NCBI RefSeq assembly: GCF_900112315.1 | Contig: NZ_FOLL01000003.1 | Span: 62,001-126,000, forward strand | Length of the DNA: 64,000 nt | DNA from: Parapedobacter composti | Lineage (GTDB): Bacteria > Bacteroidota > Bacteroidia > Sphingobacteriales > Sphingobacteriaceae | Reading direction: 5' to 3' | Shown: one piece after another, positions 1 through 64,000 of the stretch | Numbering within the stretch: position 1 is the first letter of the stretch | Layout: every line of letters starts with the position of its first letter | Made by a program: the position numbers and the translations under genes | Notes under the pieces: generated by a model | Database searches by the model: none | Told to the model about the DNA's origin: nothing | What the model saw: the letters and a program-made list of their open reading frames with translations, nothing else

Positions 1-263
1 TTAAGATAATGTGCCCCCGTTGTGAAAACCGCAAACGTAATACATTGCGACACGTTAAGGATACTTTTTTAACCTATTTTAAACGATTATATGAAACTTC
101 TGGGCATAAGGTGTCTCTTGACCGGTTTTCCGGGGCTTGCACGCATTGAATGCCTGGGCTGGTAAGCGCCATATACGGCACTATAACCGCACTGTCTGGT
201 GCCTCTGAGCAGCAAGAACAGCGAGATCACATCAATTCAGAAATAAATTATAGTATATCAAAC

Positions 264-1442
264 ATGAATCTTTTAAAAACCACATTCCTATTGCTCCTTT
301 GTACCATTCTAAGCTGCACTACGCAAAACGAAACGGAAACGCGGCTTAAAAATATCGAACAGCAACTTGCCGGGTTACGCTCCCGGTCTTTACAAGAAAA
401 CAATATTCCGCGAAGCATTAACAAAGAGGGAGAAATCCGCTGGATAGAGAAACCCTATGATTGGACGGAAGGCTTTTGGCCGGGAACCTGCTGGATGATG
501 TATGAGCGAACAAAAGATGAACAATGGAAGGAAGCGGCCATTGCAGCACAAAAAATGTTTGAACACCATAAGGATCTCACCACCGACCATGATCTTGGCT
601 TCATATTCAATAATTCATTTGGAAAGGCCTATAGAATAACCGGTCAAGCACAATACAAACAAGTCTTGATAGATGCTGCGAATGCGTTGATTACACGGTT
701 CAACGAAAATGTAGGGTGCATTCAAAGCTGGGATGTGGTAAATAACTGGCAAAGTGAGCGGGGATGGATGTTTCCTGTAATCATTGATAACCTGATGAAC
801 CTAGAACTACTGTTTGAAGTAGCCGAAATAACCGGCGACAGTACCTACAAAACCATTGCCATCACACACGCCAACACGACCATGAGAAACCACTTCAGAC
901 CCGATGGCAGCTCCTACCACGTGTTGGACTACAACCCTGAAACAGGGGAAATCAACAGCAAGGTTACCGCCCAGGGCTATGCCAACGAAAGCGCTTGGTC
1001 CCGTGGTCAAGCTTGGGCACTGTATGGATATACTATGTGCTATCGATACACCCAAGACATAAAATATCGCGACTTCGCAGAGAAAATCGCAAACTTTATC
1101 CTGAATCATCCCAACTATCCCGCAGATGGCGTGCCTTATTGGGATTTCAATGCACCCAATATTCCTAATGAACAACGCGATGCGTCTTCGGCAGCCATCA
1201 TCGCATCGGCTTTGCTCGAACTCAGCAACTATACGGAAAACCGGTATTTGAAAAATGCCGAACACATCGTTAATTCATTGGCGAGCGATGCTTACACAGC
1301 GGAATTGGGAGAAAACGGACATTTTGTGCTGATGCACAGCGTAGGAAGCATTCCTCATGGCAACGAAATAGATGTACCGCTCAATTATGCCGACTATTAT
1401 TACATTGAAGCATTGGCCCGCCAAAGCGAAAAACGTTTGTAA
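264..1442 (+). CDS. GH88 unsaturated glucuronyl hydrolase, lipoprotein
   Basis: Hydrolyses 4,5-unsaturated uronic acid from the non-reducing end of oligosaccharides made by polysaccharide lyases. The 392-residue protein starts with a signal peptide and lipobox (ILSC, Cys18), so it should be a membrane-anchored lipoprotein. The DHDLGF motif near residue 108 and IIDNLMNLELL with Asp175 match the two catalytic aspartates of the GH88 family (Asp88 and Asp149 in the Bacillus enzyme). An in-frame ATG exists 114 nt upstream, but only the start at 264 places the signal peptide at the N terminus. The product would feed the kduI/kduD genes nearby. Base composition is more AT-rich than the genes beyond 5.6 kb. 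GH105 is the main alternative family. Confidence 0.9.
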   Translation: MNLLKTTFLLLLCTILSCTTQNETETRLKNIEQQLAGLRSRSLQENNIPRSINKEGEIRWIEKPYDWTEGFWPGTCWMMYERTKDEQWKEAAIAAQKMFEHHKDLTTDHDLGFIFNNSFGKAYRITGQAQYKQVLIDAANALITRFNENVGCIQSWDVVNNWQSERGWMFPVIIDNLMNLELLFEVAEITGDSTYKTIAITHANTTMRNHFRPDGSSYHVLDYNPETGEINSKVTAQGYANESAWSRGQAWALYGYTMCYRYTQDIKYRDFAEKIANFILNHPNYPADGVPYWDFNAPNIPNEQRDASSAAIIASALLELSNYTENRYLKNAEHIVNSLASDAYTAELGENGHFVLMHSVGSIPHGNEIDVPLNYADYYYIEALARQSEKRL

Positions 1443-1505
1443 TCGTGCTTTAAATCTGGCTGACATAACGCCTGAAAATATCCTCACCAAGGTACGGACG
1501 CTTTT

Positions 1506-1533
1506 TTATCCCCTCGTACAGGGGATAATTTTT
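1506..1533 (+). terminator. Probable rho-independent terminator of the GH88 gene
   Basis: An 8-bp perfect stem (TTATCCCC at 1506-1513 and GGGGATAA at 1521-1528) with a 7-nt loop is followed by a run of T. It separates the GH88 gene from the sensor gene. Confidence 0.6.
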
Positions 1534-1535
1534 GT

Positions 1536-1543
1536 TAATTTTG
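1536..1543 (+). promoter_or_regulatory. Candidate -7 element for the hybrid sensor gene
   Basis: TAATTTTG matches the Bacteroidetes -7 consensus TAnnTTTG and lies 19 nt before the ATG. No clear -33 TTTG is present because the terminator hairpin occupies that position, so this is a weak call. Confidence 0.35.
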
Positions 1544-1562
1544 GTCGCTAACCGATTGACTG

Positions 1563-4500
1563 ATGAAAGCGTGTTTTTCTGCTATTTTGCTGTTTTCTGG
1601 CCTGTATGCAAAGATTGCGCTCGCACAGCATTCGGAAGGTATACCCGATGACTTTAAATTCAAACACTTCACCTCCGCCAATGGACTCTCCCAGCGGTCG
1701 GTAATGGCCATTTTGCAAGATAAGAAGGGATATTTATGGTTTGGCACAAGAGACGGCCTAAATCGATTTGATGGCAACAAGTTCATCGTATACCGGCATT
1801 ATTCAACCGATTCCACAAGTTTAAGCAACAATAACATCCACGTCATCTACGAAGACAGCTATGGAAACCTCTGGGTTGGCACCCACATCGGATTAAACAA
1901 ATATAACCCTAAAACTGACAACTTCATTCGTTACGGAAACACTGACCTGCAGCCCCGCCCCGCGGATCACATCATACGTGGTATTGCACAGGTGAGTACA
2001 GACCTGCTGTGGGCCGCCACCGACAATGGCATCCTCCAGATTAACCTGAAAACAGATGAGACCAAACGGATCAAGAAACTGGACGATAATCCGCAGTCGT
2101 TGAGCGACAACAAAACACGCTATTTTCTGAAGACGGACAACGACAACGTCTGGATCTGCAACACGCGGTATATTGATGTTTATAACCTGAGGCAAAAGAC
2201 TTTCCGGCGCATTGATTATCCCAAAAAGAATAGCAGCGAAATTCACCTGAACGACCTTCCAACGCTTTATGTCGACCAGAAAAAGACGATGTGGCTCGGC
2301 TACGAAAAAGGTTTGGCCGTTTTTGATTCCGAAACCGGGAGCTTTGTCGACTTTGAGTTTCAAAACAAAAAGCCGATTACCAGTGCCGTCCGGAGCATCT
2401 GCGAAGACCTCGACGGCAATTTGTGGATAGGTAGCTACTCCGGATTATATATTCTGAACGCCGAGCGCGCCGAGCTGAGGCATATCGTACACGATGAAGA
2501 CAATTCAGCCAGCTTAAGCCAAAACTCTATTTATAAAATTATACGGGATTCCAGGGGCGACATGTGGCTCGGAACCTGGGCCGACGGCCTTAATTACTAC
2601 AATAGGGATAACGGTGCGTTCAAACAGTTTTCGTTTGGCAATACCCACAACAAACTAAACTACCGGGTGGTAAGCGGCATCGCCGAGGACGCAAATGGAA
2701 ATCTATGGATTGGCACCGAAGGCGGAGGGCTGAACTTCTATGACAAAAAGACAAAAAAATTTACCTATTACAAAAATGACCCCGCCGATAAATACAGCTT
2801 AAGTGCAAACAACGTAAAGTCGGTAATTATAGACCACAACCAGCACATCTGGATAGGAATCCATGATGGCGGGCTGAACTTCCTGGATCCCTCCCGAAAG
2901 CCTTTCAAATTCCAGCGAATAGATTTTTCCGATGAAAATAATCTCTCGCTTAAGGCTTACAAGGTCCTGACACTTTTGGAAGACCGACAGGGAAATATTT
3001 GGATAGGGACATTGACAGGAGGACTTATCTTTTACGATGTACATACCAAGCAATTGTCGAAAATTGATAAGGATATCAAAAGCATTATGAGCATTGAGCA
3101 GTCAGAAAATCCCGACGTATTGCTCCTTGGCGGCGACAATGGCCTCGAAACGATTAATATCCTAACCAAAGAACGGAATCAGCTTCCGCTTAAAACCGAT
3201 CTGCACACCCCCCCACTTAATGTCAACTGTATCTTTGTCGATAACTTCAACAATTACTGGATAGGAACGGAAGGGCAAGGCGTGTTTATGTATGATCCCA
3301 AAAGAAAAAAAACCGTCGCCTATGGCGTTAAAGAAGGGTTGCCAAACGATATCATATATGGCATCTTATCGGATAACAACGGAAATATTTGGATGAGCAC
3401 AAATAACGGGCTTAGCCGCTTGAACATCACGTCCAACGACATAAAAAACTACAACCAGGCAGATGGACTGCAAGGAAATGAGTTCAACTACGGCTCTTTT
3501 TATAAAACCAAAGACAACAGGCTGTTGTTCGGCGGAACCAACGGACTCACCTATTTTGATCCAAACGACATCCGGAAGAATAGTTTTACGCCGACCATCG
3601 ACATCACCCGCATTGCGGTGAATAACGCACCCTATGCCAAAATCACGGATGCCGTATCCCGTATCGCTCTTAAACACAACGAAAATAATTTCAGCATAGA
3701 CTTTACCGCATTAAGCTACATGCAACCCGAAAAAAACGAGTTCGCTTATATGCTGGAAGGCTATGACCGAAAATGGAACTATGTGGGTAATCAGCGGACA
3801 GCGATATACACAAACATTGAAGCCGGCAACTATGTATTCAGGGTACGGGGAGCAAACAATGATGGTGTATGGAATGAGACGGGCGACTCGATAGCCATCC
3901 GCGTATTACCCGCACCTTGGCGAACTTGGTGGGCATATTGTTTCTACTTGGTAACATTGGGCGGCGTATTTCTATATATCCGGAAGTTAATGCTACTGCG
4001 AATAAAAGAGCGTAAAGAAAAAGAAAAGTCAGATCAGATCAACCAACTGCGGCTAAGCCTGTTTACGGACGTTTCCCATGAATTTCGCACACCACTAACA
4101 TTGATCGTCGGCCCCCTTGAAAAAATGGTGGGCCAACGCCTGGGCGACGGTTACATTCGCCAGCAGCATGAAATCATGCTGAAAAACGCCAAAATGCTGC
4201 TCCAGCTTATCAACCAGATCTTGGATTTCCGAAAAAGCGAAGTCGGAAAGCTTGCGCTCCGGGCGTCCAAAAACAACATTGTCCCTTTTGTCGCTGATAT
4301 CAAAAAGTCCTTTGATGCATTAGCAGAAAAAAAGGGCATCAATTACCAGTTAATTACGGGCGACAGCGATATCCAGGTATGGTTTGACAAATCCAAATTA
4401 AAGAATATTCTGTTCAACCTGTTGGCTAATGCATTCAAGTTCAGCGACGACCACAGCGAAGTCACGATACACCTGTCAACGACTTCCAAGAAACGGGATT

Positions 4501-5636
4501 CGCATCCCGCAACTTATGTAGAAATCGGTGTCACCAATTTTGGCCCTGTTATCCCCGAAGGGCAGATCCGCCGTATTTTTGACCCGTTTCACCAGCTGGA
4601 TCATGGCAAAATGAATCTGGGTTCAGGAATTGGATTGACTTTAACAAAAAGGCTGGTAGAACTCCATAAGGGCGAGATAACGGTGAAAAGCTCCATAACA
4701 GGAGGTACACGTTTTGATGTTTTGCTCCCGTTGGGTCGAGACCATCTTTCGAAAAATGAGTGTTTTGAGGATTCCGAAGACAGCTTCGACGGAGACAGCT
4801 TTATATTCGATGCACCAATCGAAAAGCCGGAAAATCCGCCAGCGGCAACAAGCCATGATGAGGCGCTACAAAATCTACTCATCGTAGAAGACAACGTAGA
4901 CCTGCTCAATTTCATCAAGGAAATTTTCATCAACAAATACAACATCTTCATCGCCCAAAACGGAGAGCAGGCGATCGCCATCGCCCGGGAACAGGGCATT
5001 GATCTGATTATAAGCGACATTCAAATGCCCGTTATGAATGGCTTTGAACTATGCCACAACATCAAGACAACCTTGTTGACCAGCCACATTCCCGTTATTC
5101 TGCTTACCGCAAAAACATCTCCGGTACATCAGGAAAAAGGTTACCTCGTAGGAGCAGACGCCTATATTACCAAACCTTTCGATGCAAACATCTTGGCTAT
5201 CAGGGCCACCAATTTATTAAACACACGGGCCAACCTGATTCGCAAGTTTAAACAAGACGTCATCCTGGAGCCCAAAAACCTGACCATAACATCCCCTGAT
5301 GAACAATTTCTGAAAAATGCCATAGCTATCGTTGAACAGCACATAACAGACCCCGATTTCAATGCAAGCGTGTTTATCGATCAAATGAACATGAGCCGCA
5401 CGGTAATCTATACCAAGCTAAAGGCCTTGACCGGGCAGAATATTTCAACCTTTATCAGAACCATCCGACTGAAGAAAGCGGGGCTGATGATTGTTCAAAC
5501 GGATTTGAATATCTCCCAGATCGCCTATGAAGTAGGTTTCAATGACCTTAAGTATTTTAGAGACAGTTTTAAGGAATTATTCAAAATGACGCCCACTGAA
5601 TATAAAAAAAGGAGTGTTAAGGAAAAACGTCCCTAA
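1563..5636 (+). CDS. Hybrid two-component system sensor/regulator (HTCS)
   Basis: A one-protein sensor and transcription factor typical of Bacteroidetes polysaccharide-use loci. After a signal peptide (residues 1-21) come two seven-bladed propeller sets built from Reg_prop repeats (many WxGT/WIGT motifs, about residues 30-690), a Y_Y_Y domain (about 700-775) and one membrane helix (about 785-805). The cytoplasmic part has a HisKA domain with phospho-acceptor His839 in SHEFRTPLT, an HATPase domain (GSGIGLTL), a receiver domain with Asp1152 in ISDIQMPVMNG, and a C-terminal AraC-type DNA-binding domain. Family knowledge says the periplasmic propeller binds an oligosaccharide. The GH88 and kdu neighbours suggest an unsaturated uronate oligomer as ligand, which is inference. 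It converges on kduD with 32 nt between stops. Confidence 0.95.
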   Translation: MKACFSAILLFSGLYAKIALAQHSEGIPDDFKFKHFTSANGLSQRSVMAILQDKKGYLWFGTRDGLNRFDGNKFIVYRHYSTDSTSLSNNNIHVIYEDSYGNLWVGTHIGLNKYNPKTDNFIRYGNTDLQPRPADHIIRGIAQVSTDLLWAATDNGILQINLKTDETKRIKKLDDNPQSLSDNKTRYFLKTDNDNVWICNTRYIDVYNLRQKTFRRIDYPKKNSSEIHLNDLPTLYVDQKKTMWLGYEKGLAVFDSETGSFVDFEFQNKKPITSAVRSICEDLDGNLWIGSYSGLYILNAERAELRHIVHDEDNSASLSQNSIYKIIRDSRGDMWLGTWADGLNYYNRDNGAFKQFSFGNTHNKLNYRVVSGIAEDANGNLWIGTEGGGLNFYDKKTKKFTYYKNDPADKYSLSANNVKSVIIDHNQHIWIGIHDGGLNFLDPSRKPFKFQRIDFSDENNLSLKAYKVLTLLEDRQGNIWIGTLTGGLIFYDVHTKQLSKIDKDIKSIMSIEQSENPDVLLLGGDNGLETINILTKERNQLPLKTDLHTPPLNVNCIFVDNFNNYWIGTEGQGVFMYDPKRKKTVAYGVKEGLPNDIIYGILSDNNGNIWMSTNNGLSRLNITSNDIKNYNQADGLQGNEFNYGSFYKTKDNRLLFGGTNGLTYFDPNDIRKNSFTPTIDITRIAVNNAPYAKITDAVSRIALKHNENNFSIDFTALSYMQPEKNEFAYMLEGYDRKWNYVGNQRTAIYTNIEAGNYVFRVRGANNDGVWNETGDSIAIRVLPAPWRTWWAYCFYLVTLGGVFLYIRKLMLLRIKERKEKEKSDQINQLRLSLFTDVSHEFRTPLTLIVGPLEKMVGQRLGDGYIRQQHEIMLKNAKMLLQLINQILDFRKSEVGKLALRASKNNIVPFVADIKKSFDALAEKKGINYQLITGDSDIQVWFDKSKLKNILFNLLANAFKFSDDHSEVTIHLSTTSKKRDSHPATYVEIGVTNFGPVIPEGQIRRIFDPFHQLDHGKMNLGSGIGLTLTKRLVELHKGEITVKSSITGGTRFDVLLPLGRDHLSKNECFEDSEDSFDGDSFIFDAPIEKPENPPAATSHDEALQNLLIVEDNVDLLNFIKEIFINKYNIFIAQNGEQAIAIAREQGIDLIISDIQMPVMNGFELCHNIKTTLLTSHIPVILLTAKTSPVHQEKGYLVGADAYITKPFDANILAIRATNLLNTRANLIRKFKQDVILEPKNLTITSPDEQFLKNAIAIVEQHITDPDFNASVFIDQMNMSRTVIYTKLKALTGQNISTFIRTIRLKKAGLMIVQTDLNISQIAYEVGFNDLKYFRDSFKELFKMTPTEYKKRSVKEKRP

Positions 5637-5668
5637 CCTCCTCTATTACACTTGTGATAATTCAATGC

Positions 5669-6439
5669 TTACCGTCCCATCCATCCGCCGTCGACGGTCA
5701 GGATGGTTCCATGCACGTAGTTAGATGCATCAGACGCCAAAAACACCGCCGGCCCTTTGAAATCTTCCGGTTCGCCCCATCGTCCGGCGGGGATGCGCTC
5801 AAGAATCGATCGGCTTCGATCCGGATCATTGCGCAGCGCCTCGGTATTATCCGTGGAAATATAGCCCGGCGCAATGGCGTTAACATTTACCCCTTTAGAC
5901 GCCCACTCATTGGCAAAGGCCTTGGTAAGCTGGCCCACGGCGCCTTTGGAAGCCGCGTAACCCGGCACATTGATACCCCCTTGGAAGGTAAGCAGCGATG
6001 CCGTGAAAACAATTTTCCCGTAGCCCCGGGCCACCATGTCTTTGCCGATTTCGCGCGTCAGTATAAACTGGGCATTTTGGTTGATTTCAATAACCTTGTC
6101 CCAATACTCGTCAGGATGTTCCACAGCCGGTTTACGCAATATCGTTCCCGCGTTGTTAAACAGGATATCTATCCGCGGATGGTCCGCCTTGACCTGTTCA
6201 ATAAACGCGTATACCGCCCGGCGATCGCCGAAATCGGCTTGATAGGCATAAAATTTACGCCCTGTCGCCTCCACGGCCTTCGCCACCTCGCTACCCTCCA
6301 GTTCGAGGGAAGCCGACACACCGATAATATCTGCCCCTGCTGTTGCCAGCGCCTCCGCAATGGCCATGCCGATACCGCGTTTGCAACCGGTAACAAGGGC
6401 CACTTTTCCGCTCAAATCAAATAATTGTTCGTTTGCCAT
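5669..6439 (-). CDS. kduD: 2-deoxy-D-gluconate 3-dehydrogenase KduD
   Basis: A short-chain dehydrogenase of 256 residues that reduces 2,5-diketo-3-deoxygluconate (DKII) to 2-keto-3-deoxygluconate with NAD(P)H in the cytoplasm. The Rossmann motif TGCKRGIG, NNAG, the catalytic Ser in FTAS and the YAASK motif are all present, and the C terminus TVDGGWMGR is typical for KduD. It is the last gene of the kduI-DUF4861-kduD operon, 16 nt after the DUF4861 gene. No kdgK or kdgA gene for the next steps is in the window. Confidence 0.92.
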   Translation of the reverse strand: MANEQLFDLSGKVALVTGCKRGIGMAIAEALATAGADIIGVSASLELEGSEVAKAVEATGRKFYAYQADFGDRRAVYAFIEQVKADHPRIDILFNNAGTILRKPAVEHPDEYWDKVIEINQNAQFILTREIGKDMVARGYGKIVFTASLLTFQGGINVPGYAASKGAVGQLTKAFANEWASKGVNVNAIAPGYISTDNTEALRNDPDRSRSILERIPAGRWGEPEDFKGPAVFLASDASNYVHGTILTVDGGWMGR

Positions 6440-6455
6440 CTCTTATCTTAGTTTA

Positions 6456-7583
6456 TCAGTTTATGGTTACCATTAACGGAGCTGCCAGCTTTTCCCTATG
6501 CGTTTTAAGATAATCAAACCATTCGTCCGCCGTCGAGAACCGGCCGGCCCGATTCCAGGCTCCACCATTATAGTAAACAATAGGCTGTTCATTTTCCGCG
6601 GTCAGCACCGCCAGGTATTGCGTCGGCTCGTCAATATCGCTTTCAAAGGTATCGTCTTCCAGTACTATCCCCACGCCCGTAACCCCGTGTTCAGGGTGTT
6701 CAGGCTCCCAATAGCCGCGCACTCCCGTTCCCGGATCCTTTAAAAGCGCTCCCTCGCCGTTACGGCGCGCGATACCGACAGCCACCGGCACCCTGCCATC
6801 CCCGTCAACCTTGTACGTCACCTCCACCCGGTTCAGCTGCGCGCCCGCATCCAAACTATACAACTTGCTTACAGACACCGTCTTGTCGCCAGCCTTCCAA
6901 GGCTCATAATCCAGCCGGAAGGTAGTACGCAACGGGCCATTGTCGAGAATTTCATATGTCCGGTAATGTTTAGCGTAAGCGAGTTGTCCGTCAACCAACG
7001 GAGCGATGTCGCCTGCCCCCAGCGTCTGTCCTACGGAGTAATAATCCATTCCCTCACCATGATCCGTATGATAATCGCCATGTGCATACCATTTATCAAT
7101 GACCAAGTCTGCGGTGCGTTTCGACCAGAGATCCAGTCCCTGCGCATCATCGGGCCTCCCCTCCAAGGCCTTGCCATACATCCGGAAGGCAACCATGTCA
7201 TTTTCCCAGGCGAAATCGTCAAACCGCTCCGGCACATACCGGGCAAACGTACGCGCCTTTACCGGAGCAGGTTCTCCCGGCTCCACGGCCAGGGTTACCT
7301 CACCAGACGCCGGAACGTGCACATACAGCAATACCGCCTGTGCTTCCCCTGAACCCCGCGTTTCCAGTTGATAAGGAATTTCCTCCCCGCTGGCCTGATC
7401 AACCACCCTAAAAGCACTGTCATTTCCAAACGCGTCGGTAAACTCGGCATAAGGAATGCTCACCAACTCCTCCCTATCGGCACCGGCCGGATTGCTGATG
7501 ACGATCTTAGGTGCTTGTTGCTGGTTACCACATGCCAACCACAAAACGGTACATAAAAGAAAAAAAGCGTTTTTCCTGCTCAT
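6456..7583 (-). CDS. DUF4861-family lipoprotein of the kdu operon
   Basis: A 375-residue protein with a signal peptide and lipobox (VLWLACG), recognised as DUF4861. No catalytic role is established that I know of. The mature part looks like a beta-rich sandwich with repeated short strands and few helices. The placement between kduI and kduD (20 and 16 nt gaps) ties it to unsaturated uronate metabolism, but it should be exported, whereas KduI and KduD are cytoplasmic. A periplasmic mutarotase-like or binding role would fit the layout; this is inference. Confidence 0.85.
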   Translation of the reverse strand: MSRKNAFFLLCTVLWLACGNQQQAPKIVISNPAGADREELVSIPYAEFTDAFGNDSAFRVVDQASGEEIPYQLETRGSGEAQAVLLYVHVPASGEVTLAVEPGEPAPVKARTFARYVPERFDDFAWENDMVAFRMYGKALEGRPDDAQGLDLWSKRTADLVIDKWYAHGDYHTDHGEGMDYYSVGQTLGAGDIAPLVDGQLAYAKHYRTYEILDNGPLRTTFRLDYEPWKAGDKTVSVSKLYSLDAGAQLNRVEVTYKVDGDGRVPVAVGIARRNGEGALLKDPGTGVRGYWEPEHPEHGVTGVGIVLEDDTFESDIDEPTQYLAVLTAENEQPIVYYNGGAWNRAGRFSTADEWFDYLKTHREKLAAPLMVTIN

Positions 7584-7602
7584 TATCCTTAAATTTCAGT
7601 GA

Positions 7603-8445
7603 TTACTTCAATTCGGTAATGGCCCGTTTGTCCATGTCATCATAATCCAGGTTTTCGCCGGCCATGCCCCAGATAAACGTATAGTTGCTCGTCCCCGCCC
7701 CGGCATGGATAGACCACGGCGGGGATATCACCGCCTGTTCGTTATGCATCCAGATATGACGGGTTTCATCCGGCTGCCCCATAAAATGGCACACCGCCTG
7801 GCCCTCCGGTACCTCAAAGTAAAAATAAACCTCCATCCGCCTGTCATGCGTGTGGGCGGGCATGGTGTTCCACACGCTGCCGGTTTTCAGTTCGGTCATT
7901 CCCATTTGCAACTGGCAGGTTTCCACAACGCTGTTGACCAACAGTTTATTGATTGTCCGGTGATTAGCCGTCTCCAGACTACCCAGCACAACGATTTCCG
8001 CATCGGCCTTGGTCACTTTTTTGATCGGATATGCCCGGTGTGCCGGGGCAGAATTAAGGTAAAAACTGGCCGGCGCGGCCGCATCGTCGCTGGAAAACAC
8101 CACCTCCCTATTGCCCTTCCCCACATACAAGGCTTCCTTGAAGCCAAGTTCAAATACCTGGCCGTCCACGGTCACCTTTCCAGCCCCGCCCACATTGATA
8201 ATGCCCAGTTCGCGCCGCTCGAGGAAAAATTCCGCTTTCAGCGGATCGATGGCCTCCAACGTCAATGCCTTACCCACAGGTCTGGCCCCACCGGCGATAT
8301 AGCGGTCATAATGCGTATATACCAACCGGATTTCATCGTCCGTAAAAACATCCGCTATTAAAAACTGTTCACGCAACGCCTCGGTATCCAGCGTCTTGGC
8401 CTCCCGCGGCCCGATGGCATAACGGGATTCGTAATGTACACTCAT
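7603..8445 (-). CDS. kduI: 5-keto-4-deoxyuronate isomerase KduI
   Basis: Isomerises 5-keto-4-deoxyuronate (the open form of the GH88 product) to DKII. The 280-residue length equals the family norm and it has the double cupin fold. The zinc-binding region is seen in MPAHTHDRRMEVYFYFE (two His and a Glu), with a further His in the SPPWSIHAG segment. It is the first gene of the operon, and its promoter with a palindromic site lies at 8526-8568. Confidence 0.95.
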   Translation of the reverse strand: MSVHYESRYAIGPREAKTLDTEALREQFLIADVFTDDEIRLVYTHYDRYIAGGARPVGKALTLEAIDPLKAEFFLERRELGIINVGGAGKVTVDGQVFELGFKEALYVGKGNREVVFSSDDAAAPASFYLNSAPAHRAYPIKKVTKADAEIVVLGSLETANHRTINKLLVNSVVETCQLQMGMTELKTGSVWNTMPAHTHDRRMEVYFYFEVPEGQAVCHFMGQPDETRHIWMHNEQAVISPPWSIHAGAGTSNYTFIWGMAGENLDYDDMDKRAITELK

Positions 8446-8525
8446 GATAAACTTTTTAAGTTAACTGATTGCTGTTACTGTTTTATATGATTGCTATTAA
8501 TTAATCCGTTTACTATTGGAGCGCC

Positions 8526-8568
8526 TAAAGATAACCACATTCCCTAAACGATGCAAACGTTTACGCAT
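8526..8568 (-). promoter_or_regulatory. kduI promoter with LacI-like operator
   Basis: On the minus strand a -33 TTTG (8554-8557) is followed after exactly 20 nt by TATCTTTA (8526-8533), one base off the -7 consensus TAnnTTTG. The -33 box lies inside ATGCAAACGTTTACGCAT (8551-8568), whose centre AAACGTTT is a perfect palindrome of the kind bound by LacI-family regulators. Occupation would block sigma access, so repression is likely. The start site would be near 8520, about 75 nt before the kduI ATG. Confidence 0.6.
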
Positions 8569-8570
8569 TT

Positions 8571-8637
8571 ACTCACCGATCACCCACCACCCATCACCCA
8601 CCACAGACCACCGATCACCTCACCCACCACCGATCAC
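8571..8637. repeat. Degenerate CCGATCACC/CCCACCAC repeat (copy 1)
   Basis: About 67 nt made of imperfect units of ACCGATCACC and CACCCACCAC directly after the aldehyde dehydrogenase gene. The gene's TGA stop lies inside the last unit. A similar tract sits at 55749-55806, also after a reverse-strand gene. On the sense strand it is G-rich with several GGTGG and GGTGATCGG units. It may act as a 3' end element. Confidence 0.7.
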
Positions 8638-10169
8638 AAATCAAACCGTATTCCCTGGGCCAGGGGCAGCTTCGTTGAATAATTGATGGTGTTCGTTTGC
8701 CGCCTCATATAAGCCTTCCAGGCGTCAGAGCCCGATTCCCTTCCCCCTCCGGTTTCCTTCTCACCGCCGAAAGCACCGCCGATTTCTGCACCCGAAGTAC
8801 CGATATTCACGTTAGCGATGCCGCAGTCTGATCCGCTCGCCGAAAGGAACCGCTCCGCTTCCCGCAGGTTAAGCGTCATAATTGCCGATGAAAGCCCTTG
8901 CGGTACTTCGTTCTGGATACGGATGGCCTCGTCCAATGTACCATACTTCATGAGGTATAAAATCGGCGCGAACGTTTCCGTTTTAACAATAGTCATATCC
9001 GGCGATACCTCAGCGATACACGGATACACATAACATCCGGAGCCGTAGTCGGCCCCTTCCAGCACGCCGCCTTCCACGATAAACTGGCCGCCTTCGCGCT
9101 CGCACTGCTCAATGGCCGCCAGATAACCCGTTACGGCATCCCGGTCGATCAACGGTCCCACATGGTTTCGTTCGTCCAGCGGATTGCCGATACGCAATTG
9201 TTTATACGCCTTTACCAGCCGTTCTTTGAATGCTTCGTACACCGATTCATGGATGATCAGCCTCCGGGTACTGGTACACCGTTGCCCCGCCGTACCCACT
9301 GCGCCGAATACCGCTGCGGGCAATGCAATGTCAAGGTCGGCATGTTCCGTAATAATAATCGCATTGTTGCCACCCAGTTCGAGGATGCTTTTGCCCAGAC
9401 GGGCCGCTACTGTCGCCGCCACCGATTTACCCATGCGCGTCGATCCGGTGGCCGACACAAGGGCTATCCGGTTATCGCCCGCCAGCCGCTCGCCAAGCGC
9501 CCGGCCCCCCTGCACCAAGCAGGAAATTCCTTCCGGCAGCTCGTTGGCCGCCAATACGTCGGCGATAATCGCTTGGCAAGCTGTTGCGGTAAGCGGTGTT
9601 TTCTCCGACGGCTTCCACACACACACGTTGCCGCACACCCACGCGATGGCCGCATTCCAGCTCCAAACAGCCACAGGAAAGTTAAAAGCCGAAATGATGC
9701 CCACCACGCCCAAGGGATGCCATTGCTCATACATCCGGTGCCCCGGCCGCTCAGACTGCATCGTCAGGCCGTAGAGCTGCCTGCTCAACCCCGTGGCAAA
9801 ATCACAGATATCAATCATCTCCTGCACCTCGCCCAGTCCTTCCTGCAAACTTTTGCCCATTTCATACGACACCAGTGTGCCCAGATCTTGCTTATGCCTG
9901 CGGAGCGCCTCACCGAACTGCCGGACGATTTCGCCACGCAACGGCGCAGGCAGCTCCCGCCATACCGGAAAAGCTTCCTCCGCTTTAGCAACTACCCGGT
10001 CATAATCGACCGCCGCAGCCTCCCTCACCGCCGCTATCGGGCGGCCGTCTACCGGGGAGATACTCGTTATGGCAGTACCTGTATCCGTGCTTCCGTGGGT
10101 AACACCCGTGCTCCAACCCGGGTTTTCGGATTGTATGGCCAATCGGCCAAGAATAGCTGTTATATCCAT
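8634..10169 (-). CDS. ALDH7-type aldehyde dehydrogenase (piperideine-6-carboxylate dehydrogenase-like)
   Basis: NAD-dependent aldehyde dehydrogenase of 511 residues. The ELGGNNAII motif is typical of the ALDH7/antiquitin group, and the catalytic Cys lies in GTAGQRCTSTRR. Members oxidise 2-aminoadipate semialdehyde in lysine breakdown, so this role is likely but not proven. An in-frame ATG at 10208 would add 13 residues, but the -7 element at 10175-10182 lies between the two ATGs and favours 10169 with almost no leader. It is probably not part of the kdu operon, because a promoter and a repeat tract separate them. Confidence 0.88.
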   Translation of the reverse strand: MDITAILGRLAIQSENPGWSTGVTHGSTDTGTAITSISPVDGRPIAAVREAAAVDYDRVVAKAEEAFPVWRELPAPLRGEIVRQFGEALRRHKQDLGTLVSYEMGKSLQEGLGEVQEMIDICDFATGLSRQLYGLTMQSERPGHRMYEQWHPLGVVGIISAFNFPVAVWSWNAAIAWVCGNVCVWKPSEKTPLTATACQAIIADVLAANELPEGISCLVQGGRALGERLAGDNRIALVSATGSTRMGKSVAATVAARLGKSILELGGNNAIIITEHADLDIALPAAVFGAVGTAGQRCTSTRRLIIHESVYEAFKERLVKAYKQLRIGNPLDERNHVGPLIDRDAVTGYLAAIEQCEREGGQFIVEGGVLEGADYGSGCYVYPCIAEVSPDMTIVKTETFAPILYLMKYGTLDEAIRIQNEVPQGLSSAIMTLNLREAERFLSASGSDCGIANVNIGTSGAEIGGAFGGEKETGGGRESGSDAWKAYMRRQTNTINYSTKLPLAQGIRFDL

Positions 10170-10174
10170 AATCC

Positions 10175-10182
10175 CAAAGGTA
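10175..10182 (-). promoter_or_regulatory. -7 promoter element of the aldehyde dehydrogenase gene
   Basis: TACCTTTG on the minus strand ends 6 nt before the ATG at 10169, predicting a leaderless or nearly leaderless mRNA. No convincing -33 box was found. Confidence 0.55.
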
Positions 10183-10254
10183 CGTTTTCCGTCACAAAAA
10201 TCAGTCATTCCCCTTCTTTTATGGCCGGATCATACAGGTTTCGTCCATAATGCG

Positions 10255-10491
10255 TATCTTTGCAAACGATTTGATTAAAAAGAATGGGGCCACGTCGGGT
10301 GATTATCTACAATCGCAACTTTTATAATCCGTTGATTATCTAAAGGTTTTACTCATCCTTATCAAATTGTTGAAAACTTATGTTAAGAATATCTTCCAAC
10401 AAGTCCTATTTTGTTATCATCAAAATCACGGAAGGTGAATGCAGTGGGGGTGGAAGCCTAAGTGTCAGTTCTTAAAAATAAAGGAGTATAG
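10255..10491 (+). promoter_or_regulatory. Candidate promoter and long leader of the TPR gene
   Basis: TATCTTTG at 10255-10262 matches the -7 consensus, although its -33 box is poor. If used, it gives a leader of about 225 nt before the TPR gene. The leader holds a 10-nt direct repeat, TGATTATCTA, at 10300-10309 and 10333-10342 (33 nt apart) and ends with an AAGGAG ribosome binding site, which is rare in this phylum. No known riboswitch was recognised. The rest of the 10170-10491 gap shows nothing else. Confidence 0.4.
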
Positions 10492-11895
10492 ATGGAAGAC
10501 GATTTCGAATATGGGCCTGCCGAAGATCCTAAGTTTTCGGTAGCACGTTACGAAGAAATGATTCGCAATAAGGATCAATACTTTTTTGATACACAGGCTT
10601 TTGAAGGGATTATTGACTACTATATGGACAAGAATGATCCCATCAAAGCCTTGCAGGTTGTAGACTATGCCGTCAGCCAACATCCGTTTGCTGCAATTTT
10701 TTATCTCAAGCAAGCCCAGTTGTTTGCCGTTACCAACCAGTTCTCGCGCGCGTTGGAGTCATTGGACAAAGCCGAAACACTGGAACCCTCTGAGGGCGAT
10801 ATATACCTGATCAAAGGGGGTATACTGGGCAACCTGGAGCGTTACGATGAGGCGTTCCAGAGCTTCAAAAAAGCACTGGATTTTGCCGAAAATCCAGACG
10901 AGATATACCTGCAGATAGCCTTGCTCTACCAGAACAAGGGCGACTATGAAAAGGCTGCCCAGTACCTTAAGCGGAGCCTGGAACTGAACATGGAAAATCA
11001 GGACGCCCTGTATGAACTGGCGTTCTGCTACGATGTGCTGGACAAACAAGAAGAAAGCATCACGTTTTACAAGCAGTATATCGACAACGACCCGTATTCC
11101 TATGCGGGTTGGTATAACCTCGGAAACGCCTACCACAAATTAGGGCGCTATGAAGAGGCTATAGACGCGTATGACTATGCCATCCTGATCAAGGATAACT
11201 TCGCTTCGGCCTACTTCAATAAAGGCAATGCCCTGGTAAACCTCGAAAAATACAGCGATGCCATCGAGGTGTACAAGCAAACGTTCGAATACGAGCCTCC
11301 CGGAGCCGAAACCTATTGCGCCATCGGCGAGTGCTATGAAAAACTGGAACAGATGGACGAGGCCCGGTCATACTATAAAAAGGCCGTGAAAATCGACGCC
11401 AACCTGGCAGACGCCTGGTTCGGCATCGGCGTTACGCTCGACTACGAGGAGCGCTACTTTGAGTCGCTGCATTTTTACAAGAAAGCCCTCGATATTGAGT
11501 CGGACAATCCTGATTACTGGTTCGCTATCGCCGACGCCCGGTACAAGCTCAAGCAGTGGGATGAGGCCGAGGCAGCCTACGAAAAGGTAGTCGAACTTAA
11601 TCCTATCGATCAGGAGGCGTGGCTCGATTATTCATCTATTCTATATGAACGCAATAAGCTCGATCGCGCCATTGAAACGATTGCCGAAGCCATCAAAAAC
11701 AACCCGGATGGTGCAGAGCTATATTACCGGATGGTAGCTTACCTGATCGCCGCCGGAAAATACAGCGAAGCGCTGAATTATCTGGAGCTTGGGCTGGCCA
11801 CCGATCCGATTAAGCACACTGTTTTATTTGAATACCTCCCGCAATTGCGAAACAATACCGCTATTGCTGAAGTCATTAAACGGTACATGCCCTAA
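10492..11895 (+). CDS. Tetratricopeptide repeat protein
   Basis: A 467-residue soluble protein made almost only of TPR helices, with about ten to twelve 34-residue repeats visible (for example WYNLGNAYHKLGRYEEAIDAY and AYFNKGNALVNLEKYSDAIEVY). There is no signal peptide or membrane segment, so it should be a cytoplasmic scaffold. No enzymatic motif was seen. The N-terminal 50 residues are acidic and not repeat-like. The gene precedes the ComA-like synthase by 66 nt in the same direction. The partner is unknown. Confidence 0.9.
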   Translation: MEDDFEYGPAEDPKFSVARYEEMIRNKDQYFFDTQAFEGIIDYYMDKNDPIKALQVVDYAVSQHPFAAIFYLKQAQLFAVTNQFSRALESLDKAETLEPSEGDIYLIKGGILGNLERYDEAFQSFKKALDFAENPDEIYLQIALLYQNKGDYEKAAQYLKRSLELNMENQDALYELAFCYDVLDKQEESITFYKQYIDNDPYSYAGWYNLGNAYHKLGRYEEAIDAYDYAILIKDNFASAYFNKGNALVNLEKYSDAIEVYKQTFEYEPPGAETYCAIGECYEKLEQMDEARSYYKKAVKIDANLADAWFGIGVTLDYEERYFESLHFYKKALDIESDNPDYWFAIADARYKLKQWDEAEAAYEKVVELNPIDQEAWLDYSSILYERNKLDRAIETIAEAIKNNPDGAELYYRMVAYLIAAGKYSEALNYLELGLATDPIKHTVLFEYLPQLRNNTAIAEVIKRYMP

Positions 11896-11961
11896 CGCTT
11901 CATCCGGGCTGAGGCCGGCTGCTCGATTAGTCTTTAAATTTTAAATGCTGTTACTTCATCG

Positions 11962-12717
11962 ATGAATTTTGAATTGGACAATGTCCCTGAGCGGACAAAA
12001 AAACCCCGCACCAATGGGTTAACCATGGTTATGGACAAAGGGTTAAGCGTGCGCCAAGCGGAAGATCTGGTGGCCGTGGGTGCGGATTATATGGATTTTA
12101 TAAAACTGGGATGGACCACCGCCTATATCGTTCCTCAATTGAACGAAAAACTTGCGGTTTATCGCGACGCAGGCGTACACCCTTATTTCGGCGGAACGTT
12201 GTTTGAGGCGTTTGTCATCCGCAACCAGTTTGACGACTTCCTGCGCGTCATTGAAAAATACGGCCTGGAATACGCCGAAGTATCCGACGGGTCCATTGCC
12301 CTGCCCCATGAAGAAAAATGCCGCTACATCGAAAAAGTTGCCCAATATGCCACGGTAATCTCCGAAGTCGGCTCCAAAGACAATACCAAAATCATGGCGC
12401 CCTATAAGTGGATTTCGCTCATGAAAGCCGAACTGGAAGCCGGCACATGGCGATTGATCGCCGAGTCGCGCGAAAGCGGCAATGTGGGCCTTTATCGTGA
12501 ATCGGGCGAAGTAAGGCAAGGGCTTGTAGATGAAATCCTCAACGAAATCCCGAGCGAAAAGATTATCTGGGAAGCCCCCCTCAAATCACAGCAAGTTTAC
12601 TTCATCCACCTGATCGGCAGCAACGTCAACCTGGGGAACATCAACCCCAACGAGATCATTGCATTGGAAACCACCCGGCTGGGGTTGCGCGGAGATACTT
12701 TCCATAATTTTATTTAA
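11962..12717 (+). CDS. Phosphosulfolactate synthase (ComA) family protein
   Basis: A 251-residue TIM-barrel protein of the ComA family (PF02679), which in methanogens adds sulfite to phosphoenolpyruvate to give phosphosulfolactate, the first step of coenzyme M synthesis. Recognisable segments include GLTMVMDKGLS, DFIKLGWTTAY, YFGGTLFE and VSDGS. Coenzyme M is not expected here and no ComB or ComC homologue is in the window. A role in making a sulfonate such as sulfolactate is possible but unproven. It overlaps aroE by one nucleotide (TAATG), so the two are likely co-translated. Confidence 0.88.
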   Translation: MNFELDNVPERTKKPRTNGLTMVMDKGLSVRQAEDLVAVGADYMDFIKLGWTTAYIVPQLNEKLAVYRDAGVHPYFGGTLFEAFVIRNQFDDFLRVIEKYGLEYAEVSDGSIALPHEEKCRYIEKVAQYATVISEVGSKDNTKIMAPYKWISLMKAELEAGTWRLIAESRESGNVGLYRESGEVRQGLVDEILNEIPSEKIIWEAPLKSQQVYFIHLIGSNVNLGNINPNEIIALETTRLGLRGDTFHNFI

Positions 12718-13469
12718 TGATGAAGCGATTCGGTCTGATCGGGTTTCCGCTTACGCACTCCTTCTCCAAGAAATATTATGATAGCAAAATAGCGGAAGAG
12801 CAGATTCCAGATGTGCAGTACGAACTGTTTCCTATCCCCGCGATCGAAGCATTTCCCCGTCTGGTGGCGGACGATTCGTTGCTGATGGGAGTCAATGTGA
12901 CCATCCCCTACAAGATTGCCGTGATGGATTACCTCGACCATCTGTCGCCCGAGGCTCGTGCCATTGATGCCGTTAACTGCATCCGTATCGAACGGCCGCA
13001 CCGCGGCAATACCGTGCTTACCGGTTACAATACCGACGTATTCGGTTTCATGGAGTCGCTTAAGCCCCTGCTCCGCTCGTCGCACCGCAAGGCCTTGGTG
13101 TTGGGCAACGGCGGCGCAGCCAAGGCGGTCACTTACGCACTTACCCTGCTGGGCATACCCTATACCACCGTTTCGCGCAAACCCGCAGAAGGGCAATACA
13201 GTTACAACCAGCTCGATAGTATCATCATGGCCAGTCATACGCTTATCATCAACACCACACCCCTGGGCACATACCCAGCCGTGGAAGGCTGCCCCGATAT
13301 TCCCTACCAGCATATCGGTAGCGAACACCTGCTCTACGATCTCGTGTATAACCCGGCCGAAACAACGTTCCTCAAGCGTGGAGCTGCCCGTGGGGCCTCC
13401 GTGAAAAACGGCTTGGAAATGCTGGAGCTGCAAGCCGAAAGGAACTGGGAAATCTGGAACGGACACTGA
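12717..13469 (+). CDS. aroE: Shikimate dehydrogenase
   Basis: Reduces 3-dehydroshikimate to shikimate with NADPH in aromatic amino acid synthesis. The 250-residue protein shows GFPLTHSFSKKYY at the N terminus (shikimate-binding Ser/Ser), NVTIPYK with the catalytic Lys, NTDVFGF and the nucleotide-binding GNGGAAKAV. A second ATG follows directly at 12720. The start overlaps the stop of the ComA-like gene, and its stop overlaps gldD (TGATG), so the three form one transcriptional unit. Confidence 0.95.
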   Translation: MMKRFGLIGFPLTHSFSKKYYDSKIAEEQIPDVQYELFPIPAIEAFPRLVADDSLLMGVNVTIPYKIAVMDYLDHLSPEARAIDAVNCIRIERPHRGNTVLTGYNTDVFGFMESLKPLLRSSHRKALVLGNGGAAKAVTYALTLLGIPYTTVSRKPAEGQYSYNQLDSIIMASHTLIINTTPLGTYPAVEGCPDIPYQHIGSEHLLYDLVYNPAETTFLKRGAARGASVKNGLEMLELQAERNWEIWNGH

Positions 13470-14053
13470 TGCGGAAATCACTCCATTTAACCGTTGCTTG
13501 CGGCTTCATCGCACTTATCGCGTGGACCTGTACATCGCATTACTCTCCCAAACCGCGAGGCTATCATCGCATCGTTTTTCCTGAAAAAACCTACCGGGCT
13601 TATACTTCAGCATGCCCTTTTACATTCGATATCCCGGTATATGCCGAAATGAAACCTGACCATACGGCAGACGCTCAGCCCTGCTGGATGGACTTGGTGT
13701 TCCCCCAGTTCAATGCCCGTATCCACCTAAGCTACATGCCGGTCAACGGAAAGGACAACTTCAATAACCTGGTGGAAGATGCCCGCACTTTCGCTTTTAA
13801 CCACACCATTAAAGCCACAGCCATCGATCAATCGCGGATCCGCCGGTCCGATGACCGCGTGTATGGCCTGAAATATGAAATAAAGGGAAACGCTGCCTCG
13901 GGCGTCCAGTTTTTCGTCACCGACAGCACCAGCCACTACCTGCGGGGCGCCCTCTATTTCCATGAAAAGCCGCGGCTGGATTCCATTCAGCCCGTGCTGG
14001 ACTTCCTCAAAGCGGATATAGACACGCTCATCCATTCCTTGCGCTGGAAATAA
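13469..14053 (+). CDS. gldD: Gliding motility lipoprotein GldD
   Basis: A 194-residue lipoprotein of the GldD family, needed for gliding and linked to the type IX secretion system in Flavobacterium. The signal peptide ends at Cys21 (AWTCTS). The PRGYHRIVFPEKTY segment and the CWMDLVFPQFNARIHLSY motif are characteristic. Many non-gliding Bacteroidetes keep this gene, so it does not prove motility. No other gld or por genes are in the window. Confidence 0.9.
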   Translation: MRKSLHLTVACGFIALIAWTCTSHYSPKPRGYHRIVFPEKTYRAYTSACPFTFDIPVYAEMKPDHTADAQPCWMDLVFPQFNARIHLSYMPVNGKDNFNNLVEDARTFAFNHTIKATAIDQSRIRRSDDRVYGLKYEIKGNAASGVQFFVTDSTSHYLRGALYFHEKPRLDSIQPVLDFLKADIDTLIHSLRWK

Positions 14054-14093
14054 GCTGGCTAATTCAGCCCATCGGTTGTTCCGCCAAAAACCC

Positions 14094-14101
14094 TACCTTT
14101 G
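14094..14101 (+). promoter_or_regulatory. -7 promoter element of the MBL hydrolase gene
   Basis: TACCTTTG ends 5 nt before the ATG at 14107. A TTG at 14076-14078 is 15 nt upstream, shorter than the usual spacing. A leaderless transcript is predicted. Confidence 0.55.
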
Positions 14102-14106
14102 TAAGT

Positions 14107-14748
14107 ATGATCCACGTGAAGTCTTTCGTTTGCAATCCGTATCAGGAAAACACTTACGTGCTGTATGACGATACAGGCAGCGCGGCCATCATCGACCCCG
14201 GGATGTACGGCCCCCAGGAGGAAGAGCTACTCAAGGCGTTTATTGATGCCGAAGGGCTCAAGCCTGAATTGCTGCTTAACACCCATTGCCATATCGACCA
14301 CGTGTTGGGCAACCGCTATAGCTACGAAACATTCGGTCTGCTTCCCCAATTCCATGAGGGGGAGCTTCCCCTGCTGGTGGAAGTCCAGAATTACGCGCCC
14401 CAGATGGGCATCCGTTATGAAGTATCGCCCATTGCCGAAACGTTCTTGCCTGCCGAGGGCACCGTCGGTTTCGGGGAAAGCCAGCTCTCCCTCATCTTCG
14501 CACCCGGCCACTCCCCGGCACATCTGTGCTTTTACAGCCCGCAAGATGGCTTTCTGATCGGGGGTGATGTTCTTTTCCGCAACAGTATCGGACGTACCGA
14601 TCTGCCCGGCGGAAACCACCAGCAACTGCTGGCCAGTATTGCCGGCAAACTCTATACACTTCCTGACAGCACCGTCGTCTATCCGGGCCATGGCCCGGAA
14701 ACCAACATAGGCCATGAAAAAAAGACAAACCCATTTATCCGGGGCTAA
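14107..14748 (+). CDS. MBL-fold metallo-hydrolase (glyoxalase II-like)
   Basis: A 213-residue cytoplasmic hydrolase with the metal-binding motif THCHIDH (residues about 59-65), a further His in FAPGHSPAH, Asp in IGGDVLF and the last His in YPGHGPET. Length and motifs resemble the short glyoxalase II-like branch that hydrolyses thioesters. The substrate cannot be read from the sequence. It lies 3 nt before the permease gene. Confidence 0.9.
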   Translation: MIHVKSFVCNPYQENTYVLYDDTGSAAIIDPGMYGPQEEELLKAFIDAEGLKPELLLNTHCHIDHVLGNRYSYETFGLLPQFHEGELPLLVEVQNYAPQMGIRYEVSPIAETFLPAEGTVGFGESQLSLIFAPGHSPAHLCFYSPQDGFLIGGDVLFRNSIGRTDLPGGNHQQLLASIAGKLYTLPDSTVVYPGHGPETNIGHEKKTNPFIRG

Positions 14749-14751
14749 CGC

Positions 14752-15972
14752 ATGAACATCGCGCTGTATTTCGCCAAACGCTACCTGTTCTCCAAAAAGA
14801 CGGTCAACGCCATCAACATCATCTCAGGCATCAGCGTGGTGGGCGTTCTGGTAAGCAGCGCATCGCTCATCGTTATCCTTTCATTCTATAATGGGCTGGA
14901 AAACCTTATTTTTTCCCTTTACAGCACCTTCGCTCCCGAACTGCGGGTAGAACCCCGGCAGGGCAAGAGTTTCGTTATGGACTCCACCCTCACCGCGGCC
15001 CTGAGGAACCATCCGGGGGTAAGCACCTACCGGGAGGTGTTGCAAGAGCGGGTGTTGCTGCGCTATGGCGAAGCACAGCACATTGCCACCATCAAGGGTA
15101 CCACCGGCGGAGAGAACGGGCAGCGCCCGATGGATTCCCTGCTTCAAGACGGGCGCTTTGTGCTGCGGCAAGGCAACGAACATTATGCCGTGCTCGGCGC
15201 CAGGGTACAGGGCATGCTGGGCGTGTCGCTCCCGGATGAGTCTCGCCGCATTGAGGTATTTTCACCCCGAAAAGGAGTGGTAAACAGCCTTAATCCAGCA
15301 GAAGAATTTATTATGCGGACCATCCGCCCCGCAGGTGTGCTGGAATACCAGCAGGAGTATGACGACTTTCTCATCGTGTCGATGGATTTTGCGCGCGATG
15401 TTCTCAGCGAGTATGAAGAGGTGTCCGCCGTAGAAATCGATCTAACGCCCGGAAACGCCGTGTCAAACGTACAGCGTGAACTCCAGGCACAGCTGGGTAG
15501 TTCTTTTGTCGTTAAAAACCGCGAGCAGCAAAACCCCTCGCTGTATAAGATCGTCCGCACGGAAAAATGGGCTGTATTCTTCATCATTGCTTTTACGGGA
15601 ATCATTGCCATCTTCAACATCGTGGGGTCGCTCACTATGCTTGTTATCGACAAAAAGAAAGACATTTCCGTATTGATGGGGCTCGGTGCCGGAAACCGGC
15701 TAATCCGCCGCATTTTTTTCTACGAAGGCTTACTTATTTCCCTGATGGGGTGTGTGGCCGGCTTGATTCTCGGCCTGTTGTTCTGCCTCTCCCAGCAGGC
15801 GTTTGGGTGGATCCGCTTCGGCCAGCAGGAGAATATGATAACCGACATCTATCCCGTGGATATCCGCGTCGGCGATTTCATCCTGGTTTTCCTCACGGTA
15901 TTCATTATTTCCGCACTTATTTCGTCTATGGCTTCCCGTCTTAGTGTCAAGCAGACCGTGAGGCTGTCGTGA
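14752..15972 (+). CDS. LolC/LolE-type ABC transporter permease (FtsX domain)
   Basis: A 406-residue inner-membrane permease of the lipoprotein-release family. One membrane helix lies near residues 20-45, then a large periplasmic domain (about 50-260), then three helices in the C-terminal FtsX domain (about 275-395). The N-terminal start MNIALYFAKRYLFSKKTVNAIN is typical for this Bacteroidetes group. No ATPase partner (LolD) is adjacent, so it must be encoded elsewhere. The stop faces the next reverse gene at a distance of 21 nt. Confidence 0.88.
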   Translation: MNIALYFAKRYLFSKKTVNAINIISGISVVGVLVSSASLIVILSFYNGLENLIFSLYSTFAPELRVEPRQGKSFVMDSTLTAALRNHPGVSTYREVLQERVLLRYGEAQHIATIKGTTGGENGQRPMDSLLQDGRFVLRQGNEHYAVLGARVQGMLGVSLPDESRRIEVFSPRKGVVNSLNPAEEFIMRTIRPAGVLEYQQEYDDFLIVSMDFARDVLSEYEEVSAVEIDLTPGNAVSNVQRELQAQLGSSFVVKNREQQNPSLYKIVRTEKWAVFFIIAFTGIIAIFNIVGSLTMLVIDKKKDISVLMGLGAGNRLIRRIFFYEGLLISLMGCVAGLILGLLFCLSQQAFGWIRFGQQENMITDIYPVDIRVGDFILVFLTVFIISALISSMASRLSVKQTVRLS

Positions 15973-15993
15973 TAAGGTCGCCGGCGTTAACCA

Positions 15994-16641
15994 CTATTGG
16001 TTGCTGCGGTTCCGGCTCTTATTTCCTTCTGTGATTTGGCGGATAAGATTACCCCATGCAAAGGGGCTTAGCAAGGGGTTGGCCATACGTTGGTTTACGG
16101 CCTTGTTCGTCAGTCCGATATGGCGTTGAGTCGCGTCAAAAGATTGGATTTCCGAGGCACTCCGGGGCGTCACCGCCGCCAATGCAGCCAGTGATTCCGG
16201 CGACAGGTTTTTCCTGGCAACCACGATATCGTCATCCGCTATTTCGAGCGACATGAAGGCAAGATTGAATTCATCGATGCTGGCCCACGGATAAGGGGTT
16301 ACCAAAGGAAGCTCCTTAATCTCGGCTTTCATCTTTATCATCGCCGTGTATTTGTCTTCACTCACACGGGGGATAACCAATTGGGTCGAAAGATAGCCCA
16401 CGGAGCTGAATGAGATGGTGTCGCCTTCATGGGCGACGAATGAAAAGTATCCCTGATGATTGGCGGTATATGTTTGTCCCTTGAACGATTCATTCTTCAC
16501 CGTCACATAGGGCACCACCACGTTGGTATCCGCATTATGGATCACCCCGCTGAACTGTACCAGCTTCCGCTCTTGGGCAACAGCAGGCGCAACCGCTCCT
16601 GCAGCAAAGCAAAGTATCAATATGTAGCGGAATATCCTCAT
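15994..16641 (-). CDS. Exported protein with CarboxypepD_reg-like domain
   Basis: A 215-residue protein with a signal peptide ending at VAQ and a CarboxypepD_reg-like beta-sandwich (about residues 25-110, with VTVKNESFKGQTYTANHQG and SFSSVGY). This domain is found at the N terminus of SusC-like receptors, but no barrel follows here. The remaining 100 residues have no recognised domain. The ATG at 16641 is preferred over an upstream TTG. A -7 element lies 12 nt before it. Function unknown. Confidence 0.75.
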   Translation of the reverse strand: MRIFRYILILCFAAGAVAPAVAQERKLVQFSGVIHNADTNVVVPYVTVKNESFKGQTYTANHQGYFSFVAHEGDTISFSSVGYLSTQLVIPRVSEDKYTAMIKMKAEIKELPLVTPYPWASIDEFNLAFMSLEIADDDIVVARKNLSPESLAALAAVTPRSASEIQSFDATQRHIGLTNKAVNQRMANPLLSPFAWGNLIRQITEGNKSRNRSNQ

Positions 16642-16652
16642 ATCCAATTCAA

Positions 16653-16660
16653 CAAAACTA
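16653..16660 (-). promoter_or_regulatory. -7 promoter element of the CarboxypepD_reg gene
   Basis: TAGTTTTG on the minus strand matches TAnnTTTG and lies 12 nt before the ATG at 16641. Confidence 0.45.
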
Positions 16661-16694
16661 CGTGTTCGGAAGTTTAGCCGCCAGTTAAATAATG

Positions 16695-16973
16695 TTAAAT
16701 CCTCGGTGGAGGCATAGTCGCGTTGGGATCATCCATATCCGTGATATTGATGGCCTCCACCGCCGTAATCTCCGGAACAGCCTTTTTGATAGCCTGTTCC
16801 AGCCCTGCCTTAAACGTCATGATGCTCATCGCGCATGAAGCACAGGACCCCAAAAGCTTCAGCCTCACCACATTGTCTGCCGTAATCTCATCGATACGCA
16901 CATTGCCCCCATCTGTTTCGAGATACGGCCGGATCGAATCCAAAGCCTGTTCTACTCTTTCCTGTATATTCAT
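16695..16973 (-). CDS. NifU C-terminal domain protein (Fe-S scaffold/carrier)
   Basis: A 92-residue NifU-like (Nfu) domain protein that carries Fe-S clusters to target proteins in the cytoplasm. The cluster-binding CxxC is in LGSCASCAMS, and ETDGGNVRIDEI is typical. It lacks the A-type domain found in NfuA of enteric bacteria. It is separate from any suf genes. Confidence 0.92.
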   Translation of the reverse strand: MNIQERVEQALDSIRPYLETDGGNVRIDEITADNVVRLKLLGSCASCAMSIMTFKAGLEQAIKKAVPEITAVEAINITDMDDPNATMPPPRI

Positions 16974-17071
16974 AACCTACTATGATTATTCAAGGTGTAA
17001 AGTTACGGATTTTTTCGCAAATAAGCCAGCATCACCGCGGCGAACGACTGATTCGGTTCGTTCCAGCCATG

Positions 17072-19621
17072 TCACTGCCCCACCATAAACAACGCGTTGC
17101 TCATCACCAGCTTCCCGTATTCCCAAAATCCGCGGAATAAGGGGTTGTCTACCAAGTAAACCACCTGCCCCCGGCCCCGGTGCTCCACACCGAAAACCAG
17201 CGATGATGCCAGGCGCTCTTTGGCCTTTGCCCCCACGAACCCCGACCGGTGGTAGCTCATGTCAGGGATAATACCGGCGTTGATGCCGTCCTTGAGATAA
17301 GCAAAGCGCTGTCCGCTATTTTTGAGTGTGTAATACGTACCGCCCGTGCCAAATCCCAGTGGGTACGATGCGTCCATACGCACTTCAAATACGGCACCCA
17401 ACACCGCGTCTGATATCCTCGCACGTTCCCTGCTTTTGAAATCTATTGTACGTTCCGCGGCCTTTTCTACCTCCTGCGCCTTCTCCGCTGCCTGTTTCTC
17501 CGTCTGGGTCAGGTATGGCGACACGCCGAATCCGCTTTTCCCCGAAAGGTATTCCACAGCCCCTTCAATGACAATCAGCTTGCCTCCGGCGGCTACCCAC
17601 GCGCTCAGCTTGGCCAACGTTTCTTCGCCCCAATTCCGGTAGTTGCCCGGCGGAAGAATGATGACGGTATACCTGCTGAGGTCTGCTGACGCCACCATGT
17701 CCGGCTCCAATACCGACAGCGGATAGTCAAGCTCCTGCTCCAAAAAGTGCCACACCTCACCCACATGGAGGGAGGCTGTGCCATTTCCACCAATGAGCGC
17801 AATCTCCGGTGCGCGGATAGCCCTCACCTCGGCAGAACCGAAATCCTTGCCGCTATCCACAAAGCCGGTAGTCACCGGCTCCAACGGCACCTCATGCGCA
17901 CCGGCCAGCGCCGCCACCCTGCCGTGAAAGTCGCCCTGCTCGTTACCCGCGCGGCCGATGATCAGCGACCCTGCCGGGTAAGTCCGTCCACTTACCGAAA
18001 ACGGGCGTCCGGCAAAACGCACGCGGATACCGGCATTAAGCAACGCCGCCAGAAACCGCGCGTGCTGCACCGACGTCCACGGAACAATATAGGCCACAGG
18101 ATTCGCTGTAACCGGTAGTTGCCGGAATACCGTATCGGGCACCGCATCGGCTTCCAGCCGGGTTTCCAGCGCATACGCCTGCAGCCCGTAGGTATAAGGC
18201 AGCGCCCAGCTGGTTATATCGTAGGTCAGGCTGTCGGAAAGTGCCGGGTTGGGCTCGAACAGCGCCTGCGCCAGCACTCCTTTGGGCTGGTAAGTGCTAA
18301 CAATCAGGTCGCCCTCCTCCAGCGTGAATGCGGCAGCCTTGCCCGTAAAATAGTCGAACCCCCTTTGCTTGGTGTGGTTCCCCCCTGCTTGGCCATAACG
18401 GATACCGTTACGGTCAAGCAGGCGCTTAAGCGCCGACAGCCGTTCCGGACTCGCCCCGGGTTTAACCACAAATGACCGGTACTTTCCCCCGGGGTGAGCA
18501 CCGCCCTCACCGAAATACCGGGTGAATTCATCCAGCAACCGATCGGCATGGCCCGCCACGGTTTCAATGGTGGCCATCCCCGAAGTATAGTGGTGCCGTA
18601 TCCTATCGGCCAGTGTCAGCGTATCGCCCAGGGCGGTCAATATACCCAACCCCGCCCGGCCGGAGCCACCCTGCTCGTAGGTCATCCCGATAGCGCCATT
18701 GAACATAGGCCAGCTATCGCCATAGCTGGGATAAAACAGATCAAACACTTCCCGGGTGAAATATAGCCAAGCCTGCTCATCGAAGTAGCGTGCGTTGTTC
18801 CGCCCCACCACTTCCTGGAATTCACGCTGGAAATCCGAAACCAGCGCATGTACAGGTTCGGCTGCTGGAGCAAAATAGTACGGGGCATCCACACCCTGCT
18901 CATGGAAATCCACATGCACCTGTGGCATCCATCGGTGGTAAAGATTAACGCGCGCCCGCGACTCCTGCTGCACCTGCCACGCCCAGTCACGGTTAAGGTC
19001 AAACAGGTAATGGTTAGGCCGCCCACCCGGCCAGGGCTCGGCGTGTTCAGCCGATTGCGGATCAGGCTGCATCCGCTTATTAGCCTTCTGAGTATACCAG
19101 CTGACATAGCGCTCATGTCCATCAGGATTGAGGCAGGGGTCAATGATCACTACCGTATTTTCCAGCCATTTCCGGGCAGTGGCATTCGCCGGATTCACCA
19201 GCTCCCAAAGGGTCTTCAGGGCAACCTCCGAAGACACTGCCTCATTGCCGTGTACATTATAACTTAGCCAGATAATAGGAATGCGTGTAGTGGGATCCCC
19301 CGGTTCCAGGCCAGCACGCCGCAGGTTATCCCGCCGGATGTTTTCAAGGTTAGCCATGTTTTCCGGTGAAGAAACAACCGCAACAAGAAGCGGGCGCTGT
19401 TCATAGGTAGTACCGTAAGGCACCATCTCCACGTTGCCGTTCGTCGAAGCCACATGCGCTACATAACTCACCAACCGGTGGTGCGGCGTAAACCGCTCGC
19501 CCAACGCATAGCCGAGAAATTCATCAGGCGCCAGGGTCTGCGCCGCCAAGGGGGTCAGGTGGCATAAAAAAAACAGGGCCGATCCGCAGGCAAGTCTGCT
19601 AAAAAATGTGCTTTTCATCAT
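17072..19621 (-). CDS. M14-family zinc carboxypeptidase, exported
   Basis: An 849-residue peptidase with a signal peptide ending at LAAQ. Zinc ligands are visible in NVHGNEAVS (HxxE) and in the HVDFHEQG segment, with the catalytic Glu in MTYEQGG. The C-terminal half (about 500-849) carries a class I glutamine amidotransferase-like fold, seen in LIGGNGTASLHVGEV and VIILPPGNYRNWG, common in Bacteroidetes M14 proteins. It probably cuts peptides in the periplasm or on the cell surface. Two ATG codons start the reading frame (19621 and 19618). The promoter was not identified. Confidence 0.9.
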   Translation of the reverse strand: MMKSTFFSRLACGSALFFLCHLTPLAAQTLAPDEFLGYALGERFTPHHRLVSYVAHVASTNGNVEMVPYGTTYEQRPLLVAVVSSPENMANLENIRRDNLRRAGLEPGDPTTRIPIIWLSYNVHGNEAVSSEVALKTLWELVNPANATARKWLENTVVIIDPCLNPDGHERYVSWYTQKANKRMQPDPQSAEHAEPWPGGRPNHYLFDLNRDWAWQVQQESRARVNLYHRWMPQVHVDFHEQGVDAPYYFAPAAEPVHALVSDFQREFQEVVGRNNARYFDEQAWLYFTREVFDLFYPSYGDSWPMFNGAIGMTYEQGGSGRAGLGILTALGDTLTLADRIRHHYTSGMATIETVAGHADRLLDEFTRYFGEGGAHPGGKYRSFVVKPGASPERLSALKRLLDRNGIRYGQAGGNHTKQRGFDYFTGKAAAFTLEEGDLIVSTYQPKGVLAQALFEPNPALSDSLTYDITSWALPYTYGLQAYALETRLEADAVPDTVFRQLPVTANPVAYIVPWTSVQHARFLAALLNAGIRVRFAGRPFSVSGRTYPAGSLIIGRAGNEQGDFHGRVAALAGAHEVPLEPVTTGFVDSGKDFGSAEVRAIRAPEIALIGGNGTASLHVGEVWHFLEQELDYPLSVLEPDMVASADLSRYTVIILPPGNYRNWGEETLAKLSAWVAAGGKLIVIEGAVEYLSGKSGFGVSPYLTQTEKQAAEKAQEVEKAAERTIDFKSRERARISDAVLGAVFEVRMDASYPLGFGTGGTYYTLKNSGQRFAYLKDGINAGIIPDMSYHRSGFVGAKAKERLASSLVFGVEHRGRGQVVYLVDNPLFRGFWEYGKLVMSNALFMVGQ

Positions 19622-19724
19622 CAGGAAGCGTTAGCATCAGACAAAGAACGTAAATATCTGTTAAACTCTGTTAAACCGTTTGCCCTTTGCACATTTTCAC
19701 CCTATCTTGCCCCTAAAAATTTAA

Positions 19725-19755
19725 TTGACAGGTATTTTAAATTCACTTATCTTTG
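19725..19755 (+). promoter_or_regulatory. Strong bamD promoter
   Basis: TTG at 19725-19727 (in TTGACA) and TATCTTTG at 19748-19755 are 20 nt apart, the ideal Bacteroidetes -33/-7 layout. The ATG of bamD starts 5 nt after the -7 box, so the transcript should have almost no leader. Confidence 0.75.
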
Positions 19756-19759
19756 CAAA

Positions 19760-20662
19760 ATGTTTATAAATAGGCGAATAGTGGCATGGGCTGCCGGGAT
19801 GTTTTTAGTGGTGGTGGTTGCGGGGTGCAAAAGCAAGTTCGAGAAGCTACGTGCCAGCAACAACGTCGCGCAGAAATATCAAGAGGCCATCAAGCTTTAC
19901 AACAGCAAAAAATACAGCAAAGCCCTGATACTATTTGAAGACCTGACCAACCGCTACCGCGGGCAGGCAGAAGCGGAAGACCTCTATTACTATACCGCCT
20001 ATACCAACTACTACCTGCGCGACTACACGTCGGCACGGTATCATTTCAAGCAATTTACAGATATTTATCCCAACAGCGCACGGGCAGAAGAATGCCGCTA
20101 CATGGGCGCCTATTGTTATTTCCTTGAATCACCCAAGGTAGGCTTAGATCAAGACTATACGTACCGGGCCATCGAAGCGCTGCAATTGTTTATCAACCTG
20201 TATCCCAACAGCGAACGGGCAGAAGAAGCGGCGGGCCTTATCCAGCAACTTCGCGATAAGCTGGAGACCAAGGCCTTCAACAATGCCAAGCTCTACCTCG
20301 ACATGGGGTTGCAAGACGATTACCGCGCTGCCGTCATTGCTTTTGACAACGTGCTTCGGGAGTTTCCGGACACCAAATATGCCGAAGAAATGGAATTCCT
20401 GAGCATCAAGGCCCAATACCTTTATGCCAACCAAAGCCGGCCACACAGGCAGGAGGAACGCTTCGACGAAATGATCGACATGTATAATAACTTTGTGACG
20501 GCTTATCCCGAGAGCAAATTCCGTAAAGACGCCGATCAATTGAAGCGGGATGCCGAAAAGGGCATCACCGAAGCAAAAAAATACATGGACGAAGTGAGCA
20601 GAATGGCAACTGCACAAGCGAGAGAAGAAGAATCATCGGATAAAACCACAATACAACAATAA
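19760..20662 (+). CDS. bamD: Outer-membrane assembly lipoprotein BamD
   Basis: A component of the BAM complex that inserts barrel proteins in the outer membrane. The 300-residue lipoprotein has a lipobox with Cys23 (VVAGCKSKF) and five TPR-like repeats, for example YYYTAYTNYYLRDYTSARYH and IYPNSARAEECRY. The last 35 residues are charged. It heads the bamD-rpoZ-coaBC unit, 19 nt before rpoZ. Confidence 0.93.
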   Translation: MFINRRIVAWAAGMFLVVVVAGCKSKFEKLRASNNVAQKYQEAIKLYNSKKYSKALILFEDLTNRYRGQAEAEDLYYYTAYTNYYLRDYTSARYHFKQFTDIYPNSARAEECRYMGAYCYFLESPKVGLDQDYTYRAIEALQLFINLYPNSERAEEAAGLIQQLRDKLETKAFNNAKLYLDMGLQDDYRAAVIAFDNVLREFPDTKYAEEMEFLSIKAQYLYANQSRPHRQEERFDEMIDMYNNFVTAYPESKFRKDADQLKRDAEKGITEAKKYMDEVSRMATAQAREEESSDKTTIQQ

Positions 20663-20681
20663 CACGTAATTCGCAGCAACT

Positions 20682-21017
20682 ATGAGTATACAGATAAGCA
20701 AAACCGTTCCCAATAGCACGGTAACCCGTGATCTCCGGGAGTTGGACGGCAAAACGGACAATATCTATGAATCCATCGTGATCATCAGCAAACGGGCCAA
20801 CCAGATCGCTGTGGACATGAAAGAGGAACTGAACGCCAAGCTGGCCGAGTTCGCTACCACAAATGACAACCTGGAAGAGGTGTTCGAAAACCGGGAACAG
20901 ATTGAAATTTCAAAGCATTACGAGCGGCTGCCCAAACCTTCACTGGTGGCCATTGACGAGTTCCTGAACGACAAGGTTTATTTCAGGAATCCGGCCAGGG
21001 AAAATGATAATGAGTAG
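20682..21017 (+). CDS. rpoZ: RNA polymerase omega subunit (Bacteroidetes type)
   Basis: A 111-residue protein matching the divergent omega subunit of Bacteroidetes, with DNIYESIVIISKRANQIAVDMK as the conserved helix region followed by an acidic segment and PKPSLVAIDEFLNDKVYF. The stop TAG overlaps the GTG start of coaBC. The position between bamD and coaBC supports the call. Confidence 0.88.
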   Translation: MSIQISKTVPNSTVTRDLRELDGKTDNIYESIVIISKRANQIAVDMKEELNAKLAEFATTNDNLEEVFENREQIEISKHYERLPKPSLVAIDEFLNDKVYFRNPARENDNE

Positions 21018-22228
21018 TGGCCATCCGTGGGAAGCATATCCTGCTGGGCGTCTGCGGCGGCATCGCCGCCTATAAGTCGGCCTACCTGACGCGCTTGCTG
21101 GTGAAAGCAGGAGCCCGGGTACAGGTAGTCATGACGCCCGATGCCACGCATTTCATCACACCACTTACGCTTTCCACCCTATCGGGAAACCCCGTATTGG
21201 TCGATTATTTCGACACCGCTACAGGCACATGGAACAACCATGTGCACCTCGCGCTCGGTGCCGACGCCATCGTAGTCGCCCCGGCAAGCGCCAATACGTT
21301 GGCCAAATTTGCACATGGCCTGTGCGACAACCTGCTATGTGCCATATACCTGTCGGCCAAAAGTCCTGTCTTCATCGCTCCCGCGATGGATCTAGACATG
21401 TGGGCCCATGGAAGCACGCAGTCCAATATCAAACAACTGCAATCCTTCGGCAACCGCATCATCCCTCCGGGAACGGGCGAACTGGCAAGTGGCCTGAGCG
21501 GCGAAGGCCGGCTGGCCGAGCCGGACGACATCCTCCAGGCGCTGACATCCTTTTTTTCCGCGGACCTTCCCCTGTCGGGCAAGAAAGCGCTCGTCACAGC
21601 CGGTCCCACGTGGGAAGCCATTGACCCGGTGAGGTATATCGGTAACCATTCCAGCGGCAAGATGGGCTATGCCCTCGCTGCGCAGCTCCACCGGTTGGGC
21701 GCCGACGTAACGCTGGTAAGCGGCCCCACGAACCTGGATGCACCCCATGGTGTTCACTTCGTAGGAGTCACTTCGGCCGCTGAAATGCTGGATGCCTGCC
21801 TGGCATATTTCGACCATTCAGACATCACGGTGATGAGTGCTGCCGTGGCTGACTATACTCCCAACGCCGTGGCTGACCGCAAAATCAAGAAAACCGGCGA
21901 TGGCCTTACCTTGGAACTCGTGAAAACCAAGGATATCCTGGCAACCCTCGGATCACGCAAACGCGCGGGGCAGCTGCTCATCGGCTTTGCCCTGGAAACA
22001 CATGACGAACAATCCCATGCCCGAGCCAAGCTCCAGCAGAAAAACTTGGATTTCATCGTCCTCAACTCCATGCGCGACGAAGGCGCCGGATTTGCGGGCG
22101 ATACCAATAAAATAACGATTATCGACCGCCAGAATCAGGCGGAGACCTTCACCCTCAAATCAAAAACGGAAGTCGCTGCGGATATTTGCGACCGCATCAT
22201 GCGGATGCTGAAGCCTTCCGGCGGCTAG
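21017..22228 (+). CDS. coaBC: Phosphopantothenoylcysteine synthetase/decarboxylase
   Basis: A bifunctional coenzyme A enzyme of 403 residues. The N-terminal CoaC part (about 1-185) shows the flavin-binding GVCGGIAAYK, the catalytic His in NHVHLALGADAIVVAPASANTLAK and PAMDLDMW. The C-terminal CoaB part (about 190-400) has TAGPTWEAIDPVRYIGNHSSGKMG and the AVADY region. Translation starts at GTG in a TAGTG overlap with rpoZ. The last 32 nt overlap the reverse LacI gene. Confidence 0.95.
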   Translation: MAIRGKHILLGVCGGIAAYKSAYLTRLLVKAGARVQVVMTPDATHFITPLTLSTLSGNPVLVDYFDTATGTWNNHVHLALGADAIVVAPASANTLAKFAHGLCDNLLCAIYLSAKSPVFIAPAMDLDMWAHGSTQSNIKQLQSFGNRIIPPGTGELASGLSGEGRLAEPDDILQALTSFFSADLPLSGKKALVTAGPTWEAIDPVRYIGNHSSGKMGYALAAQLHRLGADVTLVSGPTNLDAPHGVHFVGVTSAAEMLDACLAYFDHSDITVMSAAVADYTPNAVADRKIKKTGDGLTLELVKTKDILATLGSRKRAGQLLIGFALETHDEQSHARAKLQQKNLDFIVLNSMRDEGAGFAGDTNKITIIDRQNQAETFTLKSKTEVAADICDRIMRMLKPSGG

Positions 22229-23243
22229 ACTCCCGCACATCCAGCCGTATAGGTAACATCACCGTTTCATAATGGTCGGGGTGCTCCTTTCCCGTAATCA
22301 AGCCGATGAGTTTCTCTGCCGCTATACGGCCGATTTCAAACGCCGGTTGATAAACCGTAGAGAGCGGCGGGGTGAGTATCGGCGCCAATTCGGTATTGCA
22401 GAATCCTATTAGTGCCATATCCTCCGGTATGCGGCAGCCCCGCTCATGGAGCGCCCGCAGGCTAAACGTAGAAAGCTGGTCCGTCGCCGTAAAAAGCGCA
22501 TCCGGCGGTTCCGGCAACGCCAGCAGGGAGCGGATGGCATCCGTTACAGCTCCTTTCAGCGCCTCCCCGGCTAATGGTCCGCACACATGTACATATTCAT
22601 CCCGGTAAGGGATTCCGTGTTCCTCCAGCGCGTCGGCATAACCGCGGCTGCGCTGCATGGCGAAATGGATGCCCGGGCCGATATTCAGCATAGCTATGCG
22701 CTTATACCCGTTGGCTATCAGGTGCTGGGTAGCCCGGAATGCCCCATCGCGGTTGTCTATGCCCACCTGATACGAACCGAACCGATCACCGATACGGTCG
22801 AATAACACGACGGGCATGCCCATGGCCCTGACGTCAGACAGGTGCGCAAAATCCACGGTTTCGGACGATGGCGAAATAAGCACTCCTTCCACGCCCCGGG
22901 CTTCCAGCTGTCTTATGCATGATTTTTCCTGACTCAAAGACTCCTTGCTCTGCATGATAATCAAATCATAGCCCGCCTTGGTACAGGCACTGTCAATGCC
23001 ATCCAGCATACGGGACACGAAATTATTATCGATCGAGCAGATAACAACCCCTACCGAGCCGCTTTTGCCTTCCTTGAGGCTCTTAGCCATCCTGTTCGGG
23101 AAATAATGGTTTGCCTGCGCATAATCCAATACGCGTTTCTTCGTCTCGGCACCTATCTCGTAACTGTCGCGTAGCGCTTTGGAGACGGTGGAGACGGACA
23201 AACCCAATGCCTTGGCCATATCACGTAAAGTCAGATTGGGCAT
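22197..23243 (-). CDS. LacI-family transcriptional regulator
   Basis: A 348-residue regulator with an N-terminal LacI helix-turn-helix (TLRDMAKALGLSVSTVSKAL) and a periplasmic-binding-protein-like sugar domain (about 60-340). An in-frame ATG at 23294 exists, but 23243 (MPNLTLRD) puts the DNA-binding domain at the N terminus. The ligand is not known, though a sugar is likely. It is not next to any sugar operon; the nearest candidates in the window are the kdu and GH29 genes. A palindrome over its promoter suggests self-regulation. Confidence 0.93.
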   Translation of the reverse strand: MPNLTLRDMAKALGLSVSTVSKALRDSYEIGAETKKRVLDYAQANHYFPNRMAKSLKEGKSGSVGVVICSIDNNFVSRMLDGIDSACTKAGYDLIIMQSKESLSQEKSCIRQLEARGVEGVLISPSSETVDFAHLSDVRAMGMPVVLFDRIGDRFGSYQVGIDNRDGAFRATQHLIANGYKRIAMLNIGPGIHFAMQRSRGYADALEEHGIPYRDEYVHVCGPLAGEALKGAVTDAIRSLLALPEPPDALFTATDQLSTFSLRALHERGCRIPEDMALIGFCNTELAPILTPPLSTVYQPAFEIGRIAAEKLIGLITGKEHPDHYETVMLPIRLDVRESSRRKASASA

Positions 23244-23255
23244 GACGTTTAAATA

Positions 23256-23274
23256 AATGCTAAAGATAAGCATT
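23256..23274 (-). promoter_or_regulatory. Candidate LacI autoregulatory site on its promoter
   Basis: The inverted repeat AATGCT (23256-23261) and AGCATT (23269-23274) with a 7-nt spacer encloses TATCTTTA (minus strand, 23261-23268), one base off the -7 consensus. It lies 13 nt upstream of the LacI-type gene. Confidence 0.4.
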
Positions 23275-23304
23275 CCTGAGATATCTGCATCCATAACGAA
23301 ACCT

Positions 23305-23312
23305 TATCTTTG
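23305..23312 (+). promoter_or_regulatory. -7 promoter element of the membrane protein-dgkA-recO unit
   Basis: TATCTTTG matches the consensus and lies 31 nt before the ATG at 23344, divergent from the LacI promoter. No good -33 box. Confidence 0.5.
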
Positions 23313-23343
23313 TTTGATTGTCTTTATTCTTAAGATTACCACT

Positions 23344-23568
23344 ATGAATAAATACTTGCGCAGAGGATTACTGTATACCATGGCAGGGCTGGCGCTGTGT
23401 GCCTTGGGATACTATTTCATGGACTTGGAGGCCGGCGTATACAAATGGTTTATGGTCGTTGGCGTGGTCTTCTTCGGCTTGGGCTTTTTAACCGTATTTT
23501 ACAGTTTTATCCGGAAAATCGAACGCCAAAGCCTGCTGGAAGAGCGTAAGGGGCGGCAAAACCAATGA
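23344..23568 (+). CDS. Small membrane protein, unknown function
   Basis: A 74-residue protein with two predicted membrane helices (about residues 8-28 and 36-58) and a charged C-terminal tail (RKIERQSLLEERKG). The ATG at 23344 is preferred over an in-frame upstream ATG because it follows the promoter. It overlaps dgkA by 4 nt (ATGA), which implies coupled translation. Not recognised as a named family. Confidence 0.7.
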   Translation: MNKYLRRGLLYTMAGLALCALGYYFMDLEAGVYKWFMVVGVVFFGLGFLTVFYSFIRKIERQSLLEERKGRQNQ

Positions 23569-23930
23569 AAAAGCGCCCATCTAATCCATTTGCCCATGCC
23601 TTCCGGGGGTTGCAGGCAGCCTATCTCAGCGAACGCAATGTCAAAATCCACCTCGCTGCCGCCGCGCTGTCGGTGGCGCTGGGCGTATGGCTGGAGTTAT
23701 CAATGTACGAGTGGCTATGGATTTCGTTATCCATTGCGCTTGTATTCCTTTCAGAGTTATTGAATACCGCCATGGAAGCATTGGTGGATATGGTATCGCC
23801 AACCTACCATCCGCTGGCCCGAAAGGCAAAGGATACCGCCGCGGCGGCGGTACTGGTTGCTGCCGCATTCTCCCTGTTGGTTGGCGGAATAATATTTATT
23901 CCGAAATTTTGGTCTATTTTTGCCCTGTAG
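23565..23930 (+). CDS. dgkA: Diacylglycerol/undecaprenol kinase family protein
   Basis: A 121-residue inner-membrane lipid kinase with three membrane helices. The family motif ELLNTAMEALVD with its catalytic Glu, and KDTAAAAVL, are both present. In Gram-positive bacteria the family phosphorylates undecaprenol, while in enterics it uses diacylglycerol. Which substrate applies here cannot be told. Confidence 0.9.
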   Translation: MKKRPSNPFAHAFRGLQAAYLSERNVKIHLAAAALSVALGVWLELSMYEWLWISLSIALVFLSELLNTAMEALVDMVSPTYHPLARKAKDTAAAAVLVAAAFSLLVGGIIFIPKFWSIFAL

Positions 23931-23939
23931 GTTATCATC

Positions 23940-24662
23940 ATGTTGCACAAAACCCGGGGTGTTGTACTCAAGGTAACCCCATATTCCGAAAGCAGTGTCG
24001 TAGCTCAGATCTTCACCGAAAAGTTCGGGTTGCAATCCTTTATCGTTAACGGTGCGCGCAAACCGAAGGCCAAAATCGGGATAACCCTTCTTCAGCCCCT
24101 GCACTTACTGGATATGGTGGTATACCACCGCGAACACGCCTCCTTGCAACGCATCGCCGAAGCGCGGCAGCAACCCCATTTCCAGACCATCCCCTACGAT
24201 ATCATGAAAAGCTCCGTCGTGCTGTTCCTTAATGAGATGCTCTACAAAAGCCTCCGCCAGCAATCCGCCGATGAGCCGTTGTTCAATTTCCTATTCAATG
24301 CCATTTCCTGGCTGGACTCCACCGCCAGCATGCCTCCGGATTTTCATTTGTTTTTTCTCCTCAAACTTTCTCGCTACCTGGGGTTCGGACCGGCGGCCGC
24401 CAGAGCAGGACAGGCCTTCTTTGACCTGAAAGATGGGGTCTTCTGCGATCGGCTGCCGGCCCATGCGCTGGTATTGCAGCATCCCCATACCACGCAATTG
24501 GCCGCGTTGATGGCTTCTTCCGTAGAAAACCTCGCCACGTTGCAAATACCCTTGGCCGATCGCCGTTTCCTGATCGGTAAAATCATTGACTTTTACCGCC
24601 TGCATATCGACGGCATGGGCGAGATCAAATCGCATGAAGTGCTCGAAGCGGTCATGGAATAA
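23940..24662 (+). CDS. recO: DNA repair protein RecO
   Basis: A recombination mediator that loads RecA in the RecFOR pathway. The 240-residue protein starts with an OB-fold (LHKTRGVVLKVTPYSESSVV, then FIVNGARKPKAK) followed by a helical domain. The zinc-binding CxxC pairs found in many RecO proteins are absent, as in other Bacteroidetes. It starts 9 nt after dgkA. Confidence 0.92.
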   Translation: MLHKTRGVVLKVTPYSESSVVAQIFTEKFGLQSFIVNGARKPKAKIGITLLQPLHLLDMVVYHREHASLQRIAEARQQPHFQTIPYDIMKSSVVLFLNEMLYKSLRQQSADEPLFNFLFNAISWLDSTASMPPDFHLFFLLKLSRYLGFGPAAARAGQAFFDLKDGVFCDRLPAHALVLQHPHTTQLAALMASSVENLATLQIPLADRRFLIGKIIDFYRLHIDGMGEIKSHEVLEAVME

Positions 24663-24724
24663 AGCCGGTTTTGCCAAACAAAATTGCTGCCCGCTTGTTT
24701 CACCACTAATCAAATCCCTATACA

Positions 24725-24958
24725 ATGTGGCAGAAAAAAGATAACACCCTCTACCGCTCTTTTACCTTCGCTGATTTCGCCGAAGCGTTTGGTTTTATGG
24801 TCAAGGTAGCGCTGTTGGCAGAAAAACAAAACCACCACCCCACATGGTCCAATTCCTGGAACAAGGTCGAAATTTGGTTAAGCACGCACGATGCGGGCAA
24901 CACGGTAACCGAAAAGGACCGTAAGCTCGCCGAAGCAATTGACAAGCTGGTCGGATAA
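24725..24958 (+). CDS. Pterin-4a-carbinolamine dehydratase
   Basis: A 77-residue enzyme that dehydrates 4a-hydroxy-tetrahydropterin or acts on related pterins. The active-site motif [20 protein letters not shown] contains the two conserved His, Pro and Trp. It is shorter than the usual 95-110 residues because the N-terminal stretch before [10 protein letters not shown]-like residues is brief. It lies 62 nt after recO. Confidence 0.9.
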
Positions 24959-25170
24959 CCGTATACACCCACTTCCAGCAACCTACCGTTACGGTAATGT
25001 TCGACTAAGAAACTACCTTTATGCTTCGAAACGGAATCGCCGACTTGAAATTTATTTTCCCATTCCCCTTCAACTTCGAATATCCAAGACTCCGCTTTTA
25101 ATGTCATTATATTATGATTACGTGTCTGCCTATAAATGGAATCGACAGTACCATGAAATTCTTCCTTCAT
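24959..25170 (-). pseudogene. Possible decayed reverse-strand gene
   Basis: Reading from an ATG at 25170 on the minus strand gives a protein-like stretch (VDSIYRQTRNHNIMTLK, then KFQVGDSVSKHKGS) ending in an [13 protein letters not shown] segment. No stop occurs before it runs antisense into the pterin dehydratase gene. Upstream the frame is closed by TGA at 25231-25233, with more protein-like sequence beyond. This suggests a small gene that lost its start or stop. It could also be chance. The rest of 25171-25469 is AT-rich without a clear gene. Confidence 0.3.
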
Positions 25171-25469
25171 CCGGCTTTCTAAAAAGTACTCTCTATTCCA
25201 ATTCCCAAGGACGAAGCCAGGTTTGTATATTCACATCTCGGCGGCAATATTATCTTTCAGATCCGCTTGATTTCTTCTGTCCATTTGAAATACAGGACTG
25301 TAAGCATATCACAAATAAAGGGCATATTATAATCTACTCATCTTTTTAACCCAATAGGAATATTTATGGATGACTTGCAAAATATCGATATCAAACTGCG
25401 CCGTAGTCGTGCACTACATTCCATTATAAAAAATAAGGGCGCTTGTTACATCACCCTTTTTTTACCACG

Positions 25470-25500
25470 AAAAAAGCCGGCCATCAAAAGATAGCCGGCT
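25470..25500 (-). terminator. Rho-independent terminator of the cold-shock gene
   Basis: On the minus strand AGCCGGCTATC and GATGGCCGGCT form an 11-bp stem with one mismatch and a TTTT loop, followed by a run of six T. It lies 34 nt after the csp stop. Confidence 0.85.
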
Positions 25501-25533
25501 ACGCAATACAATAAATATAATTTTCAGGTATCC

Positions 25534-25725
25534 TTAGATAACCCTAACATTTACCGCATTTAGACCTTTTCTGCCTTGCTCAACCTCGTAAGAAACGTTG
25601 TCGTTCTCCCGGATTTTGTCGATAAGGCCCGATGAATGAACAAAAATGTCACGCTCACCGGAATTGGGAACGATAAAACCAAAACCTTTGGTTTCGTTGA
25701 AGAATTTAACTACTCCTTCTGCCAT
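25534..25725 (-). CDS. Cold-shock domain protein
   Basis: A 63-residue single CSD protein that binds single-stranded nucleic acid. RNP1 is KGFGFIV and RNP2 is DIFVHSS. The ATG at 25725 gives the usual length; an upstream in-frame ATG would add 11 hydrophobic residues and overlap the region right after the promoter. The gene has its own promoter and terminator. Confidence 0.93.
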   Translation of the reverse strand: MAEGVVKFFNETKGFGFIVPNSGERDIFVHSSGLIDKIRENDNVSYEVEQGRKGLNAVNVRVI

Positions 25726-25755
25726 TGTAATAGAAATTAAAAATATAATAAAACT

Positions 25756-25790
25756 CAAAGGTATGGATAATTATTTGTAAACCAGTCAAA
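25756..25790 (-). promoter_or_regulatory. Cold-shock gene promoter
   Basis: On the minus strand TTTG (25787-25790) and TACCTTTG (25756-25763) are 23 nt apart. The start site would be near 25750, leaving a leader of about 25 nt. Confidence 0.65.
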
Positions 25791-26003
25791 AAATTAATAA
25801 ATTAATTGCCGTACAGCTGTGTCCGGAAATGAAATGGACAGCGCGGTTGATTTCTTTTTTCAAGGACAATCGGAAAAACATTATCTTATTTCAGGAGTAT
25901 TATTATAAGGCACCTTTTTTATTTTGACCTTTTTATTACTTTTTTTACTTTGGAAAGGTTTTCTGTGGATGATGGATTTGTTTTAACTTTATCTGGCTAC
26001 TAA

Positions 26004-28736
26004 ATGCTGACAACTATGCAACATCAGATCGCTTCCTTGAGAAAATTGGAAAATGAAGGTAAACGGATAAGCAGGCTTCCGTTTTCCATCCGCATCCTAC
26101 TGGAAAATGTGATGCGAAATCATGATAACTTCGCCATTACCGATGAGCACATGGATACGTTGGTCAACTGGAATCCAGCTGGCACCGATAGGGAGGTCCC
26201 TTTTAAACCTGCCCGCGTGCTCATGCAAGATTTTACCGGTGTACCTGCCGTGGTAGATATGGCTTCCATTCGCGCGGAAGTAATCCGCAAGGGTGGCGAC
26301 GGCAGCAAAATCAATCCAGCCATTCCCGTCGATCTGGTTATCGACCACTCCGTACAGGTGGATTATTTCGGCACAAACTATGCCTATCAGAGCAACGTCA
26401 ATCTGGAATACGAACGGAATGCAGAGCGTTATGAACTACTCAAATGGGGCCAACAGGCCCTTGACAATTTCACGGTGGTGCCGCCGGGCATGGGCATCTG
26501 CCATCAGGTAAACCTGGAGTACTTAGCCAAAGGGGTTATTTCCCGCGACGGTTGGATATTTCCTGATACGCTGGTAGGCACAGACTCACATACCCCGATG
26601 GTCAACGGTATCGGCGTGGTGGGCTGGGGTGTTGGCGGCATCGAGGCGGAAGCGGCTATGCTGGGCCAACCCATCTATTTCACCTGCCCGCAGGTAATCG
26701 GCTTGAAATTAACCGGAAAGATTCCCCCGGGATGCACAGCCACGGATATGGTGCTTACCATCACCAAACTGCTGCGTGACTACGGTGTGGTAGGTAAATT
26801 CGTGGAGGTATTCGGGGATGGACTGGACCACCTGAGTGTGACCGACCGCGCTACCATCTCCAACATGTCGCCAGAATTCGGCTGCACCATCACCTATTTT
26901 CCCATAGATGACCAAACGCTCGACTACATGCGGCGAACCAACCGCGCTGAATCGCATATTGCGATGGTCGAGGATTACTGCAAGAATAACCTGCTGTGGC
27001 GCACGGGTAAGGAAGAAATTGAATATACCCATGTGCTGGAGCTTGACCTGGATACGCTGGAACCCACCGTGTCCGGCCCGAAGCGGCCCCAGGATAAAAT
27101 TCTGGTGAAGGATCTGCCTTCACAGTTCAGTTACCTGATGGAAAAGGAATACCAACGCAGTTATGTGCCCGTGAAGGACAGGCACGAGCAAGCGTGGCTT
27201 TCGGAAGGCGGCTCCGGTAGCGCATTTACGTTTGAAGAACGCAGTGTGGCCAAAGAAATCGCCGTGGAAACCGAAGAACTCCACTCCGTACGGATTAAAA
27301 TCAAAAATCAGGAATACGTGCTCAGCGATGGCAGCATTGTAATTGCTGCCATTACCAGTTGTACCAACACTTCCAACCCGGCTGTTATGGTAGGCGCCGG
27401 TCTTGTGGCGCGCAAGGCGGTTGCCCGTGGATTACGCACTAAATCTTGGGTGAAAACCAGCCTGGCGCCAGGTTCCAAGGTGGTTACGGAATACCTGCAC
27501 CGCGCCAACCTGCTGGAAGATCTGGAAGCGCTGCGGTTCCATACCGTGGGTTATGGCTGTACGTCATGCATCGGCAACAGCGGCCCGCTACCGCCCCATA
27601 TTGCCGAAGCGGTAGACAAGGGAGAACTGGTGGTTGCCTCTGTGCTTTCCGGAAACCGGAATTTTGAGGCGCGTGTACATCCGCAGGTGCGGATGAATTT
27701 CCTGATGTCACCCATGCTCGTCGTGGTTTATGCCCTTGTGGGACGCGTGGATATCAACCTGCTGGAAGAACCGGTGGGCTACGACCCCAACGGCAGTCCG
27801 GTATACTTGCGGGATATCTGGCCTACCCAGGAAGAAATTGTAGAAACCATCAACGAGTGCCTTCGCGTCGAAGATTTTAAGAATGTTTATGATGTGATTT
27901 TTGATGGAGGAGACGACTGGAAACAGCTGGTGGCACCCGAAGGAAAAAATTTCGTGTGGAACGAACAGTCTACCTATGTTCAGGAAGCGCCGTTCTTCAA
28001 AAACATCTCTCCGGAACCGCTGCCCACGGAGGATATCCATGATGCCCGGGTATTGCTTTACCTGGGTGATTCGGTAACGACCGACCATATCTCCCCTGCC
28101 GGTTCCTTCAAAGCTGATTCGGCGGCAGGGCAATACCTGATGTCCAAAGGGGTTGAATCGAAAGACTTTAATTCCTACGGCTCGCGCCGCGGGAACCATG
28201 AAGTGATGATGCGCGGCACGTTTGCCAATGTGCGTATCCGGAATAGAATCACAGACAAAGAAGGAGGATATACCACTTATTTCCCCACGGGCGAAACGCT
28301 ATCGGTATACGATGCGGCCATGGAATACGCCAAAGCGCATACGCCCCTTGTTATCCTCGCCGGCAAGGAGTACGGCAGCGGCTCCTCGCGCGACTGGGCG
28401 GCAAAGGGCACCAACCTGCTGGGTGTAAAGGCGGTAATCGCGGAAAGTTTTGAGCGTATTCACCGGAGCAATCTGGTGGGTATGGGCGTTATGCCGCTTG
28501 AATTTCCGGAAGGCCAAAATGCGGAAAGCCTGGGCCTGGACGGTACGGAAACGTTCACCATCACGGGTATCGCTGAAAACCTTACTCCTTATAAGCTGCT
28601 GGACGTGGTGGCCACCAGAAAGAATGGCGAAACCGTCACCTTTCAATGCAAAGCCCGTCTGGATTCGGCCATAGAAATAGAATATTACCGCCACGGCGGC
28701 ATCCTGCACTATGTGCTGAGGGGGTTCCTGAACTAA
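26004..28736 (+). CDS. acnA: Aconitate hydratase (AcnA/IRP type)
   Basis: A TCA-cycle enzyme of 910 residues that interconverts citrate and isocitrate through a 4Fe-4S cluster. The cluster Cys residues are in SCTNTSNP and in GYGCTSCIGNSG. GTDSHTPMVNG and VLMQDFTGVPAVVD are also typical of AcnA. An in-frame stop (TAA) directly precedes the ATG. The N terminus begins about 20 residues later than most AcnA proteins, so the YYSL-type strand is missing. No clear promoter consensus was found in the 278-nt AT-rich upstream gap. It converges on thiL with one nucleotide between stops. Confidence 0.95.
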   Translation: MLTTMQHQIASLRKLENEGKRISRLPFSIRILLENVMRNHDNFAITDEHMDTLVNWNPAGTDREVPFKPARVLMQDFTGVPAVVDMASIRAEVIRKGGDGSKINPAIPVDLVIDHSVQVDYFGTNYAYQSNVNLEYERNAERYELLKWGQQALDNFTVVPPGMGICHQVNLEYLAKGVISRDGWIFPDTLVGTDSHTPMVNGIGVVGWGVGGIEAEAAMLGQPIYFTCPQVIGLKLTGKIPPGCTATDMVLTITKLLRDYGVVGKFVEVFGDGLDHLSVTDRATISNMSPEFGCTITYFPIDDQTLDYMRRTNRAESHIAMVEDYCKNNLLWRTGKEEIEYTHVLELDLDTLEPTVSGPKRPQDKILVKDLPSQFSYLMEKEYQRSYVPVKDRHEQAWLSEGGSGSAFTFEERSVAKEIAVETEELHSVRIKIKNQEYVLSDGSIVIAAITSCTNTSNPAVMVGAGLVARKAVARGLRTKSWVKTSLAPGSKVVTEYLHRANLLEDLEALRFHTVGYGCTSCIGNSGPLPPHIAEAVDKGELVVASVLSGNRNFEARVHPQVRMNFLMSPMLVVVYALVGRVDINLLEEPVGYDPNGSPVYLRDIWPTQEEIVETINECLRVEDFKNVYDVIFDGGDDWKQLVAPEGKNFVWNEQSTYVQEAPFFKNISPEPLPTEDIHDARVLLYLGDSVTTDHISPAGSFKADSAAGQYLMSKGVESKDFNSYGSRRGNHEVMMRGTFANVRIRNRITDKEGGYTTYFPTGETLSVYDAAMEYAKAHTPLVILAGKEYGSGSSRDWAAKGTNLLGVKAVIAESFERIHRSNLVGMGVMPLEFPEGQNAESLGLDGTETFTITGIAENLTPYKLLDVVATRKNGETVTFQCKARLDSAIEIEYYRHGGILHYVLRGFLN

Positions 28737-28737
28737 A

Positions 28738-29781
28738 TTAACGGCTTGTGAATGCATTCCATCCCTGCGCGGTGATGGGATGCACATTGCCTGATTTCGA
28801 GATAAGCTCATAGCCGCCGTCAGCATCGGTGACATGGCCGATAACGCTGATATCGGGCTGGCCTTTCACCTGTTCGTAATCTGCCTGCCGGATGGTGAAC
28901 AGCAATTCGTAGTCCTCACCGCCATTGAGGGCGCAGACCGTAGGATCTATGCCAAACTCCCTTGCCGTTTCGTACGTCATTGGATCGATGGGGATTTTAT
29001 CTTCATAAAGCTTGCACCCCTTGCCCGAAGCTCTGCAGATATGCAGGATTTCCGATGCCAGGCCGTCCGATATATCTATCATGGCCGTGGGTTTGATGCC
29101 CAACCGGGCAAGCAGTTCCACCACGTCTTTTCGGGCTTCCGGCTTCAGTTGCCGCTCCACGATATAATCTTTCCCTTCCAGGTCGGGCTGGATATTCGGG
29201 TTTTCCAGAAATATGCGCTTTTCACGTTCCAGCAGTTGGAGTCCCACATAAGCACCGCCCAAATCGCCTGAAACACATATCAGATCGCCCACCTGTGCGC
29301 CACTGCGGTACACAACAGCCTCACCGTCGGCATGGCCGATACTGGTAACGCTGATAACCAATCCCTGCACCGATGCAGACGTGTCTCCGCCCACGAGGTC
29401 AACGCCATACTTTTGGCAAGCCAGCAATGCCCCGGCATAGATTTCTTCTACGGCCTCCAGCGGAAATTTGCTGGATAGACCAATGGAAAAAGTAATCTGT
29501 GATGCGATGCCGTTCATCGCATAGATGTCACTCAGATTTACCTGAACCGCCTTATAGCCTAAATGCTTGAGCGGCACGTAGCGCAAATCGAAATGGATGC
29601 CCTCCAGCAACAGGTCTGTAGAAACCAGCATCTTCTTACCGGAAAAATCCAATACTGCCGCATCATCGCCAATCCCTTTCACGGTGGATGGTTCCTTCAG
29701 TTCCACCGCTTTGGTGATATGGTCTATCAATCCGAACTCACCCAATTGTTCAAGGTTCGTCCTCTCCGGGTTATCAAACAT
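28738..29781 (-). CDS. thiL: Thiamine-phosphate kinase
   Basis: Phosphorylates thiamine monophosphate to the diphosphate cofactor with ATP. The 347-residue protein shows VKGIGDDAAVLD (metal and phosphate site), VDLVGGDTSAS and DISDGLASE, all typical of ThiL in the PurM-like superfamily. It lies 36 nt downstream of nadA in the same direction, so the two may share a transcript. Confidence 0.94.
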   Translation of the reverse strand: MFDNPERTNLEQLGEFGLIDHITKAVELKEPSTVKGIGDDAAVLDFSGKKMLVSTDLLLEGIHFDLRYVPLKHLGYKAVQVNLSDIYAMNGIASQITFSIGLSSKFPLEAVEEIYAGALLACQKYGVDLVGGDTSASVQGLVISVTSIGHADGEAVVYRSGAQVGDLICVSGDLGGAYVGLQLLEREKRIFLENPNIQPDLEGKDYIVERQLKPEARKDVVELLARLGIKPTAMIDISDGLASEILHICRASGKGCKLYEDKIPIDPMTYETAREFGIDPTVCALNGGEDYELLFTIRQADYEQVKGQPDISVIGHVTDADGGYELISKSGNVHPITAQGWNAFTSR

Positions 29782-29817
29782 ACGCCATTCCTCCTGTTCT
29801 GTTATCCGTTGTTCAAG

Positions 29818-30813
29818 TTACAAACCCAATCGCTCCGAAATTTCAAGCATCCGTTCAATCGGCTTCCTGGCGCGGGCTATGACGTCTGCCGGTAGATCCA
29901 CCTCGGGCAGATCAAACCGCATGCAGTTGTATACTTTCTCCAGGGTATTGAGCTTCATATAGGGGCAGTCGTTGCACGCGCAAGCATTGTTCGGCGGCGC
30001 GGGTATGAACGTTTTATGCGGACTTGCCAGCTGCATCTGGTGAATAATGCCGCTTTCCGTGGCCACGATAAATGTATCCGCGGGATTTTCCTTGGTGTAT
30101 TTCAGCAATCCCGAAGTGGAACCGATATAATCGGCCTGATCAAGGATCTCCCGTTCGCATTCAGGGTGTGCGATGAATTTCGCCTGAGGATGTTCCCGCC
30201 TTAGCTGGTCTATGCGCTCCTGTGAGAAAATTTCATGCACCATGCAGGCCCCGTTCCAAAGCACCAGGTCACGCCCTGTCTTCCTCCGCACGTAATCTCC
30301 CAGGTTTTTGTCGGGCCCGAAAATGATTTTTTCGTCGGCAGGCAAACTTTCCACTATCTGGACAGCGTTGCTGGATGTGCATACGATGTCGCTCAACGCT
30401 TTCAGCTCTGCCGTACAGTTGACGTAGGTGATGACGGTATGATTCGGATATTGTTCCTTGAACTTCGCGAACAGGTGGGGCGGACAGCTGTCTGAAAGCG
30501 AACAGCCCGCCTTCAGGTCGGGCAGCAGTACTTTCTTTTCCGGTGAAAGGATTTTGGCCGTCTCAGCCATGAAATGCACCCCGGCAAAGACTATCACATC
30601 TGCTTCCGTCCTGGCCGCCTGCTGTGAAAGGCCCAGGCTGTCGCCGATATAGTCGGCAATATCCTGTATCTCCGCTTCCTGGTAGTAGTGCGCCAGCAGC
30701 ACCGCATTTTTTTCTTTCTTGAGCCGCTGGATTTCCGCAACTAAATCCAACTGCGGATCTATCGGCTCATCGATGTATCCTTTGTCGTTCAGTTCAGTCA
30801 GGTATGTGTTCAT
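29818..30813 (-). CDS. nadA: Quinolinate synthase
   Basis: Condenses iminoaspartate with dihydroxyacetone phosphate to give quinolinate for NAD synthesis. The 331-residue protein carries the cluster cysteines in [18 protein letters not shown] and [11 protein letters not shown]. The ATG at 30813 ([10 protein letters not shown]) is chosen over 30879 because the longer form would read through the -7 promoter element. nadB, which makes the substrate, starts divergently 454 nt away. Confidence 0.95.
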
Positions 30814-30829
30814 TCGTTTCAAGATTATA

Positions 30830-30837
30830 CAAAGGTA
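30830..30837 (-). promoter_or_regulatory. -7 promoter element of nadA
   Basis: TACCTTTG on the minus strand lies 16 nt before the ATG at 30813. No -33 box at the usual distance. Confidence 0.55.
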
Positions 30838-31267
30838 ACTAAAGAATTTGATTTGATTTCCACGGTTCCACCCCGGCAATAAGTAATAATCTTTTTTTTA
30901 TAAAAAGAAGTCTTATTGTTTGTTAGCGTGTTGGTATTGTGAAAAAAATGCGTCCGCTTTTGTTTGGATATCTGGATAAGAGTTTTTTTTAACAGATTAT
31001 TAACATTAATTTAATCGGTTTACCCTGGTTTACAGTCGCTTCAATTTATCCGGAATATGTTTTCCATAGCGGGGTGTATAGTATTTATTGGATGATATTT
31101 GTTAATATTGTGAGGTTTTTATGGGGATTTTTCGCCCCGTTGTTGTGTATAAATTAATCGTAGGCCGCGTTTGAACCTATTTTTAATTTTTATTCAACGG
31201 TAGTTTACACGTTATTCACAGGGTTAGGCACATGGGTGGTAGCCGGTTGTATTCAGCAAGTGTTTAG
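30838..31267. other. AT-rich intergenic region, candidate oriC core
   Basis: This 430-nt gap between divergent nadA and nadB holds no gene. It has AT-rich stretches (30890-30910 and 30980-31016, including a CTTTTT/AAAAAG hairpin) and matches to the DnaA box TTATNCACA: TTATACACA on the minus strand at 31144-31152 and TTATTCACA on the plus strand at 31212-31220, plus TTATCCAGA (8 of 9) on the minus strand at 30971-30979. Two perfect TTATCCACA matches follow inside nadB (31423-31431 and 31765-31773, minus strand). GC skew changes sign around here. This is inference; it could be a plain regulatory region. Confidence 0.45.
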
Positions 31268-32857
31268 ATGATGCATGATGTTGATTTTTTAGTCATCGGC
31301 TCGGGTATCGCCGGACTAAGTTTTGCGTTAAAAGCCGCGGAACACGGTAAAGTGATGATTATCACGAAAGCCAACGAGGATGAATCCAACACTAAATACG
31401 CGCAGGGTGGTGTGGCCGTGGTTGTGGATAAATCAGATTCCTTTGAGAAGCATATTGCTGATACACTGGTAGCTGGCGACGGGCTTTGCGATGTGAATAT
31501 TGTGGAAAACGTCGTTCGGGAAGGGCCTTCGCGCATCCAGGAAATCATTGATTGGGGCACACATTTCGATAAAACAACCAACGGTATGTATGATCTGGCC
31601 AAGGAGGGCGGCCATTCCGAACACCGTGTACTTCATTATAAGGATATTACAGGGTTTGAAATAGAGCGTGCATTGTTAAAAAAGGTACACGAAAACCCGA
31701 ATATAACGCTATTTACGCATTATTTCGCGGTTGACCTGATCACTCAGCATCACCTTGGGGAGTTTGTGGATAAAAGCACGCCAGACATTACTTGCTACGG
31801 TGTATACGTGTTGAATACCGTGGATAATCGTGTGGAAAAGGTGTTGAGTAAGGTTACCGTTATGGCTTCGGGCGGAGCAGGGCATATTTATTCAAGCACC
31901 ACAAATCCTGTAATCGCCACGGGTGATGGCATCGCCATGGTTTACCGGGCGAAGGGGAAAGTGAGAAACATGGAGTTTATCCAATTCCATCCCACAGCGT
32001 TGTATAACCCCGGTGAGTATCCGGCATTCCTGATATCGGAAGCGGTCAGGGGCTTTGGAGGCGTATTGCGCAGACGGAATGGGGAGGCATTTATGGAGGA
32101 GTACGACCATCGGGGTTCCCTCGCTCCGCGGGATATCGTGGCCAGGGCCATCGATGCGGAGATGAAAAAGTCGGGCGATGATTTTGTGTTTCTTGACATT
32201 AGGCATCGTAGTAAAAGCGAATTGTTGAAACACTTTCCGAATATTTACGCCAAGTGCTTGTCCATCGGCATTGATATGGCGCGCGACTACATACCGGTAA
32301 CTCCTGCGGCGCATTACCTTTGCGGCGGGATATTGGTGGATGCCCACGGACGGTCGTCTATTCGTAACCTTTATGCCTGCGGAGAATGTGCTTCTACCGG
32401 GCTTCACGGTGCTAACCGATTGGCATCCAACTCTTTGCTGGAGGCAACGGTATTTGCGCACCGGATTTATGAGGATGCGGTGAGGCAAGTTGGCCAGACA
32501 GTGTTACCGGCGGATATACCGGACTGGGATGACTCTGATACGGTGCTTTCCAACGAAGATATCCTGGTAACACATAACCTGCGGGAGACACAGAAGGTCA
32601 TGAGCGACTATGTTGGCATTGTACGGTCCGATTTCCGGCTGGAGCGCGCAATGCGCCGGTTGGGCCTGCTGTATGACGAGACGGAAGCATTTTATAAGAA
32701 TACCCGGCTGTCCGTAAAGCTCTGCGAATTGCGGAACGTCATCCAGGTGGCTTATTTGGTTATCAAATCGGCCATGGCCCGCAAGGAAAGCCGCGGATTG
32801 CATTATACCACTGACTATCCGGAGCGGTCGGACAAGTTGGTGGATACCGTTTTCTAA
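31268..32857 (+). CDS. nadB: L-aspartate oxidase
   Basis: An FAD enzyme that oxidises L-aspartate to iminoaspartate, the substrate of NadA. The 529-residue length is normal. The FAD-binding motif is VIGSGIAGLSFALKAAE. GGAGHIYSSTTNP, the active-site HPTALYN and the arginine-containing VRGFGGVLRR are all present, as is YACGECASTGLHGANRLASNSLLE. Two ATG codons start it in tandem. Confidence 0.96.
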   Translation: MMHDVDFLVIGSGIAGLSFALKAAEHGKVMIITKANEDESNTKYAQGGVAVVVDKSDSFEKHIADTLVAGDGLCDVNIVENVVREGPSRIQEIIDWGTHFDKTTNGMYDLAKEGGHSEHRVLHYKDITGFEIERALLKKVHENPNITLFTHYFAVDLITQHHLGEFVDKSTPDITCYGVYVLNTVDNRVEKVLSKVTVMASGGAGHIYSSTTNPVIATGDGIAMVYRAKGKVRNMEFIQFHPTALYNPGEYPAFLISEAVRGFGGVLRRRNGEAFMEEYDHRGSLAPRDIVARAIDAEMKKSGDDFVFLDIRHRSKSELLKHFPNIYAKCLSIGIDMARDYIPVTPAAHYLCGGILVDAHGRSSIRNLYACGECASTGLHGANRLASNSLLEATVFAHRIYEDAVRQVGQTVLPADIPDWDDSDTVLSNEDILVTHNLRETQKVMSDYVGIVRSDFRLERAMRRLGLLYDETEAFYKNTRLSVKLCELRNVIQVAYLVIKSAMARKESRGLHYTTDYPERSDKLVDTVF

Positions 32858-32883
32858 CCCATTTTGATGTTAACAGACAAAGT

Positions 32884-33393
32884 ATGGCATTGATTCTTCC
32901 CGTAAAAGGTATATCTCCCATAGTAGGTGATAACTGTTTCCTTGCAGCGAACGCTACACTGGCAGGAGATGTGGAAATCGGCGATCACAGTTCGGTTTGG
33001 TTCAACGCCGTGCTCCGCGGTGATGTAAACAGCATTAGAATAGGCAGGTATACCAATATTCAGGACGGTGCGGTGGTGCACTGTACTTACCAGACCGCGG
33101 CGACCCGGATAGGCAGTTATGTGAATATCGGTCACAACGCATTGGTGCACGGGTGTACGCTGAAAGACAGGGTACTGGTAGGCATGGGAGCCATCGTGAT
33201 GGATCACGCCGTTGTAGAGGAGTATGTAATCATTGCCGCGGGAGCCGTCGTGCTGGAAAATACGGTGTGTGAGAGCGGCCACCTTTATGCAGGTGTTCCT
33301 GCGCGAAAAATCAAGCCGATTACCGCCGAGCAACGCCGGCTGCTCGATGAGCTTCCCGACCGCTATGTCATGTATTCCGGATGGTTTGACTGA
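32884..33393 (+). CDS. Gamma-class carbonic anhydrase family protein (YrdA/PaaY-like)
   Basis: A 169-residue left-handed beta-helix protein made of hexapeptide repeats (GDVEIGDHS, GDVNSIRIGRYTNIQDGAV). Three His that could bind zinc are visible in VVHCT and IGHNALVHGC. Members often assemble as trimers, and some have weak or no anhydrase activity. It starts 26 nt after nadB and converges with the Ig-like gene at a 2-nt distance. Confidence 0.9.
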   Translation: MALILPVKGISPIVGDNCFLAANATLAGDVEIGDHSSVWFNAVLRGDVNSIRIGRYTNIQDGAVVHCTYQTAATRIGSYVNIGHNALVHGCTLKDRVLVGMGAIVMDHAVVEEYVIIAAGAVVLENTVCESGHLYAGVPARKIKPITAEQRRLLDELPDRYVMYSGWFD

Positions 33394-33395
33394 GG

Positions 33396-35060
33396 TTATT
33401 CCGGCACATTGACAGTCTCTTCCTGCTCCCAGTTGGCCCGGATCATAAAGGTTTTGCCAATATACCAGATCCGTTCGGGCTGCCGTTTTTCATAGACATC
33501 TCCCGTATCCCATTTTCCGTTATTATTTGTATCGTAGACTACCCTTAGCGTGTACTTTCCTCCTGGAAATTGCCGGAAAGGAATGCTTTGCGACGCGGTT
33601 ATCGGAACACTTCGATGCACCACGTCCATTTTTTCATTGATAAGCTGTACAAGGTATTGGTGGGAAGTATCCGGAAGGTTAACTTTCAGTATGATGTCGC
33701 CAAAGTTGGCCGCATCGTCCATCGTGAAGGTTTTCGATAGCTCTTTGTTTTTGTCGCCAAAGTATCCGGAAAATGCACCTTCTTCGATGGTGAGCTGGTA
33801 ATCCCGCTTAGGGCGCCAGTTGTAACGAAGTACATAGCGGCGGTTGGCGGACGTGTCTTTTGCCAGCTGGTAATTGGTGCGGGGAACGGAATCTTCCATC
33901 AGCACGATTTTAGACCGGTCGATGGATTGTACCGGTGATCCGGCGGTCAGTTGGAGGTGGTTTACACGGGTAACCTTATTGCCGGTCAGGTTATCGGCGA
34001 TATTGAAATCGCGGTCGTATTTGTCGTTTCTACCCCGGCGCAGGGTTACCGAATCCAGCAGGGTATCGGCGTTTAAAATAGAAACCTTGAGCGAGTCGAA
34101 CGTGAGGTTGTTCAGCCAGACGGTTGCAGAATCCCTGGTGGCGGTATATTCCACTATTTTGTCTTCATCGAGCGCGGCCGGGTGGGTGATGGTAATTCCC
34201 GGGCGATCCAACGGCTTGTTGAATGCCAGGATTAGTTTTCCGTTCGGTTCAATTTTTCTGTCCATCAACCGGAATTCCCTGGGGATACCCACAAATGTTT
34301 CAAGAAGGATACCCGAGGTATCTTTGTTCAGCACGATGGAGTCGTTAAGAAATCCGATGGATTCGGTAGGTGAATTATAGATGCGATCGTTATTTTCTTC
34401 TTTAAGTGCGTAGATACGGTAAACGTCTTCGCGGAGGTTTCTCAGCATAAAAGTTCCGGCGGTATCCGTGCGGGTAAAGATATTGGCTTTCCGTTTGCCG
34501 AAGATGGAATCCTGGCGGGTGGGGATAAGCATAACGGTGATGTCCTTTTCAGGCAGTTTGGTCAACGCATTGATTACGCTGCCCGATACCGTGAGCGAAT
34601 CGATGATGTCGCCCGTGGAGAACACATAGCTGTAATTGATAAGAGGATTCCCTTCATTGAAATCGCCGATGGCTTTTCCGAAATTGATGGTATATGTTGT
34701 GTTCTCTTCCAATGAATCCGGCACGGTAATTTCAATGGTCTTGCGTCTTACCCGTGGATTGACAGGTTGCTCCGTATCCGGGGATACGCTGATTTCTTTA
34801 AACTGATCTTTCAGCTTGATGTACTCGTCGAATTCGATGACAATTTTTTCCGCATCGAAATTGCGCGTCAGGTTTGGCGGAGTTTCCTTCAGTACTTTCG
34901 GCGGGATGCTATCTTTCGGTCCTCCCGTGGGCCGTTGTATGCTCGCACACTGCCAACTGAGCGAAAAAAGAACAGCAAAGGTCAGCAAAAACAGCCATTT
35001 TGTATTTAAGGCTATTTTTAAGCGATTTAAGCGATTTTTTGTTTTGGACGAGTCTTGCAT
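33396..35060 (-). CDS. Lipoprotein with bacterial Ig-like (SbsA/Big_5) domain
   Basis: A 554-residue exported lipoprotein with a lipobox (LSWQCAS, Cys near 43) preceded by a basic N terminus and one hydrophobic helix. A Big_5/SbsA-type Ig-like domain spans about residues 55-155 (PPKVLKETPPNLTRNFD, then IEFDEYIKL). The middle part resembles a carboxypeptidase-regulatory-like domain, with TDTAGTFMLRNL near residue 190. The protein is conserved in Bacteroidetes with no known function. The ATG at 35060 fits the lipoprotein signal better than 35135. Confidence 0.82.
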   Translation of the reverse strand: MQDSSKTKNRLNRLKIALNTKWLFLLTFAVLFSLSWQCASIQRPTGGPKDSIPPKVLKETPPNLTRNFDAEKIVIEFDEYIKLKDQFKEISVSPDTEQPVNPRVRRKTIEITVPDSLEENTTYTINFGKAIGDFNEGNPLINYSYVFSTGDIIDSLTVSGSVINALTKLPEKDITVMLIPTRQDSIFGKRKANIFTRTDTAGTFMLRNLREDVYRIYALKEENNDRIYNSPTESIGFLNDSIVLNKDTSGILLETFVGIPREFRLMDRKIEPNGKLILAFNKPLDRPGITITHPAALDEDKIVEYTATRDSATVWLNNLTFDSLKVSILNADTLLDSVTLRRGRNDKYDRDFNIADNLTGNKVTRVNHLQLTAGSPVQSIDRSKIVLMEDSVPRTNYQLAKDTSANRRYVLRYNWRPKRDYQLTIEEGAFSGYFGDKNKELSKTFTMDDAANFGDIILKVNLPDTSHQYLVQLINEKMDVVHRSVPITASQSIPFRQFPGGKYTLRVVYDTNNNGKWDTGDVYEKRQPERIWYIGKTFMIRANWEQEETVNVPE

Positions 35061-35141
35061 CGGCGTTGAGCGAGAAAGTGTGTTACAGCTAATATATTGA
35101 AGTCGATGTTTAAAATATTTAATTGTTTGAAACACAATTAA

Positions 35142-37001
35142 TTAGCCCATATGTATCATTAAAACCGATATATCTGAGGGCGAAACACCCGAAATACGTG
35201 ACGCCTGGCCTAACGTGCGGGGTTTAACCTTGATTAGCTTTTCACGGGCTTCTTTTGACAACGATACCAAAGCAGTGTAGTCAAAATCCGGATTGATTTC
35301 CTGGTCTTCCATTTTACGCATCTTGTTTACGATTTCCATTTCCTTTTCAAAGTAGCTATCGTATTTTACCTTGATTTCCGCCTGTTCAACAACCTCCCTG
35401 TCAGACCGGTTAATCAAATCGGCTAAGGCAGTATCAGCCATAGCCAGGTCATAGATGCCTACCTGCGGCCGGGTGAGGATCTGGAACAGCCGGGTTTTCT
35501 GTGTAACCGGACTGGATTGCACTCGATGAAGAATTGGATTCAACGTATCCGGTCCGATGGCATTGTCGCGCATATATGCCACCAGTTTATCAGCCGCTTC
35601 CACCTTCTGTTTCACCCGGTCGAGCCGTTCGTCGGATACCAGCCCCAGCTTATGCGCGATGGGTGTAAGCCGGGCGTCCGCGTTATCCTGCCTTAGCAAG
35701 AGGCGGTGTTCTGCGCGGGATGTGAACATCCGGTAGGGCTCTTCCGTACCCTTGGTAACCAAGTCGTCAATAAGTACACCGATATACGATTCGGATCGTT
35801 TAAGGATAAGTTCATGTCCATCATTAATCCGCTGGTGGGCATTTATACCCGCGATGAGTCCCTGGCTTGCCGCTTCTTCATAACCGGTTGTCCCATTGAT
35901 TTGCCCGGCAAAAAAGAGGTGCTTGATGCGGTGTGTCTCCAGCGTTAGATCCAGCTGCATCGGCGGGAAATAATCATACTCGATAGCGTATCCCGGACGG
36001 TACATCTTCGCATTCTCGAATCCGGGTATTTGGCGGAGTGCACGCTGCTGTACGTCTTCCGGTAGGGACGTCGAAAAACCGTTCACATAGATTTCCACGG
36101 TTTTCCATCCTTCGGGTTCAACGAATATCTGATGCCTGTCCCGTTCGGCAAAGCGGTTGATTTTGTCTTCTATGGAAGGACAGTAACGGGGCCCCAGCCC
36201 TTTTATGCGACCGGTGAACATCGGCGATTTCTCAAAGCCTTCTTTCAACGTTTCATGCACCTGTTCGTTGGTATAGGTAATCCAGCAGCACCGTTGTTCC
36301 GTAGGTAACGGCACATCGGTAAAGGAGAAACGCCCCCGTTCGCTATCACCCCATTGTTCCTCCATTTTGCTGTAGTCGAGCGACCGGCCATCCACCCTCG
36401 GCGGCGTACCCGTTTTCATGCGGCCCGCTTCAAATCCAAGGGTAATGAGTTGCTCGGTGAGGCCTGTGGCAGCCTTCTCCCCCGTCCGTCCGCCTCCGAA
36501 CCGTTTTTCGCCGATATGGATAATTCCGTTAAGAAAAGTACCGTTGGTAAGCACTACCGCGTCGCTTTCGATGGACATTCCAAGCGAGGTTACCACGCCG
36601 GCGGCGCGGCCGTTTTTGACGATGATTTCCCTTACGGTGTCTTGCCACATGTCTACATTGGGCAGCGCCTCCAATTGCAGACGCCATTCCTCGGCGAAGC
36701 GCATACGGTCGTTCTGCGTACGTGGACTCCACATTGCCGGTCCTTTGGAACGGTTGAGCATGCGGAATTGGATGGTGGTCTTGTCCGCGATGATGCCCGA
36801 ATAACCCCCCATGGCGTCAATTTCCCGCACAATCTGGCCTTTGGCAACACCCCCCATGGCAGGGTTGCAACTCATCTGAGCAATGGTGCCCATGTTCATG
36901 GTAACCAGTAAGACGGAAGAGCCCAAATTGGCCGCAGCCGCAGCCGCTTCGCAACCTGCATGCCCTCCCCCTACAACGATGATATTATATTTTTTAAACA
37001 T
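35142..37001 (-). CDS. mnmG: tRNA uridine-5-carboxymethylaminomethyl modification enzyme MnmG (GidA)
   Basis: Works with MnmE to modify the wobble uridine of several tRNAs, using FAD and NADH. The 619-residue protein has the N-terminal FAD motif [16 protein letters not shown], the family signatures [17 protein letters not shown] and GTFLNG, the Cys-containing segment [10 protein letters not shown], and a C-terminal helical domain. mnmE is not in the window. mnmG often lies near the replication origin, and two parS-like palindromes sit directly upstream. Confidence 0.96.
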
Positions 37002-37016
37002 GTTTCTTTTATAATA

Positions 37017-37032
37017 TGTTCCACGTGGAACA
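37017..37032. promoter_or_regulatory. parS-like ParB binding site 1
   Basis: TGTTCCACGTGGAACA is a perfect 16-bp palindrome and fits the broadly conserved parS consensus TGTTNCACGTGNAACA; the same sequence is used in Pseudomonas. It lies 16 nt upstream of the mnmG ATG. Confidence 0.8.
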
Positions 37033-37047
37033 CGTAGATTCGATACT

Positions 37048-37065
37048 ACGTTCCACGTGGAACGT
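37048..37065. promoter_or_regulatory. parS-like ParB binding site 2
   Basis: ACGTTCCACGTGGAACGT is an 18-bp perfect palindrome with the parS core GTTCCACGTGGAAC (37050-37063). Only the outer T/A pair of the 16-mer is changed, to C/G. Its centre is 32 bp from the centre of site 1, about three helical turns, and it ends directly at the ABC-F stop codon. Confidence 0.65.
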
Positions 37066-38922
37066 TTAAGCGAATTCGCTTAATTCCATCCAGCGTTCTG
37101 TTTTACGATCGAGTTCGTCGTTTAATTTACTGATATCTGAAGCTATTTTAGCCAGCTCCATCTGGTCGGTGGTAGTGGAGAGGGCTTCGGTGCATTCCTG
37201 TATGCGTTGTTCGAGTTGGGGTATTTCCCTGTCCAAGGTTTCGTATTCTTGGAGTTCTTTATAGCTGAGTTTGTTTTTTTTCTCCGCTACTGGTTTAACC
37301 GGTGCTTTCTGACGCTCGGCAGGTTTTTCTTTACTTTGTTTTTCTTCCTGCTCTTGTTTGTAGGCGGCGTAGTTACCGTTGTATACGGTTATGGTTCCGC
37401 TTCCATCGAAAATAAAAAGCTGATCGGTAAGTCGGTCGAGTAAATACCGATCGTGTGAAACCAATATCAGTACACCGCTGTAATTCGCCAGAAAGGCTTC
37501 CAGCACATTTAGGGTATCGATGTCCAAATCATTGGCCGGCTCGTCCAGAATCAGAAAGTTCGGGTTCTGCATCAAGACGCGCATCAGCTGAAGGCGCTTG
37601 CGTTCGCCACCGCTCAGTTTGTCTACCAACCCGAACTGTTTCTCGGGCGGAAACAGAAACTGCGTAAGCAGTTGGGATGCCGATAGCGAATCCCCGTTGG
37701 CCATCTGGATGTATTCCGCTACGTCTTTAACCACATCAATAACACGCTCACTGCCCTGTAATGCTAATCCGCCCTGCCGGTTATAGCCGAATACGGTGGT
37801 TTCCCCTGCCGTGATGGTACCCTTATCGGGTTGTTCGGAACCGGTTATCAGGTTCAGAAACGTCGATTTTCCGGTACCGTTGCGTCCGGCAAGCCCGATG
37901 CGATCTCCTTTTTTGAATACATACGAGAAGCCGTTGATAAGCTGGCGCCCGTGATAGCCTTTAAATACCTGGTCAATTTCCAGGATTTTGCTGCCCTGAC
38001 GGCTCACTTTGACGCTGAGCTGCACCGTTTGGTTTGCCTGGTACCCTTTGGTTTTTTCCTCCAGATCATAAAACGCATCGATGCGGGCTTTCGACTTCGT
38101 TCCCCGGGCCTGCGGTTGCCTGCGCATCCATTCCAGTTCCTTCCGTAGGAGGTTCCGGTTCCGTTCAAGCTCAACCCCAGCTATTGCTTCTGCTTCGGTT
38201 TTCCGTTCCAGGTAATAACCATAGTTTCCCATATAGGTGGTTAACTTTCCATGATCCAGTTCGCGTATCTGGGTACATACCGCATCCAGAAAGTACCGAT
38301 CGTGCGTTACCAGCAATACGGTCTTCTGCCCTCCTGTGAGCAGCTTCTCCAACCACTCGATGGTTTCGATATCCAGGTGGTTTGTCGGCTCATCGAGGAT
38401 ATAGACATCCGGTTCGTCAATCAGCAGCTTAGCCAAGGCGAGGCGTTTTCGCTGTCCGCCGGACAAGTTAGCAATGGCTTGGGAAAAGTCGGTTATCTGC
38501 AGGCGTGTAAGGATGCTTTTGATGTGGTGTTCATATTCCCAGGCATTCAACGCACTGAGCTGTTCGGTCAGCGCCGATAACCGTGCCGTATCGGCATCCG
38601 GTTCGGCCAGCAACTCTTCGTAGGCCCGGATAAGCCGTTGCTGTTCATTATCGGCATGATAAATGAAATCATTGACCGTTGCGTATTCATGGAACGTAGG
38701 GTCCTGCGGAAGGAATCCGATGCGTATTCCCCGTTCGCGCACGACAGTGCCTTCCAGCGGATCCAGCTCCCCCGCCAAAATGCGTAGCAAGGACGACTTC
38801 CCCGTTCCATTGACACCCACAAGCGCCACCCGTTCGCCTTTCTGCAAGCCGAAGTGCAGGTTTCTGAATAACCACCGGTCGTGGTAGCTATGGCCCAATT
38901 GTTCAGTTGATAAAATACTCAC
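37066..38922 (-). CDS. ABC-F family ATPase (Uup-like)
   Basis: A 618-residue soluble protein with two ABC domains: Walker [12 protein letters not shown] and signature [13 protein letters not shown] in the first, [12 protein letters not shown] and [13 protein letters not shown] in the second. A linker about 280-320 carries the P-site-tRNA interaction motif region, and a C-terminal coiled coil (about 525-618) is typical of Uup. The family acts on the ribosome; Uup is linked to ribosome stress and precise excision. Start is GTG at 38922, inside a GTGA overlap with the upstream gene stop. Confidence 0.92.
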
Positions 38923-39581
38923 ACCAGTTGCTTGATATCCTTCCAATAATATACCCGTACACCCCCCTTGGTCTGCCCGGCCGCCCGGTTCATCGCCCTG
39001 GCCACCCATGCGGCCGGAACGCTCCGGTAGTTGGCTAATCCACCGACTAACAATGCATCAACCACAGTGAAAACACCCTTGGCGAAGGATTCTGCCCAAC
39101 GCTTTTCAGACCGTTCGCCCCTAAGCAGCGACGGACGGAAGATGTGCGTGCGCTCCATTCCCACGGCCACGACATCGCGTTCGGTTTGGCCTTTCATCCG
39201 CAAGTAAAAGTTGCCCGAATCCGCATCGGCACCGACGGCCGAGACCAGGAAGAAAGCCTTGGCACCATTGGCTTTGGTAAGCCTTGCCGCATTCACCGGA
39301 TAGTCGTGATCAATACGGTAATAGTCCTTCAAGTCGGGCGTTTTCTTCCTCGTCGTACCCAGACAGCAAAACACATCATCCGCTACAAGCTGATCTTTTA
39401 TGTTTTCAACCGACTGTAAATCAGCCACTAACTGAATGAGTTTCGCATGCCTAACATCCATCTCCCGCCGTACTACAGCGATGACCTTCCCGTACTCCGG
39501 GTTGTCCAGCAGTTCCCGGAGGAGGTGCCCACCGATTAATCCGGTGGCTCCGAATATGATAGCCGATTTCTTCACTGCCAT
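38919..39581 (-). CDS. TIP30/HTATIP2-like NAD(P)-binding oxidoreductase
   Basis: A 220-residue atypical short-chain reductase with the N-terminal Rossmann motif FGATGLIGGHLL and a CCLGTTRKKT segment followed by a DYYRIDHDY motif, as in TIP30-like proteins. The substrate is not known. It overlaps the ABC-F gene by 4 nt, so both are probably co-translated. A -7 promoter element lies 10 nt upstream of its ATG. Confidence 0.85.
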   Translation of the reverse strand: MAVKKSAIIFGATGLIGGHLLRELLDNPEYGKVIAVVRREMDVRHAKLIQLVADLQSVENIKDQLVADDVFCCLGTTRKKTPDLKDYYRIDHDYPVNAARLTKANGAKAFFLVSAVGADADSGNFYLRMKGQTERDVVAVGMERTHIFRPSLLRGERSEKRWAESFAKGVFTVVDALLVGGLANYRSVPAAWVARAMNRAAGQTKGGVRVYYWKDIKQLV

Positions 39582-39591
39582 TTTATTTGTG

Positions 39592-39599
39592 CAAAAATA
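39592..39599 (-). promoter_or_regulatory. -7 promoter element of the TIP30-like/ABC-F unit
   Basis: TATTTTTG on the minus strand is 10 nt before the ATG at 39581. Confidence 0.45.
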
Positions 39600-39746
39600 C
39601 GGAAAATATATTGGTTCATTATTGATGACCTGTTCATGCGCCGTTTAATAATACCCCGCTTTAAATCGGTCGCGTAGCCGTTGTGGAGCTTTGGAGAACA
39701 AAAACAGAATAAAACTAATATAACGCCTATATATCTTTAACAATTT

Positions 39747-39812
39747 ATCGTATTTCTATCGTATCTTCATCGTATTTCTATCGTATAAATACGATGAGAA
39801 TACGATAATTTA
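39747..39812. repeat. Array of 11-bp phased repeats with an inverted flank
   Basis: Four direct units of ATCGTATTTCT type (39747-39757, 39758-39768, 39769-39779, 39780-39790) are followed by two units in the opposite sense (ACGATGAGAAT at 39791-39801 and ACGATAATTTA at 39802-39812). The exact 11-bp period places each ATCGTAT on the same helix face. The array lies in a 424-nt gap with no gene, between the TIP30-like gene and apaG; nothing else was recognised in that gap. Confidence 0.8.
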
Positions 39813-40005
39813 TGCAAAAACATACGTAGAATCGCTGAACTTGTATTGGTGTTGTTTTGGGTTATTCCAAATACTGTATCAGATAACTGCAGAAAAGGGT
39901 TACTACGGGGTGCTATACCCTACCGGATAGGAGCGCCTCTCAATACCAGCATCTGGCCCGAAGCCGAGGCCGGCAGCCATGAACGCATCGACAAAAAAAA
40001 CAAAG

Positions 40006-40392
40006 CTAATTCAGGCGGTGGGGAGCAATCAAGTCAAACTTGGGGATTTCCACCTCAAAGATATAGCCATCAAACTCGCGCAGCATCTGGTAACTGCCCT
40101 TCATTGTACCCATGTCACTCTTGAGGTTGCAGCCCGAGACGTACTCATGCTGTTCGCCCGGCTCGATGACGGGTTGCTGGCCGACTACCCCTTCCCCTTC
40201 CACCTCCCGGCGGGTGCCGTTGGAGTCGAAGATATACCAATGCCTGCGCAGCAACTGCACGCTGTAATCGCCCAGATTTTCAATGGTGATTCGGTATGCA
40301 AACATGTAATGCTCATTTTCCGGATTCGAGTATTCCGGCTGGTACACCGTTTCGACAGAAACCTTTACGCCATCGGTAATTTGCGTAGCCAT
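40006..40392 (-). CDS. apaG: ApaG domain protein
   Basis: A 128-residue protein with an ApaG/DUF525 beta-sandwich fold of the fibronectin type III kind, seen in YRITIENLGDYSVQLLRRHW, FDSNGTRREVEGEGVVGQQP and MKGSYQMLREFDG. In enterobacteria it is linked to cobalt and magnesium resistance, but the biochemical role is unclear. It starts divergently from the methyltransferase at 40747. Confidence 0.92.
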   Translation of the reverse strand: MATQITDGVKVSVETVYQPEYSNPENEHYMFAYRITIENLGDYSVQLLRRHWYIFDSNGTRREVEGEGVVGQQPVIEPGEQHEYVSGCNLKSDMGTMKGSYQMLREFDGYIFEVEIPKFDLIAPHRLN

Positions 40393-40458
40393 GTTTGCGT
40401 CCTAATTTCCGGCCAAATTAGTAAATGTGTTTCAATAAACGAAATCCTCCGCCCTGAA

Positions 40459-40596
40459 ATGCCGGGCTTTTATTGGCGCGGAGACTTTGGTCGGCCAACA
40501 TTCGGACGCGGGTTCTTCCATGCTCAGCGATCGATGTCACTAAAGAACGGCTATCGCGGGCGGCACAACTATTTTAATGCTGGGTACATTTCGTAG
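40459..40596 (+). CDS. Possible 45-residue small ORF
   Basis: In the 354-nt gap between apaG and the methyltransferase gene an ATG at 40459 opens 45 codons with an aromatic, Gly- and Arg-rich product (MPGFYWRGDFGRPTFGRG, then LKNGYRGRHNYFNAGY). The composition looks protein-like rather than random, but no ribosome site or homologue is known to me. It may be the 3' remnant of a lost gene. The remaining gap sequence shows only the -7 element at 40736. Confidence 0.25.
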   Translation: MPGFYWRGDFGRPTFGRGFFHAQRSMSLKNGYRGRHNYFNAGYIS

Positions 40597-40735
40597 GCGT
40601 TTGTCTTCGATTGGGCGATTCATTCGGATCATTTACCGCGGGTCTCCTTTTTTACCTCCTATTATGTCAGAAATAGACCTTGCCGTGGCTACTCCCACAG
40701 GTAGGTAACCCCCGAACCGAACCGCAATAATTTCC

Positions 40736-40743
40736 TACCTTTG
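40736..40743 (+). promoter_or_regulatory. -7 promoter element of the methyltransferase gene
   Basis: TACCTTTG ends 3 nt before the ATG at 40747, so translation from a leaderless transcript is expected. It argues against the in-frame TTG at 40741, which lies inside the element. Confidence 0.5.
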
Positions 40744-40746
40744 TGC

Positions 40747-41454
40747 ATGCCCTACGGAACACTGTACCTCCTTCCGGTGCCATTGGCGGATGATGCCGCT
40801 CAGGCTTCCTATACGCCCTACCTCACGCAGGTGATCAACACGATTGACGAGTATATTGTGGAAAACGAAAAAACCGCGCGGAAATTCCTGAAACTGGCGG
40901 GACTTCAACGGCCTCAGGGAGAGCTGGTTTTGCACGATTACGGCAAACACGTGCGTGACACGACCGACATGGCGGGGTTTTTCGCGGGCTTGCTGGCGGG
41001 CAAGGACGTGGGCCTCATGAGTGAGGCGGGATGCCCGGGGGTGGCAGACCCGGGGGCAGCGATTGTGGCTGAGGCCCACCGCAGGGGTATCCGCGTGGTG
41101 CCGCTGGTGGGGCCGAGCGCCATCCTACTGGCGCTGATGGCCTCGGGTTTCAATGGCCAGAGTTTTGCCTTCCACGGCTACCTGCCTATAGATAAGGGCG
41201 CAAGGGCCAAGAAGATTAAGTTGCTGGAACAGGTGGCCCAACGCGAGAAGCAGACACAGGTTTTCATTGAAACGCCGTTCCGCAATAATCAGCTGCTGGC
41301 CGAAATTGTGCGCGTGGGCAGCCCGCAGACACGCTTGTGCGTGGCTTGCAACCTGACGGCAGCCGATGAGCGGATCATCTGCATGCCCTTGCGCCAATGG
41401 AAAACGGGTCAGTATGATTTCCACAAAAAGCCGGCGGTGTTCCTTATCTTCTGA
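40747..41454 (+). CDS. Tetrapyrrole-methylase-family SAM methyltransferase (RsmI-like)
   Basis: A 235-residue cytoplasmic methyltransferase. The N-terminal TLYLLPVPLADD resembles the start of RsmI, and LMSEAGCPGVADPGA and PLVGPSAILLALMASG are the SAM-binding motifs of the class. RsmI 2'-O-methylates C1402 of 16S rRNA. The divergence from canonical RsmI (no GTPIGNLxDI) suggests a Bacteroidetes paralogue, so the target is open. It is 4 nt before the FAD monooxygenase start. Confidence 0.85.
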   Translation: MPYGTLYLLPVPLADDAAQASYTPYLTQVINTIDEYIVENEKTARKFLKLAGLQRPQGELVLHDYGKHVRDTTDMAGFFAGLLAGKDVGLMSEAGCPGVADPGAAIVAEAHRRGIRVVPLVGPSAILLALMASGFNGQSFAFHGYLPIDKGARAKKIKLLEQVAQREKQTQVFIETPFRNNQLLAEIVRVGSPQTRLCVACNLTAADERIICMPLRQWKTGQYDFHKKPAVFLIF

Positions 41455-41458
41455 TGCC

Positions 41459-43066
41459 GTGGAGTCTACCAAACATAGGGATGTGCTCATCGTGGGCGCC
41501 GGACCTTCGGGCCTGATGATGGCGGCGCAATTGCTCCGCTTCGGCGTGCAACCGAAAATCATTGATGCGAAGCGGGGGCCCGACAGGGCGTCGAAGGCCA
41601 TTGCGGTGCAGGCTCGCTCGTTGGAGCTGTTCCGGCAGATGGGCCTGGCCGACCGGCTGCTGGAGGCGGGGATGCCGTGTTATGGCATACAGGTGCAGGG
41701 ACAGCGGCGGCCCCTGGGAAAGGTGGATTTCGCCCGGATGGAAAACCCGGACACGGCGTTCCCTTTTTTGCATATCGTGGGCCAAGATCGGACGGAAAAG
41801 CTGCTGCTGGCCAGACTTACCGAGAAGGCTTGTCCGGTTGATTGGGAAACGCGTTTGGTCTCGCTCCGCCAGGATGATAATGGGGTGCAGGTTGTGCTGG
41901 AGCATGAAGGGGCTGCCGAACGGTGGGCTTGCCGCTGGCTGATTGGTGCGGATGGTGCCGGCAGCATGGTGCGGGAATGCTTGGGGATACGGTTTGAAGG
42001 CAGGAGGTATGACGGGCGGTTTTTCTTGGCCGACGTGGTTATCCGTGACGGGCATCACCGCCACGTGCATTTCTTCGTGCGGGAAAGGGCGTTATTGGGG
42101 ATTTTCCCGTTTAATGGGCAGGGCCGTTACCGGATTGTAGGTGAACTTCCGGATGATTTGGCGCAGCAACGGCAACTGGCGTATGGAGATGTCAAGCTGG
42201 TGGTTGACCGCGCGCTTGGGTTTGAGCTTCCGGTCACGCAATGCTTGTGGATAAGTGGTTTTTCCATGCACCGGCGCACGGCCGAGCAGTTTTCACGGCA
42301 ACGGTGCTTTTTGGTCGGCGATGCGGCCCACGTGCACTCGCCTGTAGGCGGGCAGGGCATGAATACGGGGTTGCAGGATGCGGCAAACCTGGCGTGGAAG
42401 CTGGCGGGGGTGCTGCAGGGACGTATGGCGACCAAGGTGCTGCATTCTTACCAGCTGGAACGAATGCCGGTGGCCCGCGAGGTCAGTGAAACGACCGATA
42501 GGGCGCTGAGGCTACTTACAGGGGTACCGCGGTGGCTGCGGCCGCTGCGGGAGGTGCTGCTGGCCAAAGGCTTGGGCTTTTTGGCGGCGAAGACAGGGCG
42601 GCTGCGTAAAGTTTTCGGCCGGATGGCTCAATTGGATGTGCACTACCGCAGATCGGCATTGACCGTGCACCATGCGACGGACAGCGGTGTCCGGGCGGGC
42701 GACAGGTTGCCGTTCATCGCCGTGTTTGACGAAAAAACCAAGACGCATACCGACCTGCACCGCTGGTGTGAAAAGCCGGGGTTTATCCTGCTCGTGCTGG
42801 GCACCATAAGCCATCATCAACTGAACGTCATCGGGCAGTGGGTGCGGCAGCGGTATCCGCGGCAGATGCACTTGTATTACCTGCCTTTTTCTGCCAATAA
42901 CCAGCGGGTATTTGATATTTTTGCGGTAAAGCCGACGGGTACCAAGACGGTGCTCATCCGGCCGGACATGTATATTGCTTACATTAATGATATGCTGAAC
43001 ATGGGCTTGATAGATACGTATATGGAGGGGGTGCTGGGATGGCAAGGGGGGCCGATGGATGGATAA
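41459..43066 (+). CDS. FAD-dependent aromatic hydroxylase/monooxygenase
   Basis: A 535-residue flavoprotein of the phenol hydroxylase/MhpA type. The FAD-binding motif DVLIVGAGPSGLMMAAQLL is at the N terminus, the RCFLVGDAAHVHSPVGGQGMNTG motif near residue 285, and a thioredoxin-like C-terminal domain covers about 400-535. It probably hydroxylates an aromatic ring with NAD(P)H and oxygen; the substrate is unknown. GTG at 41459 follows the previous stop by 4 nt and is preferred over in-frame ATGs inside that gene. Its G-rich composition is like its right-hand neighbours. Confidence 0.82.
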   Translation: MESTKHRDVLIVGAGPSGLMMAAQLLRFGVQPKIIDAKRGPDRASKAIAVQARSLELFRQMGLADRLLEAGMPCYGIQVQGQRRPLGKVDFARMENPDTAFPFLHIVGQDRTEKLLLARLTEKACPVDWETRLVSLRQDDNGVQVVLEHEGAAERWACRWLIGADGAGSMVRECLGIRFEGRRYDGRFFLADVVIRDGHHRHVHFFVRERALLGIFPFNGQGRYRIVGELPDDLAQQRQLAYGDVKLVVDRALGFELPVTQCLWISGFSMHRRTAEQFSRQRCFLVGDAAHVHSPVGGQGMNTGLQDAANLAWKLAGVLQGRMATKVLHSYQLERMPVAREVSETTDRALRLLTGVPRWLRPLREVLLAKGLGFLAAKTGRLRKVFGRMAQLDVHYRRSALTVHHATDSGVRAGDRLPFIAVFDEKTKTHTDLHRWCEKPGFILLVLGTISHHQLNVIGQWVRQRYPRQMHLYYLPFSANNQRVFDIFAVKPTGTKTVLIRPDMYIAYINDMLNMGLIDTYMEGVLGWQGGPMDG

Positions 43067-43514
43067 ACAGGAGCTGGTATGGGAAGTTAAGCCTTTTGAG
43101 GCACTTTCGTTGCAGGAACTTTATAAGGTTCTCCAGCTGCGGCAGGAAGTTTTCGTGCTGGAGCAGGCCTGCGTGTACAGTGATTTGGACAACAAAGATC
43201 AGGTGTCGTTTCATGTGATGGGGTGGCATGGCAGCACGCTGGCGGCATACACGAGACTGATTCCCTATGGGGTTTCGTATCCGGATGCCGTCAGTATCGG
43301 CCGCGTGGTTATTCCCAAGGGATTCCGCGGCAAAGGGCTCGGTGAGGAGCTTATGCAACGGAGCATTGCTGCAATACGCGAACGGTATGGCCTGCAAACC
43401 ATAAAAATCAGTGCCCAGCATCACCTCAGGGAGTTTTATGGCCAACTGGGGTTTAGGCAAACCAGTGAACCGTATCTGGACGCGGGTATCCTCCATATCG
43501 AGATGACGCGCTGA
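43059..43514 (+). CDS. GNAT family N-acetyltransferase, ElaA-like
   Basis: A 151-residue acetyltransferase. LRQEVFVLEQACVYSDLDNKD is the ElaA-type N-terminal motif, and IGRVVIPKGFRGKGLGEELM contains the acetyl-CoA binding RGKG loop. The substrate is unknown. It overlaps the end of the monooxygenase gene by 8 nt. Confidence 0.9.
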   Translation: MDKQELVWEVKPFEALSLQELYKVLQLRQEVFVLEQACVYSDLDNKDQVSFHVMGWHGSTLAAYTRLIPYGVSYPDAVSIGRVVIPKGFRGKGLGEELMQRSIAAIRERYGLQTIKISAQHHLREFYGQLGFRQTSEPYLDAGILHIEMTR

Positions 43515-43541
43515 TAGTACAAGCCCAGCGAATTCTTTTAA

Positions 43542-43608
43542 GCCTGCTGCCCCCAAGCCTTGCCGAGACGCAAGCGGAGCGCACCGATCCCGCTTGCGGG
43601 CAGCAGGC
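43542..43608. repeat. Nested inverted repeat after the GNAT gene
   Basis: An outer perfect 11-bp pair (GCCTGCTGCCC at 43542-43552 and GGGCAGCAGGC at 43598-43608) encloses an inner 9-bp pair (CGCAAGCGG at 43569-43577 and CCGCTTGCG at 43590-43598); the two pairs share one G. No T-run follows on either strand, so it is not a standard terminator. It lies in the 206-nt gap before the next gene. Confidence 0.7.
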
Positions 43609-43720
43609 AGCGATGGCCCATGCCAAAGGTAAATGCACCCCTGATTGGGTTTTGTGCGCAAATCGCCGTAATTTAGTGCCCGATGAATCGTACACAAAGA
43701 AAGCAAGAGTATAGCTGCGG

Positions 43721-44185
43721 ATGAATATCGATTACGAAAATATTACGCCCCAAATGATACAGCTGGCCGTGGCCGTGCTGCTGGTGAGGCTGGTTGTCTG
43801 GGCATTCTACGCCAACACCATCCGGAAGACGCTGCTGCTTATTGCCCCCGAGAACCGGCTGATGACACCCCGGATGGCGTGGCTGGTCATCATCCCGATA
43901 TTCAATATCTATTGGAATTTCGAAGTCGCTTCCCGTATGGCCGACTCGCTTACCAACGAGTTTTACGATCGCAAAATCGCGGAGGAGGAAAACCCCGGCA
44001 GGGCTACCGGCCGCTGGTATGCCTGGCTCTTCTTGGCGTCCAATATTCCGCTGTCGCCATTCATCGTCTTCCTCTCCGCCCTGGGAAGCTTGGCCTATTT
44101 TATCGTTTATTGGGTGAAGATTAATAATTTCAGAAACCTGTTGGTGGAACACAACAAGTTCAGAAGCCAACAACAAACAGATTGA
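43721..44185 (+). CDS. Membrane protein of unknown function
   Basis: A 154-residue protein with about three membrane helices (residues about 13-30, 50-68 and 108-135), with PENRLMTPRMAWLVIIPIFNIYWNF as the most conserved-looking segment. The layout resembles DUF4328-like membrane proteins, without certainty. The stop is 2 nt before the NIF3 gene start. Confidence 0.75.
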   Translation: MNIDYENITPQMIQLAVAVLLVRLVVWAFYANTIRKTLLLIAPENRLMTPRMAWLVIIPIFNIYWNFEVASRMADSLTNEFYDRKIAEEENPGRATGRWYAWLFLASNIPLSPFIVFLSALGSLAYFIVYWVKINNFRNLLVEHNKFRSQQQTD

Positions 44186-44187
44186 TT

Positions 44188-45285
44188 ATGCTGCTCCGGG
44201 AACTGACGGCTTATCTTGAATCGGTGGCTCCCCCGGCCTACCAGGAATCTTATGATAATTCGGGCCTGCTGGTGGGCGACCCAAGCCGCGAGGTACACCG
44301 GGCGCTGATTTCGCTCGACTGTACGGAGGCGGTAGTGGATGAGGCGATCGCCCTGGGGTGCGATGTGATTGTCTCGCACCACCCCATCGTGTTTAAGGGC
44401 CTGAAGCGCTTCAATGGCAATACCTATGTGGAGCGTGTGGTGATGAAGGCCATCAAGCACGATATCGCGCTGTATGCCATCCATACCAACCTCGATAATG
44501 TGATGGGGGGCGTGAACGGCAAGATTGCCGAGCGGCTGGGCCTGCAACATACGGCCATCCTGAGCCCCAAGGAGGGCCTGCTGAATAAGCTGGTGGTCTT
44601 TGTGCCGGAAAGCCATGCCGAACAGGTGCGCGATGCGCTGTTTGCGGCGGGCGCGGGCCATATCGGCAATTACGATGAATGCAGCTTCAACGTGCAGGGC
44701 TTCGGCACGTTCCGGGCGGGCGACGGCGCGAACCCCTTTGTGGGCAGCCGCGGAGAACGGCACCGCGAACCGGAAGTACGCGTTGAGGTGGTTTATCCGG
44801 CGGCGCACGAACGGGCAGTGTTGCTGGGGCTTTTTGAGGCGCACCCGTATGAGGAAGTGGCGTATGACATCTTCCGGCTCCAGAACCCGTATGCGCAGGT
44901 GGGCAGCGGCCTTATCGGACAGTTGGAAACGCCGATGGCCGAAACGGATTTTCTGCGGCTGCTGAAGGAACGGCTGGGTGCCCGCGTTATCCGGCATACT
45001 GCATTCCGCGGCCGGGAGGTGGCCCGTGTGGCGGTGTGCGGCGGGGCGGGCGGCTTCCTGCTGGGGCAGGCTATCCGCTCGGGAGCGGATGTGTTCGTGA
45101 CGGCCGATTATAAGTACCATGAGTTTTTTGATGCGGAAGGAAAAATAGTGATTGCGGATGTGGGACATTTTGAAAGCGAACAGTTTACGCAGCAATTATT
45201 GTTGGAGATTATTCAGAAAAAATTTCCTACCTTTGCAGTCCGTTTGACGGGAATAGACACAAACCCAATAAAATACTACAGTTAA
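44188..45285 (+). CDS. NIF3/DUF34 family dinuclear metal protein
   Basis: A 365-residue protein that binds two metal ions. SHHPIVFKGLKRFN near residue 63 gives the first His pair, AIHTNLDNVMGG the next His/Asp, and the C-terminal DVGHFESEQ the last His and Glu. A PII-like insert domain occupies about 125-235, as in the longer members. Family members are proposed to act on GTP or on tRNA-related substrates; the role is not settled. The ATG at 44188 is preferred to the TTG at 44182. A promoter for the next gene lies inside its 3' end. Confidence 0.9.
   Translation: MLLRELTAYLESVAPPAYQESYDNSGLLVGDPSREVHRALISLDCTEAVVDEAIALGCDVIVSHHPIVFKGLKRFNGNTYVERVVMKAIKHDIALYAIHTNLDNVMGGVNGKIAERLGLQHTAILSPKEGLLNKLVVFVPESHAEQVRDALFAAGAGHIGNYDECSFNVQGFGTFRAGDGANPFVGSRGERHREPEVRVEVVYPAAHERAVLLGLFEAHPYEEVAYDIFRLQNPYAQVGSGLIGQLETPMAETDFLRLLKERLGARVIRHTAFRGREVARVAVCGGAGGFLLGQAIRSGADVFVTADYKYHEFFDAEGKIVIADVGHFESEQFTQQLLLEIIQKKFPTFAVRLTGIDTNPIKYYS
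45228..45235 (+). promoter_or_regulatory. -7 promoter element of the zinc-ribbon gene
   Basis: TACCTTTG with a TTG at 45202-45204, 23 nt upstream, lies within the end of the NIF3 gene and about 50 nt before the ATG at 45286. Confidence 0.5.
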
Positions 45286-46038
45286 ATGGAACAGACGGTA
45301 GAACAAAAGCTGAGAGCCCTTTGGCGGCTGCAGACCATACACACGAAGATAGACCGGATTCGCCAGATAAGAGGCGAGCTGCCGATGGAGGTGAGCGACC
45401 TGGAGGATGAAATCGCCGGGTTGGAAACCCGCATCGAGAAGATCCGCAGCGAACTGGACGAACTGGAGGATGCTATCGTCACCCGCCGCAACATGATTAA
45501 GGATGCGCAGGCCGCAATCAAAAAATATGAGGGGCAGCTTAACGAGGTAAAGAACAACCGGGAATATGATGCCATCACCAAGGAGATTGAAATCCAGGGG
45601 CTGGATATCCAGGTAAGCGAAAAGAAAATCCGGGAGTTTGAGTTCGAGATCCGTAACAAGACCGATGTATACGAGAGCACTCAGGAAGCGCTGGAGACCG
45701 CAAGAAAGGATCTTGAAGTGAAGAAGGGTGAGCTGGACACCATCACCGCTGAAACGCAGAAAGAAGAAGACGAGCTGCTCAAGCAGACCGACGAAGCAGA
45801 ACAGGATATCGAAGAACGGCTGATCAGGGTATACCGCAGGCTGCGGACGTCTTATAAGAACGGCTTGGCCGTGGTTTCCATCGATCGCGATAGCTGCTCG
45901 GGCTGCCATAATAAAATTCCGCCCCAGATGCAGCTGGAAATCCGCCAGCGGAAAAAAATCATCGTATGCGAACATTGCGGACGTGTATTGGTGGATGAAG
46001 GGCTGGTACAGGAAGCTGAAGTTCCGCCGGTGGCTTAA
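45286..46038 (+). CDS. Coiled-coil protein with C4 zinc ribbon (DUF164 / FlgZ-like)
   Basis: A 250-residue protein with a long antiparallel coiled coil (about 1-195) and a C-terminal zinc ribbon with two CxxC pairs (SCSGCHNK and VCEHCGR). The Helicobacter homologue HP0958 binds flagellar RNA and sigma-54; here no flagellar genes are seen. The pair NIF3 plus zinc ribbon is often found together in Bacteroidetes. A strong terminator follows. Confidence 0.9.
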
Positions 46039-46060
46039 CACCGAATGATTTAACGATATA

Positions 46061-46095
46061 AAAACGCCCGGCAACCGATTGCCGGGCGTTTTTTT
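46061..46095. terminator. Strong rho-independent terminator
   Basis: A perfect 14-bp stem (AAAACGCCCGGCAA at 46061-46074 with TTGCCGGGCGTTTT at 46079-46092), a CCGA loop and a T-run of seven. The A-run upstream makes it work in both directions. It ends the zinc-ribbon transcript before uvrA. Confidence 0.93.
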
Positions 46096-46110
46096 GTCGA
46101 ATATTTTTAG

Positions 46111-46118
46111 TATTTTTG
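46111..46118 (+). promoter_or_regulatory. -7 promoter element of uvrA
   Basis: TATTTTTG matches the consensus 30 nt before the ATG; the nearest TTTG is in the terminator T-run only 14 nt upstream. Confidence 0.5.
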
Positions 46119-46148
46119 CCTTTACCGCAGGTTATTATTATATCGTAA

Positions 46149-49010
46149 ATGACGAAGCTCAAAACGCCCGATCCGGGCGAATCCCGCGAGGGCGGGCAGG
46201 TACAGGTGTTCGGCGCGCGTGTACACAACCTCAGAGATATTGACGTAAGTTTTCCCCGGAATGAACTGGTGGTCATCACCGGGCTGAGCGGCAGCGGCAA
46301 ATCGTCGTTGGCCTTCGATACCATCTATGCCGAGGGACAGCGCCGCTATATGGAAACGTTCAGTGCCTATAGCCGCCAGTTTCTGGGAGGCATGGAACGG
46401 CCCGATGTGGATAAAATTTCGGGGCTTAGCCCGGTCATCTCCATTGAACAGAAAACCACAAGCAAGAACCCACGCTCTACCGTGGGCACCATTACGGAGA
46501 TCTACGACTTCCTTCGCCTGCTCTATGCGCGGGCAGGAGAGGCATATTCGTATGTGACGGGCAAAAAGATGGAACGCATGTCGGAAGAACAGGTGGTCGA
46601 CCGCATCATCCGGCAGTTCGACGGGCAGGCCATCAACGTGCTGGCCCCGGTGGTGAAGGGACGCAAGGGCCATTATCGCGAACTATTTGAGCAAATCCGT
46701 AAACAGGGCTATGTGAAGGTGCGGGTAGACGGGGAACTGCTGGACCTGGTGCCTAAGATGCAGGTGGATAGGTACAAAATCCACGACATCGAGATGGTTG
46801 TTGATCGGCTCATGGTGTCGGAAAAAGACCGTAAACGGCTCTACGCGTCGGTGATGCAGGCAATGAAGGCGGCCAAAGGCATCATCAAGATAAGCGACCG
46901 CGACAACCGGGAGTATTTCTACAGCCGCTACCTGATGGATGCCGAATCGGGTATCTCCTACGACGAACCCCAGCCCAACACGTTTTCATTCAACTCGCCC
47001 TATGGGGCCTGTGAGCAGTGCGACGGACTGGGCTATGTGTACGAGATTGACCGCCACGTGGTGATTCCCGACCCCCGCCTGAGCATCATGAAGGGCGGAT
47101 TGGCGCCGCTGGGCGAATACCGGGATACCTGGAACTTCCAGGTGCTGAAGGCGGTGGCCAAGAAATTTGATTTTTCGCTCTCCTCCCCCATCGAGAAGCT
47201 TACGGAGAAGCAACTGGATATTCTGCTGAACGGTGCGGAAGAGGAAGTGGTGGTGCCTGTGACGTACAGCAGCTGGAATACGAAGGATTACCGGATTACG
47301 TTTGAAGGGTTGTTCAAGATGCTGGAAGACCAAAGTGAGCGGCTTGGCGGGCCGGGCCTCGATGAATACCGGACGCAGCGGGTATGTCCGGCTTGCGGGG
47401 GCGCCCGCCTCAAGCGGGAATCGCTCCACTTCAAAATAGACGGAAAAAACATCCATGAGTTGTCGGTGATGGACATTTCCGCGCTGGCTGCCTGGTTTGA
47501 AGGCATCGAACAACGGCTGGATGAACGACAGAACGTCATCGCCACGGAAATCCTGAAGGAAATCCGGGCTCGCTTGGGCTTTCTCCTCGACGTGGGCCTC
47601 AATTACCTGACGCTGGATCGCACCGCCAAGACGCTCTCCGGAGGCGAGGCACAGCGCATCCGCTTGGCCACACAGATTGGATCACAGCTGGTTAACGTGC
47701 TATATATCCTGGATGAGCCCAGCATTGGGCTGCACCAGCGCGACAATGAACGCTTGATACATGCACTCAAGAACCTCCGCGATATCGGCAATTCGGTATT
47801 GGTGGTAGAGCATGACAAGGATATGATTCTCCATGCCGATTATGTGATTGACATGGGGCCTGCGGCAGGTGCCCATGGCGGTCTGGTGGTGGCGCAGGGC
47901 CGGCCGGAAGAGTTGAGGCAGGCCGACACGTTGACGGCGGCGTACCTCAACGGCACTAAGGAAATCCGCGTGCCGGAAAAGCGGCGCGAGGGCAACGGCC
48001 ACGTGTTGCGCCTGGAAGGGGCTTCGGGCAACAACTTGCGTAACGTGACGGCGGAACTTCCGTTGGGTAAACTGATTCTGGTTACCGGCGTGTCGGGCAG
48101 TGGCAAGTCCAGCCTGATTACCGAAACCCTCTACCCGATACTGAACCACCATTTCTTCCGCGCCAGGAAGCAGCCGCTCCCTTACAGGAAGATAACGGGG
48201 CTGGAGCATATCGACAAGGTTATCGAAATCGATCAAAGCCCCATCGGCCGCACGCCCCGGTCTAACCCGTCGACCTATACAGGGGTGTTTTCGGATATAC
48301 GTGCACTGTTTGTGCAGCTGCCGGAGTCCAAAATCCGGGGATATAAGCCCGGCCGGTTTTCTTTCAACGTGAAAGGCGGGCGCTGCGAGACCTGCCAGGG
48401 CGCGGGAATGAAAGTTATTGAGATGAACTTCCTGCCGGATGTGCAGGTACCGTGCGAAACGTGCAATGGCAAGCGGTACAACCGAGAAACGCTGGAAGTG
48501 CGTTACCGGGGCAAATCGATTAGCGACGTGCTGGACATGCGTATCGATGATGCCGTAACCTTCTTTGAGAATATCCCCGCCATTTACCGCAAGATAAAAA
48601 CCCTGCAAGACGTGGGGCTGGGATACCTCACGCTGGGACAGTCGTCCGTAACGTTATCGGGCGGCGAAGCACAGCGGGTGAAACTGGCCACGGAACTTTC
48701 CAAAAAGGATACGGGCAAGACGTTCTACATCCTGGATGAGCCCACCACGGGCCTTCATTTTGAGGATGTGAATGTATTGCTGGGGGTGCTTAACCGGCTG
48801 GTAGATCGGGGGAATACCGTGCTGGTGATTGAACATAACCTCGACGTCATTAAGGTGGCCGACTGGGTAATAGACCTGGGTCCTGAAGGTGGCGCCGGCG
48901 GAGGGGAAATTCTGTTCAGCGGCACGCCGGAAGATCTGGTAAAATGCACCAACAGCCAGACCGGCCGTTTCCTTGCTCTGGAAATGCCCGGTGTGGGGAT
49001 GATTTCGTAA
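46149..49010 (+). CDS. uvrA: Excinuclease ABC subunit A
   Basis: A damage-recognition ATPase of nucleotide excision repair, 953 residues. Two ABC modules are present: Walker [15 protein letters not shown] and [13 protein letters not shown], with signatures [12 protein letters not shown] and [12 protein letters not shown]. Zinc-binding cysteines appear in [14 protein letters not shown] and in [15 protein letters not shown]. The gene is followed at 12 nt by mutL, so two DNA repair pathways share a transcript. Confidence 0.97.
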
Positions 49011-49022
49011 CTTCGCAGACGT

Positions 49023-50870
49023 ATGTCAGACATTATCCAACTGCTGCCGGATGCCGTGGCCAACCAGATTGCCGCGGGAGAGGTGGTACAGCGCCCGGCA
49101 TCGGCGGTGAAGGAATTGATTGAAAATGCGATAGACGCGGGGGCCGACAGGATAAGGCTGATCGTAAGGGACGGCGGGAAATCATTGCTCCAGGTCATCG
49201 ACAACGGCTGTGGCATGAGCGTGACGGATGCCCGGCTGTGTTTTGAACGCCATGCCACGTCGAAAATTCGGAAGGCGGACGACCTGTTTGCTATCCGGAC
49301 GATGGGTTTCCGGGGGGAAGCGCTGGCTTCCATCGCGGCCATTGCACACGTGGAACTTAAAACCCGGCGCGTGGAAGACGAGCTGGGCACCCTGGTGGAA
49401 ATCGAGGGATCGGAGGTGGTACGGCAGGAGCCGGCCGCCGTACCGGCCGGTACGAGCATCGCCGTAAAGAATCTGTTTTACAATATCCCGGCGCGGCGTA
49501 ACTTTTTGAAAAGCAATGCTGTGGAGATGAGGCATATCGTCGATGAGTTCCAGCGGCTGGCGTTGGCCCACCCCGGCATCGCCTTCGGCCTCCATAGTGA
49601 TGGGCAGGAATTGTTCCAGCTACCGGCAGAAAGCCTGAAGCAGCGCATTGTTCACCTCTTCGGTAATGCGTACAACCAGCGGTTGGTGCCGGTAGAAGAG
49701 GAAACCACCATCATCAACCTCAGCGGGTTTATCGGCAAACCCGAATATGCGAAAAAGACCAGAGGGGAGCAGTTTTTCTTTGTCAACAACCGCTTTGTGA
49801 AAGACCCCTACCTTAACCATGCGATCATCAAGGCTTATGAGGGCATACTGCAGCCGGAGAGCTTTCCACTCTATGTGCTGTTTATCGAGATTGATCCCGC
49901 AAAGATAGATATCAACGTACATCCAACGAAAACGGAGATCAAATATGAAGATGAACGGGCCATCTATGCTATCCTTCAGTCGGCCGTGAAGCGTTCGCTG
50001 GGCCGGTACAACATTACCCCCACGCTGGACTTCAATCAGGAAACGGGGTTCAGCCACATGATTAGCCCCAAGCCGCTGGAGGAGATAACCCCGCCGACTA
50101 TCACGTTTAATCCGCACTTCAATCCGTTTGACAGCCCCAAGCCCGCGGCGGGGGGGCGGACAGTGCCCGAACGCGAAAAACGCCCGGAAGGGATCCCGCA
50201 GAACTGGGATACGCTCTACCGGATTACGCAGCAGGTGGAACCTGCGCAGCTGAATCTCCACGGAAATGGGGCCGATGAACAGCCACGGACAGCCAAGCAG
50301 GGAAACAAACAACCTTTCCAGCTGCATAACCGTTACATTGTGTCGCAGATACACTCGGGCTTCATGCTGATCGACCAGCAGGCGGCGCACGAACGCATCC
50401 TGTTTGAGCAGTTTTTGCAGCAGCTGGAAAGCCGCCAGGGAGCGAGCCAGCAGAGCCTTTTTCCGCAGACCGTAACCTTTAATGCGGCAGATTTCCAATT
50501 GGTGGAGGAACTATTGCCGGATATCCAGGCATTGGGGTTCCGTGTGCGGGAGTTCGGCAAACACACGTTCGTGGTGGAAGGTATACCGGCCGACCTGACG
50601 GCGGGGATCAGTGAACGGCAGGTGCTTGAGCAGCTCCTGGAAGATTACAAGAACAATCAGGCGGCACTGAAGCTGCCCAAGCGTGAGAAGCTGGCCAGGA
50701 GCCTGGCCCGCCATGCTGCCATCAAGCCGGGGATCGCCCTGGCTACTGAAGACATGACCGAATTGATTGATCGCCTGTTTGCCTGCGAGCAGCCCAATGT
50801 GTCGCTGAACGGCAAGCCCGTGGTCGTTACGTTTACTTTGCAAGAACTGTCTGAGCGGTTTGAGCGTTAA
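49023..50870 (+). CDS. mutL: DNA mismatch repair protein MutL
   Basis: A 615-residue GHKL ATPase that couples MutS to strand excision. The ATPase motifs are ENAIDAGAD, DNGCGM and GFRGEALASIA (about 35-105). The C-terminal dimer domain (about 430-615) has the QLHNRYIVSQIHSGFMLIDQQAAHERILFE motif split over the QAAHERI region. The endonuclease DQHAxE(x)4E motif appears as DQQAAHERILFE, close to the active form. Confidence 0.96.
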   Translation: MSDIIQLLPDAVANQIAAGEVVQRPASAVKELIENAIDAGADRIRLIVRDGGKSLLQVIDNGCGMSVTDARLCFERHATSKIRKADDLFAIRTMGFRGEALASIAAIAHVELKTRRVEDELGTLVEIEGSEVVRQEPAAVPAGTSIAVKNLFYNIPARRNFLKSNAVEMRHIVDEFQRLALAHPGIAFGLHSDGQELFQLPAESLKQRIVHLFGNAYNQRLVPVEEETTIINLSGFIGKPEYAKKTRGEQFFFVNNRFVKDPYLNHAIIKAYEGILQPESFPLYVLFIEIDPAKIDINVHPTKTEIKYEDERAIYAILQSAVKRSLGRYNITPTLDFNQETGFSHMISPKPLEEITPPTITFNPHFNPFDSPKPAAGGRTVPEREKRPEGIPQNWDTLYRITQQVEPAQLNLHGNGADEQPRTAKQGNKQPFQLHNRYIVSQIHSGFMLIDQQAAHERILFEQFLQQLESRQGASQQSLFPQTVTFNAADFQLVEELLPDIQALGFRVREFGKHTFVVEGIPADLTAGISERQVLEQLLEDYKNNQAALKLPKREKLARSLARHAAIKPGIALATEDMTELIDRLFACEQPNVSLNGKPVVVTFTLQELSERFER

Positions 50871-50902
50871 CTACTATATACGAATAAATAATAAAAAGCA
50901 AG

Positions 50903-51634
50903 ATGTACAGTAACACCTCCCCTTTTTCCGGAATGCCGCCCGTGGTTAAAAACCTATTGATTATCAATATTATCTGCTTCGTGGGCAGTGCGTTGATTTT
51001 CCCGGGGGCAAACCGCCTGTTTGGCGTGTATTACCCGGACTCCCCGTTCTTCAAGGTCTGGCAGGTGATTACTTACATGTTCATGCACGGTGGGTTCACG
51101 CACATTTTTTTCAATATGTTCGCCCTGTTTATGTTCGGCCCGGTGCTGGAGCAGATATTGGGATCCAAGCGGTTCCTGAATTTCTACCTGATTACCGGAC
51201 TGGGCGCGTTGCTGCTGCAGTTTATCGTGCAGGGCATTGAGGTATATGAAATTACGGGAACGGTGGCGGCAAGCCAGTGGTTGCGGTTTGATATGTTAGC
51301 GGGGGTTGTGAAGGGAAACCACCCCGGCTTGTCGCAAGACGATTTTCGGAAGCTGGTTTCCATCTATAATACGCCCATGGTTGGTGCATCCGGAGCCATT
51401 TACGGGTTGCTCATCGCGTTTGGTTACTTGTTTCCGAATACACCGCTGATGCTGATTTTCTTTCCGGTGCCGATTAAAGCGAAGTACTTTATTCCGGTGA
51501 TGATTGTCATTGAGCTGTTTCTGGGCGTGTCAAGGGCAGGTACGTCTATCGCGCATTTTGCTCATATCGGAGGCGCATTATTCGGGTTTTTGCTGATCAA
51601 GCTGTGGGGTATCCGGCGGCCGAATTATTGGTAA
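50903..51634 (+). CDS. Rhomboid-family intramembrane protease 1
   Basis: A 243-residue membrane protein with six helices. The catalytic Ser is in GASGAIYG and the catalytic His in AHFAHIGGALFGF; HIFFNMFALFMFG holds the conserved His and Asn. A loop of about 45 residues is inserted before the Ser helix. It likely cleaves membrane proteins of unknown identity. It lies 32 nt after mutL. Confidence 0.93.
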   Translation: MYSNTSPFSGMPPVVKNLLIINIICFVGSALIFPGANRLFGVYYPDSPFFKVWQVITYMFMHGGFTHIFFNMFALFMFGPVLEQILGSKRFLNFYLITGLGALLLQFIVQGIEVYEITGTVAASQWLRFDMLAGVVKGNHPGLSQDDFRKLVSIYNTPMVGASGAIYGLLIAFGYLFPNTPLMLIFFPVPIKAKYFIPVMIVIELFLGVSRAGTSIAHFAHIGGALFGFLLIKLWGIRRPNYW

Positions 51635-51746
51635 AGGGGTGGTTTCAAACCTGGGGCAGGTAAATGCACCGGCAAAGAAGGTGAAAAATGATTCAAAAAT
51701 TTTTTTCATATATTAGCAACGGCTAACAGCAACTTATACAGGGGGC

Positions 51747-52628
51747 ATGGCGATGAAAAGGTCATTAATGAGCGATTTGTGGCATAAAGCTTTCCGTTCA
51801 GGAAATGCACTGTACTTATTTATCGCCATCAATATCTTGGTGTTCATCGGGATAAATCTGCTTTCGTTGATCTCCGTGCTGGGCATTACTGCGATGCCGC
51901 TGTCCGGTTACGCACTGAGCTGGCTGCATCTTCCCGCCCCAGTCATGGAGTGGGTGTATAAACCGTGGACAGCCGTTACCTATATGTTTACGCAGGAAGG
52001 ATTGTTCCACCTGCTGTTCAATATGCTTTGGCTGTTCTGGCTGGGCATGATTTTCCTTGACTTCCTCAAGAAAAGGCAGTTTGTTTTCGTATACCTGGCC
52101 GGTGGCCTGGTGGGGGCTGCATTGTTTCTGCTGGTCTACAATCTTGTGCCGGTATTCCGGGCGGCTGCACCGGGAACGGCTATGATTGGCTCTTCGGCCA
52201 GCGTTAGCGCAATCGTATTTTCAGCCGCAACGCTGTTGCCGGATTATACCATCAGGATGCTGTTTTTCGGCAATGTCCGGCTCAAATACCTGGCGCTCGC
52301 CTTTCTGGTCATTGACGTGCTGGCCATTGCAGGCCTGAACGCCGGAGGAAGCATCGCCCATATCGGCGGAGCACTGTTCGGATTTATTTACATCAAACAG
52401 CTGCAGAGCGGGCACGACTGGAGCCGCATTTTGGGCCGCAGCAGTAAGAAGCGCCGGTTGCGGGTAATCCGCAACGAAGTTACACCGCAGGAAGAACCGC
52501 TGGTGCCCAATCAGGAAGTAATCGACAGGATATTGGATAAGATTTCCCAATCGGGCTACGACAGCCTGACAAAGGCGGAAAAGGAAACCCTGTTCAAAGC
52601 CAGCAAGCAAGGGCAAAACGAATATTGA
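51747..52628 (+). CDS. Rhomboid-family intramembrane protease 2
   Basis: A 293-residue paralogue of the preceding gene. The Ser region reads GSSASVSAIV, keeping the catalytic Ser but replacing the following Gly by Ala. The His is in SIAHIGGALFGF, and the HLLFNMLWLFWLG motif is present. A cytosolic tail of about 70 residues (220-293) is basic then acidic. Activity is less certain than for paralogue 1. It starts 113 nt downstream. Confidence 0.88.
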   Translation: MAMKRSLMSDLWHKAFRSGNALYLFIAINILVFIGINLLSLISVLGITAMPLSGYALSWLHLPAPVMEWVYKPWTAVTYMFTQEGLFHLLFNMLWLFWLGMIFLDFLKKRQFVFVYLAGGLVGAALFLLVYNLVPVFRAAAPGTAMIGSSASVSAIVFSAATLLPDYTIRMLFFGNVRLKYLALAFLVIDVLAIAGLNAGGSIAHIGGALFGFIYIKQLQSGHDWSRILGRSSKKRRLRVIRNEVTPQEEPLVPNQEVIDRILDKISQSGYDSLTKAEKETLFKASKQGQNEY

Positions 52629-52631
52629 TTG

Positions 52632-53756
52632 ATGGCACGGAAATCCGGACGAATGAAACGGCTGGGCTTCATCAGTAAGGTAGTCCTGGCGGCGAATGTG
52701 TGTGTCGTTGCCGCGCTGCTCCTTAGCTACCTGGCTCCGGTTATCGATCCCAGGAAGTTTTGGCCCATCGCGTTTTTCGGCATTGCTTATCTGCCGCTTT
52801 TGGTTATAAATCTCCTGTTTGTTGTTTACTGGCTGCTGCGGGATGCACGCTTTGCTGCCATCTCGTTGCTGTCCATTCTGCTCGGCTGGGGCACCCTGAA
52901 CAAGCACATCGGGTTTAGCGGTAAGGTTCCCGAAGGGATTGTGGGTTCGCCCGACACCAGCCACATCCGCCTGCTTACCTATAATGTGCATTTTTTCCGG
53001 GAATTTGAACAGGAGGATAATGAATTGACTATCCGGGCGGAGGCCATGCAGTTAATGGACAGCCTTTCACCGGATGTTATCTGTATCCAGGAGTATTACA
53101 CCCGAAAAAAAGGACGGCATAAGATGGCCAAAGCGTTTGAGGAAAAGGTCGGCACGCGCTACCACGTGATTTCACCTACGGCCCAAAACGAATATGAGGC
53201 CTATGGCATGGCGATTTTTTCGCGTTATCCCATCGTCGCATCCGGTCGCCTGCCCGCCCATGAATACGGCGTGAACCGGGTAATCTATGCTGATATTGAC
53301 AAAGGGGGAAAGCGGTTCAGGGTATACAACGTGCACCTGCGTTCCATAGGTTTCCAGAAAGAGGATTATGACTTTATTAAGAGCCCGGCCAAGACCATCG
53401 AGAAAGATGCTGCTTCTACAAGGCGCATCGGGTCGCGTCTGAAACAGGCGTTCGCGGCACGAAGTGCACAAGCCGCTGCCCTCCGTAAACACAGCGAGCA
53501 ATGCAGCACGCCATACATCATTGCGGGCGACTTTAACGACACGCCGCTATCGTATGCGGTAAACAAGGTTGCCGCCGGGCTGCAGAATGCCTTCCGGGAA
53601 AAAGGCCGGGGCTGGGGCGTAACGTATAATGGCGACTTTCCCAATTTCCAGATAGATTATATACTGGCAACCAAGGATTTCAAGGTGCATCATTACCAGA
53701 TCATCAAAGAAAAGCTGTCGGATCACTATCCGGTGTGGGCGGATTTGCAGCTGTAA
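52632..53756 (+). CDS. Membrane-anchored endonuclease/exonuclease/phosphatase family protein
   Basis: A 374-residue protein with three N-terminal membrane helices (about 10-30, 38-62 and 70-85) followed by an EEP domain (about 105-374). Motifs are LLTYNVHFF, CIQEYYT, IAGDFNDTP and SDHYPVWADL, which hold the metal-binding Glu, Asp, Asn and the catalytic His. The substrate could be nucleic acid, a phospholipid or an inositol phosphate. The ATG at 52632 follows the rhomboid stop by 3 nt. Confidence 0.9.
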   Translation: MARKSGRMKRLGFISKVVLAANVCVVAALLLSYLAPVIDPRKFWPIAFFGIAYLPLLVINLLFVVYWLLRDARFAAISLLSILLGWGTLNKHIGFSGKVPEGIVGSPDTSHIRLLTYNVHFFREFEQEDNELTIRAEAMQLMDSLSPDVICIQEYYTRKKGRHKMAKAFEEKVGTRYHVISPTAQNEYEAYGMAIFSRYPIVASGRLPAHEYGVNRVIYADIDKGGKRFRVYNVHLRSIGFQKEDYDFIKSPAKTIEKDAASTRRIGSRLKQAFAARSAQAAALRKHSEQCSTPYIIAGDFNDTPLSYAVNKVAAGLQNAFREKGRGWGVTYNGDFPNFQIDYILATKDFKVHHYQIIKEKLSDHYPVWADLQL

Positions 53757-53767
53757 CGTGCAGCCAT

Positions 53768-53807
53768 AAAAAAACGGAGATCCGCCTCTTTCGATTTGGT
53801 ATCTCCG
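53768..53807 (-). terminator. Terminator-like hairpin, minus-strand orientation
   Basis: CGGAGAT (53775-53781) and ATCTCCG (53801-53807) form a 7-bp stem with a 19-nt loop. On the minus strand seven T follow directly. This points to a transcript that enters from the right, for which no gene is evident; on the plus strand it can still end the EEP gene. Confidence 0.5.
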
Positions 53808-54419
53808 CTTTAACCTTAATTACAACCGTGGTTGTAATCAAGGCATCAAGTCCGTTTCTTTGTCGGCATTCGTTCAACGCTTTCACCATAAAGGTAAAGC
53901 CTTTTTCATGCATTTGGCGCTTGCCGTCTTCTGCCATAGCAGACGGATGGTAGCATCCAAATCCCATTTCGATGTTTTGATTGAGCCTACCCTTTCTGGG
54001 AGTTCTGCAACTCCCATTCGGTATTATACCTATGGAGCCAATCCATCGCTTTAAAAGCTATCCCGGAATACTGCCTTCAGGCATGTTTCCATTTGCGGAT
54101 GCTTACTGGGACGAATCAAAGAAAGAACGATTACTTGATATATACTAAGTTAGTAACAAAAGCCTTCTTTGTCAAGTAGAAAATGATATATTTTATTAAC
54201 AGGTTTTCCACTTTCAGATGTTGGTTTATTTGTTGCGCATTTGCCATTTGAATAAGGTTTTTAGGCATGTTCAAGGGTTGGGTTAGGCTTTTCCACACCT
54301 GGCCGTCAGCAGGTTATCCACAATTCCGAAGGAAATGGGTTGTTGCAGGGGCACTAACGGTATATGCCCAAAATGTGAATATGGGCTGAAGCGAATGAAA
54401 AAAATGGTAATTTTATGCC
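53808..54419. other. Gene-poor intergenic region with palindromes and DnaA-box-like sites
   Basis: No convincing gene in 612 nt. It contains ATTACAACC-GT-GGTTGTAAT (53819-53838, 9-bp arms), a GGGAGTT/AACTCCC hairpin (53998-54015), a 38-codon ORF from 54032 to 54148 (MEPIHRFKSYPGILPSGMF) that could be a gene remnant, and an AT-rich stretch at 54150-54210. Three DnaA-box-like sites follow: TTTTCCACA (54289-54297), the perfect TTATCCACA (54314-54322) and ATATTCACA on the minus strand (54374-54382). Confidence 0.5.
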
Positions 54420-55748
54420 ATGGCGTCATCCCGTAAAATTTTCGTTTTGGACACGTCGGTGATCTTATACGATCACAATGCGCTCCACAATTTCCAAGAG
54501 CATGACGTGGCTATTCCCATACAAGTACTGGAAGAATTGGACAACCTGAAGGGAGGTAACGAAACCCGGAATTTCGAAGCGCGTAGTTTTATCAGGCTGA
54601 TTGACGGCCTTGCCCGGAAGAAGCTGATTAACCAGTGGGTGCACCTGAATGGCCGTACCAGCGGTAAGTTCAGGGTGATCCTCTCCGACAGGCCGCAGCG
54701 GGCTGACGCCGTGCGCATCTTCGGGAACGAGAAATACGACCATCACATTATCAATGCGGCGCTGGTGCTGATGGAGGAAAATCCCGACAAAAAAGTTATC
54801 CTGGTATCAAAAGATATCTGCCTACGCCTTAAAGCGAAGGCGCTGAACCTGCTGGCAGAAGATTACGAGACGGGCAAAATCAAGAATGTGGATGAGCTTT
54901 ATACCGGAAAGACCACGCAACGCGATGTGCCCGCCGAACTGATGGACGCTCTGCGGGAAAAAAACACCGCGCCGGCGGAAAGCTTGGCCTTGAATCACAC
55001 GGGTGCTAACCAGTTTTATGTGCTGAAACATCACCGGCGTATCGTCCATGCTTTTTACGATAAACGTTCGCATACACTGACCACGGTACCCACGGCCCCG
55101 GTTTTCCGTATCAAACCGCGGAATCCGGAGCAGGCGTTTGCGCTCCATGCCCTGTTGAATCCCGATATCCGTCTGGTGAGCATACAGGGCAATGCCGGCA
55201 CCGGAAAAACGCTGCTTGCGTTGGCCAGTGCGCTGGAACAGCGGAAAAGCTACCGGCAGATTTACATCACTCGCCCCGTCATCCCGCTGAGCAACCGTGA
55301 AATCGGCTTTTTGCCGGGCGATGCCAAATCAAAGACAGATCCGTTTCTGGCTCCGATATGGGACAACATCCGGTTTATCAAGGAGCAGTATGCCGATGAC
55401 GATAAAATGCTCGAAAAGATTGACGAGCTTATCGCAACGGAGAAAATTGCCATTGCTCCGCTTGCATTTATCCGGGGGCGTACGCTGACCAAGATTTTCT
55501 TTATCGTAGACGAGGCCCAGAACCTGACGCCCCATGAAATCAAAACCATCATTTCCCGGGCAGGCGAGCACACTAAGATCGTGTTTACGGGCGATATCTA
55601 CCAGATTGACACCCCATATTTGGATGCGGAAAGCAACGGCCTCTCCTACCTGATTGAAAATGTGAAGAACCATCCCCTATATGCCCATATCACCCTGCAA
55701 AAAGGCGAACGCAGTGAGCTGGCCAACCTCGCCAATGACTTGCTGTAA
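54420..55748 (+). CDS. PIN domain-PhoH family ATPase
   Basis: A 442-residue fusion of an N-terminal PIN ribonuclease domain (about 5-145, with VLDTSVILYD and LEELD acidic residues) and a C-terminal PhoH P-loop ATPase (about 230-442, with Walker A GNAGTGKTLLA and Walker B FIVDEAQN). PIN-PhoH proteins unwind and cleave RNA in other bacteria. The start follows an AT-rich intergenic region; a TAATTTTA element 3 nt before the ATG is one base off the -7 consensus. Confidence 0.93.
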   Translation: MASSRKIFVLDTSVILYDHNALHNFQEHDVAIPIQVLEELDNLKGGNETRNFEARSFIRLIDGLARKKLINQWVHLNGRTSGKFRVILSDRPQRADAVRIFGNEKYDHHIINAALVLMEENPDKKVILVSKDICLRLKAKALNLLAEDYETGKIKNVDELYTGKTTQRDVPAELMDALREKNTAPAESLALNHTGANQFYVLKHHRRIVHAFYDKRSHTLTTVPTAPVFRIKPRNPEQAFALHALLNPDIRLVSIQGNAGTGKTLLALASALEQRKSYRQIYITRPVIPLSNREIGFLPGDAKSKTDPFLAPIWDNIRFIKEQYADDDKMLEKIDELIATEKIAIAPLAFIRGRTLTKIFFIVDEAQNLTPHEIKTIISRAGEHTKIVFTGDIYQIDTPYLDAESNGLSYLIENVKNHPLYAHITLQKGERSELANLANDLL

Positions 55749-55806
55749 CCCCCGATCACCGTCCACCGATCACCGACCCCCGATCACCGTCCACCGACCC
55801 CCATCA
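55749..55806. repeat. Degenerate CCGATCACC/CCGTCCACC repeat (copy 2)
   Basis: The whole 55-nt gap between the convergent PhoH and RsmF-like genes is made of units such as CCCCCGATCACCGTCCA, and reaches the TGA stop of the RsmF-like gene. It matches the tract at 8571-8637 in unit type and in its position after a reverse-strand gene. Confidence 0.7.
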
Positions 55807-57165
55807 CATCGTAGCAATCCGCCACTCTTTGGGATAATAATTGTTAATGCGGTTAGGCAGCAGTTTCATCCAGCCCAGTGCCGCCCCCCGGTAGGTGGCC
55901 AGCGTCCAGCCGCTGAGCTTCTGTGTATTGACCGACGGTGGAACATTGCCCTTGCGCAGGTATTCCAGCGCCATTTCTTTGTCGAGCGCGACTGTGGGCA
56001 GCCCCTGATGCCGGGCGTTGCTCAGGGCCAGGTGATGACTTGGGATGATGTCGCCCTTGGCAAGCCGCCCTACTCGGGTGCCCGCGTTTCGCAGGTAGAG
56101 CACACGTTGCAGGATACGTAGATCGGCTTCCCGGCCTTTGGGCAGCACGCATAGTTCATCGCCCACGGAAAAGGTGAAGTAGCGATGGCTGTCGGCAACC
56201 CAGCGCTGCAGTTCTTTGGGAGGGCGTGGGATATCGGCCTTGATATGGCGATCAAAAGATGGCTGGTCAGCGGTTTTACGGAACGCTGCCAGGAAAAAAC
56301 CTTCGCCCCGAAGCTTGTGTGGATAAAAGCGGTACCCGGGGCATGCATGTTTATCCGAGGCGGTCTGCTCGATTCCCCAGTCGGCATCGATGGGTATGGC
56401 CACAGGTTCCACCCCCTGCGTTTCGCAGAGCCAGTCGGCAATCTGCTCATTTTCTTCCACGGAATATGAACAGGTGGAATACAGCAGGAATCCTCCCGCG
56501 CGGAGGGCCGGAAGGCTATCGGCCAGAATTCGCCGCTGCCGTTCGCTGCATAGCTGCACGGCGGCTTCCGACCACTCATTGATCGACGCGGCATCCTTGC
56601 GGAACATCCCTGAGCCGGAGCAGGGGGCATCCACCAGCATAAGGTCGACATAGCCCGGCAGATGGCGGAAAGCAGACGGGTCGTTATTGGTAACGACGGT
56701 GTTGGCATGCCCCCAACGCACCATGTTGTCCACCAAAATGTTTACGCGGCTTTTAATAAGTTCATTGGCAATAAGCAGGCTGTCGGCATGTAGGTAAGTG
56801 CTGAGCAAGGTGCTTTTACCCCCCGGCGCGGCACACAGGTCGAGTGCCACCAACGGTTGTCCGTCCAGCGCCAGTGCTTTGACCGCATGGGCGATGAACA
56901 TCGAAGAGGCTTCCTGCACGTAGTAACAGCCGGCATGGAAGAGCGGATCCAGCGTAAACACCGGGCGCTCCGGCAAGTAAAAGCCGGTATCGCACCACGG
57001 TACGTGCTCAAGGGCCGTTGTGTCCGGCCCTTGGTTTTTCGCTGGGTTTATACGGATGGAGGTGACGCCTTCTTCCTGCCTGTGGGCAGTTTCAAAGGCG
57101 GCGGTATCAAATCCGGCGAACGTACCCAGTCGGCGAACAAGTTCAGGGGGGATAATATTGCTCAT
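55804..57165 (-). CDS. RsmF-like rRNA/tRNA m5C methyltransferase
   Basis: A 453-residue SAM-dependent RNA cytosine-5 methyltransferase (Nol1/Nop2/Sun). The SAM motif is DLCAAPGGKSTLL. The two catalytic cysteines lie in VDAPCSGSGMF and YSTCSYSVEENE. A C-terminal PUA-like region (about 300-453) matches RsmF, which in E. coli methylates C1407 of 16S rRNA. The exact target is inferred. Confidence 0.9.
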   Translation of the reverse strand: MSNIIPPELVRRLGTFAGFDTAAFETAHRQEEGVTSIRINPAKNQGPDTTALEHVPWCDTGFYLPERPVFTLDPLFHAGCYYVQEASSMFIAHAVKALALDGQPLVALDLCAAPGGKSTLLSTYLHADSLLIANELIKSRVNILVDNMVRWGHANTVVTNNDPSAFRHLPGYVDLMLVDAPCSGSGMFRKDAASINEWSEAAVQLCSERQRRILADSLPALRAGGFLLYSTCSYSVEENEQIADWLCETQGVEPVAIPIDADWGIEQTASDKHACPGYRFYPHKLRGEGFFLAAFRKTADQPSFDRHIKADIPRPPKELQRWVADSHRYFTFSVGDELCVLPKGREADLRILQRVLYLRNAGTRVGRLAKGDIIPSHHLALSNARHQGLPTVALDKEMALEYLRKGNVPPSVNTQKLSGWTLATYRGAALGWMKLLPNRINNYYPKEWRIATM

Positions 57166-57171
57166 AGATTA

Positions 57172-57179
57172 CAAAGCTA
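57172..57179 (-). promoter_or_regulatory. -7 promoter element of the RsmF-like gene
   Basis: TAGCTTTG on the minus strand lies 6 nt before the ATG at 57165 and predicts a leaderless mRNA. Confidence 0.5.
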
Positions 57180-57257
57180 CGGATTTAATGGAAGCGCAAT
57201 ATAACCATTGTGTATGTGCGCGGAAAACGATATTTTCGGCGCGGAAAATAAACAATA

Positions 57258-57674
57258 ATGGAAGAGCCGCTTTACCAGGTGCCCGCCCGTTTCCGTTTTT
57301 CGGAAAACCTACATATTGTATTTTGGCTGATTAAAGACATCAGTTGGGCGATGCTGTGGCAGCCATTGGGTATGGTAATGGTTATCCCTACCGTGGCGCT
57401 TGCTGTCAAAATCACCATCCAGACCCGTTACATCAAAAGTGAGCTGTACCACAACCTGGCCGTGTTATGCTGGATATGCGCTAACTGTACGTGGATGACG
57501 TTTGAGTTTTTCTGGCCGGAATACGATCACCTGCGGTACTTCACGGCGATACCGTTCTGCTGTGGTCTCGCCTTTATCATTTATTATTACACGGTGTTGT
57601 TGCCCGCCGCACGGAAGCGGATTCCGGCTACAACGGCGGCGGCTGACGGCGTTCCGCAGCATCCGCTTACGTAA
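57258..57674 (+). CDS. Small membrane protein, unknown function
   Basis: A 138-residue protein with three predicted membrane helices (about 20-50, 68-88 and 98-118), rich in Trp and Cys. No known family was recognised. It is divergent from the RsmF-like gene with 92 nt between starts. The 148-nt gap after it, before the fucosidase start, shows no clear promoter. Confidence 0.7.
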   Translation: MEEPLYQVPARFRFSENLHIVFWLIKDISWAMLWQPLGMVMVIPTVALAVKITIQTRYIKSELYHNLAVLCWICANCTWMTFEFFWPEYDHLRYFTAIPFCCGLAFIIYYYTVLLPAARKRIPATTAAADGVPQHPLT

Positions 57675-57822
57675 TAATAAAGGGGGAAAGCCACTAAGGG
57701 GCGTCAACATTGCGGGAGCCGGCCTATTCAACTCAATTAACTTAATCGTAACCTGTATTGCCAAAAGAACAGAAGCATCGGGATGATTCGTTACATTCGT
57801 GGGTACAAACAATTATAGGACC

Positions 57823-59202
57823 ATGAAACCTTTATTTGCAAGTCTGTTAGCTTTTCTCATTGTGGCCGAGCTGGCGGCTCAGCCTTATCAGGCCAACTGG
57901 GAGTCGTTGGATCAGCGGGAGGTACCACAATGGTGGCGTGATGCCAAGTTCGGGATTTTCATCCACTGGGGCCCCTACTCCGTTCCGGCGTATGCGCCCG
58001 TGGATGAGGTTGAAGGGATTTACGAAAAGTATGCCGAACATTACGAAAACCGCCTTAAGGGGGGCAATAAGCTGTTTACGGATTATCACCGGGCAACCTA
58101 TGGGGAGCACTTTACGTATAGTGATTTTGCGCCGATGTTCAATGCGGAACATTTTGATGCGGCGAAGTGGGCCGACCTATTCAAGCGTGCCGGCGCCAGG
58201 TATGTGGTGCTTACGTCTAAGCACCACGATGGCTTCTGCCTATGGCCCAGCCGGTACAGCCCCAAGTGGAACAGCATGGAGATAGGCGCCAACCGCGATT
58301 TGGCCGGAGAACTTACGCAGGCGGTGCGCGATGCAGGCCTGCACATGGGCTTTTATTATTCCCTGCTGGAATGGAGCCACCCGTTATACAAAAAAGAAAC
58401 CATCGAACAATGGGTGGATACCTACATGATTCCGCAGATGAAGGAGCTGGTTAATGCTTACCGGCCGGAAGTGCTTTTTTCTGACGGTGAATGGGATTAC
58501 ACCAGCGAAACCTTGAAGAGCGCCGACTTTCTCGCGTGGCTGTATAATGAGTCGCCGGTAAAGGAAACCGTTGTGGTGAATGACCGATGGGGCAAGGAGA
58601 CGCGCAGCAAGCACGGCGGGTATTATACGACGGAGTACGATTTGGTGCATAACGATAAAGGTATTGGCGATAAGGCCACACATCCCTGGGAAGAGAGCCG
58701 CGGTATCGGCACGTCGTATGGTTACAACCAGTTTGAAACCACGGCGCATTATTTCTCTTCCAAGCAGCTGGTGGATTTGCTGATCGACAAGGTAAGCAAT
58801 GGCGGCAACCTGCTGCTCAATGTGGGCCCCAGGGCCAACGGGCTTATCCCCGTGATTATGGAACAGCGTTTGCTTGACATCGGGCGCTGGCTCCAGGTAA
58901 ACGGCGAGGCAATTTATGGTACCCGGGCGTGGCTGGAACGACCGGCTGCTGAAGCGCAGCCGGATGTGTACTATACCCGTAAGGGCAACGACCTGTATGT
59001 CATCTGCAAGCAGTGGCCCACGGCTCCCCTGAGGGTGCCCGGCGTTAAGCGGCCCCTGTCTGTTTCCCTGCTGGGATCGCCCGTTGCGGTAAAGGCGAAG
59101 GCCGGCGGCGGTGGACTGACCATCACGCCTCCGGCGGTAACGCCGGCGACGATGCCCTGCGAACACGCGTGGGTGTTCAAGCTGGAAGCTGTATTGGAAT
59201 GA
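57823..59202 (+). CDS. Alpha-L-fucosidase, GH29
   Basis: A 459-residue exported glycosidase that removes alpha-L-fucose from glycans. It has a signal peptide ending near LAAQ (residue 20), the HWGPYSVPAYA and TSKHHDGFCLWPS motifs of GH29, and the likely nucleophile Asp221 in FSDGEWDY. The last 60 residues form a short beta-rich domain. The ATG at 57823 places the signal peptide at the N terminus; the in-frame GTG at 57799 would add eight residues. It stands alone without SusC/D or regulators. Confidence 0.93.
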   Translation: MKPLFASLLAFLIVAELAAQPYQANWESLDQREVPQWWRDAKFGIFIHWGPYSVPAYAPVDEVEGIYEKYAEHYENRLKGGNKLFTDYHRATYGEHFTYSDFAPMFNAEHFDAAKWADLFKRAGARYVVLTSKHHDGFCLWPSRYSPKWNSMEIGANRDLAGELTQAVRDAGLHMGFYYSLLEWSHPLYKKETIEQWVDTYMIPQMKELVNAYRPEVLFSDGEWDYTSETLKSADFLAWLYNESPVKETVVVNDRWGKETRSKHGGYYTTEYDLVHNDKGIGDKATHPWEESRGIGTSYGYNQFETTAHYFSSKQLVDLLIDKVSNGGNLLLNVGPRANGLIPVIMEQRLLDIGRWLQVNGEAIYGTRAWLERPAAEAQPDVYYTRKGNDLYVICKQWPTAPLRVPGVKRPLSVSLLGSPVAVKAKAGGGGLTITPPAVTPATMPCEHAWVFKLEAVLE

Positions 59203-59206
59203 TAAC

Positions 59207-59497
59207 ATGAACGAAAAGAAACACCTTAACATCACGGTGCACGGCAAGGTGCAAGGGGTATTTTTCCGGTTGACCACCAAGGCGGTGGCCGACCAGCTGG
59301 GCGTAAAGGGCACGGCACAGAACCGGCCGGACGGCACGGTGTATATCGAAGCGGAGGGCGACGACTTTGCGCTGGAGGAGTTTCTGGACTGGTGCCGCGA
59401 AGGGCCTGAGAAGGCTGAGGTGGAAAAAGTAGACCACGTGGAGGGCGAAATGAAAAACTATCGTAACTTTGAGGTCATCAGGAAAACGCAGGGCTGA
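59207..59497 (+). CDS. Acylphosphatase
   Basis: A 96-residue enzyme that hydrolyses acyl phosphates. GKVQGVFFR contains the catalytic Arg and QNRPDGTVYIEAEG the catalytic Asn. It starts 4 nt after the fucosidase and is 17 nt before the flippase start. Confidence 0.93.
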   Translation: MNEKKHLNITVHGKVQGVFFRLTTKAVADQLGVKGTAQNRPDGTVYIEAEGDDFALEEFLDWCREGPEKAEVEKVDHVEGEMKNYRNFEVIRKTQG

Positions 59498-59514
59498 CCT
59501 TAATGTTTTAACGC

Positions 59515-61014
59515 TTGTCTGTACTCAGGAACTTCGCCGGACAAACCGCCATATACGGGCTGAGCACCATCGTTGCCCGGTTAATCAACTTTGTGCTTAC
59601 GCCATTGTTCGTGGACCGATTCTCGCCCGCTGTATACGGTATTTTCAACAATATGTACAGCTGGGCGGCGATGCTCAGCGCGGTGCTTGCTTTCGGCATG
59701 GAAACCACGTATTTCCGGTACCTGCAAAAGCATGAAGGAAACCGGGCTCAGGTATATAACAATAGTTTTGTCATTATCCTGTTTACCTCGGCGGTGTTTA
59801 TCATTACGGTGCACCTGTTTTCAGGTGGCATCGCCACATGGCTAAATAATGGGTATTACGATGCGGACTATAACCGTTATGTCCGCTATTTTGCGTGGAT
59901 TCTCGTGGCAGACGCGTTGGCTGTTATTCCGTTTGCCCGCCTGCGGGCTGAAGGGCGCCCGGTGCGCTTTGCTCTGCTTAAATTGGTTAATATCCTGACG
60001 TTCGTTGGCCTTAATCTGTTGTTCATTGTGGCTATTCCCTGGCTGTTGGAACAAGGAGCGGTCGGCTCGGCGGGCATAGCCACCTGGTACCGTGAGGGCT
60101 GGGTGGGGTATGTTTTTCTGTCAAACCTGGCAGCCAGCGGGCTGACGCTGTTGCTGCTGCTGCCGGAAATCGCCAAACTGAAACTGCGCCTCGACCGGAA
60201 GTTGGCCAAGGATATGATTACCTATAGTTTTCCGGTGCTGGTGGCCAATATCTCGTTCATCATCAATGAACACGTTGACAAAATATTGATTCCCAAGTTG
60301 CTTCCCGGAGGGGTGGGCGCCAGGGATCTGGGAATTTATGGTGCGGTGTCCAAAATTGCGGTTTTCCTCAGCATCGGCGTGCAGGCGTTCCGGCTGGGTG
60401 CCGAACCTTTTTTCTTTAGTTATGCAAAAAATGAAAACGCACGCACGATCTATGCGCTGATCATGGACTACTTTGTCATCGCCATGGTGCTGGTGATGGT
60501 GGGCATCACGGTCAATATCGAATGGCTGAAGTACTTCATCGAGGGCGGCAGCCCCGCTGAGCAGGCCGCATACTGGTCTGGCCTCCCAATCGTTCCGGTA
60601 CTGCTGTTGAACTATGTGCTGCTGGGCATTTACATGAATCTGTCTATCTGGTACAAGCTGTCTGACCAGACGCGGTTTGCACTTTACATCTCGGGCATCG
60701 GAGCGGTTATTACATTGGTGTTGAATGTCGTTTTTATCCCGCAGTACAGTTATGTGGCTTCGGCGTGGGCGACCTTGCTGGCTTATGGTAGCATGGTGCT
60801 TATCTCTTACCTATGGGGACAGCGCCATTACCCCATCCCCTACCGCGTCGGCAAGAACGGTGGCTATATCCTCGCAGGCATAGTGGTTTGCTGGTTGGCG
60901 TTTGACGTGTTTGACCGCCACCTCATCATCGGCAACCTGTTGTTTGTGGTTTTTGCTGGGGCAACGCTGCTCATCGAGCGGAAAACCCTGTTGGCGTTGC
61001 TACGGAAGGATTAA
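59515..61014 (+). CDS. Oligosaccharide flippase family protein (MVF/Wzx-like)
   Basis: A 499-residue inner-membrane protein with about fourteen helices that probably flips a lipid-linked glycan. N-terminal FAGQTAIYGLSTIVARLINF is typical of the polysaccharide biosynthesis transporter group. Start is TTG at 59515: the only in-frame ATG upstream (59503) is closed by a stop, and the next ATG would cut off the first helix. It overlaps the stop of dusB by 4 nt on the opposite strand. Confidence 0.88.
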   Translation: MSVLRNFAGQTAIYGLSTIVARLINFVLTPLFVDRFSPAVYGIFNNMYSWAAMLSAVLAFGMETTYFRYLQKHEGNRAQVYNNSFVIILFTSAVFIITVHLFSGGIATWLNNGYYDADYNRYVRYFAWILVADALAVIPFARLRAEGRPVRFALLKLVNILTFVGLNLLFIVAIPWLLEQGAVGSAGIATWYREGWVGYVFLSNLAASGLTLLLLLPEIAKLKLRLDRKLAKDMITYSFPVLVANISFIINEHVDKILIPKLLPGGVGARDLGIYGAVSKIAVFLSIGVQAFRLGAEPFFFSYAKNENARTIYALIMDYFVIAMVLVMVGITVNIEWLKYFIEGGSPAEQAAYWSGLPIVPVLLLNYVLLGIYMNLSIWYKLSDQTRFALYISGIGAVITLVLNVVFIPQYSYVASAWATLLAYGSMVLISYLWGQRHYPIPYRVGKNGGYILAGIVVCWLAFDVFDRHLIIGNLLFVVFAGATLLIERKTLLALLRKD

Positions 61015-62006
61015 GCGACTTCTTCCATGGCAAATTGTTCGCCGATCTCGTCGAGCACGGCGTGGATCTCGGCGACATCGGTGAGCGATACCAGCCGGGT
61101 GCGGTATTCCTTGAAATGGGGGATGCCCTTGAAGTAGTTGGCATAATGGCGGCGCATTTCAAAGACACCGGTTTTTTCCCCTTTCCATTGGATGGACTTT
61201 TCGAAATGCGTCCGGCAGACGGATACCCGTTCGGCGATGGTGGGGCCGGGCAGGTATTCGCCCGTTTGGAAGAAGTGCTTGATTTCGCGGAATATCCACG
61301 GGTAACCGATGGAGGCGCGCCCAATCATGATGCCGTCCACCTCGTATTCCATCCGCCATGCGGCGGCTTTTTCCACACTGTCCACGTCGCCATTGCCAAA
61401 AATGGGTATGCGGATGCGCGGATTGCGCCGGACCTCACGGATAAGCCGCCAGTCGGCCTGGCCTTTATACATCTGGGACCGTGTACGGCCGTGGATGCTC
61501 AATGCCTGGATGCCCACGTCCTGCAGGCGCTCGGCTACTTCATAAATGTTCTTGGTATTGTCGTCCCACCCGAGGCGGGTTTTCACGGTGACGGGCAGGT
61601 GGGTGGCTTCCACGACGGCTTTCGTCATGGCGGTCATTTTGTCAATGTCCTGTAACAAACTTGCACCTGCCCCGCGGCACGCTACATTCTTGACGGGGCA
61701 ACCATAGTTGATATCGATCAGATCGGGCCCGGCCTGTGAGGCGATTTGCGTGGCCTCGCGCATGGTATCAATGTCGCTGCCGAAAATCTGGATGCCGATG
61801 GGCCGTTCATACTCAAAAATGTCCAGCTTTTGGCGGCTCTTGGCGGCATCACGGATGAGGCCTTCGGAGGATATAAATTCGGTATACATGAGATCCACTC
61901 CGTTTTGCTTGCACACAAAACGGAACGGTGGGTCGCTCACATCCTCCATCGGCGCGAGAAGCAGCGGGAATTCCCCTAAATCGATATTTCCAATGCGTAC
62001 GGCCAT
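61011..62006 (-). CDS. dusB: tRNA-dihydrouridine synthase B
   Basis: A flavin enzyme that reduces uridine to dihydrouridine in tRNA. The 331-residue TIM barrel has APMEDVSDPPFR at the N terminus, DINYGCPVKNVACRGAGASLLQD with the catalytic Cys, and a C-terminal helical tRNA-binding domain. A -7 element lies upstream at 62029. Confidence 0.95.
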   Translation of the reverse strand: MAVRIGNIDLGEFPLLLAPMEDVSDPPFRFVCKQNGVDLMYTEFISSEGLIRDAAKSRQKLDIFEYERPIGIQIFGSDIDTMREATQIASQAGPDLIDINYGCPVKNVACRGAGASLLQDIDKMTAMTKAVVEATHLPVTVKTRLGWDDNTKNIYEVAERLQDVGIQALSIHGRTRSQMYKGQADWRLIREVRRNPRIRIPIFGNGDVDSVEKAAAWRMEYEVDGIMIGRASIGYPWIFREIKHFFQTGEYLPGPTIAERVSVCRTHFEKSIQWKGEKTGVFEMRRHYANYFKGIPHFKEYRTRLVSLTDVAEIHAVLDEIGEQFAMEEVA

Positions 62007-62028
62007 ATCCGATTATCAATATCCGCCG

Positions 62029-62036
62029 CAAAGATA
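62029..62036 (-). promoter_or_regulatory. -7 promoter element of dusB
   Basis: TATCTTTG on the minus strand lies 22 nt before the ATG at 62006 and 21 nt after the stop of the arginase-fold gene, so dusB can be transcribed on its own. Confidence 0.55.
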
Positions 62037-62057
62037 CGGAAAATCAACCATATGGAT

Positions 62058-63239
62058 TTATTGCAGTTTCTGGTGGGTCTTCCACCATAGATCGGGCATC
62101 TCGCCCGACACGGCGGTCTGATAGTCTTCGTAGCGGCAGGGAACCAGGTAATAGCGTTCGTTAACGGATTTGGACCCCCAATAGGGTACTTGCATCCACC
62201 AGCGATCGGATTTCTTGCTCTTGATGAACACCAGCTCGTAAGCATCGTCATGCAATGTGGTTCGGTAGGTGATGTAGGCCGACTTGGGCACCAGCGGCGC
62301 ATCGTGCTTGCGGTTATAGAATCCGTCGATGAAGTACCAAACCATTTCGGCCATAAGCAGGGCGGTTTGCCCGCGTTGATCAAGCGAAGGGTTGTATTCG
62401 TAAAAGCCGATGGAGGTGAGCTTGTCACTCATGCCGGCATAGCGGCAAATCTGGCAGGCCTCATGGCCGAACAGACCATTCGGTGTGGTGTGGGCACTTC
62501 CAGGGGCATCGGAAAAACGCAGGGCACCCATGTCGAAACTCACCATATCGGCCGCCCGGATAATGGGTTCGATGTGATCGAGCTTGCCAGCAATAGCCCC
62601 CAGCCGCATCGTGTTGAAATACAGCTTATCATACATGGCGATGGATTCTTTGCTGACGAAATAGGTTTGATAAGCGAGGCTGTTTAAGTTGAACAGGTAG
62701 TCCGGTTGGTGCAGGATAATATGGTTGAGATAGGTCTGCGAATTAAGCGGAGCGCTTTCGGTTTGCTCCTGATCCAAGTCAAACCGGGAATCTATAACGG
62801 ATACTTCTACCTTTTGCTCCAGCGGCTCGTATCCAAGGTATTGGGCATAAGTAATGTCTTGCCCGCCCCCCAGGATGATGGGCACGATGCCGTCCCTGAT
62901 CAGTTCGCTGACGACCGTCTTTACCGCGGCATAGGTATCTGTTACCGTTTCTCCGGCCCGGATATTGCCCAAATCGGCAAGGCGCACGTTGTAATCGCCC
63001 TGGTATAGGGTATATAGATAGTTACGCACGGCGTGGGCCGCTTCGGCACACCCCCTATTGCCAATCGCCATGCGGTCGTCCAGCACCCCAAAGATGGCCA
63101 AATCCGGCTTGTCGTCTTCCAAATCCGGAAAGTTCTGCTCATAGGCGCGTACTACGGCACCCAGCTGTGAGCGGAAAAACCCAGTATCGGGCGTAAAGTC
63201 CGCCAGGGAAACAGGCGAAAAGAAAACGGATAGGGACAT
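62058..63239 (-). CDS. Arginase/formiminoglutamase-fold protein with degenerate metal site
   Basis: A 393-residue protein that keeps the arginase (ureohydrolase) fold but not its full metal site. Where active enzymes have GGGH, this has GGGQ (Gln127). The DAHxD motif reads DSRFD (150-154), so the His is Arg. The SFDxD motif reads SFDMGALRF (234-242), so the second Asp is Gly. Three of six metal ligands are therefore missing. A C-terminal extension of about 80 residues (YELVFIKSKKSDRWWMQVPY) is typical of a Bacteroidetes subgroup often labelled formimidoylglutamase. Start is the ATG at 63239; an upstream in-frame ATG at 63254 would add five residues. Confidence 0.82.
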   Translation of the reverse strand: MSLSVFFSPVSLADFTPDTGFFRSQLGAVVRAYEQNFPDLEDDKPDLAIFGVLDDRMAIGNRGCAEAAHAVRNYLYTLYQGDYNVRLADLGNIRAGETVTDTYAAVKTVVSELIRDGIVPIILGGGQDITYAQYLGYEPLEQKVEVSVIDSRFDLDQEQTESAPLNSQTYLNHIILHQPDYLFNLNSLAYQTYFVSKESIAMYDKLYFNTMRLGAIAGKLDHIEPIIRAADMVSFDMGALRFSDAPGSAHTTPNGLFGHEACQICRYAGMSDKLTSIGFYEYNPSLDQRGQTALLMAEMVWYFIDGFYNRKHDAPLVPKSAYITYRTTLHDDAYELVFIKSKKSDRWWMQVPYWGSKSVNERYYLVPCRYEDYQTAVSGEMPDLWWKTHQKLQ

Positions 63240-63263
63240 GGTGCAAATATCCATTTATTACCT

Positions 63264-63271
63264 TACTTTTG
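63264..63271 (+). promoter_or_regulatory. -7 promoter element of the epimerase gene
   Basis: TACTTTTG matches the consensus and lies 29 nt before the GTG at 63301. No clear -33 box. Confidence 0.4.
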
Positions 63272-63300
63272 AAAGCGTTATTGTCAACTATTCTACGGCG

Positions 63301-64000
63301 GTGGTTTTAGTAACTGGAGGAACAGGTTTTCTGGGTTCGATATTGATTAAGCGGCTGATAGCGTCAGGCGTGCGGGTACGTGCCACGAAACGGGAATCAT
63401 CGTTGGTGCCGGCCGATTTGGTGGGGGCAGCGGGGCTGGAGTGGGTAAACGCGGATATCAATGACTTTTTTGCCTTGGAGGATGTGTTTGAGGGCATCAC
63501 CAAGGTATACCACTGCGCGGCCAAAATCTCCTACCATGCGGCTGATCGGGAACTGCTGATGAAGGTAAATGTAGAGGGGACGGCCAACGTGGTGACGCTC
63601 GCGCTGGAGCGCGGTGCACGGCTGCTGCACGTGAGCTCCATTGCTGCGCTGGGCAGGGCCAAGGACGGTCAGGAAACCACGGAAAGCGACCTTTGGGAAT
63701 TCCATGCAAGGCAACCGGGCTATGCCATATCGAAATACGAGGCCGAGATGGAAGTTTGGCGCGGCATTGCCGAGGGACTGGATGCCGTTATCGTCAATCC
63801 CTCATTGGTGATCGGCGCTTCGGCACGGATGGAGGGTGGTGACAGCGGCGGCGCGATCTTTTCCTTGCTTCACAGGGGCCTTAGGTTTTACGCGACCGGC
63901 TGGGTGGGGCTCATCGATGTGGAGGATGTGGCCAAGGCCATGGTGCTGCTGATGGAAAATCCGTCGGTCAGTGGAGAGCGTTTTCTGCTGAACAACGTTA
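63301..64000 (+). CDS. NAD-dependent epimerase/dehydratase, truncated at window edge
   Basis: The first 233 residues of an extended short-chain dehydrogenase. VLVTGGTGFLGS is the NAD-binding motif, VNVEGTANVV and SSIAALG follow, and YAISKYEAE is the catalytic Tyr/Lys motif. The probable start is GTG at 63301; the frame is open further upstream but has no ATG. It reads past the right end of the window, where ENPSVSGERFLLNN resembles the substrate-domain loop of dihydroflavonol reductase-like proteins. Confidence 0.85.
   Translation, partial: MVLVTGGTGFLGSILIKRLIASGVRVRATKRESSLVPADLVGAAGLEWVNADINDFFALEDVFEGITKVYHCAAKISYHAADRELLMKVNVEGTANVVTLALERGARLLHVSSIAALGRAKDGQETTESDLWEFHARQPGYAISKYEAEMEVWRGIAEGLDAVIVNPSLVIGASARMEGGDSGGAIFSLLHRGLRFYATGWVGLIDVEDVAKAMVLLMENPSVSGERFLLNNV

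Follow-up and report, generated by a model that had tools for sequence, protein, structure and literature searches.

The iterons of plasmid origins are short direct repeats at helical spacing. REP and REPIN sequences with their RAYTs pair a gene having its own cis-sequence type with orphan copies of that sequence dispersed over the genome, and the heptad arrays of omega/parS on plasmid pSM19035, in which the heptads are contiguous and without spacers, serve as both operator and centromere. The PhoP protein of M. tuberculosis recognizes a 7-bp motif with a strict 4-bp spacer, its subunits stacking in tandem; it binds cooperatively to two, three or four motifs, with higher affinity for three and four in tandem, and all known OmpR/PhoB sites are described in that report as direct repeats (PMC4832192).

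Here we analysed a stretch of 64,000 nucleotides of the Parapedobacter composti chromosome (the window), which holds a block of ATCGTAT heptads. Our comparison places the block among arrays in phase with the helix, of the kind found just upstream of the promoters of genes for DUF6266 (Pfam PF19781), a protein family of unknown function, and shows that these arrays share a design of 7-bp units and 4-bp spacers, typically with four direct units and one facing unit. The window copy holds the place and the orientation of the array of a DUF6266 gene pair in two related species, the genes being missing here. On balance, and with moderate confidence, we read the window block as an orphan operator-like array of the DUF6266 type that is probably bound cooperatively by a protein acting in trans, a reading drawn from sequence comparison.

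The array consists of four direct and two reversed ATCGTAT units in 11-bp steps within each arm (Table 1), as the first-pass annotation had described; all six heptads were located at 39747-39806. They make up six of the 16 ATCGTAT/ATACGAT words in the 64-kb window. The direct heptads match in 28 of 28 letters and no unit precedes the first, so that there are four direct units and no fifth, and an ATACGAT facing unit lies 2 bp past the fourth direct unit, within the 2-3 bp by which the family is defined. When up to one mismatch was allowed, the pair pattern ATCGTATNNNNATCGTAT had four matches in the window, all within the array, and none in 100 dinucleotide shuffles. TRF assigned the array a score of 66 and a period of 11. 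Two mostly intergenic stretches elsewhere in the window are built of other 7-bp units and represent a further type of dispersed repeat with a short period in the P. composti genome (Table 1).

Table 1 Features of the window (window positions).
Feature	Position	Strand	Remark
ACCGATC/ACCGTCC-like 7-bp units, first stretch	8574..8637		CACCGATCACC...
DnaA-box cluster	31144..31839		7 sites in 0.7 kb (TTATCCACA, <=1 mismatch; two exact)
mnmG/gidA-like gene	35142..37001	-	name presumed
Two GTTCCACGTGGAAC palindromes	37018..37063		at 37018 and 37050, 32 bp apart
NAD(P)-binding oxidoreductase (PF13460)	38919..39581	-	left neighbour of array
Promoter-like block of oxidoreductase gene	39591..39614	-	TATTTTTG; congeners alike by eye
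Direct unit 1, ATCGTAT	39747..39753	+	
Direct unit 2, ATCGTAT	39758..39764	+	
Direct unit 3, ATCGTAT	39769..39775	+	
Direct unit 4, ATCGTAT	39780..39786	+	
Dyad centre, AA	39787..39788		2 bp
Facing unit 1 (ATACGAT on +)	39789..39795	-	
Facing unit 2 (ATACGAT on +)	39800..39806	-	not kept in all relatives
Stretch from array to apaG stop	39807..40005		G005 and G006 hold a DUF6266 gene pair here
ApaG-type protein	40006..40392	-	right neighbour of array; identity presumed
ACCGATC/ACCGTCC-like 7-bp units, second stretch	55748..55807		

The genome from which the window was taken (G000) holds five ATCGTAT arrays, on contigs C23, C31, C32 (the window), C38 and C49. A sixth exact ATCGTAT pair, on C44, lies within an ORF and was taken as chance; C44 also carries an 11-bp array of ATCTTAT units that is not known to adjoin a DUF6266 gene. 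Regular ATCGTAT arrays number at least 14, in five of nine Parapedobacter genomes including that of P. composti, a lower bound that leaves out about a dozen one-mismatch places in G002-G005, G007 and G008. The remaining one-mismatch places are single pairs only, with the exception of one degenerate array. All 14 regular arrays have exactly four direct units and no fifth, with 26 to 28 of 28 letters, and facing unit 1 keeps 7/7 letters in 13 of them. The dyad centre measures 3 bp in 12 and 2 bp in the window array and one other. The fifteenth array (G005:C23, L110:3882-3960 in minus-strand coordinates) is a degenerate orphan that by eye has three direct units and one 12-bp step, and it reaches 21/28 letters at best. 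The exact core ATCGTATN4ATCGTATN(1-5)ATACGAT was found in Parapedobacter only, both among 84,980 species of the GTDB collection (seven named contigs from four species) and in a sample of the family (5 of 399 genomes). Absence from all relatives combined with variable copy number had been put forward as the mark of a neutral slippage tract; neither holds, with arrays present in five of nine genomes and four direct units at 14 of the 15 array sites inspected, and on that unit count we reject such a tract.

A long hairpin had also been proposed. Folded as single-stranded DNA, the array is predicted to reach -14.4 kcal/mol, where shuffles average -5.77 (z -5.05; equalled by 0 of 200 shuffles), and the hairpin thus stands as a computation. 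It does not stand as a conserved feature: just 7 of the 14 regular arrays have a facing unit 2 that is intact or one letter short (6 or 7 of 7 matches). This strong predicted hairpin is what would speak for an RNA element, either a transcribed hairpin or a bidirectional terminator, but the second facing unit is not kept, DUF6266 genes have their arrays on the upstream side of the promoter, no T-run follows the window array, and Rfam returned for that array only three miRNA matches, each under the family threshold and taken as chance. We consider an RNA element very improbable.

The first-pass annotation had likened the array to iterons and linked it to the origin region, 2.7 kb from parS-like sites. 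The distance is correct. The two palindromes of Table 1, likely chromosomal parS sites, stand just upstream of the gene that we take to be mnmG/gidA-like, and the lowest point of the cumulative GC skew falls at 28-30 kb of the window, with a second dip at 38-40 kb. An iteron serving replication or partition at the chromosome origin would suit the skew and the nearby parS-like sites; however, the same arrays occur at four other loci of the P. composti genome and, in relatives, at loci that are not alike, the flanking ORFs as read by eye include no recognized initiator, and the DnaA boxes cluster about 8 kb from the array, where they form the likely better oriC candidate of the window. With ParB- and DnaA-type sites elsewhere, the origin link was abandoned, and an iteron function appears extremely improbable.

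To which genes such arrays belong was evident from DUF6266, for which we obtained 86 matches in the nine Parapedobacter genomes. For lag scoring 61 of these were used, with 22 second genes of tandem pairs and three contig-end or fragmentary matches omitted. Lag 11 was the best autocorrelation lag in 51 of the 61 upstream regions, and 55 of the 61 reached a lag-11 score of at least 16/24, whereas among the controls 10 of 700 tiles did so, as did 9 of 311 regions upstream of ORFs; these controls were drawn from the P. composti genome only and include the window array, the C49 array and one DUF6266 upstream region. The ATCTTAT array of C44 also falls within these controls and counts against our preferred reading. 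Beyond the genus, lag 10, 11, 20 or 22 was best or tied in 19 of 25 loci of the same family (an uncontrolled count with 20 lags compared), three of the 19 scoring only 15, and of 25 loci in families elsewhere in the phylum, 13 had lag 10 or 11 as best or tied at 17/24 or more (likewise uncontrolled; one contig-end locus omitted). Because lag 10 is also best or tied outside the genus, 10-bp arrays exist besides the 11-bp ones. Between -130 and -10 relative to the start codon, 52 of 83 DUF6266 genes have the motif TAnnTTTG, which we take to be the Bacteroidota promoter motif, against a shuffled mean of 4.0, and in all 42 scorable genes the array lies upstream of this motif. The 83 genes comprise 54 of the 55 loci with full flanks (L127 is not among them) and 29 more, two 99-base contig-end fragments of G008 being omitted. 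The earlier statement that no gene explains the array therefore fails at the level of the family, in which DUF6266 genes carry such arrays upstream.

Two observations on particular array types may be added. In the P. composti genome, a degenerate relative of the array with ATTCGTAT-like units, by another DUF6266 gene (G000:C20:77955; L112:4034), has 24/28 letters, and the highest other value in 400 kb of that genome, the C49 array aside, is 19. In upstream regions of a GC-rich class of DUF6266 genes (L125, L134, L154 and L244), a distal 11-bp array is joined by a proximal one of 10-bp period (e.g. TGCCAATTAC), both of them ahead of the promoter, so that one control region has two periods.

The sequence of the units can differ from one DUF6266 gene to another, and we compared it with the proteins for 59 of the 83 genes, those whose 11-bp arrays passed the score limit. 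The more alike two DUF6266 proteins are, the more alike their units tend to be (rho 0.234; the largest value in 2000 permutations was 0.140, so that none equalled it). Below 40% protein identity, mean unit similarity is 0.25 to 0.26, whether or not the genes share a genome; above 50% it is 0.46 to 0.58. Moreover, unlike DUF6266 paralogues of one genome carry unlike units. Thus, unit sequence follows the DUF6266 clade and not the genome, and this co-variation therefore speaks against a single regulator reading all arrays. It does not by itself make DUF6266 the reader, because gene and array are inherited together. An ordinary regulator of the OmpR/PhoB or another type, encoded elsewhere and controlling DUF6266 together with other genes, would fit the position of the arrays upstream of promoters and the resemblance of motif and strict spacer to those of PhoP, but the units track the clade and differ between paralogues of one genome, so that one such regulator cannot serve all of them, and the facing unit kept in 13 of 14 arrays is at odds with the known sites, all described as direct repeats (PMC4832192). 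We regard this explanation as unlikely.

The window array sits 165 bp from the start of the oxidoreductase gene, whose promoter-like block was called with a promoter consensus that we assumed; on the other side of the array, the gene that we take to be apaG ends 199 bp away. By eye, relatives have at this locus the same array design with another unit sequence, namely GGTCGTC-type units in G005 and G006, ATAGGGA in G004, CTACTGG in G003 and GTGGACT in G001; no array was seen by eye here in G002 and G007, and no orthologous locus was found in G008. The locus runs, in both G005 and G006, from the oxidoreductase (minus) through the array and two DUF6266 genes (plus) to apaG (minus). The window shows the identical order and array orientation, but without the DUF6266 pair. 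A profile search of frames of at least 40 residues detected no DUF6266 remnant beside the window array, and no decayed promoter was seen by eye to its right; since it has no DUF6266 match next to it, the array was classed as an orphan and not as part of a DUF6266 operon. Among the points against our preferred reading is that the GGTCGTC units of these gene-bearing relatives are related to, but different from, the units of the window.

Two further loci occur in both versions. At the oxyR locus an array with a DUF6266 pair is found in G000 and G002 and the array alone in G004, while at the carA/eno locus G003 and G007 have array and pair and G002 the array alone (the names of these neighbour genes are presumed from their sequences). 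We read orphan loci as loci that lost their DUF6266 genes; as an alternative to loss, genes may have been inserted at a pre-existing array. Further points against our preferred reading are that orphans and cognate genes are not always found together: G005 has ATCGTAT orphans but no DUF6266 gene of the ATCGTAT type; in G001, whose sole DUF6266 gene shows no such array, a GTGGACT array stands at the apaG locus; and G008 has the cognate ATCGTAT-type gene with no orphan found. Likewise, the neighbours of the orphans share no evident function and form no coherent regulon, and the C38 orphan lies between convergent genes. In G003, a 251-amino-acid protein adjoining a CTACTGG 11-bp array (L118:697-1452) has a DUF6266-like N-terminal motif and no Pfam match, so that arrays of this layout may not be restricted to DUF6266 in the strict sense.

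To what extent orphans are maintained is indicated by their pairwise identities. Among the 10 regular orphans these are 95% in the heptads, 59% in the spacers and 46% in the left flank, and across all 14 arrays (the 10 orphans and four linked to genes) they are 96%, 59% and 46%, respectively. That heptads are kept and spacers are not bears out the earlier proposal of a signal that is specific in sequence and confined to a single helical face. For the orthologous orphans G002:C6 and G004:C23, 28/28 heptad letters are shared compared to 8/12 in the spacers and 19/38 in the flank. All 10 regular orphans reach at least 26/28 heptad letters, and the degenerate G005:C23 array does not. Array detection requires near-perfect adjacent heptads and so favours conserved arrays; a simulation that includes this bias and assumes one ancestral unit gave a neutral chance of 4-12% per array of reaching at least 26/28 with comparable spacer divergence. 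These data support the view that most orphans are under constraint, as judged from their letters. Some orphans do decay, and unit count is not fixed everywhere, as is seen from G005:C23.

Arrays of the ATAGGG type behave in a similar manner. There are 24 such sites in seven of the nine genomes; of the 20 examined, nine adjoin a DUF6266 gene and 11 have none within 1.5 kb. The two genomes without sites, G001 and G007, have no ATAGGG-type DUF6266 gene, and the sites are confined to the seven genomes that have one. Some ATAGGG orphans are shared, with the same neighbours, by two or three species, as judged by eye from the beginnings of the neighbouring proteins: before a nitrilase-like gene in G000:C30, G004:C16 and G002:C7, and as the further shared pairs G005:C16 with G006:C5 and G005:C18 with G006:C34. 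The G000:C30/G004:C16 pair differs at 1/42 positions in the array versus 23/158 in the flanks. In the pair G005:C18 and G006:C34 (L318 and L323) the orphan stands, in both species, beside an FMN-reductase-like gene adjoining a ParA-like gene.

These observations bear on two further explanations. According to the first, the window array is a plain relic, functionless since the DUF6266 genes were lost. The existence of three loci in gene-bearing and orphan versions, the lack of a coherent set of neighbour genes and the visible degeneration of G005:C23 are all in line with this, but 10 orphans have kept their heptads against spacers and flanks, orphans are common to several species, and the array of the G000:C30/G004:C16 pair has changed far less than its flanks. 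We view a relic as a serious though rather unlikely explanation. According to the second, the array belongs to a small mobile or copy-spread element of the REP/MITE kind, with DUF6266 as helper and orphans as non-autonomous copies, which would explain why a genome has several arrays of one type scattered over unrelated places and just one linked gene or a few, a logic akin to that of REP/RAYT. Yet the copies are alike in heptads and not in spacers or flanks, unlike recent copies; relatives hold the whole operon at three orphan loci; some orphans are orthologous between species; and the linked DUF6266 gene has no transposase-family match. A mobile element thus seems improbable.

In our literature searches we found no paper naming DUF6266 and none describing such phased arrays. 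The two DUF6266 proteins of contig C31 have PF19781 as their sole Pfam match and match no transposase family. For four DUF6266 proteins, PADLOC and NCBIfam gave nothing and the best PHROG E-value was 0.031. An AlphaFold2 model, based on only four sequences (mean pLDDT 74), consists of two helices and a C-terminal fibronectin-III-like sandwich; the latter gave a best Z of 11.8 with an rmsd of 2.1 over 91 aligned residues. Foldseek returned no match for the model at E <=0.001. No recognized DNA-binding fold was seen in it, with the N-terminal 36 residues, which contain the most conserved motif, modelled at a pLDDT <50; modelled separately, the N-terminal 110 residues reached a pLDDT of 49. Among 72,556 records of plasmids and 50,697 of phages, a tblastn search with one DUF6266 protein (L208) found no match, on which basis a phage or plasmid origin was rejected, though two short IMG/VR contigs carry DUF6266. 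On these contigs (L234:810-2757 and L235:290-2253) the DUF6266 gene is followed by small holin-like, lysozyme-like and spanin-like lipoprotein-looking genes, and L235 also has cas1- and cas2-looking genes; DUF6266 may open a lysis-type operon. In the GC-rich class, too, the DUF6266 gene often precedes genes of phage-lysis look.

Taken together, our preferred reading, an orphan DUF6266-type array, leads to the following model. Because the geometry equals that of M. tuberculosis PhoP, we infer one subunit per helical turn: each heptad would be contacted by one protein subunit, and adjacent subunits would assemble cooperatively along a single helical face as far as the dyad, where they would meet a subunit of opposite sense. 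Such an assembly would control the adjacent promoter. The orphan would be served in trans, for example from the sole ATCGTAT-type DUF6266 locus of the P. composti genome on contig C31, with DUF6266 itself as one candidate binder or another regulator in its place, and its target may be the divergent oxidoreductase gene. It is probably still bound, because the heptads of most orphans are kept while spacers and flanks drift.

The clade-specific signals before DUF6266 genes suggest an undescribed DNA-reading system. More speculatively, DUF6266 or its tandem partner might represent a novel group of proteins that recognize specific DNA sequences and polymerize one subunit per turn on clade-specific arrays, each paralogue reading its own heptad, so that many copies could act in one genome without cross-talk and orphans would be extra sites in trans; we hold this extension to be possible but doubtful. 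DUF6266, a family of no known function, gains a concrete candidate for a molecular partner in a phased array that co-varies with the protein, and the many array copies and many unit sequences form a natural data set for a recognition code. A repeat near the origin that looked unexplained becomes part of a recurring, putatively regulatory layout of Bacteroidota chromosomes.

Compared to the systems described at the outset, the array shares with plasmid-origin iterons short direct repeats at helical spacing, but it is present at five dispersed loci of its own genome with no initiator seen, and its linked forms lie upstream of promoters. As in REP/RAYT, a DUF6266 gene has its own array type and orphan copies are dispersed; unlike REP/RAYT, there is no transposase match to DUF6266 and no linked Y1 transposase, copies are few, the array is long and phased as opposed to a short hairpin, and its spacers are not homogenized. 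Units of 7 bp in direct and inverted orientation are common to the array and to omega/parS of pSM19035, the subject of PMC9499535, whereas the window array has 4-bp spacers, is chromosomal and adjoins no ParA or omega genes. It departs from OmpR/PhoB operators in combining four direct units with a kept facing unit, in units that differ by DUF6266 clade, in having no response regulator beside the window array and in orphans retained at unlike loci. With these operators it nevertheless shares the 7-bp motif, the 4-bp spacer, one site per helical turn and the promoter position, and, as for PhoP, its tandem units extend to three and four, with cooperative binding known for PhoP and proposed here for the array (PMC4832192).
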